In this document: positions 1 through 64,000 of the stretch, one piece after another
Position numbering within the stretch: the first letter of the stretch is position 1
Layout: each line of letters starts with the position of its first letter
Assembly (NCBI RefSeq): GCF_000373105.1
Contig: NZ_KB890423.1
Location: 62,001 to 126,000, forward strand
From: Neolewinella persica DSM 23188
Lineage (GTDB): Bacteria > Bacteroidota > Bacteroidia > Chitinophagales > Saprospiraceae
Direction of reading: 5' to 3'
DNA length: 64,000 bases
Translations under genes and position numbers: made by a program
The notes under the pieces: model-generated
Told to the model about the DNA's origin: nothing
What the model saw: the letters and a program-made list of their open reading frames with translations, nothing else
The model's database searches: none

Positions 1-1374
1 ACCTTTGACGTGGTTTGCCCCGGAGACGAGACCGTGATCGCTTCCGTCGCCTGGGCAGGAAAGGCGGACACCGCTCGGGCATTGGAATCTGCCCAAAATG
101 GTTTCGAAACCTGGTCCGTCTTGCCGCTCACCGCCCGGCTTGATTGGATGGACAAGCTCCGAAATAAGATCTTGGAGCGCCGGGAATATTTACGCCACGC
201 CATCTCGAATGAGATGGGCAAAGTCTGGGCCGGTACCGACGAGGACCTCACCAGCATCACCAATTCTTTGCAATACTACGCCGACGAAATTCGGAAGCGT
301 GGAGACATTGAGATAAAGGACCGGGAAGGCACCCATCGTCACCGAATTGTGGATCAACCGCTTGGGGTTACGGTCGCTTTTCTGGCCTATAACTTCCCCT
401 TGTTGAATCTGGGGTTTAAGCTCGGACCGGCGCTAGCTACGGGCTGTTCCATCATAATAAAACCATCGGAGTTTTCACCACTCTCAGCTTACATTATCGG
501 AGAACTTTGCCACGAGATCGGCTTTCCTGCCGGCGTCATCACGATCCTTTGCGGAGACGTGAAGGAGGTGGGGGTCCCGCTATGTGAAAGCACTATTCCG
601 AAGCTTATTACCATGATTGGTTCTACGGAAACTGCCCAAAAACTCATTCAGCAAAGTAGTGCTACCTCCCTGAAACGCTTCAGTATGGAGTGCGGTGGCA
701 ACGCGCCTTTTATCGTCTGCGAAGACGCTGACCTGGAGGCTGCTATCAACCTCGGTGCAGCGCTGAAAACGGGCAATTCCGGTCAGATTTGCGTAGCTCC
801 GAACCGCTTCCTTGTTCACGAATCGGTCATCGATGATTTCACCGAAGGTATTCGAGCAAAGTTTGCCGCAACGAAAACCGGTTTCGGGGAAAGCGAACAA
901 CCTGATATGGGGCCGTTGACCAACCAGAGCTCAGTGGATAAAATAGCGGAAATTGTTCAGGAGGCGCGGGCGCAGGGTGCAAAGCTGGTTTTTGGAGGCA
1001 GGGCAATCGATCGGCCAGGGTATTACTTTGAGCCGACGATTCTTCGCCTCGACGATGCCCACGCCCCGGTACTTCAGCGGGAGATATTCGGACCGGTAGC
1101 TACCATCCTCCCTTTTTTTACCCGCGAGGAGGCGATCAAGATTGCCAATGACACTGATGGTGGCCTGGCTTCTTACGTCTTCACCAATGACCAGGGCAAT
1201 GCAGATCACTTTGCTGCCCGCCTCGAATTTGGGGAAGTCCAGATCAATGGCGTCAAGTACGACATCTATCTTCCACATGGCGGCATCAAGAACAGCGGTT
1301 TTGGGGTAGATTGCTCCGAATATGCACTTGATGATTACCTGATCCGGAAACGAGTCAGTCAGGCCATATCTTAA
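1..1374 (+). CDS. NAD(P)-dependent aldehyde dehydrogenase, 5' truncated by window edge (DauA-like candidate)
   Basis: The reading frame is open from base 1, so the true start lies outside the window; the first in-frame codons read TFDVVCPGDE. The protein is a classical ALDH: AYNFP replaces the usual PWNFP, the general-base motif is MECGGNAPF, the catalytic cysteine is in NSGQICVAPNR, and EIFGPVATI lies near the C-terminus. Family knowledge: such enzymes oxidise a sugar aldehyde or semialdehyde to its acid. It sits 4 nt before a 2-keto-3-deoxygalactonate kinase and upstream of a KDPG-type aldolase, so I infer 3,6-anhydro-D-galactose dehydrogenase (DauA-like) in carrageenan catabolism. A succinate-semialdehyde-type or other sugar aldehyde dehydrogenase is the alternative. 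The ALDH family is certain; the substrate is inferred from neighbours. Confidence 0.85.
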   Translation, partial: TFDVVCPGDETVIASVAWAGKADTARALESAQNGFETWSVLPLTARLDWMDKLRNKILERREYLRHAISNEMGKVWAGTDEDLTSITNSLQYYADEIRKRGDIEIKDREGTHRHRIVDQPLGVTVAFLAYNFPLLNLGFKLGPALATGCSIIIKPSEFSPLSAYIIGELCHEIGFPAGVITILCGDVKEVGVPLCESTIPKLITMIGSTETAQKLIQQSSATSLKRFSMECGGNAPFIVCEDADLEAAINLGAALKTGNSGQICVAPNRFLVHESVIDDFTEGIRAKFAATKTGFGESEQPDMGPLTNQSSVDKIAEIVQEARAQGAKLVFGGRAIDRPGYYFEPTILRLDDAHAPVLQREIFGPVATILPFFTREEAIKIANDTDGGLASYVFTNDQGNADHFAARLEFGEVQINGVKYDIYLPHGGIKNSGFGVDCSEYALDDYLIRKRVSQAIS

Positions 1375-1378
1375 CCTT

Positions 1379-2329
1379 ATGATTCTACCGACTCATTTCA
1401 TAAGTTGCGACTGGGGGACGACAAACTTTCGCCTGCGGTTAGTTGTCACCGATAGCCTGGCGGTCCTCGCCGAACGTACCACCGAACTCGGCGTGCGTGA
1501 GCTCAACGAACGGTTTAGGCTGAGTGGCGAATCCGACCGATGCTCCTTCTTTGTAGCTTACCTCCGTACTCAAATAGCTAAACTTCCCTCAGCACATCAC
1601 GGCGCTCCAATCGTGATCAGTGGAATGGCATCTGCCAATATTGGTATGCGGGACCTGGCTTATGGTAACTTACCTATCGGAGCCGAAGGAGCCAATTTCA
1701 TCTTCGAAGACCTCATTTCCTGGCCTGGTCAGCAAGTCCGGCTCATTTCAGGGATCAAAAGTGCCACGGGAATGATGCGTGGCGAAGAAACCCAGGCACT
1801 TGGCCTGCTGGAAATCATGAGTGGATCCAAAGATGGTGTCCTGCTTCTACCAGGTACCCATAGTAAACACCTCACTTTCGAGAATGACCAGTTTACTGAC
1901 TTCACCAGTTTTATGACAGGAGAGCTGTTTGAGATCATCTCTAAAAAGAGCATTTTGTCCAACTCCGTAGCACCAGGAGAATGGAATGTCCAGACGGGAG
2001 ACAGCTTTCGTGAAGGTGTCCGGCAAGGCTTCAAAAATGGGTTCTCCTCACATCTGTTTGCTATTCGGGCAGGTCAGGTACTGAGACAAACGGATGTAAC
2101 CGACAATTTCTACTTATTGAGTGGGTTGCTCATTGGAGATGAATTGGCACATTTGCCCCATGATCATGCTCAGAGGATTTATCTAGCTGGTTCTGGGCCA
2201 TTATTCCGGCTGTACCGGAACGCCCTGGAAATTACCGGCAACGCCAACCGGTTAATAGCCTATGATGATCAGGTAATTAGTGAAGCCCTATTGGCCGGAC
2301 AACGAGAAATATTGCAGCGTGATGCATGA
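1379..2329 (+). CDS. dgoK: 2-dehydro-3-deoxygalactonokinase (DgoK/DauC family)
   Basis: This cytoplasmic kinase of 316 residues has no signal peptide. The N-terminus holds the ATPase phosphate-binding motif CDWGTTNFRLRL, and the later motifs VISGMASANIGMRD, SGIKSATGMMRGEETQ and LPGTHSKHL are typical of the DgoK family. Length is normal (about 300). The reaction phosphorylates 2-keto-3-deoxy-galactonate at O6. It starts 4 nt after the aldehyde dehydrogenase stop and is followed 70 nt later by the matching aldolase, so the three form one catabolic operon. In carrageenan degraders the equivalent step (DauC) follows DauA and the cycloisomerase DauB; no DauB is visible in the window. Plain galactonate catabolism is the alternative role. 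Confidence 0.88.
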   Translation: MILPTHFISCDWGTTNFRLRLVVTDSLAVLAERTTELGVRELNERFRLSGESDRCSFFVAYLRTQIAKLPSAHHGAPIVISGMASANIGMRDLAYGNLPIGAEGANFIFEDLISWPGQQVRLISGIKSATGMMRGEETQALGLLEIMSGSKDGVLLLPGTHSKHLTFENDQFTDFTSFMTGELFEIISKKSILSNSVAPGEWNVQTGDSFREGVRQGFKNGFSSHLFAIRAGQVLRQTDVTDNFYLLSGLLIGDELAHLPHDHAQRIYLAGSGPLFRLYRNALEITGNANRLIAYDDQVISEALLAGQREILQRDA

Positions 2330-2399
2330 GCTGAAATATCCACCTACAGCGCCCTGATAAATCCCCTGACCTAACCTGTAATAAAAAACCTACACTTCC

Positions 2400-3032
2400 A
2401 TGAACCACGCCACTTTCTCTTGGGATATTTTTAATGCTACTCCCGTCGTCGCCATTCTACGTGGCCAGTCTATTCCTACCTGTGTCAGGATCGCCAAAAC
2501 CTTAAAATCTAACGGTTTTGGCACCCTGGAAGTCACGATGAATACGCCGGATGTTGCTGAAATAATTGCTGAATTACATGATCGCTTTCCCGACCTCAAT
2601 GTTGGGGCTGGCACGGTGTGTAACCTTGCGGAACTTGAAGTAGCCCTGGGAGCTGGTTCAAGTTTCATTGTCACACCGATCATTGACGAAGCGGTGATCA
2701 CCACCTGTGTAAAACTGGGCGTTCCTGTTTTTCCTGGCGCTTATACGCCCACCGAAATTTATAAAGCCTGGAGCCTGGGGGCTTCAGCCGTGAAGGTGTT
2801 TCCGGCAGGCCAGTTAGGGGTCAAATACATCAAGGATTTGAGTGGGCCGCTGCCGCAGGTCAAATTGGTGCCCACCGGCGGGGTATCGCTTTCCAACATC
2901 CGTTCCTTCTTTGAGGCCGGAGTTGCCGGGGTAGGGATGGGGAGTTCTTTGTTAGATAATAGGCTGATCGCAGAAGGGGATTTCGAAGGGCTGGGAAGGC
3001 ACTTTCAGGCTATTCGGGAACAGATCATTTAG
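2400..3032 (+). CDS. KDPG/KDPGal aldolase (Eda/DgoA/DauD family)
   Basis: A class I aldolase of 210 residues, the normal family length. Visible motifs are PVVAILRG at the N-terminus, GTLEVTMNTP, VGAGTVCN, the Schiff-base lysine in SAVKVFPAGQLG, and the phosphate-binding LVPTGGVS. It cleaves 2-keto-3-deoxy-6-phospho-gluconate or -galactonate to pyruvate and glyceraldehyde-3-phosphate. Placement directly after the deoxygalactonate kinase favours the galactonate epimer (DauD role). The family cannot be split by substrate from sequence alone. The start ATG follows a 70-nt gap with no clear ribosome-binding site, as is usual in Bacteroidota. No terminator is obvious before SusC. Confidence 0.9.
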   Translation: MNHATFSWDIFNATPVVAILRGQSIPTCVRIAKTLKSNGFGTLEVTMNTPDVAEIIAELHDRFPDLNVGAGTVCNLAELEVALGAGSSFIVTPIIDEAVITTCVKLGVPVFPGAYTPTEIYKAWSLGASAVKVFPAGQLGVKYIKDLSGPLPQVKLVPTGGVSLSNIRSFFEAGVAGVGMGSSLLDNRLIAEGDFEGLGRHFQAIREQII

Positions 3033-3090
3033 TATTGCGGTAGCCGCGCCTGAATACCCATATGTGTTACTAATGACCAACTACCCCTAA

Positions 3091-3159
3091 ATCGGGTAAA
3101 GGACGATGGTTTCAGGTTAAAATGCGGCTATATACCAGCAGGAAAGACTCGTTGCTTTG
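3091..3159 (+). promoter_or_regulatory. Candidate operator and promoter upstream of susC 1
   Basis: Two similar half-sites, GGGTAA at 3094 and GGTTAA at 3115, are spaced exactly 21 nt apart. The second runs into AAAATGCGGC, and TTGCTTTG at 3152-3159 resembles the Bacteroidota -7 element (TAnnTTTG). A block with the same core (AGGGTTAAAATACGG) lies before the first GH127 gene, and a 21-nt direct repeat also occurs at 24452/24473. Spaced direct repeats of this kind suit the AraC-type output domain of the hybrid two-component regulator at 24734-28753. This is inference from pattern only. Confidence 0.35.
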
Positions 3160-3279
3160 TAAAGTCAAGCAGCAACAGCGGAAAAGCTGATGCTCAGAGT
3201 GCCACATATGGTTCGGAAGTATTTTCTAACGGACCAGTATAAAGCCCTCTTGTACGCTCACTTTTTTAACAACCAGTCG

Positions 3280-6200
3280 ATGAAATACATGCAAACTCCC
3301 CTGTGGAAAACAGTGCTTCCACCCAATGCACGGAGGACGAAAAAACGCCCCCTGCTGCAAGTCGCATTCCTTCTTTTATTCTTATTCTTTTACCTGCCGT
3401 CAGTAGTTGCAGGCTCACCTATGCTACCGCTTACGGTTACTGGATCCGTTGTCGATGACGACGGTCCGCTGATTGGCGTAAATATTATCGTTAAGGGCTC
3501 CACCGAAGCGGGGAACCTGATTGGAACAGTTACGGACTTCGATGGCAATTTCAGTATTGATGTACCCGAAAACAACTCGATATTGATCTTTACCTATACA
3601 GGGTACGATACCCAGGAAGTACCCGTTGGCGGACGCTCCGTAATTGACCTGAAATTATCCTCCAACAGTGAAGTATTGGAGGAGGTGGTCGTGATTGGCT
3701 ACACCACCCGTAAAAAGGGAGAACTGACCGGCTCAGTTAGTTCGATCAGTTCCAAGGAGATTGAGACTATTTCCACCGGGAACATTACCAAGGGTATGGC
3801 CGGGCGGGTTTCCGGTCTGATCATTAATGACCGTGGCGGCTACCCAGGTGATGACGGTGCCGATGCGGTCAGCATCCTTATTCGTGGTCAGGCGACCTTG
3901 GGCAACAACTCCCCGCTCATCGTAGTGGACGGCGTACCGACCAACAGCTTCTCCTTTCTGGCACCGGGAGACATTGAAACCTTTACCGTACTGAAAGATG
4001 CTGCGGCCGCCATTTACGGTGCTCGGGCCGCAAACGGGGTTATTCTGATCACCACTAAGCGCGGTAAAGCCGGTAAACCCAAGCTAAATTTCAGCACGAC
4101 CAACACCTTCTCGGGGTTCACTCGCGTGATGGACATGATGAACTCATCGCAGTTCGCCGAATACCAGAACGATTACAACGAACGTGAAGGCAATCCGCTG
4201 AACTACTCCGAACAGGATATTGCCAACTACCGGTCCGGTAACGACCCGATCAACTACCCCAATACCAACTGGTATGACCTGACGATGAAGGATCTTTCCT
4301 TTGAGACCCGGAACAGCCTTTCCGTCTCTGGTGGAGATGAGGGCGTCAAGTACTTCGTAAGTGGTAACCATTTTGATCAGGACGGACTCTTCCGTTCCGA
4401 CGCACTTGGATTCAAGCAGTACCAGCTTCGGTCCAATATTGATGTTAAGATCAACGACTACATTAGTTTGGGCGTTGATCTGTCCGGTATTCAGGGCCAG
4501 CGCCGCCAACCGGGAGCCCCGTCCGGCATAATTCATAAAGCGTTGCAGGTAACCGAGCCTACCCGTGTAGGCCAGTACCCCAACGGCCTGTATGGTGTGG
4601 CTGGAGAAAACGGAACTAATCCTGCCGTGCTGGCCAGCAATGCCAGCGGGTTTCAGGACCGGAGAAACTCCGAACTCCGTTCTCGTTTTACCGCCGACAT
4701 CAACCTTGGCTTTATTACCGAAGGGCTTAGCCTCCGGGGCAATGCTACCTTCCTTCAGCGTTCCTACGATACTAAACTTTTCCGCGATACCTGGACGGTT
4801 TACGACTTCAATGAGAACTCTGGTGAATACGATCCCATCAACGGTTTTGACTTTAATGCAGGTAACTTCCTAAGCGTAGAAGATTCCTACTTCAAGTTCA
4901 ATGAGGAGTACTACAGCGCACAGCTGAACTACAGAAAGGAGATCGGCAAAAACACCATCAGCGGGTTTGTCGCGACCGAACGGATTACCAATCGTTCGGA
5001 GTCCTTTGAGGCCTACAAGCGGGACCTCATTTCTGCTGAACAGCCTTCGCTTTTCGCGGGTTCTGATGACGGGCAACGCAGCACCGGTGTCTCTACGGAA
5101 TCTGCCCGCCTGAACTACTTTGGCTCCATTTCATACAACTATGACCGCAGGTACCTGATTGATGTTACCTTACGACGCGACGGCTCCAGCAACTTTGCTG
5201 CGGGCAACCGTTTTGGCACCTTTCCCGGTATTTCTCTCGGCTGGGCCATCTCGGAAGAGGCTTTCATGGGTGGCATAAAGGGGGACTGGCTGTCTAACCT
5301 GAAGCTGCGTGCCTCCTGGGCGCAATTGGGCAACGACCTCATTCCTGGTTTCCAGTTTCTTACCCAGTACCTCTATGGTGGTGGTAGCCCCGGCAACCGG
5401 AATTACTACATCTTTGGAGAAAACCCAACGCAGTACAACTCTTTCTTCAACTCGAATACGCCGAATCCGGACATCACTTGGGAAAAGGCCGACAACCGGA
5501 ACCTCGGCTTAAACTTCGCCTTGTTTGAATATAAGTTGACGGGTAACGCCAATTACTTCATGCAGAAGCGGACAGATATCCTGATCCGTCGCAACGCCTC
5601 AGTTCCGGACTTTACGGCCCTGGAGCTTCCCCAGGAGAACCTGGGTGAAGTGGACAGCCGTGGTTTCGAACTGGAACTGGCTTACCGCAATAGTACCAGC
5701 AGAGGGCTTACCTACAACTTCGGCGGTAACCTGACGAAGACGAGTAACGAAGTCGTCTTCCTGGATGAACCAGCAGATGTACCGGAATGGCGCCAGCGGG
5801 AAGGCTTCCCGATCAATTCCTTTGTGCTGTACCCCAGCAACGGTCTGTTCCGGACCCAGGCCGAGGTAGACGCTGCCGAGGTAAAACTTCCCGGTACTCT
5901 GCCTGGCGATGTACGCTATATTGACACCGATGGTGATGGCGAAATCACCGGCAACGACCAGGTACGCCGCTACACTTCTCCAACTCCGACTTTGACCTAT
6001 GGCTTCTTCGGAGGAATCTCCTACAAGAACCTCGACCTCAACTTCCTCCTGCAGGGGCAGGGAGGGGCCGACATTGAAGTGCGCTACGATAACGAAGGCA
6101 ACCGCCCCGCTTTCCTGGCCGATCGCTGGACGCCTGAAACACCCAATGGGACCTACCCACGCGCCTTCGGCCTCGATGATACCTACAACGCCAAGCTAAG

Positions 6201-6438
6201 TGACGTCTGGATTCGTGATGCTGATTTCATCCGCCTCAAGCAACTTGAACTGGCCTACAGCATCCCGACCAACACCATCTCGTTTGCTTCCATTCGCGTG
6301 TTCGTTCGGGGCACCAACCTAATCACCATTGATAAGATCAAAGACGTAGACCCTGAGCAGTCCCGTTACTACAACTTCACGGACGGCCTCTATGCTCCCC
6401 TCAAGTCTTATTCCTTCGGCGCCACCATTCAATTATAA
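3280..6438 (+). CDS. SusC/RagA-family TonB-dependent outer-membrane transporter 1
   Basis: The outer-membrane barrel of a SusCD glycan importer. From the chosen ATG (3280) the protein is about 1052 residues. A signal peptide with hydrophobic core LLQVAFLLLFLFFYLPS comes first. A carboxypeptidase-regulatory-like domain follows (VTGSVVDDDGPLIGVN, GTVTDFDGNFSI, FTYTGYDTQ), then the SusC linker LEEVVVIGYT, the plug domain (IRGQATLGNNSPLIVVDGVP; LKDAAAAIYGARAANGVI) and the barrel ending SYSFGATIQL. The in-frame ATG at 3190 would put 30 extra residues before the signal peptide, so 3280 is preferred. The partner SusD follows within about 60 nt. The neighbouring carrageenan-type enzymes suggest import of sulfated galacto-oligosaccharides. 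Confidence 0.93.
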   Translation: MKYMQTPLWKTVLPPNARRTKKRPLLQVAFLLLFLFFYLPSVVAGSPMLPLTVTGSVVDDDGPLIGVNIIVKGSTEAGNLIGTVTDFDGNFSIDVPENNSILIFTYTGYDTQEVPVGGRSVIDLKLSSNSEVLEEVVVIGYTTRKKGELTGSVSSISSKEIETISTGNITKGMAGRVSGLIINDRGGYPGDDGADAVSILIRGQATLGNNSPLIVVDGVPTNSFSFLAPGDIETFTVLKDAAAAIYGARAANGVILITTKRGKAGKPKLNFSTTNTFSGFTRVMDMMNSSQFAEYQNDYNEREGNPLNYSEQDIANYRSGNDPINYPNTNWYDLTMKDLSFETRNSLSVSGGDEGVKYFVSGNHFDQDGLFRSDALGFKQYQLRSNIDVKINDYISLGVDLSGIQGQRRQPGAPSGIIHKALQVTEPTRVGQYPNGLYGVAGENGTNPAVLASNASGFQDRRNSELRSRFTADINLGFITEGLSLRGNATFLQRSYDTKLFRDTWTVYDFNENSGEYDPINGFDFNAGNFLSVEDSYFKFNEEYYSAQLNYRKEIGKNTISGFVATERITNRSESFEAYKRDLISAEQPSLFAGSDDGQRSTGVSTESARLNYFGSISYNYDRRYLIDVTLRRDGSSNFAAGNRFGTFPGISLGWAISEEAFMGGIKGDWLSNLKLRASWAQLGNDLIPGFQFLTQYLYGGGSPGNRNYYIFGENPTQYNSFFNSNTPNPDITWEKADNRNLGLNFALFEYKLTGNANYFMQKRTDILIRRNASVPDFTALELPQENLGEVDSRGFELELAYRNSTSRGLTYNFGGNLTKTSNEVVFLDEPADVPEWRQREGFPINSFVLYPSNGLFRTQAEVDAAEVKLPGTLPGDVRYIDTDGDGEITGNDQVRRYTSPTPTLTYGFFGGISYKNLDLNFLLQGQGGADIEVRYDNEGNRPAFLADRWTPETPNGTYPRAFGLDDTYNAKLSDVWIRDADFIRLKQLELAYSIPTNTISFASIRVFVRGTNLITIDKIKDVDPEQSRYYNFTDGLYAPLKSYSFGATIQL

Positions 6439-6498
6439 GCGCTTATGCGGGAAATGGCCAGAGGCTGGTTCCCGCACAAGCACCCAATTATCAATATC

Positions 6499-8211
6499 AT
6501 GCAACAATTCAAGATAAAACTCATCCTGCTTGCGCTGGTCCTGATCGGCACTTTCGGCTGTGAAAAGGACATCCTAGAGACTCGTCCGGGCAATACTTAC
6601 TCTGAGGCGGACATTTACGCCAACATCGATCTTACCCAGAGCCTTGTTGATTACACCTACAACGTCACTGAAAACTGGGGGCTCAATGTAGACAACTGGT
6701 GGACCCGCCGTATCGGCATCGAGAACGCTTCTGACGAGACCTGGTTCCATTTCGTACCACAGGGCTACCGGATTACCCGTGGCCAGATTCAGCCCAACAA
6801 TATGGGATTCTGGACCCAGAAATGGAGCCAGTACTATCGCTACATCGGTACGGCCAACGACTTCCTTAGCAAGATTGACCAAAGCCCGGTGGCACAGTCC
6901 GACCCCGAACGCGTTGCCACCCTCAAAGGGGAGATGAAATACTTGCGTGCAAATGCTTATGCCCGGCTGATTAACCTCTTTGGAGGTGTACCATTGTTCG
7001 ACACGCCATTCGAATTAACGGATGATTTCAATATTCCACGGGCCGCTTACCAGGAGTGCGTCGATTTCATCGTACGCGAATTAGACGAAGCAGTTGGGCT
7101 ATTGCCCGCCGGCCCCCGCAACGGGGTTGAATTCGGGAGAGTATCACGCGGAGCTTGCCTGGCTATGAAATCACGTGTGTTGCTCTATGCCGCCAGCGAA
7201 CTTCATGACCCCGCCACGGCACCGAACGGCCCCTTGTACGATTACGATAAATCCAACAAATGGCAGGAGGCCGCCGACGCTGCCAAAGCCGTAATTGACC
7301 TGAACGAATACAGTTTGGTCCCGGTAACGACGGCAGATGATTATCAGAAGTTGTTCCTTACCCCCAATAGCGAACTGATTTTCGCCCGGCCTTTCAGCCC
7401 TGACTTCGCTAACACGCCCGGCGATTTCAATACCCTTCCCGATAAGGCGCAGTCGCCAGTCGGTGCCGGCGGGTGGGGCCTGAGTAATCCTACGCACAAC
7501 TTCGTTCAGGATTTCAAGATGGCCAATGGCCTGCGCATCGATGCAGCGGGCAGTGGTTATGATGATGCAGACCTTTACACTAACCGGGAACTCCGTTTTT
7601 ATGCTAATATCCTCTACCAGGGAGCTTCCTTTAAAGGGAATGAACTGGAATATTGGTCTCCCGGTGGGACAGAAAGCCGGGAGGCTCCCGGGCCCAACCA
7701 TTACGCCGCTACGGGCTATAACCAACGTAAATTCCTCGATGAATCGATCGTGATCGACCAGGAGCAATCGGCCAGCCGTCCGTATCCGCTGGCGCGCCTG
7801 CCGGAGATCTACCTCAACTATGCTGAGGCACTCTATCACCTCGGTCGGGAGCCAGAGGCCCGTACTTATGTCAACCTGGTAGCCGGCCGCGTCGGCCTGC
7901 CGGAAATTACCACCTCCGGTGAGGCTTTGCTGGAAGACATACAGTATGAACGGCAGATGGAATTGTTCGTGGAAGGGCACCGCTTCTTCGATACCCGCCG
8001 CTGGATGATGGCCGACAGGATGAACGAAGACATCATGGGAATACAGTGGGAAAAGCGAAATGCCGCCGGAGAACTGGACCCATCTGGTGCGCTGACGCGC
8101 CTAGGCCCGCTGCTCATCGAAGACCGAATGTTTAACCCTACGTTCTACTACCTCCCCATCCCTTTTGCCGAAGTGGAGAAGGCCGGACTGGAGCAGAATT
8201 TTGGCTACTGA
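6499..8211 (+). CDS. SusD/RagB-family surface glycan-binding lipoprotein 1
   Basis: The partner of the SusC barrel just upstream. The start at 6499 gives a clean lipoprotein signal, MQQFKIKLILLALVLIGTFG followed by Cys (CEKD); the earlier in-frame ATG at 6445 would add 18 charged residues. SusD features are the early helical segment, the TPR-like stretch LRANAYARLINLFGGVPLFD, and the C-terminal part with LPEIYLNYAEALYHLG, ERQMELFVEGHRFFDTRRW and the closing YYLPIPFAEVEKA. Length (570) is typical. It should sit on the cell surface as the lid of the SusC pore and bind the glycan. A terminator-like hairpin lies 37 nt downstream, so the operon probably ends here. Confidence 0.92.
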   Translation: MQQFKIKLILLALVLIGTFGCEKDILETRPGNTYSEADIYANIDLTQSLVDYTYNVTENWGLNVDNWWTRRIGIENASDETWFHFVPQGYRITRGQIQPNNMGFWTQKWSQYYRYIGTANDFLSKIDQSPVAQSDPERVATLKGEMKYLRANAYARLINLFGGVPLFDTPFELTDDFNIPRAAYQECVDFIVRELDEAVGLLPAGPRNGVEFGRVSRGACLAMKSRVLLYAASELHDPATAPNGPLYDYDKSNKWQEAADAAKAVIDLNEYSLVPVTTADDYQKLFLTPNSELIFARPFSPDFANTPGDFNTLPDKAQSPVGAGGWGLSNPTHNFVQDFKMANGLRIDAAGSGYDDADLYTNRELRFYANILYQGASFKGNELEYWSPGGTESREAPGPNHYAATGYNQRKFLDESIVIDQEQSASRPYPLARLPEIYLNYAEALYHLGREPEARTYVNLVAGRVGLPEITTSGEALLEDIQYERQMELFVEGHRFFDTRRWMMADRMNEDIMGIQWEKRNAAGELDPSGALTRLGPLLIEDRMFNPTFYYLPIPFAEVEKAGLEQNFGY

Positions 8212-8247
8212 TGAATAGTTGATTGTAAAATACTAGTGAATTGGTTG

Positions 8248-8283
8248 GCGCGTAGTGGATAAGCATCTGCTATGCGCTTTTTT
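8248..8283 (+). terminator. Likely intrinsic terminator after SusD 1
   Basis: GCGCGTAG at 8248-8255 pairs with CTATGCGC at 8270-8277 (one G-U pair), followed at once by six T residues. It lies 37 nt after the SusD stop codon, on the coding strand. Confidence 0.7.
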
Positions 8284-8336
8284 GTAGACACCGAGCTGAA
8301 GATATGCGCACTTACTCCTTGCTCCTCCAACTTCCC

Positions 8337-8355
8337 ATGCACCTGCGGCTGCGCC
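8337..8355 (+). repeat. Dispersed GC-rich repeat, copy 1
   Basis: ATGCACCTGCGGCTGCGCC differs at a few bases from the family consensus TTTGCACCTGCGGCCCCGCC, which recurs through the window. Confidence 0.6.
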
Positions 8356-8430
8356 TGAATCTTCAGACCTCAATTCCACCATAAATCAGTTTCAGTATCA
8401 TTTTGCAGCCAATAAGCGGGACAAACCCCA

Positions 8431-8456
8431 TTTAGGGTTAAAATACGGTCACTACC
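8431..8456 (+). promoter_or_regulatory. Candidate operator upstream of the GH127 operon
   Basis: The stretch with core AGGGTTAAAATACGG and a following CTACCAGG matches the block before susC 1 (AGGTTAAAATGCGGCTA, then TACCAG) with few changes. Shared regulation of importer and enzymes by the local hybrid two-component system is inferred. Confidence 0.3.
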
Positions 8457-8574
8457 AGGCAAACGTCTGCTACTCCTGCTTGATCTGAAGGCATAAATTT
8501 GTGTCCGGGAGCAAGATCAATGAATCTCGCTTATCCCAGCTATTACCAAATTGATCAGCGTCGAATTATTGCAA

Positions 8575-10614
8575 ATGAGAAATCTACTTATCCTTACCAG
8601 CCTTTTGCTCGTCTCCCTAACTGCCGGAGCACAAGGCCACGGCATCGTCAATAACAGCAAAAGCCCCCACGTTACTTTCCGAAGTATCGACATTGGTGAT
8701 TGCCAGTGGACGGAAGGTTTCTGGGCAGACAAACTCGAAGTCGCCGAACACACGATGATCCCCCACATGGGCACCCTGCTGAAGGGCGACACCGGCCACG
8801 GCCTTAACAACTTCAAGATTGCCGCAGGCATGATGGAAGGCGAGGCCAAGGGCATGTGGTGGCACGACGGCGATTTCTATAAGTGGATGGAATCCGTCAC
8901 CTACCTCTACGCCATGAATAAAGACGAGCGCCTGCTGAAGGAACTCGATGGCCTCATCGAGATCATCGGTAAAGCGCAGGAGCCTGACGGCTACCTCTCT
9001 ACACACACGCAGATTAAGGGGACCCAGCGCTACTCCAAGATCAACCACCACGAGATGTACAACAGCGGCCACCTGATCACCGCCGCCGTGATCTACAAGC
9101 GCGTGACGGGTAAAACTAACTTCCTGGACATCGCAGTAAAGCACGCCGATTTTCTGTACAAAACTTTCCAGCCCACGCCCGATCACCTGCTCTCGTTCGG
9201 CTTTAATCCGTCCCAGATCATGGGCCTGGTGGAGCTGTACCGGACCACTGAAGACAAACGTTACCTCGAATTGGCGCAAACCTTCGTCGACAACCGCGGT
9301 GCCGTCATGAAAGGCAATAAGTTTGCCCTGCCGGACGACCCCACCGTACCGAGTTTCTTCCAGGGCGATCAGCACCAGAACCGTACACCCTTGCGCGATG
9401 AAACCGAAGCCGTAGGCCACGCCGTACTCGGCATGTATCTCTGGTCGGGGGCGGCCGACGTCTACGCCGAAACCGGTGAACAGGCCATCGTGGACGCCCT
9501 CGAACGGATATGGGACAGCGCCGTCAACCGCAAAATGTACCTCACCGGCGCCATGGGGCAGGTACACCATGGTGGCGGTACCAAGCCTTTCGATATGGTC
9601 CACGAAGCTTTCATCGACGATTACATGATGCCCAACGCCACGGCCTACAACGAAACCTGCGCCAACATCTCCAACGCCATGTTCAACTGGCGGATGCTGG
9701 GACTTAAGGGAGAGGCCAAGTACGCCGATGTGATGGAAACTGTACTCTATAACAGCGCCCTGGTGGGCATCAGCCTGGAGGGCAAGGATTACTTCTACGC
9801 CAACCCGCTGCGAATGAATAAGAACGCAAGAGATTACTCCGGTACAGAATCTGCCTGCCGGGAGCCTTATATCGATTGTTTCTGCTGCCCGCCAAATCTG
9901 GTGCGTACCCTGGCCAAAATGTCCGGCTGGGCCTACAGCCTTACAGAGAACGGTATTGCCGTCAACCTTTATGGAGGCAACAAACTTAAGACCAATCTCA
10001 ACGACGGTTCCGAAATCCAGTTGACACAAGAAAGCGGTTACCCGTGGGACGGGAAGGTGAAGATCACCATAGAGCAAAGCAAGCGGGAGCCTTTCGCCCT
10101 GCAGCTTCGCATCCCCGCCTGGGCAGAAGGCGCTACGCTGATGGTAAACGGTAAATCTGCCGACGCCAAAGTCACCCCTGGCATCTACGCTTTCGTAGAG
10201 CGGAAGTGGAAGAAGGGCGACGTCGTTACCCTGGAATTACCCATGGATGTGGTCATGGTGGAAGGCCACCCCCGCATCGAAGAGGTGCGCAACCAGGTAG
10301 CCCTTAAGCGTGGTCCGCTGGTGTATGCCATCGAATCGCCTGACCTCCCGGAAGACACAAAAATTCTGGATGTTTACCTGCCCGGTGACCAGGAACTCAA
10401 AGCGGTGGTACGCCCCGATTTCCTTGGCGGCGTAACGGTGATCGAGGCAGAGATCGCCCTACGTACCGACAAGAAAGACGGGATGTACCGCAAGGTGTCC
10501 AAACCTGAATTCACCATCTACCCGACTCAGTTCGTGCCGTACTACGCGTGGAACAACCGGGGCATCAGTGAGATGACGGTGTTTGTTCCGATTATCTGGG
10601 GAATGGGGAAGTAA
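8575..10614 (+). CDS. GH127-family glycosidase 1, secreted (SPI) form
   Basis: About 679 residues from the ATG at 8575, which starts a standard signal peptide (MRNLLILTSLLLVSLTAGAQ); the upstream TTG at 8551 is a poorer start. The family is GH127 (DUF1680). The zinc/nucleophile signature is complete: NETCAN (Glu and Cys ligands) and CFCCPPN (double Cys including the nucleophile). A glutamate in VHEAF lies exactly 16 residues before the NETC glutamate, the spacing of the E322/E338 pair in the characterised arabinofuranosidase HypBA1. Known GH127 activities include beta-L-arabinofuranosidase and, in carrageenan loci of marine Bacteroidota, alpha-1,3-(3,6-anhydro)-D-galactosidase. The neighbouring KDGal pathway and sulfatases favour the latter. 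It is the first of three paralogues and probably periplasmic. Confidence 0.9.
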   Translation: MRNLLILTSLLLVSLTAGAQGHGIVNNSKSPHVTFRSIDIGDCQWTEGFWADKLEVAEHTMIPHMGTLLKGDTGHGLNNFKIAAGMMEGEAKGMWWHDGDFYKWMESVTYLYAMNKDERLLKELDGLIEIIGKAQEPDGYLSTHTQIKGTQRYSKINHHEMYNSGHLITAAVIYKRVTGKTNFLDIAVKHADFLYKTFQPTPDHLLSFGFNPSQIMGLVELYRTTEDKRYLELAQTFVDNRGAVMKGNKFALPDDPTVPSFFQGDQHQNRTPLRDETEAVGHAVLGMYLWSGAADVYAETGEQAIVDALERIWDSAVNRKMYLTGAMGQVHHGGGTKPFDMVHEAFIDDYMMPNATAYNETCANISNAMFNWRMLGLKGEAKYADVMETVLYNSALVGISLEGKDYFYANPLRMNKNARDYSGTESACREPYIDCFCCPPNLVRTLAKMSGWAYSLTENGIAVNLYGGNKLKTNLNDGSEIQLTQESGYPWDGKVKITIEQSKREPFALQLRIPAWAEGATLMVNGKSADAKVTPGIYAFVERKWKKGDVVTLELPMDVVMVEGHPRIEEVRNQVALKRGPLVYAIESPDLPEDTKILDVYLPGDQELKAVVRPDFLGGVTVIEAEIALRTDKKDGMYRKVSKPEFTIYPTQFVPYYAWNNRGISEMTVFVPIIWGMGK

Positions 10615-10668
10615 GGTTCGCTGATCTGAAAAGGTCCCGGACCTACCACAAAATCAAGAAATCCAATC

Positions 10669-12774
10669 ATGCATAAATATTTCTTTCCCGTTATCGGGCT
10701 GTTCTTCCTGTGCTTCTCCTGCGAGCAGCCGGTAGCTAGCAGCAACGAAGAAGAAACGCCAACTGAAGACCTCAATAGCGAGATTCACGCAGCCGCTAAA
10801 ACGACCAACCTGTCGACGGCGATTGTCGGCAATACCCACAGCCCCTACGTAAAGCTGAAAAGTATCCCGATCGGAGATTGCCGCTGGACGGAAGGCTTCT
10901 GGGCCGATAAATTCAAGGTGGCGGAAGAGGTGATGGTACCTTACATGGGCACTTTACTTACCGGCGATACCGGCCACGCCCTCAACAACTTCAAGATCGC
11001 CGCAGGCCTGAAGGAAGGCGAGCACAAAGGGATGTTTTGGCACGACGGTGACTTCTATAAATACATGGAAGCTGCAATGTACATCTACGCCATCAACCGT
11101 GATGAGAAAGTCCTTGCCGAACTCGATGAATACATCCACATCATCGGTAAGTCCCAGCAAGCCGATGGCTACCTCCAGACCCAGGTTACCACCAGAGATA
11201 ACGTAAGCCGCTACGAAAACCGGAAGTTCCACGAGATGTACAATACCGGCCACTTGCTTACCAGCGCCGTAATCCACCACCGGGTTACTGGCCAGACCAA
11301 TTTCCTGGACATTGCCGTAAAACATGCCGATAACCTGTACGAAACCTTCAGCCCACAGCCTAAAGAGCTGTCCCGTTTTGGCTTCAACCAAACTCAGATC
11401 ATGGGCCTGGTGGAGATGTATCGGGAGACCGGGGATAAGCGCTACCTAGAATTAGCGGAGCAGTTCATCAACGCCAGGGGGAAATCGAAAGTCGAGGTCG
11501 ATAAGACCACCCGCTACGGCCACATCGGTGACATGGTGCAGGAGCGGACGCCACTACGCGAAGAAACTGAAGCCGTTGGCCACGCCGTACTCGCGCTGTA
11601 CTTCTACGCTGGTGCAGCCGACGTTTACGCCGAGACCGGTGAGCAGGCGCTGATCGATGCGTTGGACCGTCTTTGGGACAATGTCGCCAACAAGAAAATG
11701 TACGTGACCGGTGCGGTAGGGCAGACCCACCACGGGGTGTCTTCTCAAAACGACATGGTGCATGAAGCCTTTATCAACGACTACATGATGCCCAACGCTA
11801 CGGCATACAATGAGACCTGCGCCAACATCTGCAACGCCATGTTTAGCTACCGGATGCTGGGCGTGAAAGGGGAGGCCAAACACGCCGACCTGATGGAACT
11901 TGTGCTGTTCAACAGCGCGCTTTCGGGCATCAGCATCGAGGGGAAGGATTACTTCTACGCTAACCCGCTGCGGATGAGCAACGCTGCAGACCGGGATTAC
12001 TCCTCCACGGAATCGCGAGACCGCGAACCCTACATCAATTGTTTCTGTTGCCCGCCGAACCTGGTGCGAACAATAGCAAAAGTGTCTGGCTGGGCCTACA
12101 GCCTTTCCGACAATGGCGTCTCCGTCAACCTATACGGCGGCAACGAACTGAGCACCAAATTGGCTGACGGCTCTGGTTTGAAACTGACGCAGAAAACGAA
12201 TTACCCCTGGGATGGTAACATCAGTATTACCGTCGATGAGGCAAAGGCGGAGGCCTTCGATGTCCTACTGCGCATTCCGGAGTGGGGCGATGGCGCGCAG
12301 GTACAAATTAACGGTACAAAAGCAGCGATTGTAGCCGAGCCCGGAACCTTCGCCACCATCAACCGAACCTGGAAGAAAGGCGACGTCATCACCCTCGACC
12401 TACCGATGGACATTCACCTGGTAGAAGGCAATAGCCTGATCGAAGAAGTCCGTAACCAGGTAGCTGTTAAACGCGGCCCAGTAGTCTACTGCCTCGAAAC
12501 ACCCGACCTGCCGGCCGGCACCAGTATCCTAGACGCTTACCTGCCTGCCGATGCAGGTTTAACGGCAACATACAAGCCTGAAATGCTCGGAGGGATCACC
12601 GAAATCAGCGGCGATTTCCTACTTCGTAAGGACAAAAAGAACAAAATGTACAACGTATTGACAAAGCCGGAGTGGGAACGCCGCAAAACATCGCTGGTTC
12701 CCTACTTTGCCTGGTCTAACCGCGGGGAGGCTGAAATGACGGTCTGGCTACCGATGGTCTGGCAAAGTAAATAA
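10669..12774 (+). CDS. GH127-family glycosidase 2, lipoprotein form
   Basis: A second GH127 paralogue of 701 residues. The N-terminus (MHKYFFPVIGLFFLCFSCEQ) is a lipoprotein signal with the acceptor Cys in CFSCEQ, followed by an acidic linker. All key residues are present: VHEAF, NETCAN sixteen residues on, and [10 protein letters not shown]. It starts 54 nt after GH127-1 and ends 8 nt before the MFS gene, so it is clearly in the same operon. A membrane-anchored location differs from the SPI form before it and the apparently cytoplasmic form at 14535. The substrate is inferred as for GH127-1 (anhydrogalactose released from carrageenan oligosaccharides); arabinofuranosidase is the family alternative. 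Confidence 0.9.
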   Translation: MHKYFFPVIGLFFLCFSCEQPVASSNEEETPTEDLNSEIHAAAKTTNLSTAIVGNTHSPYVKLKSIPIGDCRWTEGFWADKFKVAEEVMVPYMGTLLTGDTGHALNNFKIAAGLKEGEHKGMFWHDGDFYKYMEAAMYIYAINRDEKVLAELDEYIHIIGKSQQADGYLQTQVTTRDNVSRYENRKFHEMYNTGHLLTSAVIHHRVTGQTNFLDIAVKHADNLYETFSPQPKELSRFGFNQTQIMGLVEMYRETGDKRYLELAEQFINARGKSKVEVDKTTRYGHIGDMVQERTPLREETEAVGHAVLALYFYAGAADVYAETGEQALIDALDRLWDNVANKKMYVTGAVGQTHHGVSSQNDMVHEAFINDYMMPNATAYNETCANICNAMFSYRMLGVKGEAKHADLMELVLFNSALSGISIEGKDYFYANPLRMSNAADRDYSSTESRDREPYINCFCCPPNLVRTIAKVSGWAYSLSDNGVSVNLYGGNELSTKLADGSGLKLTQKTNYPWDGNISITVDEAKAEAFDVLLRIPEWGDGAQVQINGTKAAIVAEPGTFATINRTWKKGDVITLDLPMDIHLVEGNSLIEEVRNQVAVKRGPVVYCLETPDLPAGTSILDAYLPADAGLTATYKPEMLGGITEISGDFLLRKDKKNKMYNVLTKPEWERRKTSLVPYFAWSNRGEAEMTVWLPMVWQSK

Positions 12775-12782
12775 AGCAGATT

Positions 12783-14372
12783 ATGCAGGGAACTAAAAGC
12801 AAGGCTTTTCTTTACGCCACCATCGTTGCGCTGGGCGGATTCATCTTCGGCCTTGATGCCGCAGTAATTTCGGGGACGATAGGTTACATCACCCAAGAGT
12901 TCGGACTCACCGCGTTACAACAAGGTTCCGTGGTAGGTTCTGCCGCACTAGGCGTTTTGGTCGCGCTGCCCTTTGCTGGCTATGCCTGTAATGCTTTTGG
13001 GCGAAAGCGGACGCTGCAGATCATCGCAGCCCTTTACGTCTTCTCAGCGCTGTGTTCCGCGCTGGCACCTTCGTTCGTTACCCTGGTAGCGGCCCGTTTC
13101 ATTGGCGGACTGGCCTTCAGTTCGATCTCCGTCTCTTCCATGTACATTGGGGAGATCGCGCCTCCGCATATGCGGGGCAAACTGGTTTCCATGACCCAGA
13201 TCAACATCGTGGTTGGGCTATCTGCCGCCTACTTCGTTAACTACCTGATCCAGTCCCTGGCTGGTTCCGGAGCGGATTGGGTGTCGGCGATCGGTCTCGA
13301 TGTACACACCTGGCGCTGGATGCTCGGCACCGAAGTGCTCCCTGCGCTGTTGTGGCTGGGCATGCTGAGTATAATTCCCCTCAGCCCTGCCTGGTTGATT
13401 TATCGCGGAAGAAAGGAAGAGGCGAGCCAAACGTTGGCAAAGCTTTTACCTGCCGCTGATGTCCCGGAAGCCGTCCGGGAAATGGAAGCCAGCCTTGGTT
13501 CTGATGGAGCGGAGCAACCTGCTATGGAACAGTTGAAGGAGATCTTTAGTCCGGCGATGCGCACCATCCTCATCATCGGGGTTACCATGGGCATTGTGCA
13601 GCAGGCTACGGGGATCAATGCCATTCTGTTTTACGCACCGACCGTTTTTGAACAACTTGGTATCGGCACCGATGCTGCGTTCATGCAGGCCATCTGGGTA
13701 GGTTTGACGGGTATCTTCTTTACCGTACTGGCCATCCTGCTCGTCGACCGGCTGGGGCGGCGGCCAATAATTCTTGGTGGCTTGCTCTGGATTGCGCTCA
13801 GCCTGGCCCTTTGTGCCTACGGCTTCAGTAGTGCGCGCTACAATATCACCGATCAGGCCATCACGGAAATGGCAGAAGTCCCCGGCGTAGAGAAACTGCG
13901 CGGGTTGGTAGGCCAGGAATTCACCAGTGACATAGCCTTCAAGGACGCGGTGAGCGATCTACTGGGGGTAAAAGTAGCGCGGGAGAACTCCAGCATCTTA
14001 CTCGAAAAGTCGGGGACATTGCCCGCCATTCTGATTTTGATCGGCATACTGAGCTTTATCGCGGCCTTCCACTTCTCGGTTGGGCCACTGATGTGGGTGT
14101 TGTTTTCGGAGATCTTCCCCATTTCGATCCGGGGCATCGCTATTCCCTTTTTTACCCTCATCACGAGTATTACGAGCTACTTCGTGCAGCAGTTTTTCCC
14201 CTGGCAACTAGAGACTATGGGTGGCACAGCCATCTTCTTGTTCTACGCTTCGATGGTCACCATCGGTATGATCATTCTCTGGTTCTACCTGGTGGAAACC
14301 AAGAACATGACCATTGAAGAGATTCAGGCCCTGCTGATTCGACTGGAAAAAAAGGTAGAGGAGTCTACATAG
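12783..14372 (+). CDS. Sugar-porter family MFS transporter
   Basis: A 12-helix major facilitator of 529 residues in the inner membrane. Sugar-porter signatures are visible: GFIFGLDAAVISG in helix 1, the R-x-G-R-K type loop (NAFGRKR), GEIAPPHMRGKLV, GINAILFYAP in helix 7, VDRLGRRP, and the C-terminal VETKNMTIEEIQ, which replaces PETKG. An extra-long loop (roughly residues 350-410) precedes helix 10. It lies between GH127 genes 2 and 3 and starts 8 nt after GH127-2, so it most likely imports the monosaccharides released in the periplasm, such as anhydrogalactose or galactose. The specificity is inferred. Confidence 0.9.
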   Translation: MQGTKSKAFLYATIVALGGFIFGLDAAVISGTIGYITQEFGLTALQQGSVVGSAALGVLVALPFAGYACNAFGRKRTLQIIAALYVFSALCSALAPSFVTLVAARFIGGLAFSSISVSSMYIGEIAPPHMRGKLVSMTQINIVVGLSAAYFVNYLIQSLAGSGADWVSAIGLDVHTWRWMLGTEVLPALLWLGMLSIIPLSPAWLIYRGRKEEASQTLAKLLPAADVPEAVREMEASLGSDGAEQPAMEQLKEIFSPAMRTILIIGVTMGIVQQATGINAILFYAPTVFEQLGIGTDAAFMQAIWVGLTGIFFTVLAILLVDRLGRRPIILGGLLWIALSLALCAYGFSSARYNITDQAITEMAEVPGVEKLRGLVGQEFTSDIAFKDAVSDLLGVKVARENSSILLEKSGTLPAILILIGILSFIAAFHFSVGPLMWVLFSEIFPISIRGIAIPFFTLITSITSYFVQQFFPWQLETMGGTAIFLFYASMVTIGMIILWFYLVETKNMTIEEIQALLIRLEKKVEEST

Positions 14373-14377
14373 AATAT

Positions 14378-14436
14378 GGCGGGGCCGCAGGTGCATGGAC
14401 CGTTTTAAAACCAACCCTTGCACCTGCGGCCCCGCC
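14378..14436. repeat. Dispersed GC-rich repeat, copies 2 and 3, as an inverted pair
   Basis: GGCGGGGCCGCAGGTGCA (14378-14395) and its perfect 18-base reverse complement (14419-14436) flank a 23-nt spacer just after the MFS stop. The pair would form a very stable hairpin. It is followed by A residues, not T, so it is not a standard terminator for the upstream gene; mRNA stabilisation or a 3'-end barrier is possible. Confidence 0.75.
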
Positions 14437-14454
14437 AAAAAAAAATTGGAATTC

Positions 14455-14511
14455 GGGCCTTGTTCTTTGGCACTTCTTCCCAACCGGCACAAGTGCCAAG
14501 GAACAAAGCCC
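14455..14511. repeat. Second inverted-repeat family, copy 1
   Basis: The arms 14455-14475 and 14491-14511 pair at 19 of 21 bases. The right part (14484-14504, beginning CCGGCACAAGTGCC) closely matches the right arm of the repeat at 38519-38573, so the two are members of one family. Confidence 0.65.
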
Positions 14512-14534
14512 AAATATTAAACGACTAATTTCTA

Positions 14535-16505
14535 ATGAATTCACTTGCTACCGAAAAATCCCGGACCAGCTCCTTTCTGAAGCATGCCCCCATTGCCTTC
14601 GGCGACTGCCGATGGACAGAAGGCTTCTGGGCAGAAAAACTCCGGAACTGCGAGCAAACCATGCTGCCCTATATGGGCGAATTACTGTGTGGTGATGTTG
14701 GCCACGCCCTTAACAACTTCAAGATCGCTGCTGGCCTCAAAGTAGGGGAACACAAGGGGATGTTCTGGCACGATGGTGATTTCTATAAGTGGCTCGAAGC
14801 TGCGACCTACGTCTACGCCCAAAACGGCGACGAACGACTGATTGACCAGGTAAACGAACACATCGCCATCATCGCCCAGGCTCAGGAACCAGACGGTTAC
14901 CTGCAAACACAGATCCAACTCCGCCCCAACGTAGACCGCTACGAAAACCGAAAGTACCATGAAATGTACAATACGGGGCACCTCCTGATCGCCGCATGTG
15001 TACACCACAAGGTTACTGGCCGGAACAACTTCCTGGATATTGCGATCCGCCATGCCGATCTGCTCTACACCATCTTCCACCCGGAAACCAAACAGTTCGG
15101 CCGCTTCGGTTTTAACCAGACGCAGATCATGGGGCTGGTGGAGTTGTACCGAAGTACCCACGACAAAAAGTACCTGCGCCTGGCGGAGCGTTTTATCAAT
15201 CGGCGTGGCACCTTCGAGGTGGTCCACCATCCCGTCACCGAGGGATATCCAATCGGCGACATGGTGCAGGAACGTACGCCAATCCGCGAAGCCGACGAGG
15301 CTGTTGGGCATGCAGTATTGGCGCTTTACTACTACGCCGGAGCGGCTGACGTCTTCGCCGAAACGGGCGAGCAGGCATTGGGTGACGCGCTCGACCGGCT
15401 GTGGGCCAACGTCACCGAAAAGAAAATGTACGTTACCGGTGCAGTGGGACAAACACACTATGGTGCCTCAACTAACCGGGACAAGATCGAAGAAGGCTTC
15501 ATCGACGCCTACATGATGCCCAACATGACGGCCTACAACGAAACCTGTGCTAACCTCTGCAATGCCATGTTCAGCTACCGGATGCTGGGCATCCGCGGGG
15601 AGGCGAAGTACGCAGATGTAATCGAACTGGTGATGTACAACAGTGGCCTCTCCGGAATCAGCGCGAGCGGCAAGGAATACTTCTACGCCAATCCGCTGCG
15701 CATGGTTGATGGCGCCCGCAGCTACAACGACCACGAAAGCGCGACAGAAACACCCGAAAGGGAGCCTTACCTGGAGTGCTTCTGCTGTCCGCCCAACCTG
15801 GTGCGGACCATTGCCAAAGTGTCCGGATGGGCCTACAGCCAGACCGAAAATGGCATAGCCGTCAACCTCTACGGTGGCAACCAACTGGACACTAAGTTGG
15901 CCGATGGAAGCCGGTTGGCCCTGGACCAAGAAACGGCCTACCCTTGGGAGGGCCGCGTAAAACTTACGGTGACAACCTGTAAGGCTACACCCTTCGAAAT
16001 CAAGCTCCGGATTCCTGGATGGGCGGCCGGAACAAAGGTTAGCTTGAACGGGGTGGAAGTTAAAGAAGAAGCCATAGCTGGTAACTACTTAATAGTGAAT
16101 AGGCTATGGAATTTTGGAGATGTGATACTTATAGACATGCCGCTTGACATAAAGCTGATTGGAGGCCACCCCCGCATAGAGGAGGTCCGGAATCAGGTAG
16201 CCATCCAACGTGGGCCGATGATTTACTGCCTGGAGTCTCCGGATTTGCCGGCGGAGACAAGCATCCTTGACGTTTACCTGCCCGCTGGGCAGAAGCTGAA
16301 ACCGGAACACCGACCTGATTTACTCGGTGGTTTAACCACCATTAGCGGTACTGTGAAATTACGTGAACACCCGACCGACAAGATGTACCACACTACGGGA
16401 AAACCGGCCTGGAAAACAGTCTCCACCAGTTTCCTGCCTTACTACGCCTGGTCAAACCGGGGCAAAAGCGAGATGACCGTCTGGCTGCCGGTGCTTTGGG
16501 ACTGA
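14535..16505 (+). CDS. GH127-family glycosidase 3, no signal peptide
   Basis: The third GH127 paralogue, 656 residues. It begins [16 protein letters not shown] with no hydrophobic segment, so it is predicted cytoplasmic. Catalytic features are complete: the glutamate in IEEGF, NETCAN sixteen residues later, and [11 protein letters not shown]. It resembles paralogue 2 more than paralogue 1 (shared [12 protein letters not shown] and [11 protein letters not shown]). The repeat-rich gap of about 160 nt separates it from the MFS gene. A cytosolic copy suggests that short oligosaccharides reach the cytoplasm and are finished there. A short AT-richer patch near 16080-16160 stands out from the surrounding base use. 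Confidence 0.9.
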
Positions 16506-16530
16506 GTCCATTAACCCTCAAAAATCTAAC

Positions 16531-17955
16531 ATGACTACAAAGCTTAATATGAAATACTTGTTACTCTTATCGGTACTGTTCTTTACCTGGTCTTCTTTAC
16601 AGGCCCAGGAAAAGCAGCCGAACATCATATTCCTGTTTGCTGACGACGCTGGCTACGCCGATTTTGGATTCCAAGGAAGTAAGTCGATGATCACACCTAA
16701 CCTGGATCAACTCGCCAAACGCGGGGTGCGTTTTCTGCAGGCTTACGTATCACACCCAACCTGCGGCCCCTCCCGGGCAGGTATTATGACGGGCAGGTAC
16801 CAACACCGATTCGGCTACGAGGAGAATAACGTGCCTGGTTATATGAGTGCAGTCTCCGCCGCTGACGGGATAGAGATGGGGCTGCCGCTGGAAGAAAAAA
16901 CCATGGGTGACTACATGAAGTCGCTGGGCTACCGAACGGCTTACTTCGGAAAGTGGCACCAGGGTGGGGCGGATCGTTTTCATCCCTTAAAGCGTGGATT
17001 TGATGAGTTTTACGGCTTCCGGGGCGGTGCCCGCGACTATTACCCCTACGAAGAAGTACCCAATGAGGTCCAGAATAAATTAGAGCGAAACTTCGGTGAT
17101 TTCAAAGAACACGAAGGTTACCTGACGGATGTGCTGGGGGAAGAAACTGCGCAGTTTATGGAACGGAATAAGGACGAGCCTTTCTTTGCTTTCCTGGCTT
17201 TCAATGCGGTGCATACCCCGATGGACGCCCTGCCTGAGGATATGGCGAAGTTCTCCCAAATGGAAGGTAAGCGCCAAAGGGTAGCGGCCATGACCCTTGC
17301 CCTGGATCGTGCCTGCGGAACCGTGCTGGACAAACTGGAGGAACTGGGGCTGACGGAAAACACCATCGTGGTATTTACCAACGACAACGGCGGTCCTTCG
17401 AACGCAAATGCCTCCAGCAATTACCCGCTTAGCGGCGTGAAATCAACGTACCTGGAAGGTGGTATCCGCGTTCCTTTTCTAATGAGCTGGCCGAACCGGG
17501 TTAAGGCGGGAACAACGTACGACAATCCCATCAGCACCATGGACCTGCTGCCGACCTTCTTCGCCGCCGGAGGCGGAGACGTGGCTGATGTGACGCCGAC
17601 AGACGGCGTAGACCTGATCCCGTATCTGACGGGAAATCAATACGGCCGCCCCCACCAACGGCTGTTCTGGAAACGCGACGTCCGGGCCGTAGTCCGCGAC
17701 GGAGACTGGAAGTTAATCCGGTTCGGTGATCGCCCGGCGGAACTTTATTATCTCCCCGATGACGAACGGGAGCAAAACAACCTCGCTATGGCCCAGCCCG
17801 AGCGGGTACGGGAGCTCTTCAAAGTACTTTTTGATTGGGAGATGACGCTGGAGCGTCCTCGCTGGCTACTAAAGCGGCAGTATGAACGGATGGATGTGGA
17901 ACGGAGGATTGAGTACCGGGACCAATCGAAATTATTTCAGGAAGAAAGAAATTAA
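16531..17955 (+). CDS. Family S1 sulfatase A (formylglycine-dependent)
   Basis: The secreted sulfatase has 474 residues. The signal peptide (core [16 protein letters not shown]) could also start at the second Met, 16549. The metal-binding segment is [12 protein letters not shown]; the formylglycine cysteine is about residue 78 in [22 protein letters not shown] and FTNDNGGPS carry further active-site residues. It sits 25 nt after GH127-3 and 53 nt before the GH16 gene, so it belongs to the same transcript and probably removes sulfate from carrageenan-type galactan. The S1 subfamily (S1_17 or S1_19 are known in carrageenan loci) cannot be fixed by eye. No maturation enzyme was seen in the window. 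Confidence 0.92.
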
Positions 17956-18008
17956 TGGTGGAAATTTTGGGCGCCCATATTCCTCTTAACCACGCAGAAT
18001 TCTAACGT

Positions 18009-18986
18009 ATGAAATATTTTCCTTGGATTATCTTCGGTTGTTGTCTTGCACTTGCCGGATGTAAAACGAGCGGTGGCACGGCGCATACGGAGACAATTAC
18101 GTCAGCTCCCTCCGATGATTTCCGGTTCGAGGTTCTTACCGGAGAACGACCTATAAATAAAAACCCCGGGGCCTGGGTGCTCATTGAAAGTCTTTCTGAT
18201 CAGTTTGGTGAAGGCGAGATCGACGCGAGAAAATGGAATGATAACCCCGACGACTGGGGCCCCTGGTCATGGGAGCCCGACAATGTCTTTCAGGAAGACA
18301 ATGTGCTAAATATCAGGATACGATATGAAGAACACCAGCGTAACGGCACCGATATGTTCTATAAGTCGGGGATCATCCGCTCGCTGGATACCATCACCTA
18401 CGGCTACGTGGAAGCACGGATCAAAGGTCTAAAAACCTTCCCCGGTGCGAGCCCGGCATTCTGGACGTATAGCCTTGGCCAGGAGCTGGACGGCTGGGGA
18501 ATGCGAGGAAAAGAGGAAGGGGATATTCGGTATTCCGAGGTGGACGTCGTGGAAATGCAGCAGGCCGAATGGTCACGTGAGCGGGGACGCCATGGTCCAG
18601 AAGTGATTGATTGTAATCTGCATACCGTAGTGGTGGAAAACGGCAAGGACAAATGGAAGCGCCCCACAGGCTATCCGGAACTCACTAAAAACGAATTCAT
18701 CGCACCATGGGACCCAGGTAATGACTACCACACCTACGGCGCTGAGATCGCCCCCGACAAGGTTACCTGGTACATCGACGACGTCAAGGTAGCCGAAAAG
18801 GGGAACTTGTACTGGCACTTGCCGATGCACGTCACTTTGTCACTGGGCCTACGCTATCCCCACGTTACCTACAAGGATTGCCCAGGTGGCGCTGCCCGCT
18901 GCCCGGTACCCGAAGCTGCTACGCGGGAGGGCTTCCCCGCCACGATGAAGGTCGATTGGGTAAGGGCTTACCGGAAGAAAACATAG
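18009..18986 (+). CDS. GH16-family endo-galactanase, kappa-carrageenase-like lipoprotein
   Basis: A lipoprotein of 325 residues (LALAGC lipobox). The GH16 catalytic motif is present as SEVDVVEMQQ, the E-x-D-x-x-E form used by carrageenases, agarases and laminarinases (nucleophile, assisting Asp, acid/base). Other GH16 features are SDQFGEGEIDARKW at the start of the fold, YGYVEARIKG, SPAFWTYS, a domain-closing YHTYGAEIAPDKVTWYIDD and MKVDWVRAYRK at the C-terminus. It lies between two sulfatases in an operon with GH127 enzymes, so I infer a kappa-carrageenase or furcellaranase that cuts the beta-1,4 bonds, cell-attached. Agarase or porphyranase specificity is less consistent with the neighbours. 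Confidence 0.85.
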   Translation: MKYFPWIIFGCCLALAGCKTSGGTAHTETITSAPSDDFRFEVLTGERPINKNPGAWVLIESLSDQFGEGEIDARKWNDNPDDWGPWSWEPDNVFQEDNVLNIRIRYEEHQRNGTDMFYKSGIIRSLDTITYGYVEARIKGLKTFPGASPAFWTYSLGQELDGWGMRGKEEGDIRYSEVDVVEMQQAEWSRERGRHGPEVIDCNLHTVVVENGKDKWKRPTGYPELTKNEFIAPWDPGNDYHTYGAEIAPDKVTWYIDDVKVAEKGNLYWHLPMHVTLSLGLRYPHVTYKDCPGGAARCPVPEAATREGFPATMKVDWVRAYRKKT

Positions 18987-19006
18987 CATAAATTCAAAAT
19001 CGTAAG

Positions 19007-19219
19007 ATGAAAATCATGCCCTTCTTTTTATTGTTTGCCCTTCTCTTCAGTAGCTGTGAGAAGGCCCCTGTCGTTGAAGAGCACCAGGGCCCTACTCAAC
19101 GTTTGCTTCCCGAATCGGATCCCAATAATACCGGACGTTGGGTCCTTAATGAGGAAGTTAGTGATGAGTTTGATACCGGCCCGATTGACGAAACCAAGTG
19201 TGGTGAACGGTGCCGTTAA
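19007..19219 (+). pseudogene. 5' stump of a second GH16 gene
   Basis: This is a 70-codon remnant with its own start and lipoprotein signal (LLFALLFSSCEK). After the signal, RWVLNEEVSDEFDTGPIDETK lines up with the first GH16 domain segment of the gene just upstream (AWVLIESLSDQFGEGEIDARK), and the match stops one residue before the expected tryptophan. The rest of the domain, including the catalytic motif, is missing, and a copy of the dispersed GC-rich repeat begins 7 nt after the stop. I read it as a duplicated GH16 gene deleted down to its first 65 or so codons. It cannot be an active enzyme. Confidence 0.75.
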
Positions 19220-19226
19220 CCTTCCA

Positions 19227-19245
19227 TTGCACCTGCGGCCCCGCC
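19227..19245 (+). repeat. Dispersed GC-rich repeat, copy 4
   Basis: TTGCACCTGCGGCCCCGCC, a perfect consensus copy, lies between the GH16 stump and the next sulfatase, at what looks like the deletion junction. Confidence 0.7.
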
Positions 19246-19268
19246 CAGACCCACCATCTTTACTAATC

Positions 19269-20918
19269 ATGCAAAGCATATTTCATATGAGATTCCTCAA
19301 CGCTTTACTTTTCCTGACGCTGATGGCCTGTGGTGGTGCGGCACCAACGGCGGAAGCGCCAATGAAACCCCTCAACGTTCTCTTTATCGCCATTGACGAC
19401 CTCCGCCCGGAGCTGGGCTGCTACGGTTCACCGATTGCGATTACCCCCAACATTGACGCACTTGCTGCAGGAGGCCTGCGCTTCAACCGTGCCTATTGCC
19501 AGCAGGCAATTTGCAGTCCCTCCAGGGCCAGCCTGATGACCGGTGCCCGCCCCGAAACGATCGGGGTGATCGAGAATTATACCTACTTCCGGGACGAGAA
19601 TCCCGACATCATCACGCTGCCCCAACACTTCCGGGCCAACGGCTATGAGACGGCTTACAGTGGCAAAATCTATCACGGCAAGTTTACGGACGAGGAGAAA
19701 TCCTGGAGCCGGGAGCCCGCCAAACTAAGTACGCCCAGAGCCCAGCTGCCCGGAGGGTACGCACTGCCCGAAAACGTAGCCACCTTTAAAGAAGCGCAAA
19801 GAACCATCAGGGAGAAATACGGGAACACGGAGCATTACGCTTTGGGCCGGGGGCCGGCATATGAGTCTGCTGACGTGCCGGACATTACGTATGCGGACGG
19901 ATACAACACCGAGGTCGCGATGGCCACCATCAAGGAGATGTCGGGGGAAGGCAAGAAACCCTTCTTTTTAGGCATGGGGTACAAGCTTCCCCACCTCGAC
20001 TGGGTCGCTCCGAAAAAATACTGGGATTTGTACGACCGGGAAGCCATCCCGATGGCCGATTACGTTGAAGCTCCGAAGGATGGGGCGGAGATGGGGCTAC
20101 ATGCCTCCTTTGAACTTCGGGTCCGGGCCGGCATTCCGAAATCAGGCCCAATTGAAGGCGAGTTGGCCCGAACGCTTAAGCACGCCTACCTTGCCAGCGT
20201 CAGTTATGTGGATGCCCAGATCGGTAAGTTAATGGCCGCGCTGGACGAAGCTGGTGAGCGGGAAAACACCATCATCATTCTGTGGACGGATCATGGCTGG
20301 CACCTTGGTGATATGGGGGTGTGGGGCAAGGCGACCAACTACGAAATAGCAACCCGGGTTCCGATGATCATTCAAACACCAGATATGCCGGAACAGACCC
20401 GGGGGAGGTCTTCGGACGCGCTGGTTGAACTAGTGGATATGTATCCAACCCTCGTGGAACTAGCAGGCCTGGAAAAGCCAGCGCACCTCGAAGGTCAAAG
20501 CTTCGTGCCGCTACTGAGCGACCCACAACGACAGTGGAAGGCGGCGGCCTTCAGCCAGTACCCGAATCCCGCCTTGCGGGAATGGGCGGCCAACCCCCTT
20601 ACCTCCGGTATGCGCGAAACCTATTTTGGCCCGCTGATCGAGGAAGTAGAGGCCCGGATCATCCAGCAACAGGAAGGCAAGTGGGATCGCGACCTTTTCG
20701 AGAACCACCTGATGGGCTATTCCATGCGAACGGACCGTTACCGGCTGGTGGCCTGGAAAGACCGTCGGAACCCGGAGGTCGCTCCGCTCTACGTAGAAGT
20801 CTACGATCATCAACAGGATCCGCAGGAACAGATCAATATTGCTGCCTCCAACCGGGAACTCGTTGCGAGATTGTTGGAACAGCTTGATCAGGGGTGGGAG
20901 GGGAATCTTGCGCCTTGA
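19269..20918 (+). CDS. Family S1 sulfatase B, iduronate-2-sulfatase-like lipoprotein
   Basis: About 549 residues from 19269 (or 543 from the Met at 19287). Either start gives a short lipoprotein signal ending LMACGG. The frame stays open upstream to 19035, but that part overlaps the GH16 stump in another frame and lacks a signal, so it is rejected. Motifs: NVLFIAIDDLRPELGCYG, formylglycine cysteine in QAICSPSRASLMTG, YSGKIYHGK and WTDHGWHLGDMGVWGK. These are typical of the iduronate-sulfatase-like branch (S1_7), a type reported in carrageenan loci. It ends the plus-strand operon and faces the next sulfatase across a convergent gap. Substrate position is unknown. Confidence 0.9.
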   Translation: MQSIFHMRFLNALLFLTLMACGGAAPTAEAPMKPLNVLFIAIDDLRPELGCYGSPIAITPNIDALAAGGLRFNRAYCQQAICSPSRASLMTGARPETIGVIENYTYFRDENPDIITLPQHFRANGYETAYSGKIYHGKFTDEEKSWSREPAKLSTPRAQLPGGYALPENVATFKEAQRTIREKYGNTEHYALGRGPAYESADVPDITYADGYNTEVAMATIKEMSGEGKKPFFLGMGYKLPHLDWVAPKKYWDLYDREAIPMADYVEAPKDGAEMGLHASFELRVRAGIPKSGPIEGELARTLKHAYLASVSYVDAQIGKLMAALDEAGERENTIIILWTDHGWHLGDMGVWGKATNYEIATRVPMIIQTPDMPEQTRGRSSDALVELVDMYPTLVELAGLEKPAHLEGQSFVPLLSDPQRQWKAAAFSQYPNPALREWAANPLTSGMRETYFGPLIEEVEARIIQQQEGKWDRDLFENHLMGYSMRTDRYRLVAWKDRRNPEVAPLYVEVYDHQQDPQEQINIAASNRELVARLLEQLDQGWEGNLAP

Positions 20919-21282
20919 TTGACTTCTATCGGTGGAAAGACTATATAAGAACTCTGGATTTCATTTTACTCATTTAATAATTCCTCAATTTTATAATTAC
21001 GCGTTACCGTAAGCAAAAGCCCGGTAGCTTTGCAAATGACTTGATGAACTCTACTGTTTGGACGGTGGGAAAGTCCGACGGCGGAGAATTTATCAGAGGG
21101 GGCGGGGTATTGTTTTGGGTAAAGCGCTCAAGGTAATGGGGACCTCTGAAAGGATCCACCATAACAGTATAACCCCTAAGGGCTATGCCCCGAGAAATCT
21201 CGGGGCATAGTCCACTCGCCCTAAGGGCAAAAAATGCTGCGTTTTTGGCGAAGAAACTAATTTTACGGTGCCCTAAACGCCC
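20919..21282. other. Convergent intergenic region with hairpin and possible short transcript
   Basis: About 360 bases between two converging sulfatase genes. No coding potential is visible. TAGCTTTGCA at 21025-21034 fits the Bacteroidota -7 promoter element and is followed by about 150 nt that ends in a strong hairpin (21183-21210) and a small palindrome GCCCTAAGGGC with an A-run. A small RNA is possible but unsupported by a known family. Confidence 0.35.
21183..21210. terminator. Strong hairpin between convergent sulfatase genes
   Basis: CTATGCCCCGAGA pairs perfectly with TCTCGGGGCATAG over 13 bases with a 2-nt centre. It has no T-run on the plus side, so it may be a bidirectional transcription barrier and not a textbook terminator. 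Confidence 0.5.
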
Positions 21283-22866
21283 TCACTCCAACTTAAGCGC
21301 CTCCGTTCCACCAGTCTGAACCCCACGAATAGCCTCAAAAGTCTCCACCATGGCTGCGAGTTTCTCCGGATTAGACTCGGCCAGATTGGTCTGCTGCCCC
21401 AGGTCATCCTTGAGGTTGTACAGTTGGTAGGCCTTATCGTTACCCAACTCAATGTTCACCTGTTTACTGATCGGACCACCGGGGTAGGGGGGAATCATGA
21501 TCCAGTCACCCTGGCGCAGCGCAGTTCGGGAAGTAGCCTCAATGACCAGTTCTTCGCGTCCCTGATCACTGGTACCCATAAATGCGGAGAGCAGATCCTG
21601 TCCATCAACGGAGGAAGCAGAGGTTTGCACTAACGCGGCTATGGAGGATAGCAGGTCCATCTGGCACACCATAGCGTCAGAAACTTTTGGCTCAATCTTA
21701 CCTTCCCAATAGGTGATGAAGGGCACCCTGGTTCCCGCTTCAAAAAGGCTGTACTTACCACCGCGTAAAGGGCCGGCAGGCGTATGGTTACCAATTTTCT
21801 CCACGGCATCATCGTAGTAACCGTCGTTCAGGACGGGCCCGTTGTCAGACGTAAGCACAATGAGGGTGTTTTCCAGGAGTTCTTCTTCACGCAGGGTAGA
21901 CATAAACTCACCGATGCACCAGTCAGCTTCAACAATCACGTCACCGCGGGGGCCAAGTCCGGAGGTCCCTACGAAACGAGGGTGCGGCGTCCGGGGAACG
22001 TGTGGTTGCTGCAGGGCGTAGTACAGGAAGAAGGGTTCGTCCTTATGTTCTTTTACGTAACGTTGGGCGTAGTCAAGGAAGTGGTCAGCCATATCCACAT
22101 CACTCCACTTTGCCTTTTCTCCTCCTTTCATAAAGCCAATGCGTGGTACCCCATTAACAATGGTACTGTTGTGGCCATGGTGCCATTTCATGGTTAGCAG
22201 TTCAGGGTTGTCTTTCCCCGTTGGCTGCCCGGGGAAGTTATTATCGTAGTCGATTTCAATGGGGTCATCTGTTTCAAGGCCTTCAACGAGGCCATTCTCC
22301 AGGTAAACCGTCGGTACCCGGTCCTGGGTAGCGGCCATGATGTAACTGTAGTCAAACCCTACCTCATTAGGCCCAGGACTTACCTTTTTATTCCAGTTTA
22401 CGTTACCCGTGCCGAGCCCCAGGTGCCACTTCCCGACCACGCCGGTATGGTATCCTTTGCTTTGCAGCATTTTGGGCACGGTTATTTGGTTCGTGTCAAT
22501 GATCAGTGGTGCCGTCCCCGGAAGAATTTTGGCATGCTGATTCCGCCAGGGATAAACGCCCGTCAGCAGGGCATAACGGCTTGGCGTACAGGTGGCAGAC
22601 GAAGCATAACCGTTGGTAAATCGTACACCTCCCGTTGCCAGCGCATCAATATTCGGTGTTTTCAGTTCCGTGGCACCATAGGCTCCTACATCACCATAGC
22701 CGAGGTCATCGAGGTAAATGAAGATGACGTTGGGCTTGTCTGATTGGCTATTTGATTTTGTGGCTACCTGCCCATCTGACTGTTTGACACCCTGACTTTC
22801 AGAGGCGGGGCCGCAGGTGCAAAGGAGGAGGAATAGAGGAGCAAGGAGGAAATGGGTGTACTTCAT
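21283..22866 (-). CDS. Family S1 sulfatase C, arylsulfatase-type lipoprotein
   Basis: A protein of 527 residues. The signal (MKYTHFLLAPLFLLLCTCGP) ends in two cysteines encoded by a copy of the dispersed GC-rich repeat, and a Ser/Gln-rich linker follows. Sulfatase motifs: NVIFIYLDDLGYGDVGAYG, formylglycine cysteine near residue 93 in SATCTPSRYALLTG, VGKWHLGLG, TSDNGPVLND and PLRGGKYSLFEAGTRVPF. It is the second gene of a minus-strand pair, 47 nt after sulfatase D, and ends in the convergent region. It probably acts in the periplasm or on the cell surface on sulfated galactan pieces. The exact subfamily is uncertain (S1_15 or S1_16-like by style). Confidence 0.92.
   Translation of the reverse strand: MKYTHFLLAPLFLLLCTCGPASESQGVKQSDGQVATKSNSQSDKPNVIFIYLDDLGYGDVGAYGATELKTPNIDALATGGVRFTNGYASSATCTPSRYALLTGVYPWRNQHAKILPGTAPLIIDTNQITVPKMLQSKGYHTGVVGKWHLGLGTGNVNWNKKVSPGPNEVGFDYSYIMAATQDRVPTVYLENGLVEGLETDDPIEIDYDNNFPGQPTGKDNPELLTMKWHHGHNSTIVNGVPRIGFMKGGEKAKWSDVDMADHFLDYAQRYVKEHKDEPFFLYYALQQPHVPRTPHPRFVGTSGLGPRGDVIVEADWCIGEFMSTLREEELLENTLIVLTSDNGPVLNDGYYDDAVEKIGNHTPAGPLRGGKYSLFEAGTRVPFITYWEGKIEPKVSDAMVCQMDLLSSIAALVQTSASSVDGQDLLSAFMGTSDQGREELVIEATSRTALRQGDWIMIPPYPGGPISKQVNIELGNDKAYQLYNLKDDLGQQTNLAESNPEKLAAMVETFEAIRGVQTGGTEALKLE
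22804..22823 (-). repeat. Dispersed GC-rich repeat inside the sulfatase C signal region
   Basis: The minus strand reads TTTGCACCTGCGGCCCCGCC, identical to the consensus. In the sulfatase frame it codes C-T-C-G-P-A, supplying both candidate lipid-acceptor cysteines. Confidence 0.8.
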
Positions 22867-22913
22867 TTTTAAGCTGATGTGTTTAGTGACCGTATGATTT
22901 TTGGGATATTTTG

Positions 22914-24392
22914 TTATTGCTTATGCGCCAGGTACAACTTTCGGGACTTCCCAAAGCCGATTTCTTCCCCAGCCAGCATGCGCTTGTAAAGCGCAGGTTT
23001 TTCTTTTTTTATGTAGTCCAGGATCTCAACCGAGATCGGGTGAACGGGACGATAGACATCAGAGACAGGTTTCATCTTCCGGTCGTAGCGCTTGGTGAGT
23101 TTGCGTAATCGACGTAGGGTGCGTTTATGGGCGTCTTCCCCTACAAGGTTATGTAGTTCTTCCGGATCGTTTTCCAGGTCATAAAGTTCTTCTCCTGGTT
23201 TGGTGGGCAGGAAAAAAAAGGCTTGTTCCGGTGTGAGTTGTCCGGCATCCCGCAAGGTTCGCATGCGATGCACCGCTGGTCGGTAAAACTCGAGGTATGC
23301 CTGCCCGGCATCGAAGGGTGTTTCAGGTTTATCGTTGCGGATGTATTTCCAGCGGTCGGAGGTTAGGGCACGGGAGTCTTCCATGATTTCGTCCCAAAGA
23401 TCTCGGGCGGCGTACACGTATTTGCGGTTGAAGCCCTTGTCAAAAATAGGTTTACCCGTGAGGTAGCCTGGCAGCTCAGCCCCGGCATAGGCAAGGATGG
23501 TGGCAGTAATATCTGTGGTGCTTATAACCTTACTTTGCACCTGCGGCCCCGCCCCTTTTGCTCTGGGATCGTAAATAATTAACGGAATGCGAAGCCCCGG
23601 GTCGTGCAGGTAGCCCTTCCCACGGATATTACAACGACCGTTATCACCAATAAAAATCACAATGGTGTTATCAGCAAGGCCCTTATCTTCCAACTCCTGG
23701 CGGATCATGCCGACCTCCCGGTCCATATATTCAAGTTGATCGAGATAGCGCGCCCAATCCTTACGAACGACCGGATCATCGGCCATGTAAGTTGGCAAAC
23801 TTACTTTGGCGGGGTCATGCCGATCAGGAGATTCCTGACTAATCCTTTCCCACCAGTCACCGCGGTGGGTAACATTAAGTTGAATCTGAGCGAAAAAGGG
23901 ACCGTCCTCCGGCAAGAACTCGTCATACTTGTCGAAGAGTCCAAAAGCAGATTTTCCGTCCCAAAGGCCTAAATCCTCATGTTTGAAATTGACGTCGGTT
24001 TTTCTTCCTTTTCCCATGACGCTGTGGTTGCCCAGCACGGTCGTATATCCAGCTTCCCTCAGAAGCTGCGTAAAGGGGCGGTAGGGTAGCGACAGTGGCA
24101 CCTCCCGGTTACTTCTGTGCTGGTGGGTATTTGTTTTAACCTGGTGAGCCCCAATCATCATCGATGAACGACTGGGCGAGCAAATGGGGTTGGTGACAAA
24201 GCAATTCTCAAAGCGGATACCCTTTGCCGCCATTGCGTCTAAATTTGGGGTGCGTACATCGGGCATGTCATAGCAAGAGAGGTCGGTACTAATGTCCTCC
24301 GCCATGAGCCAGATGATGTTTGGTTTAGCTTGGGCAGTTAACTGGAAACTGATAAATATGAGGGCCAGCAACGGCAGAAGTTGTTTGCACAT
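22914..24392 (-). CDS. Family S1 sulfatase D, N-sulfoglucosamine-sulfohydrolase-like
   Basis: A secreted sulfatase of 492 residues with an SPI signal (LLPLLALIFISFQLTAQA). Motifs: NIIWLMAEDISTDLSCYD, formylglycine cysteine near residue 71 in NPICSPSRSSMMIGAHQ, a conserved TNTHQHRS that is typical of the heparan-sulfamidase-like branch, and FIGDNGR. The C-terminal region is charged and ends KSRKLYLAHKQ. A repeat copy adds six or seven codons in frame (segment GAGPQVQ before KVISTTDIT). It is the first gene of the minus-strand sulfatase pair. Despite the sulfamidase-like style, its place in the locus suggests sulfated galactan. Substrate unproven. Confidence 0.9.
   Translation of the reverse strand: MCKQLLPLLALIFISFQLTAQAKPNIIWLMAEDISTDLSCYDMPDVRTPNLDAMAAKGIRFENCFVTNPICSPSRSSMMIGAHQVKTNTHQHRSNREVPLSLPYRPFTQLLREAGYTTVLGNHSVMGKGRKTDVNFKHEDLGLWDGKSAFGLFDKYDEFLPEDGPFFAQIQLNVTHRGDWWERISQESPDRHDPAKVSLPTYMADDPVVRKDWARYLDQLEYMDREVGMIRQELEDKGLADNTIVIFIGDNGRCNIRGKGYLHDPGLRIPLIIYDPRAKGAGPQVQSKVISTTDITATILAYAGAELPGYLTGKPIFDKGFNRKYVYAARDLWDEIMEDSRALTSDRWKYIRNDKPETPFDAGQAYLEFYRPAVHRMRTLRDAGQLTPEQAFFFLPTKPGEELYDLENDPEELHNLVGEDAHKRTLRRLRKLTKRYDRKMKPVSDVYRPVHPISVEILDYIKKEKPALYKRMLAGEEIGFGKSRKLYLAHKQ
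23535..23553 (+). repeat. Dispersed GC-rich repeat inside sulfatase D coding sequence
   Basis: A perfect consensus copy (TTGCACCTGCGGCCCCGCC) on the plus strand. The gene runs the other way and reads it as G-A-G-P-Q-V-Q, without breaking the frame. Confidence 0.8.
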
Positions 24393-24733
24393 TTCTATTG
24401 GACGTTGTACGAGTTAGGTCTTAGTTTGAGTGGAGCCTAATAACTCACTCCGGGTAAGGCCATACGGAAGTAGGGTAAAGATGCCGCTACAAGGCTATTA
24501 CCAAGGGGGCATAAGCGTTCATCTGACTGCCCCATATCGGCCAATTCGTTTGATTTGTTGGCACAATCACTGCGGTCATTGGATCTGTCGCAACAAATCG
24601 GGTCCTACTCATACTTCTTCACGAACGGCCACTTCAGCGAGCTCATAGACCGGTTGGCTGTGTGTAGCGGTGTTCGGAACTGGTACCCTCAGGCAATAAA
24701 AAGCCTACTTTTCCTAAGTTTATATCCGCAGGA
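24393..24733. other. Intergenic region between sulfatase D and the regulator
   Basis: About 340 bases. It contains two GGGTAA half-sites 21 nt apart (24452 and 24473). A plus-strand open stretch (about 24520-24660) reads through protein-like words such as LDLSQQIGSYSYFF but has no start, known domain or conserved end, so at most it is a decayed gene fragment. Nothing else is recognisable. Confidence 0.3.
24451..24491 (+). promoter_or_regulatory. Candidate direct-repeat operator near the sulfatase pair
   Basis: CGGGTAAGGCCATACGG is followed exactly 21 nt later by GGGTAAAGATGCCGC. The half-site and spacing match the block upstream of susC 1. Its orientation points away from sulfatase D, so it may be a relic or act in both directions. 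Confidence 0.25.
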
Positions 24734-27700
24734 TTACCCCGATGACGCATTCCCATTTTGCCTGGTCGACCGATAAATTGAAGGAAGTTCGTCAAACTCT
24801 TGCTGAAAACTTTTCCTGAAGTACTTAGCATCTTTAAAGCCAACTTCGTAGGCAATTTGCCCGATCGGCGTTTGGGGTTCGGACAGCAAGCGTTCAGCGG
24901 CACGCCGCAACCGGACGCCACGGATAAAGGCCGAGATCGACAAACCGGTCAGCGACTTGGTTTTTCGAAAAAGAGTGGAGCGGCTCATAAAAAGCTCCTT
25001 GGCTAAAATGTCTCCACTTAGGTTATCTTCATCAAAACGCTCAAGAATCAGCGTAGTTAACTTACGTAAAAATTCCTCTTCAGGATCAGCTTCAACGGGC
25101 AATTCCCCTGGTTCGAAACGAAGCTGATTGCGGTAGTATTTCCTTAATTTCTCCCGGTTATTCAACAGGCTACCCAGGCGAGCCCGTAACACATCCGAGC
25201 TGAATGGCTTGGTGATGTAGTCATCAGCCCCTTCGCTTAATCCACTTACCTGAAATACCGTACTGGTACGGGCAGTGAGTAATAAGACTGGAATATGAGA
25301 AGTCGCTACGGTTGTTTTCAGGTGTTTGCACAACTCGATGCCATCCATCTTCGGCATCATTACATCGCTCACTACAATATCCGGTATTTGTTTACGAGCC
25401 AGGGCCAGTGCTGCTTCGCCGTCTCCGGCTGTTATCACCCGGTACGTTCCGTTGAGCTGCCCTTTCAAGTAGGCCAGGATCTCGGTGTTGTCATCCACCA
25501 ATAGGAGGGTAGGCTGGTGCTCGGCAGCGACCATTACCACAGGTGGGGCCATATCTCCGGCGTAGTGCCGTTGATCATCATGCCCCTTGAAATCAGACAA
25601 TACCTCTTCATCACCAAAATGCGCCCGGCCGGAAGGTAAGTACACTTCGAAAACAGCCCCACCTTTCGGTCCATCTGCCAGGCTAATTCGTCCGTGGTGC
25701 AGCTCAATGATTCGTTTTGAGAAAGCCAGACCGATGCCACTACTGATCGGCAGGGCAATATCATCATGATGCAATTGCACAAAGCGGTCAAATACTTTCT
25801 TTCGGTCCTCTTTCGGGATTCCCGGACCATCATCTGCCACCGAGAAACACAATCCTTCTCTGTCTGGCGAAAGGGTGAAAACTACTTCCTTTTTACAGAA
25901 TTTGAAGGCATTGCTCAGCAGGTTACAGATCACGATTTCCAACTTGTCCCGGTCGTAGTAGAAGTCGTTGAACGTGCCTTTACTGATGAAGTGGTAATTC
26001 AGCTTCCGGCTGTCGGCCAAAGGCTGAAAAGACCGGTATATTTCTCTGGCGAAAGCTTCAAAATCTCCGGGGGCTGTCTCGAGCTGTAACTGCCCACTTT
26101 CTGATTTACGAAAATCAAGCAGCTGATTTACGAGGTTGAGTAAGCGGGAAGCACTTCTGTGAACCCCGGTGATGACGTCGTGGGTATGGGCGACCAACCT
26201 GCGGTCTCCCAACAGGTCGGTTAGCGGGCTCAGAATAAGGGTCAGTGGCGTTCTTAATTCGTGGCTTATGTTAGTGAAAAATTTGAGCTTCGCCTCGGTC
26301 AGTTCCCGTTCGTTCTGCTCTGCTAATTCGGCCAATTCTGTGCGGGTAGTAAGTTCCTGCCGGCGCATTTCATTCCGCCGGACCAAGTATAGAATGAGGC
26401 CAATCAACAGGACATAAAGGAGATAGGCGAAGTTTGACCGCCAGGGTGGGGGAGGGATTCGTAAACCCAGGACCACGGGGTCGCTCCAGTTCATACGGTC
26501 GCGGCTACCCCTTAATTCCAGGTCATAAGTGCCGGAGCGCAGGCCCGTAAACGTAAGGCTGCCAAATTCCGGCACATCAATCCATTCTTCGCTTAACCCC
26601 CGGAGGCGATACTGACTGGTCACCGTCTCGGTCCCCAGGTAATCGGTGGTTGCGTAAGCCAGAGAAAAACTGGAATGTTGGTAAGAGAGGTCTAATTCTT
26701 CTATATCACTGATCACCCGGGACAGTGGTGTTTTTCCAGCGATCTCTTCACCAACTTTGATCCGTTTTCCATCAATATCGAGGCTCGTGAGTACCAGAAC
26801 CGGGGCCGGACGGTCGGTACTGATGGCGGAAGGGTCAAAATAAATCAGGCCATTGGTCCCACCAAAATACAGAACCCCCTCTTTGTCAATGGCCGTTGCA
26901 TCAATGTTAAACTGCCCTGCGGTTACCCCATCGGACACACCGAAAGATAAGATATACCCCGTTTGCGGATCAAGGCGAAATAGGCCTCGGGAGGTACTTC
27001 CCCAGATAAAGCCGTTGTGATCGATATTGACCGCCGTAACGAAATCATCCGGCAGGCCTTCCGCCGCAGTAAACGTTTTGACCGCAATTAAATGGCCATC
27101 ATCAGTTATTTTCATCCGTTCTAGCCCCGCAGGGGTGGCTATCCAGAGCTCTCTACTCCGTACCAACAGATCGTGGCATATAAGACTTGCCAGGTGATCA
27201 CCTCCGTTCATCTCCGGAGGGAACAATTCTCTGCTGTCAAGGTCAAAACGATGCACCCCGGCATAGCTTCCGATCCAGACGCTTTCCGCGCCCTCTGCAA
27301 AAGAACGAATGCGCAAACTGGCCATCTTTTCCTTAAAATCCGGGAACCCGATGGGCGGTAGAGGACTTTGCGCATCTGGCAAATATGCCACGCCGTCCCT
27401 TTGGGAACCCAGCCACAAACCACCTCCCTTTTCTCGGTGCAAAACAGCAATGTACACGGCTCCTCCCGCCAGCCTGACGATCTTACCGTTCGCGTCCTGG
27501 CTGAAGACACCCTCTAGCCCACCAGTTATTGGTCGGTTATCTTCCGTGACTACGACAGCTTGTATCTTACTCATTTTAAAATCCTCCCGTACTTCCGGCT
27601 GGCTTCCATGTTTCCATTCATGCAGGCCACCAGCTCTAGTCCCTAACCAAATGGTGCCGTCCTGTCCGGTTGCAATACAACGAACGTTATTATCCAGCAA

Positions 27701-28753
27701 GCCGGTTTTTCGATTAGGTTGATTGCCCAAATAAGAAAAGCCACCACGGGGCGACAACTTCACCACCCCACCATATGCCGTACCAAGCCAAACCAAGTCC
27801 TGGTTATCAATGTGAATATCGATGATTGATCGAAGAGAAGTGTTCAGTGGACCTTCGTAAGTTCGGCTGATCGGAATCTCCTCTATCTCACCAGTGACCT
27901 TCCTGACGAACAAACCACCACCCCAGGTTCCAATCCATAGCCGTCCATGATGATCAACGTTTAAGGACTCAATATTGAACCCTGGTGAAATTTGCTCGAT
28001 CAGCTCCAACTCATGCATCTTATGTGTTGTCAGATCAATATTCGCAAGTAAGCGATTAGTTCCCAACCAGATTCTCTGACCCAACGTGTCCTCCACCAGC
28101 CTGTGTATCTGGCGGGAAGTAGGGAAACTTACAAAGTTGTCTTCCGCAGCATTATAATAAAAGACTTCCTCCACTGCACCGTACCAAATGTTGCCATATC
28201 GGTCGGAAATCACTTCCCGCACGTGAGTATCCGGGTGGCGGCGCATCACCACCTCGTTTTTTTCGGGGTCCAGGACGATGATGCCATGCCTTGAAGTACC
28301 AATCCATAGTCGGCCGTGCTTATCCTCTGCTAACGACACTGCCCAGAAGTTGACGTCCATCAATGCTCCTAGCACCTCATTATAATTAGTGAACTGGTCA
28401 AGTTTAGGATCATATTTGGAGATTCCTCCGTTTTTTGTCGCCAACCAAAACTGGCCATCACGGGAAGGGCACAACGTCTCTACATTTTCACTTAGCAAGC
28501 CGTCATTTACGGTTCGGGGGGTGTAAGTCTTAAAGTTCTTCCCGTCATAGGTATTCAGACCACCCTCCGTAGCCAGCCACTTGATTCCCCGGTAGTCGCT
28601 GATGATCGATGAGACGTAATTGCTGGCAAGTCCGTCTGCTACATCCAGATAGGTGATCGCATAGGATTCCTGTATGCTTCCCTGGCCAGATAAATGACCA
28701 AAAGAACCAACCAATACATACAGACTAAATGATAATAAGATGGTAATCCGCAT
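24734..28753 (-). CDS. Hybrid two-component system regulator (HTCS) of the locus
   Basis: The 1339-residue one-protein sensor-regulator begins with a signal peptide (MRITILLSFSLYVLVGSFGH). A periplasmic two-propeller sensor follows, with many repeats of the type GxIWLGTxxxGL (about residues 30-720). Next come a Y_Y_Y domain, one transmembrane helix (YLLYVLLIGLILYLV), a HisKA domain with FFTNISHELRTPLTLIL (about 828), a HATPase with NLLSNAFKF and DDGPGIP, a receiver with LLVDDNTEIL and acceptor Asp in VVSDVMMPKMDG, and a C-terminal AraC-type HTH (IGQIAYEVGFKDAKYFRKSF). HTCS proteins sense an oligosaccharide in the periplasm and switch on the neighbouring locus. It is divergent from SusC 2, so it likely controls both SusCD pairs. 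Confidence 0.93.
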   Translation of the reverse strand: MRITILLSFSLYVLVGSFGHLSGQGSIQESYAITYLDVADGLASNYVSSIISDYRGIKWLATEGGLNTYDGKNFKTYTPRTVNDGLLSENVETLCPSRDGQFWLATKNGGISKYDPKLDQFTNYNEVLGALMDVNFWAVSLAEDKHGRLWIGTSRHGIIVLDPEKNEVVMRRHPDTHVREVISDRYGNIWYGAVEEVFYYNAAEDNFVSFPTSRQIHRLVEDTLGQRIWLGTNRLLANIDLTTHKMHELELIEQISPGFNIESLNVDHHGRLWIGTWGGGLFVRKVTGEIEEIPISRTYEGPLNTSLRSIIDIHIDNQDLVWLGTAYGGVVKLSPRGGFSYLGNQPNRKTGLLDNNVRCIATGQDGTIWLGTRAGGLHEWKHGSQPEVREDFKMSKIQAVVVTEDNRPITGGLEGVFSQDANGKIVRLAGGAVYIAVLHREKGGGLWLGSQRDGVAYLPDAQSPLPPIGFPDFKEKMASLRIRSFAEGAESVWIGSYAGVHRFDLDSRELFPPEMNGGDHLASLICHDLLVRSRELWIATPAGLERMKITDDGHLIAVKTFTAAEGLPDDFVTAVNIDHNGFIWGSTSRGLFRLDPQTGYILSFGVSDGVTAGQFNIDATAIDKEGVLYFGGTNGLIYFDPSAISTDRPAPVLVLTSLDIDGKRIKVGEEIAGKTPLSRVISDIEELDLSYQHSSFSLAYATTDYLGTETVTSQYRLRGLSEEWIDVPEFGSLTFTGLRSGTYDLELRGSRDRMNWSDPVVLGLRIPPPPWRSNFAYLLYVLLIGLILYLVRRNEMRRQELTTRTELAELAEQNERELTEAKLKFFTNISHELRTPLTLILSPLTDLLGDRRLVAHTHDVITGVHRSASRLLNLVNQLLDFRKSESGQLQLETAPGDFEAFAREIYRSFQPLADSRKLNYHFISKGTFNDFYYDRDKLEIVICNLLSNAFKFCKKEVVFTLSPDREGLCFSVADDGPGIPKEDRKKVFDRFVQLHHDDIALPISSGIGLAFSKRIIELHHGRISLADGPKGGAVFEVYLPSGRAHFGDEEVLSDFKGHDDQRHYAGDMAPPVVMVAAEHQPTLLLVDDNTEILAYLKGQLNGTYRVITAGDGEAALALARKQIPDIVVSDVMMPKMDGIELCKHLKTTVATSHIPVLLLTARTSTVFQVSGLSEGADDYITKPFSSDVLRARLGSLLNNREKLRKYYRNQLRFEPGELPVEADPEEEFLRKLTTLILERFDEDNLSGDILAKELFMSRSTLFRKTKSLTGLSISAFIRGVRLRRAAERLLSEPQTPIGQIAYEVGFKDAKYFRKSFQQEFDELPSIYRSTRQNGNASSG

Positions 28754-29361
28754 AGCTCAACGTCCAGAGTTTTTCAAACCACTAATCACGCGCTTAGGTC
28801 TCTGCAGTGGAATCCTCTCCTACCTCAATGTAGTCAGGATTCCTCATTTCTGTAATCGTTACGGCCAAAATGAACCTCCCTTCCCCCTTTAATCGGATAA
28901 ATCTGACCGGTTTGCCCTCGTTATCGTGGTGTATATACAGTCAAAATGTCATGAAAAGCCAGACGCTTTAGGCGCGGACGCTGGTGCAGATGAAGGGTTA
29001 ATAAAAGCAGGGTTCCTGGATGCTTGGGTTGGAGGAGAAGAATTTGAAGTTTAACTGCCCTAAATCGCCTGGCCTCTCCTCCAGCGATAGCCTCACTAGA
29101 CAGTGGCGATGGGTTCTTTGATCATAAAGGACCATTGCTGACAACCTCGTCTGCTACATCCTTACAGTACAGATGAACTTTGCCTGAGATCTAGGAAACA
29201 CAAGCCTTGAGCAAAGATTTGCCCGATCAACACCCGTAGGATGAACGGTTATCCCCCCTCGTTTGAGGTACCCGTTAGGCCATCTTTACGATGCCCGGAG
29301 GAATTATCCGGGGCTAATCTGACACACCACTTACTTTTTACTTTAAGTCGAACACTTGTAT
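28754..29361. other. Divergent intergenic region between regulator and SusC 2
   Basis: About 610 bases with no convincing gene. The stretch 28892-28938 starts ATCGGATAAA and later contains GTATATAC, resembling the susC 1 upstream block (ATCGGGTAAA ... CTATATAC). Both the regulator and SusC 2 promoters must lie here. No dispersed repeat was found. Confidence 0.4.
28892..28938 (+). promoter_or_regulatory. Candidate operator in the HTCS/SusC 2 divergent region
   Basis: ATCGGATAAA, GGTTT and TATATAC occur in the same order and nearly the same spacing as in the block at 3091-3136. The intervening bases differ. A weak, pattern-based call. Confidence 0.22.
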
Positions 29362-32300
29362 ATGAAAAATCACATACTATTAAAAGCTGCTCTGATGTTC
29401 TCCGGGTGGCTCTTCTGCGGGCTCTTAGTTGCCCAGCAAAGCGTTTCGGGCACCATAGTTGACGCCGATGGTACTCCACTGATCGGGGTGAACATCGTGC
29501 AACAAAACACTTCCAGTGGAACGGTTACTGATCTCGATGGCACCTATCAGCTAACGGTTCCTGGCGACGCTGTCCTCGTTATTAGTTATACCGGGTTTAC
29601 CACAATTACCGAAGCAGTAGCTAATCGAAGTATTATCAACATCACGATGCAGGAAGGTGCCACACTGGATGAGGTAGTCGTTGTTGGTTATGGCCGTGAG
29701 AAAAAGTCAACGCTTACCGGCTCCGTTTCGGCGATCAATAGCGAGCAATTAACGGCGGTCCCCGTAGCCAATGCTGCTAACCTGCTTAGCGGTCGGGTCC
29801 CGGGCGTAATGACCCGTCAAAACTCCGGACTGCCGGGGGGAGAAGATACCCAGATCCGAATTCGTGGCTTCGCCAGGGCTCCTCTGGTACTGGTGGATGG
29901 TGTGCAAATGGACTTCAGCCGCATCGACCCCAACGACATTGAAACCATCACCATACTAAAAGATGCCGCCGCTGCCGTTTACGGTGCCCGGGCGGGCAAC
30001 GGGGTTGTTTTGGTCACCACCAAACGGGGGACCACCGGCAAGCCTAAGATTGCTTACAACGGAAGTTACACCCTGCAGTCTGCTGTCTCTTTCCAGGAGC
30101 ACGTCAGTGCCGGCCAGTATGTACAGTTGGTCCGTGAAGGAGACCTGAACGACGGCAACGGCTACGACTTCACCTTTGATGACCAGCTGCAGCAAAATTA
30201 TGAAACCGGTGCTCCAGGTTTCGAGGGCGGAGACTGGGTCGGAGCCCTGATCGACAACAACGCGCCGATGCAACAGCACAATCTCAGCGTTTCTGGTGGC
30301 ACGGCCGACATTAAGTATTACACTTCTTTCGGATACACCGATCAGGAGAGTTACTTCCGGACCCGGGATTTCGACTACAACCGGATCAACGCCCGATCTA
30401 ATATCGATGCGCAGATCAACCAAAACCTCAGCTTCAACCTGGATCTTTCTTACCGCGAAGAAACGACCAATCGGTCCACCAGCAATCTAGGTGCCATCTG
30501 GACGGATCTGGCTACCGCCCAACCCATACTACCAACTAGTTTACCTGATCCTTCCATCGGAAACGCCTACTCAGGTTTTTCTCAGCGGAACCCGGTCCTG
30601 CTTACGGACCGGAGCAAAGTCGGCTTCTGGGATCAGGTTGACAATGTATTTCGTGGTAAACTCGGAGGCAATTATAAGATTCCCTTCATTAAGGGGCTGA
30701 CCCTCCGGGCGGAAGTCAACGTCGAGCAGCTGAGCCGAGCCACCAAAAGCTTCCGTAAGTCGGCCGAACTTTATCAGTACCTGCCTGAAACGGACAATTA
30801 CACGCTGGAAGGCGTGTTTAGCCCGGTAAGCAGTATTTCAGACGCTCAGTTTCGCCGGACCCAACTATACCCCCTCGTTTCCCTGGAGTATCAAAAGAAG
30901 GTTGGCAACCACAGCGTAAAGCTGCTCGGTATTGCAGAACAACAGACGCGGAAGTTCAGTAGCCTGAGTGCTTCCCGGCTGAACTTGCTGGCCAGCTCCA
31001 TTCCTGAGCTCTTCATTGGATCCACTGATCAGCAACTGAACAGTGGTAATTCCGGAGCCGATATTGGCCGTAAAAGTGTCGTTGGCCGCCTCAACTACGG
31101 ATTTAAAGACCGTTACCTTTTCGAAGCGACCATGCGCGCTGACGGTAACGTCCTTTTTGCACCCGAAACCCGTTGGGGCTATTTCCCCAGTGTATCCGCC
31201 GGGTGGGTTATTTCCGAAGAATCTTTCTTCAACAGTTCAAAGGTTGTTGACTTCCTGAAGTTACGTGCATCATACTCCCGGTTGGGGGACGACCAGGCCA
31301 ACGGCCTCAATGGCTATGATTACCTGACGGGTTACGATCTGGAGGGTAGCCCATACTTGTTTGGCGAAAGTGAAGGTCAGCCAAGAATTCGTACCCGTGG
31401 CCTGGTCAATCCGGCCCTGACCTGGGAGATTCTGACAATGACCAATATTGGCCTGGAAGCGACCCTATTTGATGGCAAGTTAGGCGTGGAAATTGATGTG
31501 TTCAATCGTAAGAGGGAAGGCATCATCGACATCAACGTGGAAGACGTACCCTCTACTTTCGGTGCCGTCCTTCCGGTGGTCAACATCAACTCTCAGGAGA
31601 GCAGAGGTTTTGAAGTATTGCTGAGTTATGAGCAAAGAATCGGTGCCTTCAAGATTGACATTTCTCCAAATATATCTCTTGCGCGTTCTACCTGGCTGGA
31701 AGTCAAAAGCCAGGAAGATTTCACCGACCCTGACCAGAAGCGCCTGTTTGAACTCGATGGCAAGCGTGTCAACCGTTTCGTCGGCTACCGCAGCGATGGT
31801 ATCTTCATGAGCCAGGCTGAGATCGACGATTATGGCGTTGTCCAGGATGGTAACGCTAACACTACCCTGCGCCCGGGAGACATTCGCTACCGGGATCTCG
31901 ACGGCGACGGTGAGATCACCTTTCGCGACCAGGATGAAATCGCCTTCAATACGGGCTTGCCCGAACTGGCCGGCGGTCTTAACCTTGGCATAACGTACAA
32001 GAATTTCCGCTTGAGTGGCCTGCTGCAGGGCGCGTCCAATTTCAGCATCAACATTTCGGGTAATGCACGCAGCGCCTTCAGCAACGCCTCCATTCCATTT
32101 GTTTACCATTACGACAACCGCTGGCAGCCAGACCCCAATAACCCCGGGGTCAACATCAACCCCAACGCCAGCCTGCCCGCCATCACCCAGGCACCAGGAG
32201 CCAACAACAACCGTGTCTCCGATTTCTGGGTAAAGAATGTGAACTACTTAAGGCTTAAGAATCTTAACCTGACTTACGCACTGCCCGCCAGTATCCTGTC

Positions 32301-32472
32301 TAAAATCGGGATCGGGACGATGGATGTCTACGTTGCAGGTGAGAACATTCTTACCACCAACAACCTTGGCATCTTCCAGAATGCTTTCGACCCCGAAGCA
32401 CAGTCAGGTAACCCCGCCCGAACCTTCCCAATCACCAGGACCATCGCCTTCGGCCTGCGGGCTTCATTGTAA
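29362..32472 (+). CDS. SusC/RagA-family TonB-dependent outer-membrane transporter 2
   Basis: About 1036 residues from the ATG at 29362; a TTG 6 nt earlier is rejected. Signal peptide MKNHILLKAALMFSGWLFCG, then a carboxypeptidase-regulatory-like domain (VSGTIVDADGTPLIGVN, GTVTDLDGTYQL), the linker LDEVVVVGYGREKKSTLTGS, the plug (IRIRGFARAPLVLVDGVQ, LKDAAAAVYGARAGNGVV) and a barrel ending TRTIAFGLRASL. It differs clearly in sequence from SusC 1, so the two import different fragments or fractions. SusD 2 follows 21 nt later. It is divergent from the HTCS regulator, a usual arrangement in these loci. Confidence 0.93.
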   Translation: MKNHILLKAALMFSGWLFCGLLVAQQSVSGTIVDADGTPLIGVNIVQQNTSSGTVTDLDGTYQLTVPGDAVLVISYTGFTTITEAVANRSIINITMQEGATLDEVVVVGYGREKKSTLTGSVSAINSEQLTAVPVANAANLLSGRVPGVMTRQNSGLPGGEDTQIRIRGFARAPLVLVDGVQMDFSRIDPNDIETITILKDAAAAVYGARAGNGVVLVTTKRGTTGKPKIAYNGSYTLQSAVSFQEHVSAGQYVQLVREGDLNDGNGYDFTFDDQLQQNYETGAPGFEGGDWVGALIDNNAPMQQHNLSVSGGTADIKYYTSFGYTDQESYFRTRDFDYNRINARSNIDAQINQNLSFNLDLSYREETTNRSTSNLGAIWTDLATAQPILPTSLPDPSIGNAYSGFSQRNPVLLTDRSKVGFWDQVDNVFRGKLGGNYKIPFIKGLTLRAEVNVEQLSRATKSFRKSAELYQYLPETDNYTLEGVFSPVSSISDAQFRRTQLYPLVSLEYQKKVGNHSVKLLGIAEQQTRKFSSLSASRLNLLASSIPELFIGSTDQQLNSGNSGADIGRKSVVGRLNYGFKDRYLFEATMRADGNVLFAPETRWGYFPSVSAGWVISEESFFNSSKVVDFLKLRASYSRLGDDQANGLNGYDYLTGYDLEGSPYLFGESEGQPRIRTRGLVNPALTWEILTMTNIGLEATLFDGKLGVEIDVFNRKREGIIDINVEDVPSTFGAVLPVVNINSQESRGFEVLLSYEQRIGAFKIDISPNISLARSTWLEVKSQEDFTDPDQKRLFELDGKRVNRFVGYRSDGIFMSQAEIDDYGVVQDGNANTTLRPGDIRYRDLDGDGEITFRDQDEIAFNTGLPELAGGLNLGITYKNFRLSGLLQGASNFSINISGNARSAFSNASIPFVYHYDNRWQPDPNNPGVNINPNASLPAITQAPGANNNRVSDFWVKNVNYLRLKNLNLTYALPASILSKIGIGTMDVYVAGENILTTNNLGIFQNAFDPEAQSGNPARTFPITRTIAFGLRASL

Positions 32473-32493
32473 ACTATCATATACAGATTGATT

Positions 32494-34275
32494 ATGAAAA
32501 ATTCATTCAATTACTTACTACTTGCTGTATTCCTGGCCTTTTCCTCGTGTCAGGATCCTTTTGAGTTGACGCCAACCGATATCATTTCCGGATCAGTCGT
32601 CTTTGAAGATGAAGGCCTCGCGGATGCTTTTCTGGCAGACCTCTACGAACGGGCATTGTTTCATTATAACACTGGTCAGTCGAACTTCGAAATGAATCTG
32701 GTCAATGCTTTTGGTGGAGAATCACGAAATTTCGCCCCCTGGCAATCTCCGTTTGGCCAGGTTATGGACACCGATTTTGATGAGAATGGTGCCGGAGTCA
32801 TCGCTCATTGGCCCTACAATACCATTCGCGAATGCAACGTCTACATTGAAGGGTTACCGTTGTCTGCAGGGTTGGACCAGGATTATATTGCCATCAGGGT
32901 GGGGGAAGCACGCTTTATCCGCGCCTGGGAATATTTCCAAATGGTTATCCGGTATGGGGGAGTGCCGATCGTGACCAGCGCCTTACCCGCAGATGCCAGC
33001 GACGAAGAACTCTTCGTTAACCGTAATTCTGAAAAAGAGGTGTATGATTTCATCGCCTCGGAAATGGATGCCATTGCCGCCGTCCTGCCCGGGCAAGCGG
33101 ATATCGACGGACGCGTTACCCGGTGGGCGGCCCTGGCGCTGAAAAGCCGGGCCATGCTTTACGCTGCCAGCGTCGCCAATTTCGGGACACAACAACTCAA
33201 TGGTATCCTTGGCTTCCCTTCCAATGAGGCAAACAACTACTACCAGCAGTCGTTAAGTGCCTCTATGGAAATCATGCAAAACGGACCGTTTTCCCTCTAT
33301 CGAAATAATGCTGACCCAGTGGAGAATTTCACTAACCTGTTCCTTGATGAAGCAAACAACCCGGAAGTCATCTTTGCCGAAAAGTATGACCTCGAAGCCG
33401 GTAAGAACCACAGCTGGGACATAACCGGAACACCCGCAGGCTTTGGCTTTGCCTGGAACTCCAACTATCCGGTTTACCTGGAAACTATGGAGTTGTTTGA
33501 CTTCACCGATGGTGCATCCGGCAAGGTAGATCGTTCGCTCTATGACGACGCAACCCCCATTGACCCAGCCCGGTTCTTTGGCGAACGTGACCCTCGTTTC
33601 CGAGCTTCGGTATTCTATCCGGGTACTTCCTTTAAAGGCGGCACCTTTTACTCTCACCGTAGTACAGACTACACGGACCCCGCTACCGGAATGGTTACCC
33701 AAACCACTGCACCCGGATTCATTATTCCGGGCTCCGATGGCTGGCCTGGTTCCGGCCATCCACGGCACCGTGGTGGTAACCCAACTGGTCTGTTAACCCG
33801 TAAAATGATCAACCCCGCCACGCCCGACGGCACCGCCTCCAGCACCGACGTCATCATCATGCGCTACGGAGAGATCCTGCTCAACTACGTGGAAGCCGCT
33901 TTCTATCTGGGCGACCCCAACGGTGATATGGCAACGGTCTTCAACGACATTCGCGACAGAGCCGGCATGCCGGAACTTACCACCGCCGAAATCACGGAGG
34001 ATCGTATTCGTCAGGAAAGAAGGGTCGAGTTGGCCTTCGAATCCCAGATATTCTGGGACTTGAGAAGGTGGCGGACTGCCGTTGAAGAACTGCACAACGT
34101 GCAGCGTCACCGGACGCACTATCGCTACAACTACGATACGGGCATGTACACTATTGCCATTGCAGACGGTGACCTGGGCAGGGTACGCCTGCACCCCGAA
34201 AAAAACTACTACTACGCCCTTGGCTTAAACCGGATTGCCGACAACCCTAACCTTGTGGAAAATCCAGGTTATTGA
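32494..34275 (+). CDS. SusD/RagB-family surface glycan-binding lipoprotein 2
   Basis: About 593 residues. The ATG at 32494 gives a lipoprotein signal MKNSFNYLLLAVFLAFSSCQ; the TTG 6 nt upstream is not needed. SusD features: GEARFIRAWEYFQMVIRYGG in the TPR-like core, VTRWAALALKSRAMLYAA, MRYGEILLNYVEAAFYLG, and ERRVELAFESQIFWDLRRW near the C-terminus. It follows SusC 2 by 21 nt and is its lid on the cell surface. A long repeat-rich gap follows, so transcription probably stops there. Confidence 0.92.
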   Translation: MKNSFNYLLLAVFLAFSSCQDPFELTPTDIISGSVVFEDEGLADAFLADLYERALFHYNTGQSNFEMNLVNAFGGESRNFAPWQSPFGQVMDTDFDENGAGVIAHWPYNTIRECNVYIEGLPLSAGLDQDYIAIRVGEARFIRAWEYFQMVIRYGGVPIVTSALPADASDEELFVNRNSEKEVYDFIASEMDAIAAVLPGQADIDGRVTRWAALALKSRAMLYAASVANFGTQQLNGILGFPSNEANNYYQQSLSASMEIMQNGPFSLYRNNADPVENFTNLFLDEANNPEVIFAEKYDLEAGKNHSWDITGTPAGFGFAWNSNYPVYLETMELFDFTDGASGKVDRSLYDDATPIDPARFFGERDPRFRASVFYPGTSFKGGTFYSHRSTDYTDPATGMVTQTTAPGFIIPGSDGWPGSGHPRHRGGNPTGLLTRKMINPATPDGTASSTDVIIMRYGEILLNYVEAAFYLGDPNGDMATVFNDIRDRAGMPELTTAEITEDRIRQERRVELAFESQIFWDLRRWRTAVEELHNVQRHRTHYRYNYDTGMYTIAIADGDLGRVRLHPEKNYYYALGLNRIADNPNLVENPGY

Positions 34276-34392
34276 TACATATGTTTTCAGCCACACGACC
34301 TCGAATAAAACCTTAGCATAATAGTATGTTGCTAAATATTCCGGTGGTACAGCTATAAATTTTTGCTGTTTTTCACTTGTCGCTTAGTGACC

Positions 34393-34448
34393 GCCCTTGA
34401 GTTGCCTGGGACAAGGAGGAACGACGCGGTCCCAGGTAACTCAAGGGC
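34393..34448. repeat. Hairpin-forming inverted repeat
   Basis: GCCCTTGAGTTGCCTGGGAC (34393-34412) pairs with GTCCCAGGTAACTCAAGGGC (34429-34448) at 19 of 20 bases around a 16-nt loop; it starts 117 nt after SusD 2 and could end its transcript. Confidence 0.6.
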
Positions 34449-34586
34449 CGTTAAGGTAGGACGACGCGCTGCGTCGTTAGGTTAATGCAAAGTCCGTTAC
34501 CCCGGACTTTGCCCAGGGTAGCTATTGTATATTCGATACGCGAAATTCGGACCCGTTAAACTTTTTAGAATTTATGTTACACTGTA

Positions 34587-34757
34587 CTAGTGCTCTGTCA
34601 GGCCGACCTTGTCACACTACCTGCGGCGCCTTTTGCCCGCTGGTGACGTTTGCTTGAATCCTCATTTAGCTACGGCTAACTCTGGTTAAAGCGCCTTGTC
34701 AGCAGGGCAATACCCACCAGCATTTAATGCGACGGAATCGACCTGACAGAGCACTAG
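34587..34757. mobile_element. MITE-like element with 16-base terminal inverted repeats
   Basis: CTAGTGCTCTGTCAGG at 34587-34602 and CCTGACAGAGCACTAG at 34742-34757 are perfect inverted repeats. The outermost CTAG on both sides may be a 4-base target duplication, giving a 163-base element with 12-base ends. The interior has no reading frame of use. Size, ends and lack of a transposase fit a miniature inverted-repeat element; the parent transposon is not in the window. Confidence 0.5.
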
Positions 34758-34779
34758 CTGTACCACCGGTTTTGATTAG

Positions 34780-34798
34780 GGCGGGGCCATAGGTTCAA
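34780..34798 (-). repeat. Dispersed GC-rich repeat, degenerate copy
   Basis: GGCGGGGCCATAGGTTCAA differs at two or three bases from the reverse consensus; it lies just outside the MITE-like element. Confidence 0.45.
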
Positions 34799-34883
34799 AA
34801 AGGATTTAAGGAGCAAGAGACGAAGGGTGACAGTAACCACTAAAGTATTCAGGCGCCAAGAGCTACACTAAGGAGAATTAGGG

Positions 34884-34902
34884 GGCGGGGTCGCAGGTGC
34901 AA
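34884..34902 (-). repeat. Dispersed GC-rich repeat copy
   Basis: GGCGGGGTCGCAGGTGCAA, one base from the reverse consensus, in the gap before sulfatase E. Confidence 0.6.
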
Positions 34903-35112
34903 AATGGAAGATCGAAGCAGGAACATACCCTTCACGAAGTGGTTTTGGGAAATTGCGTGGCGCTGAGCGCCTTCAAGCGCTACCGACGAACCTGCTAGTG
35001 AAGTGAAAACTATGTTTCATTTCAGAAACTTCCTGACTTATTCCGTACGAACGGAGCTTTGCCCGTGAGTATCGGCACACTGAAGGTCTCTTCCTTGCCT
35101 TCCGACCTTTCC

Positions 35113-35132
35113 TTGCATCCTGCGGCCGCGCC
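35113..35132 (+). repeat. Dispersed GC-rich repeat copy with one-base insertion
   Basis: TTGCATCCTGCGGCCGCGCC keeps the consensus order with an extra T and one change, 60 nt before the sulfatase E start. Confidence 0.5.
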
Positions 35133-35194
35133 TCCTTCTCTTGCCCTCCTCCCGCCAAACAAAAAAACCAGCCACCTTTCCATAAACTTTGATC

Positions 35195-36604
35195 ATGCGC
35201 TTCCCGCTTCTCTTATTATTCCTGGTCCTGATCCTCCCCGCCTGCAAAAGCCCGCAGACCAGTACTGACCGCCCGCCCAACCTCGTCCTTATATTAGTTG
35301 ATGACCTGGGATATGGCGATGTAGGCTTCAACGGTTGCCAGGACATCCCCACGCCTCACATTGATCGGCTGGCGGCAGCAGGCGTGATCTTCACCAACGG
35401 CTACGTTAGCTACCCCGTATGCGGCCCCAGCCGCGCCGGGTTAATCACCGGTCGTTACCAGGATCGTTTTGGCTTCTCCCGTAATCCACTCTTTGCCCCC
35501 AATGACCCCGATATGGGATTGCCGGTAGCGGAAGAGACCATTGCTGAGGTCCTGCACAAGGTGGGCTACAAATCAGCAGCTCTGGGCAAGTGGCACCTCG
35601 GTGCGCACGAAAGCCAGCGGCCTTTGGTACAGGGCTTCGATGATTTCTTTGGTTTCCTTACCGGCGGGCATCGGTATTTTCCTAAGGACTATACCCTGGC
35701 CGACGAATACGAGGTAAATAGCCAATACGCTGCCTACCGCACAAAATTATTGCGGAACGAAACCCGGATCGAGGAAACGGAGTACCTCACCGATGCGCTC
35801 TCCCGCGAGGCGGTGAATTATATTGAGAAGTACCAGGGCAACCCCTTCTTTATTTACCTGGCATATAATGCGCCGCATGCGCCAATGGAAGCCACCGATA
35901 AATACCTTGATCGATTCCCCCACATTGAAAACAAACGCCGACGAACCTACGCCGCCATGGTGAGTGCCGTCGATGATGGGGTAGGGCGCATCCTTGATCA
36001 GCTGGAAGCACTCCATCTGGAAGAAAACACCCTGGTCGTTTTTCTTTCCGACAACGGTGGGCCGGAACACGTTAATGGTTCGGATAATGGGGCCTTACGT
36101 GGCAGGAAAGGCGATCTTTTTGAGGGAGGCATTCGGGTTCCTTATGCGATGAAATGGCCAGGGGAAATCCCGGCAGGTCTTCGATACGATGAAATGGTTA
36201 GCTCGTTGGACATTTTGGGTACCATGGCTGGCCAACAGGCAGGTGGTAACCCGGCAAAGAACCCCTTAGATGGTGTTGACCTTTTGCCATTCCTCAAAGG
36301 AGCGGCTGATGGTCTGCCACACAATCAGCTTTTCTGGAAGAAGGTGGATCAACAGCGACATGCTATCCGGAGAGGGACAGATAAATTGATCAGTTTTCAG
36401 GATGGGCCGCAGTTGTATGATCTGGGCGAAGACATTGGGGAAGCAAATAACCTGGTGGAGCAACAGGCTGCTAAGGTGAAAGGCCTGGAAGAAGCCTGGG
36501 AGGCTTGGAACGCGAACAACCAGGACCCCGTATTCCTCGGTCTCCTGCAGGATTCTCTTTACAGCACCCTTCACCCAAACCGTTTCACCCGACCAAACGA
36601 TTAA
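35195..36604 (+). CDS. Family S1 sulfatase E, lipoprotein
   Basis: About 469 residues from the ATG at 35195; the TTG at 35189 is a poorer start. The N-terminus MRFPLLLLFLVLILPACKSP is a lipoprotein signal. Motifs: NLVLILVDDLGYGDVGFNG, formylglycine cysteine near residue 76 in YPVCGPSRAGLITGRYQ, LGKWHLGAHES and FLSDNGGPEHVNG, plus GALRGRKGDLFEGGIRVPY. It resembles sulfatase A in motif style (CGPSRAG, TGRYQ.RFG), so both may act on similar sulfate esters. It is followed after 3 nt by a secreted beta-helix protein, forming a two-gene unit downstream of SusCD 2. Confidence 0.92.
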   Translation: MRFPLLLLFLVLILPACKSPQTSTDRPPNLVLILVDDLGYGDVGFNGCQDIPTPHIDRLAAAGVIFTNGYVSYPVCGPSRAGLITGRYQDRFGFSRNPLFAPNDPDMGLPVAEETIAEVLHKVGYKSAALGKWHLGAHESQRPLVQGFDDFFGFLTGGHRYFPKDYTLADEYEVNSQYAAYRTKLLRNETRIEETEYLTDALSREAVNYIEKYQGNPFFIYLAYNAPHAPMEATDKYLDRFPHIENKRRRTYAAMVSAVDDGVGRILDQLEALHLEENTLVVFLSDNGGPEHVNGSDNGALRGRKGDLFEGGIRVPYAMKWPGEIPAGLRYDEMVSSLDILGTMAGQQAGGNPAKNPLDGVDLLPFLKGAADGLPHNQLFWKKVDQQRHAIRRGTDKLISFQDGPQLYDLGEDIGEANNLVEQQAAKVKGLEEAWEAWNANNQDPVFLGLLQDSLYSTLHPNRFTRPND

Positions 36605-36607
36605 TTT

Positions 36608-38479
36608 ATGCGTCTTCTACTACTTAACCGATCACTTCTCCTGGTCTTCATGGCCCTGTTCTTTTTGTCCGGCTCCCTTTCAGCCACCACCTTCTACGTC
36701 AGCACCTCCTCGGGGGATGATGGAAATGACGGCCTGAGCGCCACATCAGCCTGGCAAACCATCGGAAAAGTGAACGCCCGGTTAATGGAACCCGGTGACA
36801 GCGTGCTTTTTCACGCTGGAGAGACCTTTGTTGGTCAACTTCGACTCGTCAACGAAAGTGGGGATCCGGGCTTTCCGATTGTAATCAGTAGATATGGGAC
36901 AGGGGAGCGGCCGGTGATTGATGGTGACGGCCATTTAGCCACCATCCTCCTCGAAAACAGTGGTCAGGTCCACCTCTCTGAGTTTGAAATTAAAAACGAC
37001 GGAGGGCCTGCTCAACCTGGCACTTCCGTGAAACTCCGGTATGGCCTTTACCTGGTCAATACCTTCACGGACGGGACCACTTTCGATCACTACCGGTTCA
37101 CCAACCTGACCTTTCGGAATATTTACTCCACCCAGCAAATAAACGATGATGATCAAACGGGGGTTAATGCCCACGCCATCAAAACGAAAAACTCCGGATT
37201 CAATCCTGAACATCCCATTCACTTCCGGGATATGCTCGTGGAAGGCTGCTTTTTTACCCGCACCGGCCGCCATGCCGTGGTGATTGGTGCCACCGACCAG
37301 CTTACCCTGCGGAGTAACCTGTTTCAACACGTGGGCGGAGCTGGTATGGTCATGGCCGCTCATAGCCGGAACATCCTCGTCGAAGACAACATAACTGATC
37401 ATACCGGTTCTAACCTCGACCCGCGTATGGCAGCAAGGGGAAGCGGTTTGTGGGCATACCGCACGACCAACCTGACGGTGCAAAACAATCGATTCCTGCA
37501 CGCCCGGGGCTTTAAAGATTCCTTTGGCATGCACATCGATATTGGCAACCGCAATGTGGTGTATCAGTACAATTACAGCGAAGACAACGAAGGGGGATTT
37601 GTGGAAATCCTGGGCGGCAACAGGAACGTCGGATATCGTTACAACGTAAGTGTCGGAGACGGCTGGCGGATGCGGGGCCCGCAACTGGGTAGAATCTTTT
37701 GGGTCGGTGGCTGGTCCGGGACGGTAAACCAGCCCGCAGCCTCCGACAGTGTTTTTATCTACAATAACTCAGTGTACGTACGAGACACGATCGCCCCACG
37801 GATATGGATTGAGGCCGTAACGAAAAACACCCGGATCTATAACAACATCGTCTACGTAGCGAATGAATTCAGTGACGTGTTCATTAAGAATGACCCCAGA
37901 CTAAATGACTTCAGCCACAACATCTGGTTCGGCAATATTGCTAACCGGGACACGGATGGGGAAGTCTATCAGGGAGTTACAGATTTTCACGAAGACCCAC
38001 GATATGAAAAGACCCCACCAAGGGACTGGGAGGACGTTCGACTTTTAGCTGGTAGTCCGGCGATAGGTACCGGAAAATTGATCTATGACCCAGCCGTCAG
38101 TCATCCGTTCGATGGGTACAGCAATCATGGCGGTCGGGATTTCTTTGGGCAGTGGGTGTCTACTACGGAACCTTCTAATATTGGGGCTTATAACGGCTTG
38201 CCGGTCAGCACGGCCTCTCCGGAAAGACTTCCGGTGCAGGTGTATCCTAATCCGGTTAACCGGGGCAAGGCACTCACCATTGAAGTGCCGCGCGAAATGC
38301 AGCGGGACCGGGTTCAGCTGCAGTTGGTTGACACTACCGGTAGGGTAGTGCTGGAATTCGCTGCTCAGGGACGGGAGACCATTGAGTGTAAGACTTCTAT
38401 GCTTTCTGGGGGGAGTTATTTGCTGCGGCTTAGTGGCGGTAGGTTTCGGGTTACTCGGTGGGTTGTTTTAGTAGAATAG
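36608..38479 (+). CDS. Secreted right-handed beta-helix protein with type IX sorting domain
   Basis: The protein has 623 residues. Signal peptide (LLLVFMALFFLSGSLSA), then TTFYVSTSSGDDGNDGLSA, the usual opening of parallel beta-helix enzymes, then helix rungs with many short repeats (VEDNITDHTG, VQNNRFLHARG, YQYNYSEDNEGG, IYNNSVYV). After LLAGSPAIGTG, the last 85 residues (VQVYPNPVNRGKALTI ... GGSYLLRL) form a type A type IX secretion domain, so it is exported to the surface or medium. It starts 3 nt after sulfatase E. Beta-helix proteins in such loci are often lyases or hydrolases (iota-carrageenase GH82 is one fold example), but no known family motif is visible. Function unknown. Confidence 0.85.
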   Translation: MRLLLLNRSLLLVFMALFFLSGSLSATTFYVSTSSGDDGNDGLSATSAWQTIGKVNARLMEPGDSVLFHAGETFVGQLRLVNESGDPGFPIVISRYGTGERPVIDGDGHLATILLENSGQVHLSEFEIKNDGGPAQPGTSVKLRYGLYLVNTFTDGTTFDHYRFTNLTFRNIYSTQQINDDDQTGVNAHAIKTKNSGFNPEHPIHFRDMLVEGCFFTRTGRHAVVIGATDQLTLRSNLFQHVGGAGMVMAAHSRNILVEDNITDHTGSNLDPRMAARGSGLWAYRTTNLTVQNNRFLHARGFKDSFGMHIDIGNRNVVYQYNYSEDNEGGFVEILGGNRNVGYRYNVSVGDGWRMRGPQLGRIFWVGGWSGTVNQPAASDSVFIYNNSVYVRDTIAPRIWIEAVTKNTRIYNNIVYVANEFSDVFIKNDPRLNDFSHNIWFGNIANRDTDGEVYQGVTDFHEDPRYEKTPPRDWEDVRLLAGSPAIGTGKLIYDPAVSHPFDGYSNHGGRDFFGQWVSTTEPSNIGAYNGLPVSTASPERLPVQVYPNPVNRGKALTIEVPREMQRDRVQLQLVDTTGRVVLEFAAQGRETIECKTSMLSGGSYLLRLSGGRFRVTRWVVLVE

Positions 38480-38518
38480 TTTGGGAGGCCGCTTTACCTT
38501 CTGCATATCTCAGGTATT

Positions 38519-38573
38519 GTTCCCCGGCACTTGTGCCGGTTGATAAATGGGGCCGGCACAAGTGCCGGGGAAC
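38519..38573. repeat. Second inverted-repeat family, copy 2
   Basis: Arms 38519-38539 and 38553-38573 are perfect 21-base reverse complements (left arm starts GTTCCCCGGCACTTG). It lies between the convergent beta-helix and STAND genes and could act as a two-way terminator. The right arm matches 14484-14504 at 19 of 21 bases. Confidence 0.65.
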
Positions 38574-38595
38574 TAAAGTTGCAGCCACCCCATCC

Positions 38596-41500
38596 TCACT
38601 CCATCTCATACCGAATATCCGTATCCGGCAGCACCTTCCGCCAGTAGGCCACTTCCTCGGGTGGGATGCTGGTGCCGCGCAGGTCGAGGATTTTCAGGGT
38701 GGGGGCCAGGTTGATGAAGGTTTTGGGGAGGGTGTGGATGTTGGGGGAGGTGTTGTAAGTGGTGAGATACGGTCCGGGAGGTGCGTAAATTGGGCTAGTT
38801 AAATATATTTCTTTGATTTCAGCAAACCCGAGCCAGTCGTTCAAGGTAATTTGCTTGTCTTTATCCCCATTCATTACGAGAAACAGTACGTTTATCTTGT
38901 TTGTCTTCACATTAGAGGGGGGAAGACTATCTAATAGAGCATTTCTTTCGACAAAAAGAGTGTCAATATTTACTGACCAGGGTGATGTTGACAAGGATGA
39001 AATCGAGCGATTATAATTAATGTTTAACCTTTGGAGGTTTATGGTTTCTTTCCAGGTGGGTACGTCGCTTAAGACTTCGTTGCCGCTAATTTCAAGTTTT
39101 TGAAGTTGGTCCAGCCCTTGCCAAGTGGGTAAGTCTCTTAAGGCGTTATTACCCCAGATTTCAAGTTTTTGAAGTTGGTTCAGCCCTTGCCAATTGGGTA
39201 ATTCCCATAAACTACTATTGTTGCTAATTTCAAGTGTCTGTAGTTGTTCCAGCCCTTGCCAAGCCGGTAAGGTGTCTAGTCTGCCGCTAATTACAAGTTT
39301 TTGCAGTCGGCCCAGGCCTTGCCAGGTGGGTAAATTGTATAAACTATAATTGTTGGTGATTTCAAGTTTTTGCAGTTGTTCCAGCCCTTCCCAAGTGGGT
39401 AAGTCGCTTAAGGAATTATTGTAATGAAGTATAAGTTGCTGTAGCTTTTCCAGCCCTTGCCAGGAGGGTAAAGTATCCAGGTTGTGGCTGGCACTAATTT
39501 CAAGTTTTTGAAGTTGGTCCAGCCCTTGCCAGGAGGGTAAGGCGCTTAGGACGTTGTTGCCGCTAATTTCAAGTTTTTGCAGTTGTTCCAGCCCTTCCCA
39601 AGTGGGTAAGTCGCTTAAGACGTCGTTGCTATTAATTTCAAGTTTTTGCAGTTGTTCCAGCCCTTCCCAAGAGGGCAAGGCGAATAAATTATAATTACTA
39701 CTAATTACAAGATTTGTTAAGTTGTCTAATTTTTTTATTGCCTTAGGAATACTAATAATTCCTAACGGGTAATCATTTCTTACTGGCCCAAGATAAATAC
39801 TATCAATATCCGTCAAATCACGACTTCCGACCTCCCGCTCCCAAATCCCCAAAGTACTCTCCAGCTGTGCAATCCGTATTTCAGTCATTGTAAACTGCAA
39901 AAAAGTATCCTGTTTGATTAAAAGCTCCCTAAAACCAGCTAACGATTCCTCAATTTCTCCTTTAAGAATTTGCTCATCCTTCTTTGCCGTAGCCTTAGCA
40001 ATTCCTAAATATTTTTCCGCAAGGGCTTCTTCCAAACTACCTTCTTCCGCAAAAAACCGCGCCGCCCCCCAATAAGTAACCGCATCCCGCCAAGCGCCCT
40101 CACCGAAGAAGTCATTCCCCCGGTCCAGCAAATACTGGAAGGCATCGTCTTCTGCCAGGGCTTCATTCAGGGCGGCGGCGCGGGCGGCGCGCTCCACTGC
40201 TTCGTTTCGGGCACTGGTGGCCAGGCGAGTTTGCTCATTGGCTATTTCTCGCTGCTGATCAGCCGTATCCTTAGCAGCCACGGCAATACTCGTCTGTAGT
40301 TTCGCCTCGGTAATATTGTCTTCTGCCACCAGCCGCAAACTATCTGCAATAATCGTCTTCCGCTGAGCATCCGCCTGCGCTTCTTCAGCCTCCTGCCGTT
40401 GTCCCAAAGCCCATACAAAAGCCCCCACAGCCAAAACTGCCAAAACCGCCATCACCCCCCCAAACAACCGCTCCCGCCGCCGCTTTTTTTGCTCCGCCAG
40501 CAGCACCGCTTCCTGCTCCTTCAGCTTAGCCTCAGCCGCCAATTTCTGCTCTTCCAACAAAGCAGCCGCAAGCCTCTCTTCACGGCCCTTCCGCGAAGCA
40601 AGGGCAGGAACCAATAGCGTATCATGGCTCAGCTCATAGCTCAAGCCGCCAGTGCTGTTCGGCTCCCGACGGAGGAGGTAGCTTTCAACTAATCTGTCGA
40701 GAAAGGGCTGATCTACTCCTTCCAAGCGGTACTCCTGAAGGAGTGCTCGCCCATCCACACTCATGCGGAGGCCAGTTCCGTCTTCCGCTACCTGAACGAG
40801 TCTATCTTCAATCATCCGACGGGCCACGGGCTGAAGGCCGGGGGCTACCGCGCCGATTTGGCGGGCATAATAGTCTTCCATGACCTGGTTCGTCGCAGGC
40901 AGGTCGGAGACTTCCACGTCGGGTAAGCCGTTGCCGTCCCGGTCCGGGATCTCGCCAGCGATTACGCGGGCCTCGATGGCGTTGCAGAATACCTGTAACA
41001 AGAAGGCTTCTACGCCACCACCGGCTCCGGGCTGGGAGTTTTGCAGGGTTTTCAGGAGGTGAGCCAGGGTATCGGGACGGTACTCGAAGGGTGGGGAGGC
41101 AAAATCATGGCCTCCGGTAGCTACAGCGCCGAGCAGTGCAGGCTGCACGATGGCTGCCTGTGCCTGGGTAGGGGAGAGGGGGCCGAGTTGGAGGCGTTTA
41201 TGGAGGATGGCGGGGAGGCGGTCCTGTAACCGGTCGAGCTCGCTGAGCCGGTCGGAGCGGATGGAAAAGAGGGCACGAACGTCGATTCGGCGACTGAGGT
41301 AGCTCAGGGTCTCTTCCTCCAGCTTGTCGTCGTTCTCTTCAAGGTAGCGGGGGTAATCTGTGTACAGCAGTTCCGCAAGTTGTTCTTTGAAGGCGGCCTG
41401 TTGATCGGTGGGGTAGGTGAAGAATTCCTCGAACTGATCGAAGATGAGGACCAGGTGGGCGTTGTCGGGGAGGTTTTGGCGCTTCCAGTCGCCCCAGAGT

Positions 41501-41874
41501 GTTTTGGGTAGGGTAGCGGGCAAGTTGGTGCTGGTGGGTGCGATGCCCCATGCCTTCAAGGCGGCAGATTGCTGGAAACGGTACTTGTCGAAGAGGTCTG
41601 CTCCGGCCTGCCAGGCGTTGAAATGGATCACCAAAGGCAGGTACAAGCGGCGACCCCGATCATTTTCAGCGGTCATCCATGGTAAAAGGCCAGCCTGAAT
41701 GAGGGAAGACTTGCCGTAGCCGGACTTTCCGTAGAGCACGGTCAGTCGCTCTCCGCTTACAGTACTGAATAGGCGTTGGGTATCCTCCTCGCGGCCGAAG
41801 AAGATGCCTTGCTGCTCCGTCCGGAAGGGCTGGACACCGGGGTAACGATTGCGGTTAGCTGCCTTAGCCATCAA
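38596..41874 (-). CDS. STAND NTPase with membrane segment and leucine-rich repeats
   Basis: A protein of 1092 residues, made of four parts. First, an nSTAND1-type NTPase (about 10-430): entry YPGVQPFRTEQQGIFFGRE, Walker A YGKSGYGKSSL (residues 48-58), Walker B LVLIFDQFEEFF (141-152) and the typical YELSHDTLLVP near 413-423. Second, a transmembrane helix at about 471-490. Third, an Ala/Glu-rich coiled coil (about 490-620). Fourth, ten leucine-rich repeats of 23 residues (LPxWxGLxxLQKLEIxxNxxL, about 732-960). Known STAND proteins are switch-like sensors of invasion that release an effector. The likely effector is the SIR2-like gene whose end overlaps this start by 11 nt. The LRRs would be the sensing part. 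An anti-phage role is inferred, not proven. Confidence 0.85.
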   Translation of the reverse strand: MMAKAANRNRYPGVQPFRTEQQGIFFGREEDTQRLFSTVSGERLTVLYGKSGYGKSSLIQAGLLPWMTAENDRGRRLYLPLVIHFNAWQAGADLFDKYRFQQSAALKAWGIAPTSTNLPATLPKTLWGDWKRQNLPDNAHLVLIFDQFEEFFTYPTDQQAAFKEQLAELLYTDYPRYLEENDDKLEEETLSYLSRRIDVRALFSIRSDRLSELDRLQDRLPAILHKRLQLGPLSPTQAQAAIVQPALLGAVATGGHDFASPPFEYRPDTLAHLLKTLQNSQPGAGGGVEAFLLQVFCNAIEARVIAGEIPDRDGNGLPDVEVSDLPATNQVMEDYYARQIGAVAPGLQPVARRMIEDRLVQVAEDGTGLRMSVDGRALLQEYRLEGVDQPFLDRLVESYLLRREPNSTGGLSYELSHDTLLVPALASRKGREERLAAALLEEQKLAAEAKLKEQEAVLLAEQKKRRRERLFGGVMAVLAVLAVGAFVWALGQRQEAEEAQADAQRKTIIADSLRLVAEDNITEAKLQTSIAVAAKDTADQQREIANEQTRLATSARNEAVERAARAAALNEALAEDDAFQYLLDRGNDFFGEGAWRDAVTYWGAARFFAEEGSLEEALAEKYLGIAKATAKKDEQILKGEIEESLAGFRELLIKQDTFLQFTMTEIRIAQLESTLGIWEREVGSRDLTDIDSIYLGPVRNDYPLGIISIPKAIKKLDNLTNLVISSNYNLFALPSWEGLEQLQKLEINSNDVLSDLPTWEGLEQLQKLEISGNNVLSALPSWQGLDQLQKLEISASHNLDTLPSWQGLEKLQQLILHYNNSLSDLPTWEGLEQLQKLEITNNYSLYNLPTWQGLGRLQKLVISGRLDTLPAWQGLEQLQTLEISNNSSLWELPNWQGLNQLQKLEIWGNNALRDLPTWQGLDQLQKLEISGNEVLSDVPTWKETINLQRLNINYNRSISSLSTSPWSVNIDTLFVERNALLDSLPPSNVKTNKINVLFLVMNGDKDKQITLNDWLGFAEIKEIYLTSPIYAPPGPYLTTYNTSPNIHTLPKTFINLAPTLKILDLRGTSIPPEEVAYWRKVLPDTDIRYEME
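38995..39679 (-). repeat. Tandem 69-bp intragenic repeats encoding the leucine-rich repeats
   Basis: Ten consecutive units, nine near 69 bp and one of 63 bp. Several are almost identical at the DNA level; the plus strand repeats TTCAAGTTTTTGCAGTTG and CCAGCCCTTGCC. This is consistent with recent expansion by slippage or recombination. Confidence 0.85.
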
Positions 41875-43006
41875 CGGGGATTTTGGTGACCAGAGATAGG
41901 AGGGCGTAACGAATGCGGTTCAGCACCAACCGGAGATCTTCGGCGGAGGCTGTACCATTTTGTTGTGTTTTTAAATAGTCGCGATACTGCCCCTGCAAAA
42001 GCGGTAGGGTAGTCGTTGTTTCTTTCGAAAGAAGCACGCCTTTAAGGGCCGTGAAAGCCTGTTCAAAATCACCCGCAATCAACAACTGACGAACCTTGAT
42101 GGCGGCTGGAGCGTCCGGCTCGGTTAGCTCGCGCAGCAGGCCGGGGCTCGCCGCGCAAGCGGCGTGGATGTCGGAGAAATCTTCGCGGGATAGCGACTGG
42201 TGGGTAATGTTGAATTGCTTGAGAATGAACTGGCGGTTGTTATCGCTCAGGTCGCAAAGGATGGGGTAATTCTGGTTGTAATTATTGAACGGACTGTCGA
42301 GCTGGTTGATGTAGTGCAGGAAGAGTTGGAGGTACCAGCGTTCCAGTTCCACGCCGAGGAGGACGAAGTGGTCTGCTTCCCTGAGTTTGTCGGTCAGTTC
42401 GCGGGGAACCCCGGTGTCAGAAAGCAGGTATTTGAGCCGGTCGAAAAGGTCGTGGTAATCGAGGACGGTAGAATCCATCTTATCCAGTGCGCTACCGGCA
42501 AGGTTGTAAAGGAGGGGGCGCTCCTTGCCATTGGGGTAGGCGAGTTCTTTTAGCTCTGGCTTATCGTGGGTAGTGAAGTAGTCAAATTGCGGCTCGCGCC
42601 AGTAAGTGACGAAGGCGTCCCACACTCTTTTGTCCGGGTTCAGGTTAAGGATGACGGGAAAGGGGATGGCGACGATCTGTCGGAGTAGCTCAGCGTCAGG
42701 TTGCCATTCGTCGGTTCGGGCTACTTCCCGAATGCACTTGCGGGCACGGCGTTTGGCCTTAGCGTCCCGAAATTGGAAGAGGTTATCGCGCTCGTAGAAA
42801 TGTCCGATACCTTCTCCAACCTCAGCCTGCACCCGCGTCCGCGCCAACTCACTGAAGGACGTTTGCTCTGCGCCCCGGTAGTAGGGAATAGCGTCTGGCC
42901 CCAACACGAGGATGGCTTCTCCGTCGCGGATACTATCTACGAGGTCTTCCCAATCCGGTGGGGTAGGCGTTTCTGACATTTTTTGGTACTCTGTATGTAT
43001 GGGCAC
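41864..43006 (-). CDS. SIR2-like protein with C-terminal effector-associated-type domain
   Basis: The protein has 380 residues (371 if the second Met at 42979 is used). The N-terminal SIR2-like part shows AILVLGPDAIPY, VILNLNPDKRVWDA, PLLYNLAGSALD followed by VLDYHDLFDRL, and DHFVLLGVELERWYLQLFL; this is the degenerate SIR2 pattern of conflict-system proteins, not that of deacetylase sirtuins. The usual GAG and catalytic-His positions are altered (YNLAGS in place of YHLHGS), so NADase activity is uncertain. The last 75 residues (GDFEQAFTAL, LLQGQYRDYL, GTASAEDLRLVLNRIRYALL) look like an effector-associated domain of the EAD11 kind that docks effectors to STAND partners. It is the first gene of a two-gene operon, overlapping the STAND NTPase by 11 nt. 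Confidence 0.75.
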   Translation of the reverse strand: MPIHTEYQKMSETPTPPDWEDLVDSIRDGEAILVLGPDAIPYYRGAEQTSFSELARTRVQAEVGEGIGHFYERDNLFQFRDAKAKRRARKCIREVARTDEWQPDAELLRQIVAIPFPVILNLNPDKRVWDAFVTYWREPQFDYFTTHDKPELKELAYPNGKERPLLYNLAGSALDKMDSTVLDYHDLFDRLKYLLSDTGVPRELTDKLREADHFVLLGVELERWYLQLFLHYINQLDSPFNNYNQNYPILCDLSDNNRQFILKQFNITHQSLSREDFSDIHAACAASPGLLRELTEPDAPAAIKVRQLLIAGDFEQAFTALKGVLLSKETTTTLPLLQGQYRDYLKTQQNGTASAEDLRLVLNRIRYALLSLVTKIPVDG

Positions 43007-43307
43007 GGGAAAGGTAGGGAATATTGCTGGTTAGTGAACTGTTATTGCTTTTGAACCCCTTCCTTGCTCCTGCGTCCCCGCAAAATGCTTTTATAATGAT
43101 GGGGAACTGATTCGATGGGTATGAAAAGGTGTAACCATACGAATTACGAGCACATATCTACATCTCATGCTATACAGAAAAACCTTGCATATTTGCATCA
43201 AGACCATTCATTTCGGTGAAACAACGGAGGTTTTCCTCGTGACATAGAGGACGGTGCCGAAGTTCCGGTAGAGGGCACCACCCACCCTACGGCCAAAGAA
43301 GACGACA
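43007..43307. other. Divergent intergenic region
   Basis: About 300 bases between the SIR2-like gene and the Crp-like gene. One degenerate GC-rich repeat is present (43064-43081). No gene or clear promoter was recognised. Confidence 0.4.
43064..43081 (+). repeat. Dispersed GC-rich repeat, degenerate copy
   Basis: TTGCTCCTGCGTCCCCGC has two differences from the consensus. Confidence 0.4.
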
Positions 43308-43889
43308 ATGCCATACCACTTACTAAGAGAAAACATAAACAATTACCTGCCACTTTCTAACAAGGATTTGGACACCATCAGTGATTGTTTTACGCTTAAA
43401 GAAGTTAGTAAAAAGGTTTTTCTATTAAGGGGAGGTAAGACCTGTAGGTTCGAGGGCTTCGTTTTAGAGGGCTGCTTCAGGGTATTTACCTTAGATCAAA
43501 AAGGGAATGAGATCAACTTATACTTCGCAGTTGAAGGTTGGTGGTTGATGGACATCGATAGTTTTATGAACCAAACGCCCTCGGATTTATACATACAAGC
43601 GCTGGAGGATAGTAAAGTGCTCCTGATTAGCAAGGAAAGCAAAAGCAAGTTGTATGATTCGCTTCCAGTAGTGGAGAAGCTGTTTCGGATTATATTCCAA
43701 AAAGCACTGGTTTCGTGGCAAAGACGGTTGATACGCAATCATTGTCTGACCGCCAAAGAACGGTACTTCCATTTTATTGAGGCGTATCCGAACATCAGCA
43801 CAAAATTGAGCAATAAACATATCGCTAGCTATCTGGGAATAAGTCATGAGTTTTTGAGTAAGATTAAAAACTCAAATAAGGCCACGTAG
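43308..43889 (+). CDS. Crp/Fnr-family transcriptional regulator
   Basis: The cytoplasmic protein has 193 residues. The first 115 residues are a cNMP-binding-like jelly roll (VFLLRGGKTCRFEGFVLEGC, NLYFAVEGWWLMDIDSF, LYIQALEDSKVLLIS). The C-terminal helix-turn-helix reads LSNKHIASYLGISHEFLSKIK. Phosphate-cassette residues for cAMP binding are not obvious, as usual for the short Bacteroidota Crp-like proteins. It precedes an HbpS/GlcG-like gene by about 215 nt and might control it, but nothing in the sequence proves that. Base composition is AT-richer than the polysaccharide locus. Confidence 0.8.
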   Translation: MPYHLLRENINNYLPLSNKDLDTISDCFTLKEVSKKVFLLRGGKTCRFEGFVLEGCFRVFTLDQKGNEINLYFAVEGWWLMDIDSFMNQTPSDLYIQALEDSKVLLISKESKSKLYDSLPVVEKLFRIIFQKALVSWQRRLIRNHCLTAKERYFHFIEAYPNISTKLSNKHIASYLGISHEFLSKIKNSNKAT

Positions 43890-44105
43890 GAAACTGCTTT
43901 AACGGGCGTAAACCAAATTTTCGCATAAGACCGCTGTGTGACTGTTCGGCAGCCTTTGGGTTGCTGTTGAGCAGGCTTTAGCCTGAAGGTTAATTTACGA
44001 CTGGTAAGCATAGTTATCAGCAGTTGAACTTGTTCAACTTTTTCATCAGATTCAATCCAGACATTTGCGTAAATAAAACATCAAATAGCGCTTAAATAAC
44101 GGACT

Positions 44106-44600
44106 ATGAAAGACAGTTTTAAACGTATCGTAAATATAAAAACATTGCTTTTAGCTGTCCTCCTTAGTGTTGGTAGTGTTCATGCCCAAAACGCCTATGA
44201 CATTACCCACGGAGAAGCCCTGACGGCGATGATGGCGGCAAAAAAGCATGCTGAAAAATCGGATGTTTTGGTAAACATCGCAGTCGTTGACGCAGGAGCG
44301 AACTTAAAAGCCTTCATCCGTATGGATGGTTCGTTTTTAGGAAGTATTGACGTGGCCATCAAAAAGGCTAAAACTTCACGCTACTTCGATATTGACTCTG
44401 GCGAATTGGGGGAATTGACGCAGCCCGGAGGCATCATCTACAATATTGAACATTCTAACGGAGGACTTATGACCTTTCCCGGAGGGGTCCCAATCAAAGA
44501 TGAAAATGGAACCATTATCGGAGCGATAGGTGTCAGCGGAGGCACAATCGAACAAGATCGTGCCATTGCTACTGCGGGGGCAAAAGCTATAATCGAGTAA
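44106..44600 (+). CDS. Secreted GlcG/HbpS-family protein (DUF336)
   Basis: A protein of 164 residues with a signal peptide (core LLLAVLLSVGSVHA). The family pattern is clear: AKKHAEKSDVLVNIAVVDAGA, FIRMDGSFLGSIDVAIKKAKTS, PGGVPIKDENGTIIGAIGVSGG. Members of the HbpS/GlcG family bind or degrade haem or act as extracellular stress partners; most are uncharacterised. A periplasmic site is inferred from the signal. It is followed by an inverted repeat and a propeller-Dabb protein. Confidence 0.85.
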   Translation: MKDSFKRIVNIKTLLLAVLLSVGSVHAQNAYDITHGEALTAMMAAKKHAEKSDVLVNIAVVDAGANLKAFIRMDGSFLGSIDVAIKKAKTSRYFDIDSGELGELTQPGGIIYNIEHSNGGLMTFPGGVPIKDENGTIIGAIGVSGGTIEQDRAIATAGAKAIIE

Positions 44601-44623
44601 CTATTTTTTTGGAGAGGAACATC

Positions 44624-44718
44624 CTACTGGACATTTTTGGCTCCCTCTCCGTTGCGCTTTTGGCGAAACGAACCGGAGAGGGCGGGGGGTGAGGTTGAAA
44701 ACCAAAAATGTCCAGTAG
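44624..44718. repeat. Inverted repeat element, 95 bp
   Basis: CTACTGGACATTTTTGG (44624-44640) and CCAAAAATGTCCAGTAG (44702-44718) are perfect 17-base reverse complements. An inner pair CCCTCTCCG / CCGGAGAGGG extends the stem. It looks like a small palindromic element and may end transcription of the HbpS-like gene. Confidence 0.6.
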
Positions 44719-44819
44719 TCTGGGAGAGGTATATTAAAGCAGGCTCAAAAGTCTAGCTACAGATAAGTAATTCTTGTCTTAAAACATTGATCATCACTGT
44801 TGTACTTAAAAGTAAAATC

Positions 44820-46349
44820 ATGCCTAGTATAAAATACACTATTCTTTTTGGCATAATGCTATTGTCTCAAATCTGTTTGTCTCAAACAACGGATGAGCTG
44901 ATGCTCTACCGGCAAGACTTCAAGAGCATATCCGCTAACAATACGGTTACCATAACCAGTTACGAAAAAAACGAATCTCATTTCGTGTACGTGGGAGGCT
45001 TTGGAGGCCTTGATGTATTCAGCTTAAATAAAGAAGGGCAGCTAACACCGGTGAGCACCCATGAACTATACAAAAAAGAAGGACCAGCCAGAGGCATGGT
45101 TGCCGACAACATTAACGGAACAGACTTCCTATTCGTAGCCAACAAGCACGGGGATGCCATTGAAACGTTTAAGATCCTGGATGATGGATCCCTTGAGCAA
45201 GTCTCCTTAACCTTAGATACGGAGGAGACTTATCTGGGTACCGCCATTACTTTGCAGGTCGTTCATATGGAACAGGCATCCTACCTTTTCATTGGAGGGC
45301 TAGAAGAAACTCCGGGGTTGAGTAGTTTTAAAATTGAGGATGATGGCAAGTTGACCCACGTCCAGTCTATGCCAGACAATGAGAAAATTCATACGGACGG
45401 CATCATTGGGATGTTTACGCATAAAATCAAGGGTAAAACGTATTTATATACTGGGGGATTCCAAGATAATGGCGTCAGTAGTTTCAGAGTTGATGAAGAT
45501 GGTCGGTTCAAAAACATTAATAACATTAGTGACAACACTACGGACAGGTACCTAACGGGCGCTTACCCCGTAACCGGAGTAGAATTGGGAGGCAATTATT
45601 ACGTCATCGTCGGTCACAGGCATCATAAATACTACGATAGAGCTGGCAGCTTCATAAAAAACAAGGACTTCGTCTATCACGGTGACGCCGTAAGTGTTTT
45701 TAAGATCAATAAAAAGGGAGCTTTGGTGCTTCATTTCACGCTAAAAGATGATGACGGCACGAAACTATCAGGGCAAACCAGAATCGAAATAGTTTCAGTA
45801 ACCGACAACGAAGCCGTTCTGGCGGTTGGTACGAGAGACGATGCCAGTATTCAACTTTGCAAGCTTGACGAAAATGGAATTCTTAGTCCCATCAATTATT
45901 TAGAAACTGGATTCTCTATTTATTACGGCTTGAGGTCTCATACAATAGGCGAAGACAACTTTCTCATTGCGGGATCTAATCGGTTCGATTTGCATAAAGT
46001 GGCTGCTTACAAGGTTGCCCCTGGAATTGATCGAAGCGAGAGAGTTCTAAGACACATCGTCAACCTGAAATACAAGGAAGAGGCCACGGAAGCGGAACTT
46101 GACGATGCGGTTGAAACGTTTTTAAACCTTAAAGACGAAATCCCGGGCATTGCAAATATTGAATGGGGAATAAACGACAGTACGGAAGGGGCCAGTAAAG
46201 GGTTTACTCATTCGTTTATCCTGACCTTCAATGATGAACACGCCAGAGAAGTTTATTTATTTCACAAAGCACATTTAGATCTGGTGAAAAAAGTGGGGCC
46301 AATAATAGCTGATGTTCTGGTTATGGATTACTGGACGAAAGCTAATTGA
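44820..46349 (+). CDS. Secreted beta-propeller protein fused to a Dabb domain
   Basis: About 509 residues from the ATG at 44820, which begins a good signal peptide (MPSIKYTILFGIMLLSQICL); the upstream Met at 44787 is less likely. Residues of about 30-400 form repeated beta-blades like lactonase-type propellers (VYVGGFGGLDVFSLNKEGQL, SLEQVSLTLD, GVSSFRVDEDGRF). The last 100 residues (RHIVNLKYKEEATEAELDDA ... AHLDLVKKVGPIIADVLVMD) match the stress-responsive alpha/beta-barrel (Dabb) family. The pairing of a lactonase-like propeller with a Dabb barrel is unusual. Function unknown. Confidence 0.8.
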   Translation: MPSIKYTILFGIMLLSQICLSQTTDELMLYRQDFKSISANNTVTITSYEKNESHFVYVGGFGGLDVFSLNKEGQLTPVSTHELYKKEGPARGMVADNINGTDFLFVANKHGDAIETFKILDDGSLEQVSLTLDTEETYLGTAITLQVVHMEQASYLFIGGLEETPGLSSFKIEDDGKLTHVQSMPDNEKIHTDGIIGMFTHKIKGKTYLYTGGFQDNGVSSFRVDEDGRFKNINNISDNTTDRYLTGAYPVTGVELGGNYYVIVGHRHHKYYDRAGSFIKNKDFVYHGDAVSVFKINKKGALVLHFTLKDDDGTKLSGQTRIEIVSVTDNEAVLAVGTRDDASIQLCKLDENGILSPINYLETGFSIYYGLRSHTIGEDNFLIAGSNRFDLHKVAAYKVAPGIDRSERVLRHIVNLKYKEEATEAELDDAVETFLNLKDEIPGIANIEWGINDSTEGASKGFTHSFILTFNDEHAREVYLFHKAHLDLVKKVGPIIADVLVMDYWTKAN

Positions 46350-46521
46350 TGTTCCAATAACAAGCAATTACTATTTCTCATTAAAGCATGAATAAGACGC
46401 TCGAATCGCCTTAATAAGGAGAATGGAAAATTTGATTTTATATTATTATGTTAACTAGAGTTTTGTAGAAAATTCTTCCCGTCCCGTTGTAGGGTAGGGG
46501 TGAAAGCGCATTTTAGCGATC

Positions 46522-46854
46522 ATGCGTCCGAACCCTAAAAAATTAGTTGTCAGCTGCCTTCTGTTGATAATTATGCTGTATTTGATGTTGTACTTATTGA
46601 TTGGAATGAAGCTTGGTGAAGGCCTGGCAAAGATTGCTAAAAGTGACGTACAAGGTCTGGATTTCGTTTCGCTGCTTTACTTCGTCACCACTGCAGTTGC
46701 AACGTTCTGGCTACAGTATGCATTTTCAAAGACTGAGTCTGGCAGAGATAGTGAGGCAAGAGCATTTGGCTTATCAGGGATAGTTCTCTTGATACCGCAT
46801 CTGGCCGTGCTTTTAGTGGTTGTATTAAAATTTGCAAAACATTTATTCCTATAA
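46522..46854 (+). CDS. Small membrane protein, unknown
   Basis: A hydrophobic protein of 110 residues with three predicted transmembrane helices (LLLIIMLYLMLYLLIGM; FVSLLYFVTTAVATFWL; GIVLLIPHLAVLLVVVL). No family was recognised. The gene stands alone between gaps of 170 and 300 bases. The coding assignment rests on the clean hydrophobic pattern. Confidence 0.6.
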   Translation: MRPNPKKLVVSCLLLIIMLYLMLYLLIGMKLGEGLAKIAKSDVQGLDFVSLLYFVTTAVATFWLQYAFSKTESGRDSEARAFGLSGIVLLIPHLAVLLVVVLKFAKHLFL

Positions 46855-47157
46855 TTAATATTCTCTTAATCTCAGGCCTTAAACCCTAATCATTACTATA
46901 GCATCATAATCATTGAACGAACTCAAGTAAAACTCACCTTCCTACAATTATTCACTAGCCATTTTTCAAGCAGTGTATATTGGAATGAGCGAGAAGCTTT
47001 CAACGCTTGGCCACCAGAAGTTGCTGGTGGCTCTAGTGCATGATGTTTAACATAAGTTCTTGGACAAACACGTAAAAAAGTAGTAGATTAACGCAGCAAG
47101 TAAGAAAATGTTTGCTTGAGTCAGCCTTGACAGTTTTTGTAATCGAAACTAAAAGTA
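46855..47157. other. Intergenic region
   Basis: About 300 bases, AT-rich. A short hairpin GCCACCAG / CTGGTGGC lies at 47010-47031. No gene or other signal was recognised. Confidence 0.4.
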
Positions 47158-48441
47158 ATGCCAGATATTTTCATCGAGTTTGGACCCCGCTCCATCTTAT
47201 CTTTAGTAGGAATCGTAACCATCATCGGAGGAGTTTGGCACATCGACAGGTCATGGGACGAGGAGGGATCAAAAGCCTATGAGCGCGCCAAATCAAACTC
47301 AGACGGATCGGGAAAAGTAACCATTCCGCAGAAAGAAAAAGAGGCAGCGTTTCCGATGCCCATCGTGTTTATAGTTGGGTGGTTGATTTTTTCCGCGTCT
47401 TATCTGTTTCCTACGAGTGGGGAGTTTACGGTAGAATTGAGTGCTCCCATACTGGCAGCCATGGTGCTTTCCGTCATCCTAAGCATCGTTGCTTCCGTAC
47501 CCATGGGCGATGCCGTAATGAACCGAAAAGCGGATAAAAAGAAAAAACTGGGGATGGCTTTTATGCTTTCGTGGGTTGGGCTAACCGTCGCTACGGGGCT
47601 CTCCTCCGAACTAGGAACACTCGCTTACGTTTTTTGTGGCTTAGGCGCGATGTCAATAATCGCAGCCATGCGCATACTGTGGAAATTCCGGAAGATGGGG
47701 GACTCTTGGGAACAAGATGGTCGTCCGAACCCAAACCCGGTCGTCTACAATCCAGGTGCTCCGCTTTTCGTCTTTGGGTGGTTTCTTTTTTGGGTAGGCA
47801 TGGCATCCACAAATCAAGGGACACTAGAAAACGGAATTCCCTTCTATTTTAATCTGCGCACGGCCATGGCATTTTTTGCGGGCTGCGGTATGGTGCCCGT
47901 GGTCATGATGATCGACTATGCACACGACGAAGGCGCCAAGTACGTGGGCTTCGGTACTAACGGTACCTACTTCGGTCGGTTTTTCGAATCGCCAATTCCA
48001 TTCATTACCATGTGGACAATATTCGGCTTGTCAAGTTTTGTAGCTATCGACAACACTTTTGTACAGCCCGACCTGCGCAAGTGGCTTTTACTAATAAATA
48101 GTTTGTTGCAAGCCGTAATGGCGGGTATCCTGATTCAGACCGCACTGTACAAAGGAAATTATCCTCTGAAGACTAAGCTGTCAATGGGGTTCGTCGTCCT
48201 CTTTTTGTTGCTAGCATTTAATATCGGGTTTGAAAAAGACGTGTCCATTTACCTAGCATTCGCGGGGGCTATGCTTGCGATAGCGGGGCAGAAGACCATA
48301 TTCGGCGACCGAAAGCGTGGGGATTACTGGATGAAGAACGATGAAGAAAACCCCAATCCGATCGTGTATTCGTACGGGGAATTGTTCTTCATGGCCGGTT
48401 GGATTCTATCGTCAATCGCGATAGCGACACCGATGGATTGA
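47158..48441 (+). CDS. Polytopic membrane protein with internal duplication, unknown
   Basis: A membrane protein of 427 residues with about ten hydrophobic helices. A block repeats twice: GDSWEQDGRPNPNPVVY followed by a GW-containing helix (about 182-220), and GDYWMKNDEENPNPIVY followed by a similar helix at the C-terminus (about 385-427). A third, weaker version (PMPIVFIVGWLIFSASYL) is near residue 65. The shared word is NPNPxVY before a helix with GW. No known family was recognised. It ends 36 nt before a convergent epimerase gene. Confidence 0.7.
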   Translation: MPDIFIEFGPRSILSLVGIVTIIGGVWHIDRSWDEEGSKAYERAKSNSDGSGKVTIPQKEKEAAFPMPIVFIVGWLIFSASYLFPTSGEFTVELSAPILAAMVLSVILSIVASVPMGDAVMNRKADKKKKLGMAFMLSWVGLTVATGLSSELGTLAYVFCGLGAMSIIAAMRILWKFRKMGDSWEQDGRPNPNPVVYNPGAPLFVFGWFLFWVGMASTNQGTLENGIPFYFNLRTAMAFFAGCGMVPVVMMIDYAHDEGAKYVGFGTNGTYFGRFFESPIPFITMWTIFGLSSFVAIDNTFVQPDLRKWLLLINSLLQAVMAGILIQTALYKGNYPLKTKLSMGFVVLFLLLAFNIGFEKDVSIYLAFAGAMLAIAGQKTIFGDRKRGDYWMKNDEENPNPIVYSYGELFFMAGWILSSIAIATPMD

Positions 48442-48477
48442 AATAAGCTTGTTGAGATACTGCTATTTCCCTCTCCA

Positions 48478-49221
48478 CTAGCTGAGACGTACAACATCGG
48501 ACTCAACAAACAACTGACTACTGACCAACAATCCGATAGTTGAAGTACCGTATAGGGCAGGAGGAACACTGATGTTGCCCAGAAACAAATTCCCCACTTT
48601 AGGCACTGCCTTTTTTTCAAATAAGCCATGCTTTGGCAAGGCTAAGGTAAGTGTTGCGGCAGCCTTTATGGTCGGGTTATGTACCGTACCGGTGGTCAGG
48701 TCCAGACCGGAGGGAGTATCCAAAGCCAATACAGGTGCCTCCTGTTCGTTTGCCCAATCGATCATATCCTTCACTTTACCTCTCGGATCACCATTAATAC
48801 TGTAACCTACAAGACCATCAATGATCAGGTCCGCAGAACTAACTTTATCAAGGTATTCGGGATCGACAATCGGGACACCCATGTTCTTCAGAATAGACAA
48901 CTGATGGTTTGGTACAGGGGTCATCTTGTCAGCATTAGCAAGGTAAACGTAAATGTTACAGCCTAAGCTATGTAGGCGGCGGGCACATACCAACGCACCA
49001 CCACCATTTCCACCATTTCCTGCCAGAACAACTACCTTTTTATTTTCAAGCGCCGTTTTCAGGAATTCTTCAACCGCAACCATCGCCAGGCAGCGTCCCG
49101 CGTTTTCCATCATTTGAATCAACTCAATGTTGTATACTTCTATCATTAGCCGATCGACCTCGATCATTTGATCTGTAGTCAAGTTGGGGATTTTTATATC
49201 CGTTTTTCTAATAGTACTCAT
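48478..49221 (-). CDS. nnrE: NAD(P)H-hydrate epimerase (YjeF_N domain)
   Basis: A protein of 247 residues. The Rossmann-like YjeF_N domain is clear: LTTDQMIEVDRLMIE, LIQMMENAGR, VVVLAGNGGNGGGALVCARRL, ADLIIDGLVGYSINGDPRG, and VLALDTPSGLDLTTG with the catalytic Asp. The enzyme interconverts the R and S forms of damaged (hydrated) NAD(P)H for repair. The C-terminal dehydratase (NnrD) part is missing, so this is the single-domain form. It lies just after a broken glutaredoxin gene on the same strand. Confidence 0.9.
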   Translation of the reverse strand: MSTIRKTDIKIPNLTTDQMIEVDRLMIEVYNIELIQMMENAGRCLAMVAVEEFLKTALENKKVVVLAGNGGNGGGALVCARRLHSLGCNIYVYLANADKMTPVPNHQLSILKNMGVPIVDPEYLDKVSSADLIIDGLVGYSINGDPRGKVKDMIDWANEQEAPVLALDTPSGLDLTTGTVHNPTIKAAATLTLALPKHGLFEKKAVPKVGNLFLGNISVPPALYGTSTIGLLVSSQLFVESDVVRLS

Positions 49222-49248
49222 CTTACTAATTGATTTAAACCAAATCTT

Positions 49249-49535
49249 TTAAGTATTCCCGGCGTACATCCGGACGACCACGTTTTCATTTATGCCAAAC
49301 AGATCAGCGAGCGTGAGGTTATCCGGGTTTGAGAAGTTCTTTCCCAAGTGCGTGAGCGTTGGAATAATTCGTTTGCTATCGTTTATCCGCTCAAATAATC
49401 TTGTTGCTTCTTTTTCAAGGTCTAAATCAACAACTTAAAATTTATTTCATTGGCTTTGAGGTAGTCTTTTGCACGGCGGCAATCCGGGCACCAGTCGGCA
49501 CCGTATAAGCTGGGAAGCGGAAGTTGGTTAGGCAT
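49249..49535 (-). pseudogene. Glutaredoxin/mycoredoxin-like gene with a one-base frameshift
   Basis: The start at 49535 reads MPNQLPLPSLYGADWCPDCR with the redox motif CPDC, then ANEINFKLLI and a stop. Skipping one base restores a long good frame: VDLDLEKEATRLFERIND, SKRIIPTLTHLGKNF, NLTLADLFGINENVVVRMYA, ending at 49249. The restored length of about 95 residues is that of a glutaredoxin, and the cis-Pro of IIPT is in the right place. A single-base deletion near 49435-49450 is the simplest cause. It could be a sequencing error or a real recent pseudogene. Confidence 0.8.
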
Positions 49536-49578
49536 GTTAATAAGTTTTGCGTTAATATGGATCAATAATTAGTAGTGG

Positions 49579-50076
49579 CTATAAGTCTGAAATTTGAACT
49601 CGTAAAAGTTTCCTTGCAGTAAATACCCTGCTCTTCACCGTGCCTACCGGCACGTCCAGACAGTTCGATATCTGCTGATAATTCATTCCCCTTAGCATCA
49701 TCAGGAAAGTCTTTCGATAAATCTGAGGAATACGCTCTATCAACAAAGACAGATCTTCAGCACACAGTTTACCCATCACTGGATTTTCCACGGTATTTTG
49801 ATTGATCCAACTGTCAGTAGGAGGTTTTTCAGATAGTAACTCTTTACGACGCTTATCTCTACGGTAATGCGATGCGAACGTATTGTACACAATTCGTTTT
49901 ATCCAGCTACTAAGATTAGTATTATCCTCGTATTTATGCAGGTACTTATGTGCTAGATAATAAGACTCCTGCACCAGGTCCAGCGCCAATGTCCTTTCTT
50001 TAGTTAAAGAGATGGCTAAGCCGATACATTCTTGATACAATGGGCCATTGAGCCGTTGTAATTCCTCGGAAGTCAT
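49579..50076 (-). CDS. ECF-type RNA polymerase sigma factor
   Basis: A protein of 165 residues. Sigma-70 region 2 is visible (LALDLVQESYYLAHKYLHKY, NLSSWIKRIVYNTFASHYRR), and region 4 reads YRKTFLMMLRGMNYQQISNC followed by LDVPVGTVKSRVFTARKLLR. Length is normal for an ECF factor. No anti-sigma gene is adjacent. The three-gene membrane operon upstream (50169-52854) is a possible partner or target, which is inference from position alone. Target promoters are unknown. Confidence 0.88.
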   Translation of the reverse strand: MTSEELQRLNGPLYQECIGLAISLTKERTLALDLVQESYYLAHKYLHKYEDNTNLSSWIKRIVYNTFASHYRRDKRRKELLSEKPPTDSWINQNTVENPVMGKLCAEDLSLLIERIPQIYRKTFLMMLRGMNYQQISNCLDVPVGTVKSRVFTARKLLRVQISDL

Positions 50077-50168
50077 TTAATTGATTTGTGTGTATCTGTT
50101 GGCTTGTATCGAGAGTAGGGAATTAACAAATGGAGAGGCTTAAGCAGTCTCGGCCCGAATTTCGCGAC

Positions 50169-50552
50169 TTACTCCAGTGGCTGTAGCGGAATGCTTCTTT
50201 CTGCAATTTTTAATAAAATGAGCGAAGTGAAAATTGCTAGCGAAATGAAGCACATGGGTGTACCATTGCTCGTTTTAGGGCACTCGGCAGTGCCCATGAG
50301 TTGCGTAGTGGTACCGTATGCCGCAATACTCCACGCCAGGATGGTTCCGGTAAAGAACAGCACCTGGTTCAACTCAAATAACTGAGCGAAGAACGGGATC
50401 AGGAAACAGGCCAGAATAATGTAACAGGCGGGTATCCCTAATAGCTCCGGACAAATATCACCAGCGTGAAATTGCCGGTAAGAAAGTCTGCCCGCACCGT
50501 ATATGCCAAACATCAGAATCAGGAAAATGGCGTAATAGAGTACTTTACTCAT
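50169..50552 (-). CDS. Four-helix membrane protein with paired cysteine motif, unknown
   Basis: A protein of 127 residues with about four transmembrane helices. Two similar motifs face each other: DICPELLGIPACYIILA (about 32-48) and AECPKTSNGTPMCFISLA (about 88-105), both of the form C-P-x(n)-G-x-P-x-C. Paired cysteines at membrane borders suggest disulfides or metal/haem binding. No family was named. Its start overlaps the stop of the FG-GAP gene by 4 nt (ATGA type), so translation is coupled. Confidence 0.7.
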   Translation of the reverse strand: MSKVLYYAIFLILMFGIYGAGRLSYRQFHAGDICPELLGIPACYIILACFLIPFFAQLFELNQVLFFTGTILAWSIAAYGTTTQLMGTAECPKTSNGTPMCFISLAIFTSLILLKIAERSIPLQPLE

Positions 50553-52192
50553 TCCGTTTCGTTATCTGTTGTTTGTTGCGCCAACACGACCATCTTCGGA
50601 ACCATCGTTCTTGCATTGATCTTCACGTCATCGAGGTTTTGTGTCCGCCCGTCGATATAGGTTATCTGAATACTTTTGATGTCATCTTTGCCTAAACCGA
50701 AGTGTACCGTCGCACTCTGATCGGAGACAAGACCTTCACCGATGACGTAATCTTCGGTGATGGTTTTACCGGAGCTGGTAACTACTTTAACCTTCGCACC
50801 GATGTTTTCGAAGTTTTCAGGGAAGGTCAGCTGGAGGTAATTGTTGTCTCCTCCTTCATTCAGAAAGGCGTTGACGGGGCCGTCTATATTGACCCATACC
50901 AGGTCTTGGTAACCATCCTGATTGAAGTCAGTTACCAGCGGCGTAATACCATAATGCTTATTTACGACTTTGCTTTCGTCTTCGGTAGCTCCAAACGTGT
51001 GATCCTCCTTCTGAATTAGCATCCTGCCGGGTAGCTTGAATATCTTATGCGGTGGCAGGGCAACATAGTTTTCAGCGACCATCAAGTCCTGTAAGCCGTC
51101 GTTGTTCATATCGGCGAATACGGCACCCCAGGAGAACTCAAAGTCTTTGACCTTAACCTTACCCGCGACATCTTCAAAAACAAAGTTGCCTTTATTCTCA
51201 AAGAAGAACCAGTCGGAATTAAAGAGGCTCTTGTCCTCAATGTTTCCGCTGGCCATGAAGTGGGGCACGGTGGAGCCGGTGTTGGAGAACATGAAGTCTA
51301 CCAAACCGTCGTTGTTGTAGTCACCCACGGCAATGCCCATCGGGTAACCGAATTTACCGGTGGTGGGGTTGGGCATCATGTTGAAGGTGCCGTCGCCCTT
51401 GTTTTTGTACGATCTTACTTCTCCGGTGTCGTGGGCGACGATGAGGTCAAGGGAGCCATCGTTGTCTATGTCGACAAATACCCCCATAAAGGTATTGTGC
51501 TCGTAGTAGAGACCCGCTTGCCGGGTTACGTCGCTGAAAGTGTTGTCGCCATTGTTCATCAGCAACTGATCCGCCGGGCCATAGTCTGCGGTGAAATTAT
51601 TCTGCCCCTGCATTTGCGCTTTGCGGATGTAGTTAGACAGGAAGATATCGAGAAAGCCATCTTTATTGATGTCACCGATCGCAAACCCAAGCGGAGTAGC
51701 GTCACTGGCCATTGTGTACTCGACCTTCTTTGGAGAAAAAACGGTTCCGGAGTTATAATAAATGGTTACTCCGTCTTCCCGGGAAATGATGAGGTCAGAG
51801 AAGCCGTTGTTGTCAAAATCCGCGGAGGCGGCAGCGAGGGTACTTACGCCTTCCTTTACCGGTAGGCCAAAGGATTTGCCAACAGACCGGAAAGCTCCGT
51901 CTTTAAAGCTGAACAATTCATCTTGCTGCTCCAAACCGCCGCCCAGGAATAGTTCATCCGTTCCGTCGTTGTCCACGTCGATCAGGCAGGAAGCCGTTAC
52001 GGGAAGAGATTTATCTTTATTAAATTGGTGTGTGAAGCCAAGGGGTATTTCCTTAAATACGGGTATCATCTCCTCACTTATCGGGTTGTCGTAGGGATCA
52101 TTTCCGTCGGTCCCAAACATGAAAGCGACAACCATCATCATAAGTAAAACCATACCTATGATAAAGAATAAAATATATTTTAGGTACTTCAT
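50549..52192 (-). CDS. FG-GAP/VCBS repeat protein with ASPIC/UnbV domain
   Basis: The 547-residue secreted or membrane-anchored protein begins with a hydrophobic N-terminus (ILFFIIGMVLLMMMVVAFMF). At least six calcium-type FG-GAP repeats follow (DVDNDGTDELFLGG, DFDNNGFSDLIIS, DINKDGFLDIFLS, DIDNDGSLDLIVA, DYNNDGLVDFMFS, DMNNDGLQDLMVA, DFNQDGYQDLVWV). The ASPIC/UnbV domain at the end reads GAKVKVVTSSGKTITEDY ... VHFGLGKDDIKSIQI. These are extracellular propeller proteins related to CRTAC1, usually of unknown binding role. It lies 2 nt after the gene at 52195 and overlaps the next by 4 nt, so three genes form one operon. Confidence 0.88.
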   Translation of the reverse strand: MKYLKYILFFIIGMVLLMMMVVAFMFGTDGNDPYDNPISEEMIPVFKEIPLGFTHQFNKDKSLPVTASCLIDVDNDGTDELFLGGGLEQQDELFSFKDGAFRSVGKSFGLPVKEGVSTLAAASADFDNNGFSDLIISREDGVTIYYNSGTVFSPKKVEYTMASDATPLGFAIGDINKDGFLDIFLSNYIRKAQMQGQNNFTADYGPADQLLMNNGDNTFSDVTRQAGLYYEHNTFMGVFVDIDNDGSLDLIVAHDTGEVRSYKNKGDGTFNMMPNPTTGKFGYPMGIAVGDYNNDGLVDFMFSNTGSTVPHFMASGNIEDKSLFNSDWFFFENKGNFVFEDVAGKVKVKDFEFSWGAVFADMNNDGLQDLMVAENYVALPPHKIFKLPGRMLIQKEDHTFGATEDESKVVNKHYGITPLVTDFNQDGYQDLVWVNIDGPVNAFLNEGGDNNYLQLTFPENFENIGAKVKVVTSSGKTITEDYVIGEGLVSDQSATVHFGLGKDDIKSIQITYIDGRTQNLDDVKINARTMVPKMVVLAQQTTDNETE

Positions 52193-52194
52193 AA

Positions 52195-52854
52195 TTATTG
52201 GTAGTTTTTATTGAATTGAATTAAGGAAACACTGAAGAGGACAAAGTGTGCAACGTTCATGGCGATGGGCGCAATGTAGCGGCCAACGACGGGTACCGCG
52301 AAATAAATCCCGAAAACCAGTAACAGCAGCGCGAACGGATTGAAGAAGGCCATCCACCGGTCATAATAGGTGGAGGTTCTCAGAATAGCGGCTACGAAAG
52401 CAACCGACAATAATAATATGATGATTCGTAGTGCAGTGACCAACGATTCGCTGATCAGGGTGTAGTTGTCAAGTATTTCCTGATAGACTCCCGCTTCAAT
52501 CTGTCCGCCGAGCTGAACGATGGTACCTAGGAACGCCCTTGAAGAAATCCAGAACCCGCCGACGGTAAACGCCAGGATCCCTAAACAGAAAACCGCCGCC
52601 GCCCACCGGCTGTCTTTACCTTTCAGCATCCGATATAGGTGGTAGTACCCAACGAAGTAAAACGGCGTACCGGCTACCGCTATAAAATGGCCGTAAATCA
52701 AATTCTGTTTGGGGATACTGGCAAAGAAATGGTAGTTCCCCGTATTCTCCGTCATGGTAGAACTGTAATGCAACAGGAACTCCCCGAAGCCTACGGTTAT
52801 GCTGGCTAGTAGTCCTAGAAGTCCTGTGATCAAGACTATTTTTCTTTCGTTCAT
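52195..52854 (-). CDS. Seven-helix membrane protein, unknown (DUF6796-like)
   Basis: A protein of 219 residues with about six to seven hydrophobic segments. Typical words: ITGLLGLLASITVGFGEFLL at the N-terminus, IAVAGTPFYFVGYYHLYRML and PFALLLLVFGIYFAVPVVG. It resembles a family of uncharacterised multi-helix proteins (DUF6796 is my best guess, unverified). It is the first gene of the operon with the FG-GAP protein and the four-helix cysteine protein. Confidence 0.7.
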   Translation of the reverse strand: MNERKIVLITGLLGLLASITVGFGEFLLHYSSTMTENTGNYHFFASIPKQNLIYGHFIAVAGTPFYFVGYYHLYRMLKGKDSRWAAAVFCLGILAFTVGGFWISSRAFLGTIVQLGGQIEAGVYQEILDNYTLISESLVTALRIIILLLSVAFVAAILRTSTYYDRWMAFFNPFALLLLVFGIYFAVPVVGRYIAPIAMNVAHFVLFSVSLIQFNKNYQ

Positions 52855-52871
52855 AGTTATTTATTTTTCCA

Positions 52872-52889
52872 TTGTACCTGCGACCGCGC
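52872..52889 (+). repeat. Dispersed GC-rich repeat copy
   Basis: TTGTACCTGCGACCGCGC, two or three changes from consensus, just upstream of the membrane-protein operon start. Confidence 0.5.
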
Positions 52890-52934
52890 ACCGTTCTTAA
52901 AATCCTTCATCTTCCAAGCAGTGGGCAGTCAGGT

Positions 52935-54269
52935 TCATTCTTTAGCAGCGTCGGTCTCGTCAACAAGTTCTTTTTCTAATGTTGGTTCCATAACCAGGCG
53001 GATGGAGCGTGAATAAGTGAAATAATTACTAACCCAGCTATACAGCGTTAGCATTCGGTTACGAAAACCTATCAAGTAATACAAGTGAACTACTACCCAG
53101 GATATCCAGGCCAGAAACCCACGAAAGTGCCAGCCGTTAGCTAAATCAGCCACCGCCTTATTACGACCGATTGTGGCCATATTTCCTTTGTCCAGGTATG
53201 TAAACGGAGTGGCTTCCTTACCGGCAGCCTGAGCGTTTAGGTTTTTCGCCAGCCTTTCTCCCATCTGAATGGCTACCTGGGCAACTCCGGGATAGCCACG
53301 TGGCCAATCTTCAGTAGTACGATGGGCCACGTCACCCAAAGCATAAATATTATCGTACCCGTTTACTAAGAGGTGATCATCTACCTGGTACTGCGACCGG
53401 GCAACGGCCGTTTCTACGAGTCCCGGCACCAAACAACCTTTAACACCCGCGCCCCAGATAAGGGTAGCGCAGGGAAGCTTCTCTCCCCCTTTGAATGTGG
53501 CGACGCTTCCGTCATAGTGTTCCACAAACTGCCCGAAAAATAACTCGACCCCCATCGCTTCTAAATCCGCCCGGGCATCTTCACTTGACCTATCGGAGAA
53601 AGCAGCAAGCAGCTGATCGCTCCCTTCAGCAAGGATGATACGCATTTTACCAATGTCACTATCTGGGTAGTCCCGTTTCAAGACATGGTCACGCAGTTCT
53701 GCCAAGGCACCGGCCATTTCTACTCCGGTAGGACCGCCGCCAACAATGAGGAACGTCAGTAGTCGCTGGCGTTCTTCTTCGGCGGAAGTCAGTTCCAAGC
53801 GCTCCAGGGTCTGAAACAAGTGATTGCGCAGTCGACGCGCGTCCGCGAGGGTCTTAAGCGGTAAGCCGAGCTTTGCGATTTCCGTGTTTCCAAAAAAATT
53901 AGCTTCCGTTCCCGTTGCGATGACGAGGTGGTCGTAGCTTACGGAACCTGCGCTCGTAACTACGACCTTTGCTTCCGGCTTAATGTCGCGGACGGCCAGC
54001 ATCCGGAAGTGAAAATTTTGCTTCCGCCGCAAAGCTTTCCGAAGAGGCCCAACTATACTGGGCGCTTCCAAACCAGCAGTGGCCACTTGATACAATAGTG
54101 GAATGAAGGTGTGGAAATTATTCCGGTCAAATAACACTACCTGATAGTGCACATTATCTAACTGCTTGATAAAGTTCAGCCCGCCAAAACCTCCTCCGAT
54201 AACGACAACGCGCGGCAGATCGGTAGCGGGGATGTTAAGTTCGGTCTTCATTACATTCTCGGTCTTCAT
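52935..54269 (-). CDS. ndh: Type II NADH dehydrogenase (NDH-2)
   Basis: A protein of 444 residues. Two dinucleotide-binding folds are seen: FAD site VVVIGGGFGGLNFIKQL near the N-terminus, and NADH site FLIVGGGPTGVEMAGALAEL. YALGDVAHRT closes the FAD part. The C-terminal stretch FRGFLAWISWVVVHLYYLIG anchors the enzyme to the inner membrane. It moves electrons from NADH to the quinone pool without pumping protons. The start could also be the second Met at 54254. Upstream lies a palindromic pair of GC-rich repeats. Confidence 0.88.
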   Translation of the reverse strand: MKTENVMKTELNIPATDLPRVVVIGGGFGGLNFIKQLDNVHYQVVLFDRNNFHTFIPLLYQVATAGLEAPSIVGPLRKALRRKQNFHFRMLAVRDIKPEAKVVVTSAGSVSYDHLVIATGTEANFFGNTEIAKLGLPLKTLADARRLRNHLFQTLERLELTSAEEERQRLLTFLIVGGGPTGVEMAGALAELRDHVLKRDYPDSDIGKMRIILAEGSDQLLAAFSDRSSEDARADLEAMGVELFFGQFVEHYDGSVATFKGGEKLPCATLIWGAGVKGCLVPGLVETAVARSQYQVDDHLLVNGYDNIYALGDVAHRTTEDWPRGYPGVAQVAIQMGERLAKNLNAQAAGKEATPFTYLDKGNMATIGRNKAVADLANGWHFRGFLAWISWVVVHLYYLIGFRNRMLTLYSWVSNYFTYSRSIRLVMEPTLEKELVDETDAAKE

Positions 54270-54357
54270 AATATTGGTTTTAGCGGCTTCTGCACCGTTG
54301 ATTCTGGCTAAAAAGGCGCTAATTTCTGGTAAACTCCCTTTCGTGTCCTTGCCGTCC

Positions 54358-54438
54358 CAACTTCCTTTGCACCTGCGGCCGCGCCCTCCTCAATACTTTA
54401 AGAATAATCAGGCGCGAACGCAGGTGCAAAGGAAGTTG
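54358..54438. repeat. Dispersed GC-rich repeat, two copies as an inverted pair
   Basis: CAACTTCCTTTGCACCTGCG (54358-54377) and its perfect reverse complement (54419-54438) face each other; inside, GCGCC / GGCGC extend the stem. Placed between the SDR and NDH-2 genes. Confidence 0.75.
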
Positions 54439-54457
54439 AATGAGCAGTGTTGCCTTC

Positions 54458-55279
54458 TTACCCATTGACGGTAAAGCCAGGATAGCAGGTCATTCCACCA
54501 TCGACGAAGAGCGTAGTCCCTGTTATATAATCCGACTCGTCGGTTGCCAGCCAGACGGCCGCGGAACCAATGTCAGAAGGCTGGCCTATCCGGTTGTAGG
54601 GAATTAGCTTGTTTAACTCCTTCAGGGCTTCGGGGGTACCCCAGGCTTCCTTGTTGATTGGCGTCTTGATCGCTCCTGGAGCGATGCTGTTCACCCGGAT
54701 TTTCTGCGGGCCGTATTCCTGCGCCAGCGATTCCATGAGCATTACGATGGCTCCCTTGGAAGCCGCATAGTTAGCATGTTTCGCCCAGGGAATGATCTGA
54801 TGAACTGAACTCATGTGGATTATTTTACCCAGGGCATGAGATACGTCCGGGCGCATTCCACGGCCCAGGAATTCCCTAACGGCCTCCCGGGCGCAAAGAA
54901 ACTGACCGGTCAGGTTTACGTCGATCACCTTTTGCCACTGCTTCAACGTCATCTCGTGAAAGGCGGCGTCCTGCTGCAAACCGGCATTAGCTACGAGGAT
55001 ATCAACGGTTCCATATTTATCCTTAGCGGTTTTGAACATGGCCTGTACCTGGTCTTCCTTACTGACGTCGGCCTGAACCGCAATGGCCGTTCCATGATAC
55101 TTCATGGAAGTAATTTCGTGGGCAATCTCTTCGGCTGTTTCCTTATCGTCAAGGTAATTTACAATCACGTTAGCGCAGTCTTTACCCATCGCAATGGCGA
55201 CCTCTTTTCCGATACCCGAACTGGCACCGGTGACGATGCAAGTCTGGTTTATGAGTCTTGAATTTGGTTTTTGGTACAT
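54458..55279 (-). CDS. SDR-family oxidoreductase (glucose 1-dehydrogenase-like)
   Basis: A protein of 273 residues. The classical SDR pattern is complete: cofactor loop CIVTGASSGIGKEVAIAMG, NAGLQ, catalytic Ser in HMSSVHQI, and the Y-x-x-x-K pair in NYAASKGAIV. PGAIKTPIN and the end TGTTLFVDGGMTCYPGF are typical of glucose 1-dehydrogenase-like enzymes. It follows the GH133 gene by 41 nt on the same strand, so it may oxidise glucose released by the two glucosidases. The substrate is inferred. Confidence 0.88.
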   Translation of the reverse strand: MYQKPNSRLINQTCIVTGASSGIGKEVAIAMGKDCANVIVNYLDDKETAEEIAHEITSMKYHGTAIAVQADVSKEDQVQAMFKTAKDKYGTVDILVANAGLQQDAAFHEMTLKQWQKVIDVNLTGQFLCAREAVREFLGRGMRPDVSHALGKIIHMSSVHQIIPWAKHANYAASKGAIVMLMESLAQEYGPQKIRVNSIAPGAIKTPINKEAWGTPEALKELNKLIPYNRIGQPSDIGSAAVWLATDESDYITGTTLFVDGGMTCYPGFTVNG

Positions 55280-55320
55280 ATAATTTGTCTTTGTTTTTTA
55301 GAAAAGGGTAGTCTGTTTAT

Positions 55321-57279
55321 TTATCCGGCCAGCAAGGTTTGGATAACGGCTGCTACGGACCAAGCTTGATGAGCCGTTCCCCGGCCACCCCGAGGTTCGG
55401 AACCGTCAAATATCTCGGAAACGCCGTGCAAGCAATCCTGCTCGTAAAAGTGTTTTTTAAGGGGTTCCAGATTGGCCTCGATCTCTTTATTTATCTTTTG
55501 AGTATTCCCGAAGAGCTTACGCTGAGCCGCATAGTATTCCCCCAGCAGGAAGGGCCAGATCGTCCCCTGGTGATAGGCGGTATCCCGTTCCCAGGTGTTG
55601 CCTCCGTAAGTAGGCTTAAAGTCGGGATGGTCCGGGGCCAGGGTACGTAAGCCCAGGGGAGTAAATAGTTGCGCCTGCACTGCTTTGAAAACAGACTTTC
55701 CGTCGGCCTTACTGAGTAGTGGAAAGGGCAGACTGAGGGCGTACAGCTGATTGGGCCGCATTGACTCGTCCGCAGGCTTTCCGGGAATCACAACGTCGTT
55801 CAGGTAACCCGCTTCGTTCATAAAGTGCTTCTTGAAGTTGGCCTTTATGGCTTTACTGACCTCCAGTACACGGTTGCGATTTTCATCGCTTTTTGCCAGC
55901 CCCACTTTATCAAAGAAATACAGATAGATTTTGAGGGCATTGTACCATAGTGCCTGTATTTCCACCGGACAACCGTGGCGAGGAGTGACCACATAGCCGT
56001 CCACCTTGGCGTCCATCCAGGTAAGTTGGATACCTTCCTCGCCAGCGTAAAGGAATCCTTCGTCGAGGGTATGGATGTTGTAGCGGGTACCATCTAAGTG
56101 GTGCTGGATAATATCGCCCAGCTTGTCCAGGTTTTCCTTCACCAAGTCCAGGTCATCAAAGGCGAGGTGGTACTCATACATCGCTACGAAAAGCCAGAGA
56201 GTCGCATCCACGGTATTGTACTCAACCTCCTGGTTGGTGTCGTCCGGAAAACGGTTCGGCAGCATACCTCCGTCCAGGTAATGAAGGAAGGTATTGATGA
56301 TCGAGGCGCTCACCTCCTTTTTTCCGGTGGCAATGCACAGGCCCCGCATGGCAATCATTGTATCCCGACCCCAATCGGTGAACCAGTGGTAGCCCGCCAA
56401 AATGGTATGGGAGTCTGTAGAAGCCCGGCGAACGATGAATTGCTCACCGGCCACCAGCAGATCTTTCAGAAATGCATCATCCTGGCCTTGCGAAATTGCC
56501 TTAAGCCGCTTCAGCTCCACGGCGACCAACTTATCGACCCGGCGGCCGACAACGAATTTATCTGCGCAAAACATCAAGTGGTAGGTCTCGCCCGGCGCTA
56601 TAGTCTTGGTTACTTCACCGATGGTGCGGGCATCCTCCCGGAAATCCAATCCTCGGTACTCCTCCTTGGTATAAGTAAGGTTTTCGATCCAGTGCTTTTG
56701 AGCAGTAAACTTGCCCTTACCGAAAAACCAGAAAAGCGGATTGGCACCGTAGCGAGCGTGTATTTTAAGTTGTTGAGCTTCCTCCTCATGGTAGAAGTCG
56801 TACTGCTCGTTTACTTTGAAAAGTGCGTGGTAGTCACGGTCCACAAAGTAAGGAGTGATGGCCAGATCAAAGGTGGCATCGCCGATGTTGGTATACGTTA
56901 CGATAACAGCGTTGGAGCCGTACTCCATCAGGATGGACTTCTTCAATTTGTGTTCCCCGGTGTCGTACTCCCAACTTGGTACCGGGCTGGCGGAAAAACC
57001 GGTCAGGTGCTCGAAGCCGCGGGGATGCACCGTATTGTCGGGGAACTGATTGGACGAAAGGTCGATCCACTCGTCTTCTCCGGAACCGATGCGTTCTTCG
57101 ATCTTACTGACCAACACGCTTCGATCCGTCGGCGGGTTGGCCGAAGCTACGAGCAGGCCGTGGTAACGTCGGGTATTGGCACCGCTCACCGTACCGGAGG
57201 CATACCCACCGATACCATTTGTGATCAGCCATTCCTTTGCGGAGGTTTCCTCAAAACCAGGTTGCTTGAAATCTATCAT
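55321..57279 (-). CDS. Glycogen-debranching-type glucosidase (GH133)
   Basis: A protein of 652 residues. The N-terminal domain begins KEWLITNGIGGYASGTVSGA and contains NTRRYHGLLVAS; the (alpha/alpha)6 catalytic barrel shows FTDWGRDTMIAMRGL, RFPDDTNQEVEYNTVDATLW, GCPVEIQALWYNAL and the closing WPFLLGEYYA. It is the amylo-alpha-1,6-glucosidase family (GH133). No signal peptide, so cytoplasmic. It lies 7 nt after a GH63-like glucosidase, with an SDR downstream. It likely trims alpha-glucans or glucosylated solutes. Confidence 0.88.
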   Translation of the reverse strand: MIDFKQPGFEETSAKEWLITNGIGGYASGTVSGANTRRYHGLLVASANPPTDRSVLVSKIEERIGSGEDEWIDLSSNQFPDNTVHPRGFEHLTGFSASPVPSWEYDTGEHKLKKSILMEYGSNAVIVTYTNIGDATFDLAITPYFVDRDYHALFKVNEQYDFYHEEEAQQLKIHARYGANPLFWFFGKGKFTAQKHWIENLTYTKEEYRGLDFREDARTIGEVTKTIAPGETYHLMFCADKFVVGRRVDKLVAVELKRLKAISQGQDDAFLKDLLVAGEQFIVRRASTDSHTILAGYHWFTDWGRDTMIAMRGLCIATGKKEVSASIINTFLHYLDGGMLPNRFPDDTNQEVEYNTVDATLWLFVAMYEYHLAFDDLDLVKENLDKLGDIIQHHLDGTRYNIHTLDEGFLYAGEEGIQLTWMDAKVDGYVVTPRHGCPVEIQALWYNALKIYLYFFDKVGLAKSDENRNRVLEVSKAIKANFKKHFMNEAGYLNDVVIPGKPADESMRPNQLYALSLPFPLLSKADGKSVFKAVQAQLFTPLGLRTLAPDHPDFKPTYGGNTWERDTAYHQGTIWPFLLGEYYAAQRKLFGNTQKINKEIEANLEPLKKHFYEQDCLHGVSEIFDGSEPRGGRGTAHQAWSVAAVIQTLLAG

Positions 57280-57286
57280 AACAGCG

Positions 57287-59926
57287 CTATTTTAGTTGGG
57301 TGATCAATTCAGCGACGATGCCCGTCCAGCCCGTTTGGTGGGATGCACCAACGCCCCGACTGTTATCCCCGTGGAAGTATTCATAGAAAAGGACGAGGTC
57401 TTTGAAGTGAGGGTCGTCTTGGTAAATGGTCGCCTCCCCGTGGGCGTGACGTCTTCCGTTTTTGTCCTTGGTAAAAATGGAGACAAGACGGTGGGTAATG
57501 TCAAGACACGCCTGGTGGAGGTCGACTGCCCGGCCACTTCCCGCCGGACACTCGACGCCGAGTGTCCCCTGATAGAAGTAATCGAAGTGATGCAAGGACT
57601 CCAAGATTAAATAGTTCATGGGCATCCATACGGGGCCTCGCCAGTTGGAATTGCCCCCAAACAAGCCAGAACTGGATTCTCCCGGTTCATACTTCAAGCC
57701 GAATTCTTCGCCGGCGATTTGGATGGAATAGCCGTCCTTATGAATTTTGGACAGCGAACGAATACCTCCCGGCGCAAAGAACTCCTCTTCATCGAGTAGT
57801 GCTTCCAGCATCTTTTCCAACCGGTATTTGGGCACAAGCGCGAGAAGGATGTCTCCGGTTGTTTCCGACTCTTCGATGCTGACGGAGAAGTCGGCAGTAG
57901 GCCGATGCTTCCGGTACCAGTTAAAGCGCGTCATGAAATCGGGGAGATTCTCTAATCGCCGTTTGTCCATCACCATGGTCGCAAACATGGTGGTGAGGCC
58001 AACCAGAGAGCGCACCTTTAACGGAGTCCTGGAACCATCAGGCAGTACCAACATGTCGTAGAAGAAACCTTCATTCTCATCCCACGAACCTTCGTACTTT
58101 TCGGTAATGCTGTTGAGGGATTCGGAGATAAGAACAAAGTGCTCGAAAAACTTCGTTGCAACATCCTCGAAGCTTTTGTCGGTTTGGGCTATTTCCAGCG
58201 CCATGTCGAGCATATTGAGGGAATACATCGCCATCCAACCCGTTCCGTCGGCCTGCTCGAGGTGACCACCGCCAGGAATGGTTGCACTCCGGTCGAAGAT
58301 CCCGATGTTGTCTAGTCCGAGGAAGCCTCCCTCGAAAATGTTGTTGTCGTTGGTGTCAACTTTATTGACCCACCAGGTGAAGTTGATGAGTAACTTCTGG
58401 AAGACGCGCTTCAGGAACATAACATCACCTTCTCCCTTGCTTTCTTTGTCCATACGGTAGACCTTGAGGCAGGCCCAGGCGTGGACGGGTGGGTTTACGT
58501 CTCCGAAACTCCATTCGTAGGCTGGGATTTGACCGTTGGGCCGCATATACCATTCCCTCAGGAACAGAATGAGTTGTTTTTTTGCGAAATCCGGATCGAT
58601 CTTAGCAATGGGGACACAGTGAAAGGCGAGATCCCAGGCCGCATACCAGGGGTACTCCCACTTATCCGGCATAGAGATAATATCCTCGTTATTCAGTGTT
58701 TGCCAGTCGCTGTTACGGCCATTTTTCCGGTTTTCTGGTGGGCTGGGTTGTTTGGGGTCACCGTTTAACCAGGTCGGGATATCGATGTAGTAAAACTGCT
58801 TTGACCACATCATCCCGGCAAAGGCCTGCCGTTGGATGTTCTTGAGGTCATCGTTGAGGTCATCGTCGTGCTGGGTAGCGTAAAAGTCGTCGGCTTCCTG
58901 GATACGGTCGGCGAAAACCTGATCGAACGCCTTGCCCAGCGGGTCTTTTTTAACGGCGTTGGCACTCAGCCGTAAACGAATCTCCTTCGAGTCACCCCCT
59001 TCGATAGTGAACTGGTAATGAGGACTGCACTTAGTGCCGGACTTTACCGAGGTGACGGCTTCGAAATCGTTACTGACAACCGCATCGTTGATGCTGTCCT
59101 TGACGAGCGGGTTGGCATTGGGGGTACCGAAAATCCGCTCCGTATTCGTCTCGTTTTCGGCAAACAGCACGTTTTCGACGGCGTCGAAATACAGATGGTA
59201 GGTCCCGACCTGGTCGTGCTGAACTTTTACGCTCCCCGTTTTCTTGGTTGCTTTATCCAGCTCGATGATGGGCTTTTCTACGTCTACAAAAGACCATTGG
59301 TTACGAACCAGGAGCGTCGGTAATAGGTGAATGGACGCTGCCTCAGCCGCTCGGTTGTGGACTGTGATTTTGATCAGGATGTCCTTTTCGTCGGCTTTCG
59401 CGTATTCGGTAAATACGTCGAAATACTTGCCGTCGTCAAAGACCCCCGTGTTCAGTATTTCGTATTCGCCTTCTTCTTTCGAACGGTTTTTGTTGGTGCT
59501 CACCAGGTCAGCATACGGATAAGCTGCCTGCGGATATTTGTACAGGTGCTTCATGTAAGAATGCGTCGGAGTACTGTCCAGGTAGTAGTACAGTTCCTTC
59601 ACGTCTTCTCCGTGGTTGCCTTCGTTACCGGTCAAGCCGTAAAGGCGCTCCTTAATGATGGGGTCGTGGGTATTCCACAGGGCTACGCTAAAACATAAAT
59701 GGCAATGATTGTCGCTGATGCCGGCGATGCCGTCTTCTCCCCAACGATAGGTGCGGCTGCGGGCGTGGTCATGAGGCAAATATTCCCATGCCGTTCCGTT
59801 TTCGCTGTAATCCTCCCGCACCGTTCCCCATTGCCGTTCACTCAGGTAGGGGCCCCACTTCATCCAGTGCTTTTCCTTGGTGTAGTGCTGTTCGAGTCGC
59901 TGGTGTTCTTTGGTGGTATGTTTCAC
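57287..59926 (-). CDS. GH63-family glucosidase (MGH1-like)
   Basis: A protein of 879 residues with no signal peptide. The opening QRLEQHYTKEKHWMKWGPYL and SERQWGTVREDYSENG is typical of large bacterial GH63 glucosidases related to mannosylglycerate/glucosylglycerate hydrolases. Barrel motifs: WEYPWYAAWDLAFHCVPIA, FLGLDNIGIFDRS, EQADGTGWMAMYSLNML, NSNWRGPVWMPMNYLIL. Length (about 880) matches that group. It forms an operon with the GH133 enzyme 7 nt downstream. Compatible-solute turnover or alpha-glucoside hydrolysis is likely; the exact substrate is not given by the sequence. Confidence 0.88.
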   Translation of the reverse strand: MKHTTKEHQRLEQHYTKEKHWMKWGPYLSERQWGTVREDYSENGTAWEYLPHDHARSRTYRWGEDGIAGISDNHCHLCFSVALWNTHDPIIKERLYGLTGNEGNHGEDVKELYYYLDSTPTHSYMKHLYKYPQAAYPYADLVSTNKNRSKEEGEYEILNTGVFDDGKYFDVFTEYAKADEKDILIKITVHNRAAEAASIHLLPTLLVRNQWSFVDVEKPIIELDKATKKTGSVKVQHDQVGTYHLYFDAVENVLFAENETNTERIFGTPNANPLVKDSINDAVVSNDFEAVTSVKSGTKCSPHYQFTIEGGDSKEIRLRLSANAVKKDPLGKAFDQVFADRIQEADDFYATQHDDDLNDDLKNIQRQAFAGMMWSKQFYYIDIPTWLNGDPKQPSPPENRKNGRNSDWQTLNNEDIISMPDKWEYPWYAAWDLAFHCVPIAKIDPDFAKKQLILFLREWYMRPNGQIPAYEWSFGDVNPPVHAWACLKVYRMDKESKGEGDVMFLKRVFQKLLINFTWWVNKVDTNDNNIFEGGFLGLDNIGIFDRSATIPGGGHLEQADGTGWMAMYSLNMLDMALEIAQTDKSFEDVATKFFEHFVLISESLNSITEKYEGSWDENEGFFYDMLVLPDGSRTPLKVRSLVGLTTMFATMVMDKRRLENLPDFMTRFNWYRKHRPTADFSVSIEESETTGDILLALVPKYRLEKMLEALLDEEEFFAPGGIRSLSKIHKDGYSIQIAGEEFGLKYEPGESSSGLFGGNSNWRGPVWMPMNYLILESLHHFDYFYQGTLGVECPAGSGRAVDLHQACLDITHRLVSIFTKDKNGRRHAHGEATIYQDDPHFKDLVLFYEYFHGDNSRGVGASHQTGWTGIVAELITQLK

Positions 59927-60279
59927 TGCTTTGTTATTTTATTAAGAGTGGTTTGATGCGGTATTTTCACTAGGTTTCTGGAAAATTAAGCCTTTTTTGA
60001 TGTCTCAGCAACGGTAAGATGTCTTCAAATTCGCTATGTATTAATTTTTTGAACTAGAATGATGTTTCATGCCGGGCGAGGTAACTTCTGCTAACTTTCA
60101 TTGCCCCTGGGTCCGCGCCCAACTCATTGCTATCAAAGGAAAAGGTGGGCGCGAACGCAGGTGCAATGAAATGTTGAAGAAGCTGGGTGGCTAAATAGCG
60201 TAATATCCTCTGTTACTGGTTTAGGCTGCTCATCTCCGTGGCGATCACTACCTTCAATTTGTCATTCTAGGCCACAGTC
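59927..60279. other. Intergenic region upstream of the GH63 operon
   Basis: About 350 bases, holding the promoter of the GH63/GH133/SDR unit (not identified) and a pair of dispersed GC-rich repeats (60097-60171). No gene was recognised. Confidence 0.4.
60097..60171. repeat. Dispersed GC-rich repeat, two copies as an inverted pair
   Basis: TTGCCCCTGGGTCCGCGCCC (60101-60120) and GGCGCGAACGCAGGTGCAA (60148-60166). The arms TTTCATTGC / GCAATGAAA and CGCGCCC / GGGCGCG pair, with a mismatched middle. Confidence 0.65.
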
Positions 60280-60789
60280 TTAGGGCACCCCAAATCGCTC
60301 CAGAATAGTAGTTCTGAACGCAAATTCGTTGTCATCGTCAGCCGGATGATCCTGACCCCACGTCTCTTCCCATTCTTTGGGTTCCAGTTTCGGGAAAAAA
60401 CTATCCGCACCTTCTATGGTCGTCCGGACATGCGTGAGGTAAACCCGTTCAGCGTAGGGCAGAAAAGAACTGTAAATTGCCTCCCCGCCGATAATAAAGG
60501 CCTCGGTGGCTTGCCGGATAAGAGGCAGTCGGAGCACCTCCTCGACGGAGTGACAAACCGTCACACCCGGCACGGAGAAATTTTCATCATGGGTAAGTAC
60601 TATTGTTGTGGTGCCCTCAATCGGTTTGCTCTCTAACTCCTCGGTGAACGTGCGACGGCCAATAACGACGGGGCTGTTATGAACAGTCCTCAAGAAGTAA
60701 GCGTACTCAGCGGGTAACGACCAGGGGAGATCGCCGGATTTACCGATACCGCGGTGTCTGTCCTGAGCGGCGATGATGGATAATTGCAT
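60280..60789 (-). CDS. folA: Dihydrofolate reductase
   Basis: A protein of 169 residues, a typical length. Motifs: LSIIAAQDRHRGIGKSGDLP with the W that follows, SPVVIGRRTFTE, AFIIGGEAIYSSFLPYAERV, and YLTHVRTTIEGADSFFP. It reduces dihydrofolate to tetrahydrofolate with NADPH. No thymidylate synthase is adjacent. A GC-rich repeat lies 28 nt upstream of the start. Confidence 0.93.
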   Translation of the reverse strand: MQLSIIAAQDRHRGIGKSGDLPWSLPAEYAYFLRTVHNSPVVIGRRTFTEELESKPIEGTTTIVLTHDENFSVPGVTVCHSVEEVLRLPLIRQATEAFIIGGEAIYSSFLPYAERVYLTHVRTTIEGADSFFPKLEPKEWEETWGQDHPADDDNEFAFRTTILERFGVP

Positions 60790-60817
60790 GAGTAAATTAC
60801 GTTTTTAAAACTATTCT

Positions 60818-60836
60818 TTGCACCTGCAGTTACGCC
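60818..60836 (+). repeat. Dispersed GC-rich repeat copy
   Basis: TTGCACCTGCAGTTACGCC, the 5' half perfect and the 3' half diverged, between the VOC and DHFR genes. Confidence 0.55.
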
Positions 60837-60908
60837 CCTAAATGCTTTATTGCTGGCAAATTATTTGGGTTGAAAAATGGATGGGCGGTTACCGTATCCT
60901 GGTCGGCA

Positions 60909-61925
60909 TCACTCATAAATTAGGAAGGCATGATTTCTGGCACCACGAAAAAGAAAAGCTTTGCTCATTTCCAGCTCACCGTTTTCCAGTTCAATAATTC
61001 CTTTAGAAACAAGCGGATATTTCTTAGCGGTTACGGCTGCGTAGGTGCTATCCACATCAGCAACCCGGATCGCGGTATGCCAGTGCCATAAATCGGTCAG
61101 CCGGCTATCGGTAGGGTAGGGGCGACCACCAGGTGGAGCTACGTAATCGAGTATTTCCAGGCCCATCCCCTTTAAGGCTTGCAACCCGGTAATGAATAGC
61201 CGGGCACCAAACACTTGGTTGAGGTGCTCCTGCTCGCTACCGTAATTCTCACTACGACCGGCAACCTCCAGCCCGAGGGTATTGCAATAAAAAGACATGC
61301 ATTCATGACTGGCGTCAACAACGATCGCCGTGTGGTCGATGCCCAGGAACAAATCATCTCCACAGAGCTGCCATTTGGGATCGCCTTTCCCGTCCGGGAA
61401 AGAGATCAGTTCCAGGTTATGACCGTCAGGATCACGAAAGTAAAAGGCGCTAATGCCCGCCGCTGGTCCCAGATAATCCGGCAGGGTCTGGGGAGCGGTT
61501 GAAACATGGCGGACGTGGTGACTGCTCAAATGCTCGTAAGCCGCATTCATATCGCTGACCACTATAGCAAGGTGCTGAAACCAACCGTCGTTACTTCTGC
61601 TGTCCGGCGGGATGGCGCGTCCTTCGGTTGTTCCCGCGAACTCCATCAATTCAATTCGCTCGTTGCCCAACCGCAGACGGGCCACCTTCAAACGGGCGTC
61701 TTTTTCCACAATGCCAAACAACTGCTGTATTCCTTCGCACGCCAGTGAGTATTCTTTTTCTACCGAGAAGGATAATACCCGGGCGTAAAAGTCCAAGGCG
61801 ACGGCAAGGTCGGCCACGGTAATCCAGACACTCGAGATGGCCTCGGGAACACCGGAACGGTTCGCGGTTGCTTTTACGCAAGCGTTCGCAGGATGATGAG
61901 GAGTTATGGAAGTGGTATCGTTCAT
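60909..61925 (-). CDS. Double-domain VOC (glyoxalase/dioxygenase-fold) protein
   Basis: A protein of 338 residues with two vicinal-oxygen-chelate modules. Module 1 (about 30-180): SVWITVADLAVALDFYARVL, WFQHLAIVVSDMNAAYEHL, FYFRDPDGHNLELISFP. Module 2 (about 190-338): LGIDHTAIVVDASHECMSFY, LWHWHTAIRVADVDSTYAAV. His and Glu positions for metal binding are seen in both halves (HLAIV/NLELI; DHTAIV/WHTAIR). It starts 6 nt before the GMC oxidoreductase stop, in the same operon. The reaction is not known. Confidence 0.8.
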   Translation of the reverse strand: MNDTTSITPHHPANACVKATANRSGVPEAISSVWITVADLAVALDFYARVLSFSVEKEYSLACEGIQQLFGIVEKDARLKVARLRLGNERIELMEFAGTTEGRAIPPDSRSNDGWFQHLAIVVSDMNAAYEHLSSHHVRHVSTAPQTLPDYLGPAAGISAFYFRDPDGHNLELISFPDGKGDPKWQLCGDDLFLGIDHTAIVVDASHECMSFYCNTLGLEVAGRSENYGSEQEHLNQVFGARLFITGLQALKGMGLEILDYVAPPGGRPYPTDSRLTDLWHWHTAIRVADVDSTYAAVTAKKYPLVSKGIIELENGELEMSKAFLFRGARNHAFLIYE

Positions 61926-61931
61926 AAGAAA

Positions 61932-63464
61932 TTAAAGTACCTCATTTTTAAGGTGATCTCCGACCTTAAGCGCCATCGCGATGATGGTCAGCCCAGGGTT
62001 GATGGCGGAGCTGGACGGAAAGAAAGAGCCGTCAACTACGTACAGGTTGTCTACCTCGTGCGCACGACAATTAAGGTTTAGTGCCGAGGTTGTCGGGTCA
62101 GTACCGAAACGTACCGTACCGCATTGGTGAGCCGTTCCGGCGATCGGGATCTTCTTACCCAGGTAAAAATTGTTGGGTAAAATATGGTCACCACACCCCG
62201 CATGTTCGAGGATTTTTTTAAGCCGCTTTTTCAATTGCTTGTGCCCTTCGATATTGTTTTCTTTGTAGTGCAGGGTGATGTGCCCTTCCGGCGATACGAT
62301 CACCCGGTTTTCGGGGTCGGGCAGGTCTTCGGATGTCATCCAGAAATCAACGGAGTGTTTCGCTACGTATTCCAGCGTGAAGCCGGGAGCAATGGCCGGG
62401 GCATCGGTTGCCAGGTTCTCGCCATCAGACTTGCCGAGCATCTGGATGTGACCCATTGGGTAAGCAAAGTCATCATCTCCGAAGTAGAAGTCATTAATGG
62501 CCAGCGTCTTACCGAACTTGGTCGGGTTGGGCGTCGCAGACACGGCGAGTACGGCCGAATTATTGTGGGCCATGTAGTGGCGGCCTACAACCCCAGATCC
62601 GTTGGCCAGGCCATTTTTGTGCTGATCGTTGGCGGACTTCAGCAGCAGTACCGCCGAATTGATGGCCCCACAGGCTACGACAACCTGCTTGGCCGATAAA
62701 GTGATTTCTTTTCCTTGATGTTTGGCAATGACCTTTTCTACGCGCTTACCCTCCGCGTCCGTTTCAAGACGTTCCACCAGACAATCGGTAATTATGGTAA
62801 CGTTGGGATGCTCCAGTGCCTTGCGTATACAGATCACGTGAGAGTCCGCCTTCATCTCCGCCGCGTCGGGGTAGCCGTCAAAGCGATCCAGGACATAGGG
62901 GGCCTCCGCTGTCGTTTGCGAAGTGCGTAGGCCGAGTGGCAGGGGAAAGGGACTGTACCCCTGTGCCTTAATGTTGTCAAACAGCTCCTGGATGCGTGGC
63001 TCATGGGGCAATGGCGGCTGGTAATACGGATGCTCCTCGTGGGGGTCCGTCGGATCACTACCCCTCAAGCCGTGAACGGAGTACAACTCCTCCGCCTTGA
63101 GGTAGTAGGGTTGTAAATCTTCGTAATCAATGGGCCAGGCGGGGGAGACCCCTCCGTGGTGCTTGACCTCTCCAAAATCCTCTTTCCGCATCCGGAACAG
63201 GGCTGCCCCGTATACTTTGGTATTCCCTCCTACACAGTAATGAATACCCGGGGCGAATTTTTTGCCGTCTTTGTCTTTCCAGTGTTCATCTGCCTTGTAA
63301 CGACCGTCAATAAATACGGCTTTCGTATCCCAGTTCTCCTTCTCCCGTGGAATATAATCACCCCGTTCCAGGATTAGAATTCTTTTCCCGCTGGGAGCGA
63401 GTTGTTGAGCTAACGTACCGCCGCCAGCCCCCGTTCCAATGATGATTACGTCGTAGGTTTCCAT
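61932..63464 (-). CDS. GMC-family FAD-dependent oxidoreductase
   Basis: A protein of 510 residues. FAD-binding motif DVIIIGTGAGGGTLAQQLAP is followed by LILERGDYIPRE; a second motif GGNTKVYGAALFRM and the C-terminal DGSFFPSSSAINPGLTIIAM with the family's His/Asn region (AHQCGTVRFG) are seen. GMC enzymes oxidise alcohols or sugars. No signal peptide is present, so it is probably cytoplasmic. It is the first gene of a two-gene unit with the VOC protein. The substrate is unknown; sugar oxidation would suit the nearby SDR and glucosidases. Confidence 0.88.
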   Translation of the reverse strand: METYDVIIIGTGAGGGTLAQQLAPSGKRILILERGDYIPREKENWDTKAVFIDGRYKADEHWKDKDGKKFAPGIHYCVGGNTKVYGAALFRMRKEDFGEVKHHGGVSPAWPIDYEDLQPYYLKAEELYSVHGLRGSDPTDPHEEHPYYQPPLPHEPRIQELFDNIKAQGYSPFPLPLGLRTSQTTAEAPYVLDRFDGYPDAAEMKADSHVICIRKALEHPNVTIITDCLVERLETDAEGKRVEKVIAKHQGKEITLSAKQVVVACGAINSAVLLLKSANDQHKNGLANGSGVVGRHYMAHNNSAVLAVSATPNPTKFGKTLAINDFYFGDDDFAYPMGHIQMLGKSDGENLATDAPAIAPGFTLEYVAKHSVDFWMTSEDLPDPENRVIVSPEGHITLHYKENNIEGHKQLKKRLKKILEHAGCGDHILPNNFYLGKKIPIAGTAHQCGTVRFGTDPTTSALNLNCRAHEVDNLYVVDGSFFPSSSAINPGLTIIAMALKVGDHLKNEVL

Positions 63465-63534
63465 AGTTTTTAAAGTTAGAGTTGTATTACTTTTGTATAT
63501 TATAAAGGCTTGATTATGACATATTCTGTTCTAG

Positions 63535-64000
63535 TCAATCGCTTATCCAAAATTGACTGTTGAAATCTCCATACCCATCTGCCTTACGGTAAAAATTGAG
63601 CGGATCACTTGTCCACACTTCCTGATCTATTACATACTTATATTCGTAATGACCAGGGGTTGGCAGTGGCAACTCGACGGTCCAAAAGCCATCGCTCTCA
63701 GGTTTTAGTCTTACTGATGTAGTCGACCACTCGTTGAAACTGCCCGCGAGTGTCACCATTTCCGCATCATGGTGATGGAAATAAAAACGAAGCAGGCTTG
63801 CTTCCAGATCGATCACTGGAGATCGGTCGGTAAACTCACTATGATCGTCGTCAAGTATTTTTGCAACGGCATTGCCCGGTTGAATAACTCCGTAACCTAT
63901 CCTGCTGCGATCGACTTCTTTTAGGGGGCGGGCGGTAGAGAATAAAGCCTCTCTGATCCGGGATGGGGTCAAGCCGGCATTCGCCTCTAACATCTGAGCG
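63535..64000 (-). CDS. C-terminal part of an S8 (subtilisin-like) peptidase fused to a CBM48-type domain, 5' truncated
   Basis: The frame is open to the window edge, so the gene continues past base 64000. The first visible segment, LTPSRIREALFSTARPL followed by GYGVIQPGNAV, is the end of a subtilase catalytic domain (the catalytic Ser would lie outside). Then comes a linker and an E-set/AMPK-type glycogen-binding domain: FYFHHHDAEMVTLAGSFNEW, FWTVELPLPTPGHYEYKYVI and DPLNFYRKADGYGDFNSQF. A peptidase carrying a glycogen-binding-like domain is unusual. Start unknown. Confidence 0.75.
   Translation of the reverse strand, partial: AQMLEANAGLTPSRIREALFSTARPLKEVDRSRIGYGVIQPGNAVAKILDDDHSEFTDRSPVIDLEASLLRFYFHHHDAEMVTLAGSFNEWSTTSVRLKPESDGFWTVELPLPTPGHYEYKYVIDQEVWTSDPLNFYRKADGYGDFNSQFWISD

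Follow-up and report, generated by a model that had tools for sequence, protein, structure and literature searches.

STAND proteins form multimers on sensing, and effector-associated domains (EADs) have been proposed to recruit effectors through homotypic contact, as set out in PMC8195603 and PMC7159879. Among the described systems closest to the gene pair analysed here, which lies on the minus strand of a 64,000-nucleotide stretch of Neolewinella persica DSM 23188 DNA (the window), the nSTAND1-FGS/EAD conflict systems resemble the pair and its relatives in their nSTAND1 NTPase, C-terminal FGE (FGS) domain and EAD-linked partners. In those systems, EADs or effectors are fused N-terminally to the NTPase (PMC8195603), whereas the constant partner in our family is a probably inactive SIR2-like protein with a C-terminal EAD11, encoded by a separate upstream gene, and the NTPase is mostly followed by a transmembrane (TM) helix (91/102). 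EAD recruitment in trans is also described in PMC8195603 and PMC10907252, but the window STAND protein itself had no EAD match at E ≤ 10 in a Pfam scan; the arrangement that defines the EAD principle, with one EAD shared by the NTPase core and the partner it recruits, is not seen in the window pair. The DGR-diversified STAND-CLec sensors (PMC10907252) likewise join a STAND NTPase to an FGE/lectin sensor, with an EAD that recruits a protease, and periplasmic placement is predicted for some of them as it is here. In the text of that paper, the domain is EAD8 and SIR2 goes unnamed, in contrast to the EAD11 and SIR2-like protein of the window pair, in whose family fused and secreted-looking sensors alternate and WD40 and LRR classes occur as well. 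Predicted extracytoplasmic STAND sensors (PMC10907252) and the combination of nSTAND1, FGE and EADs (PMC8195603) have already been described, and a preliminary description of the locus was fair in stating that in known STAND proteins sensor and effector are combined within a single chain or linked by adaptor domains.

Two further systems invite comparison. EACC1 systems (PMC7159879) share with the window pair a two-gene layout, membrane association, a constant core with variable C-terminal modules and EAD links, but their core consists of EACC1 and a caspase without a SIR2-nSTAND1 pair, and the systems are mainly actinobacterial. Avs5, a SIR2-STAND protein (PDB 9jap, 9nc9) compared by structure titles only, is a single chain according to the title of 9jap, whereas here we find two genes, a lost catalytic His, and a TM helix together with a sensor that is probably extracytoplasmic. 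A search of open-licence papers in PMC returned no account of a SIR2-EAD11/nSTAND1-TM pair and none of an alternation between fused and secreted sensors; the nine open-licence papers containing "EAD11" were unrelated by title. Among bacterial NLR-like systems, those characterised best detect phage proteins inside the cytoplasm, and to the best of our knowledge neither a sirtuin fold acting as a pure immune scaffold nor an NLR surveying the periplasm or cell surface is known as a tested mechanism.

The upstream gene of the pair (41864-42979, minus strand) encodes a SIR2-like pseudo-sirtuin with C-terminal EAD11 of 371 residues from its ATG, or 380 from a GTG at 43006, and overlaps the STAND gene on the same strand (38596-41874; 1092 residues from a TTG, with an ATG at 41871), whose product is built of an nSTAND1 NTPase, a TM helix, a coiled coil, a helical segment and leucine-rich repeats (LRRs). 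A SIR2-like family profile, made from 34 of 91 homologues, matched at E ≤ 1e-12 in at least 80 of 398 genomes and at least 34 of 112 genera within the window's family, lower bounds with the best four candidates scored per genome, and in 3 of 395 genomes across the phylum; those homologues and named contigs that have a title are mostly Saprospiraceae. By script, 111 of 118 SIR2-like ORFs were accompanied by a same-strand nSTAND1 gene, three had no downstream room and four appeared unpaired, one of which (L110) proved paired on inspection, while 28 further divergent or fragmentary loci comprised 20 paired, five unpaired and three without room. This amounts to 132 paired among 140 SIR2-like ORFs with downstream room, nearly all from the window's own family and excluding the first-look loci L019-L034; for the first 118 ORFs, the criterion allowed gaps of up to 3000 nt and counted L144 and L156 as paired though a contig end cuts their nSTAND1 ORF. 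The eight unpaired ORFs are two fragments of L122, L185, L216, L230, L231 (nSTAND1 only upstream), L237 and L241, and room was lacking at L121, a third L122 fragment, L146, L227, L242 and L243. Reciprocally, all 15 nSTAND1 matches (E ≤ 1e-15) from 100 genomes including the window's own, 11 of them with a match, adjoin a SIR2-like match. We reject chance pairing on these two counts, and the notion of a genuine two-gene system put forward in the preliminary description is borne out.

A 4-nt overlap is the commonest arrangement of the two genes (49/102 complete pairs), and a gap of more than 50 nt separates them in 8/102. Pairing is also seen at L240, a locus that belongs to a different family of the same class. 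At L089, a gene of 371 codons (2661-3776), which we take to be DUF1016-like, stands between the SIR2-like and nSTAND1 genes as an operon insertion. Elsewhere in the genome of N. persica, at L066 (G000:C34), another nSTAND1 gene overlaps its upstream gene by 4 nt; the end of that upstream gene looks CHAT-like by eye, so that a different partner seems to occupy the two-gene layout of the window pair.

The SIR2-like domain covers approximately residues 10-281 (42137-42952) and is followed by the helical EAD11 domain (41876-42097). Its assignment, as proposed earlier, stands on the annotation of homologues and on fold comparison, which places the protein near ThsA, DSR2, KomBC and Avs5, with several of the PDB titles naming NAD or its derivatives. 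Profile searches, suggested at the outset for both proteins, gave a divided answer: they readily recovered EAD11 (PF19964, 46.7 bits against a gathering cut-off of 26) and nSTAND1 (PF20703, 113.4 bits against 27.1), but no Pfam SIR2 model matched the window protein at E ≤ 10, with SIR2_2 seen in 23 of 91 homologues, and a family-profile search of solved structures gave weak unrelated matches only, e.g., to armadillo repeats.

In sirtuins, the His of the HG motif and the Asn of the TTN motif are catalytic residues, and the mutants DSR2 H171A and KomBC H146N are named in PDB titles. The His is found in none of the 110 aligned complete family members, where one of L, F, C, V, R, M, A, S, T and G stands before the HG glycine; the His is replaced by A161 in the window protein, no His occurs at positions 157-161 (window-protein numbering) in any of the 110, and a single member has a His at 163. 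The TTN-motif Asn is present in 27 members including the window protein (N114) and missing from 83, and the glycine motif is GP in 85/110, the GAG-type motif of the window protein having become GPD. By contrast, nine control SIR2_2 proteins from outside the family but of the same order (L186, L187, L190, L191, L195, L196, L198, L199 and L200, the other six of 15 SIR2_2 matches being family members) all keep both His and Asn when read by eye. The preliminary description had envisaged that the pair drains NAD on infection, i.e., an abortive infection in which the activated STAND protein switches on a SIR2 NADase, and both the structural neighbours and the retained N114 would suit this idea. It is nevertheless very unlikely in our judgement and we reject it, because the catalytic His is lost family-wide yet kept in all nine control SIR2_2 proteins; going by its sequence, the SIR2-like protein is probably dead as an NADase. 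A sirtuin fold lacking the catalytic His in 110 relatives also counsels caution about calling every SIR2-fold defence protein an NADase.

Despite the loss of His, the family alignment is most strongly conserved in, among others, the columns around the former active-site motifs, and the pocket-region residues G27, P115, N159, G162, S170, D177, G209 and W215 are invariant or nearly so. This conservation could mean that the SIR2-like domain binds a ligand or is an enzyme put to a new use, with a nucleotide held in the pocket region and signalling either licensed or carried out by the domain, but the conserved Gly, Pro and Trp residues may merely hold the fold, and we regard such a role as rather unlikely, if worth keeping in mind. 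Three loci of a single clade (L083, L177 and L180) have SIR2-like ORFs of 568 residues with an N-terminal extension that appears nucleotide-cyclase-like by eye, and their NTPase is split over two genes.

The nSTAND1 module of the partner protein (40585-41844) has the intact Walker A (41704-41730) and Walker B (41425-41439) motifs that were originally noted, and G54, K55 and S56 as well as D146-E150 are invariant in 30/30 aligned NTPases. A single TM helix is predicted at 40411-40467, in keeping with the membrane link proposed from the start, and a hydropathy rule finds such a helix after the NTPase in 91 of 102 complete STAND partners and none in the other 11. Lys and Arg are more numerous before the helix than after it in 89/91 (means 6.0 versus 2.9), and in the window protein KKRRRER stands just before it on the predicted cytoplasmic side; a charge bias next to a basic coiled coil is no proof of topology. 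The coiled coil with a helical linker (39823-40410, from predicted structure) and ten LRRs (38980-39687) are predicted to be extracytoplasmic, the latter as the sensor; the coiled coil and the LRRs were part of the earlier description. The segment after the helix matches a profile of the mostly secreted-looking third-gene proteins described below only weakly (E 0.01).

How the sensor is encoded varies across the family, with 51 STAND partners ending within 200 residues of the TM helix. Of the 55 short-tailed STANDs, 40 are followed at a distance of up to 60 nt by a codirectional gene longer than 150 codons, compared with 1 of 32 long-tailed ones (Fisher p 4e-11), and dropping nine near-duplicates leaves 36/51 against 1/29 (p 1e-9). 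These figures use a cut of 240 residues picked after seven tails of 202-223 residues were seen to be misplaced at 200; a cut of 200 combined with a maximum distance of 20 nt gives 33/51 and 4/40. Fifteen of the 55 short-tailed STANDs have no third gene within 60 nt, and the sole long-tailed exception, L152, is followed by a gene that looks undecaprenyl-pyrophosphate-synthase-like by eye. From 46 candidate third proteins we kept 38, setting aside four that are the latter half of a split STAND (L083, L177, L179 and L180), the unrelated protein of L152, a near-duplicate (L173), a short protein encoded close to the end of a contig (L168) and a protein with no clear start (L075). A simple rule detects a signal-peptide-like start in 31 of the 38, the other seven being similar by eye; the rule fires on 0/108 SIR2-like and 0/116 STAND ORFs, and on 121 of the 429 other genes of the loci, the third genes among them.

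The third proteins fall into WD40 (19), LRR (9), FGE (2), WG (2) and unrecognised (6) classes, and the 40 fused tails of at least 200 residues into FGE (15), WD40 (9), LRR (6) and unrecognised (10, seven of which are the tails of 202-223 residues). Classes were called by phmmer with seeds from Pfam-scanned proteins, and the WD40 (19 and 9) and fused FGE (15) numbers equal the Pfam counts. On a quick tree of 91 NTPase domains, built without a shuffle control, rows with a recognised sensor require at least 17 changes between fused and split states and at least 22 changes of sensor class; sisters include L097 with LRRs and L098 with FGE, or L094 with fused FGE and L096 with split WD40. Because the third proteins are mostly secreted-looking and belong to the same classes as the fused tails, the sensor is probably located outside the inner membrane and exchanged between systems. 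The strongest argument for this topology is that a module interchangeable with a secreted protein would be expected to work there. Alternatively, the helix may be an anchor only and the C-terminal module may stay in the cytoplasm; the AF2 model does have low confidence in the TM region and the topology is a prediction, but the charge distribution around the helix and the mostly secreted look of the counterpart sensors make this improbable to us.

The reading that we tentatively favour, without rating it as an even chance, is a conserved transmembrane NLR-type receptor operon that signals from outside to inside, with the pseudo-sirtuin passing the signal to an EAD11 network. Its sequence basis consists of the near-obligate pair, the loss of the NADase His, the intact NTPase motifs, the predicted TM helix with its charge bias and the alternation of fused and separate sensors. 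The variable C-terminal module, here the LRRs, would lie outside the inner membrane and recognise a ligand that is foreign or linked to damage. From there, the signal would cross the single TM helix and reach the nSTAND1 NTPase in the cytoplasm, which may oligomerise using ATP. The oligomer would in turn cluster the co-encoded SIR2-fold protein, a dead sirtuin serving as scaffold or transducer, whose EAD11 could gather the cell's other EAD11 proteins, a CHAT-domain and an iSTAND fusion among them, for a response that might be defence or cell death. Taken together, STAND multimers, homotypic EAD recruitment and 18 EAD11 places in the genome make outside-in signalling the simplest model. Weighing against it are the missing EAD match on the STAND protein, the lack of a recognised killing domain in the window operon and of defence neighbours, the unpaired SIR2-like ORFs, the STAND partners with no TM helix by the hydropathy rule, the short-tailed ones with no third gene within 60 nt, and the nine EAD11 ORFs without further Pfam match. 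A bolder and more doubtful version is a transmembrane "bacterial inflammasome" in which an exchangeable extracytoplasmic sensor triggers a STAND wheel that nucleates a dead-sirtuin filament displaying EAD11 to killers encoded elsewhere in the genome.

If true, the favoured receptor model would make the pair an outside-in alarm with swappable sensors instead of an NAD-destroying enzyme, and a bacterial system akin to the immune receptors of animals and plants. If the sensor is indeed extracytoplasmic, a conserved family in which it is swapped or split off from a constant cytoplasmic core would open the questions of what bacteria watch for at the envelope and how a signal crosses the membrane to a STAND NTPase.

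The neighbours of the pair in the window are metabolic. A SusC/SusD pair, a sulfatase and a right-handed beta-helix protein that bears a Por-secretion tail adjoin it at 29356-38479, probably a locus for the utilisation of sulfated polysaccharides, and regulator-like genes are nearby as well. In a test for a defence island, none of 37 neighbouring ORFs in the window matches PADLOC at E ≤ 1e-5. Such neighbours would be compatible with a sensory system unrelated to defence, in which extracytoplasmic LRR, WD40 and FGE modules recognise neighbours, kin or polymers and control regulation or development. Against this speak the patchy presence in family and phylum and the likeness of sensor swapping and EAD11/STAND make-up to described conflict systems, and we consider it unlikely. 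The patchy occurrence and the swapping of sensors would suit a conflict system but also self/non-self recognition, and a role in defence is an inference. The 100 neighbour ORFs of relatives that were scanned (from 118 selected out of 157) gave matches to 47 PADLOC families, none of them in more than three members, without a background control. On the pair itself, PADLOC gave only NsnB on the P-loop (E 0.0036) and nothing for the SIR2-like protein, and NCBIfam gave nothing useful for either protein, the XopL/XopAC matches being LRR cross-matches far under cut-off.

The EAD11 of the SIR2-like protein confirms the C-terminal effector-associated domain that had been suspected, and the operon contains no recognised killing domain in a Pfam scan. 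The 18 EAD11 places of the genome represent several paralogous copies of one EAD. By Pfam, the 17 other EAD11 ORFs include one each with CHAT, iSTAND, TPR, LRR and SIR2_2 domains, three with weak matches to further small domains and nine without further match. A second, divergent copy of the pair lies in the same genome (L082; G000:C55, 813-4999), with a fused LRR tail and a SIR2 domain that reaches the Pfam SIR2_2 cut-off (E 1.6e-15). At another site (L016; G000:C18), an EAD11-iSTAND ORF adjoins a P-loop ATPase that resembles MoxR on visual inspection, and the two may form part of a ternary conflict system that has EAD11 in common with the window pair.
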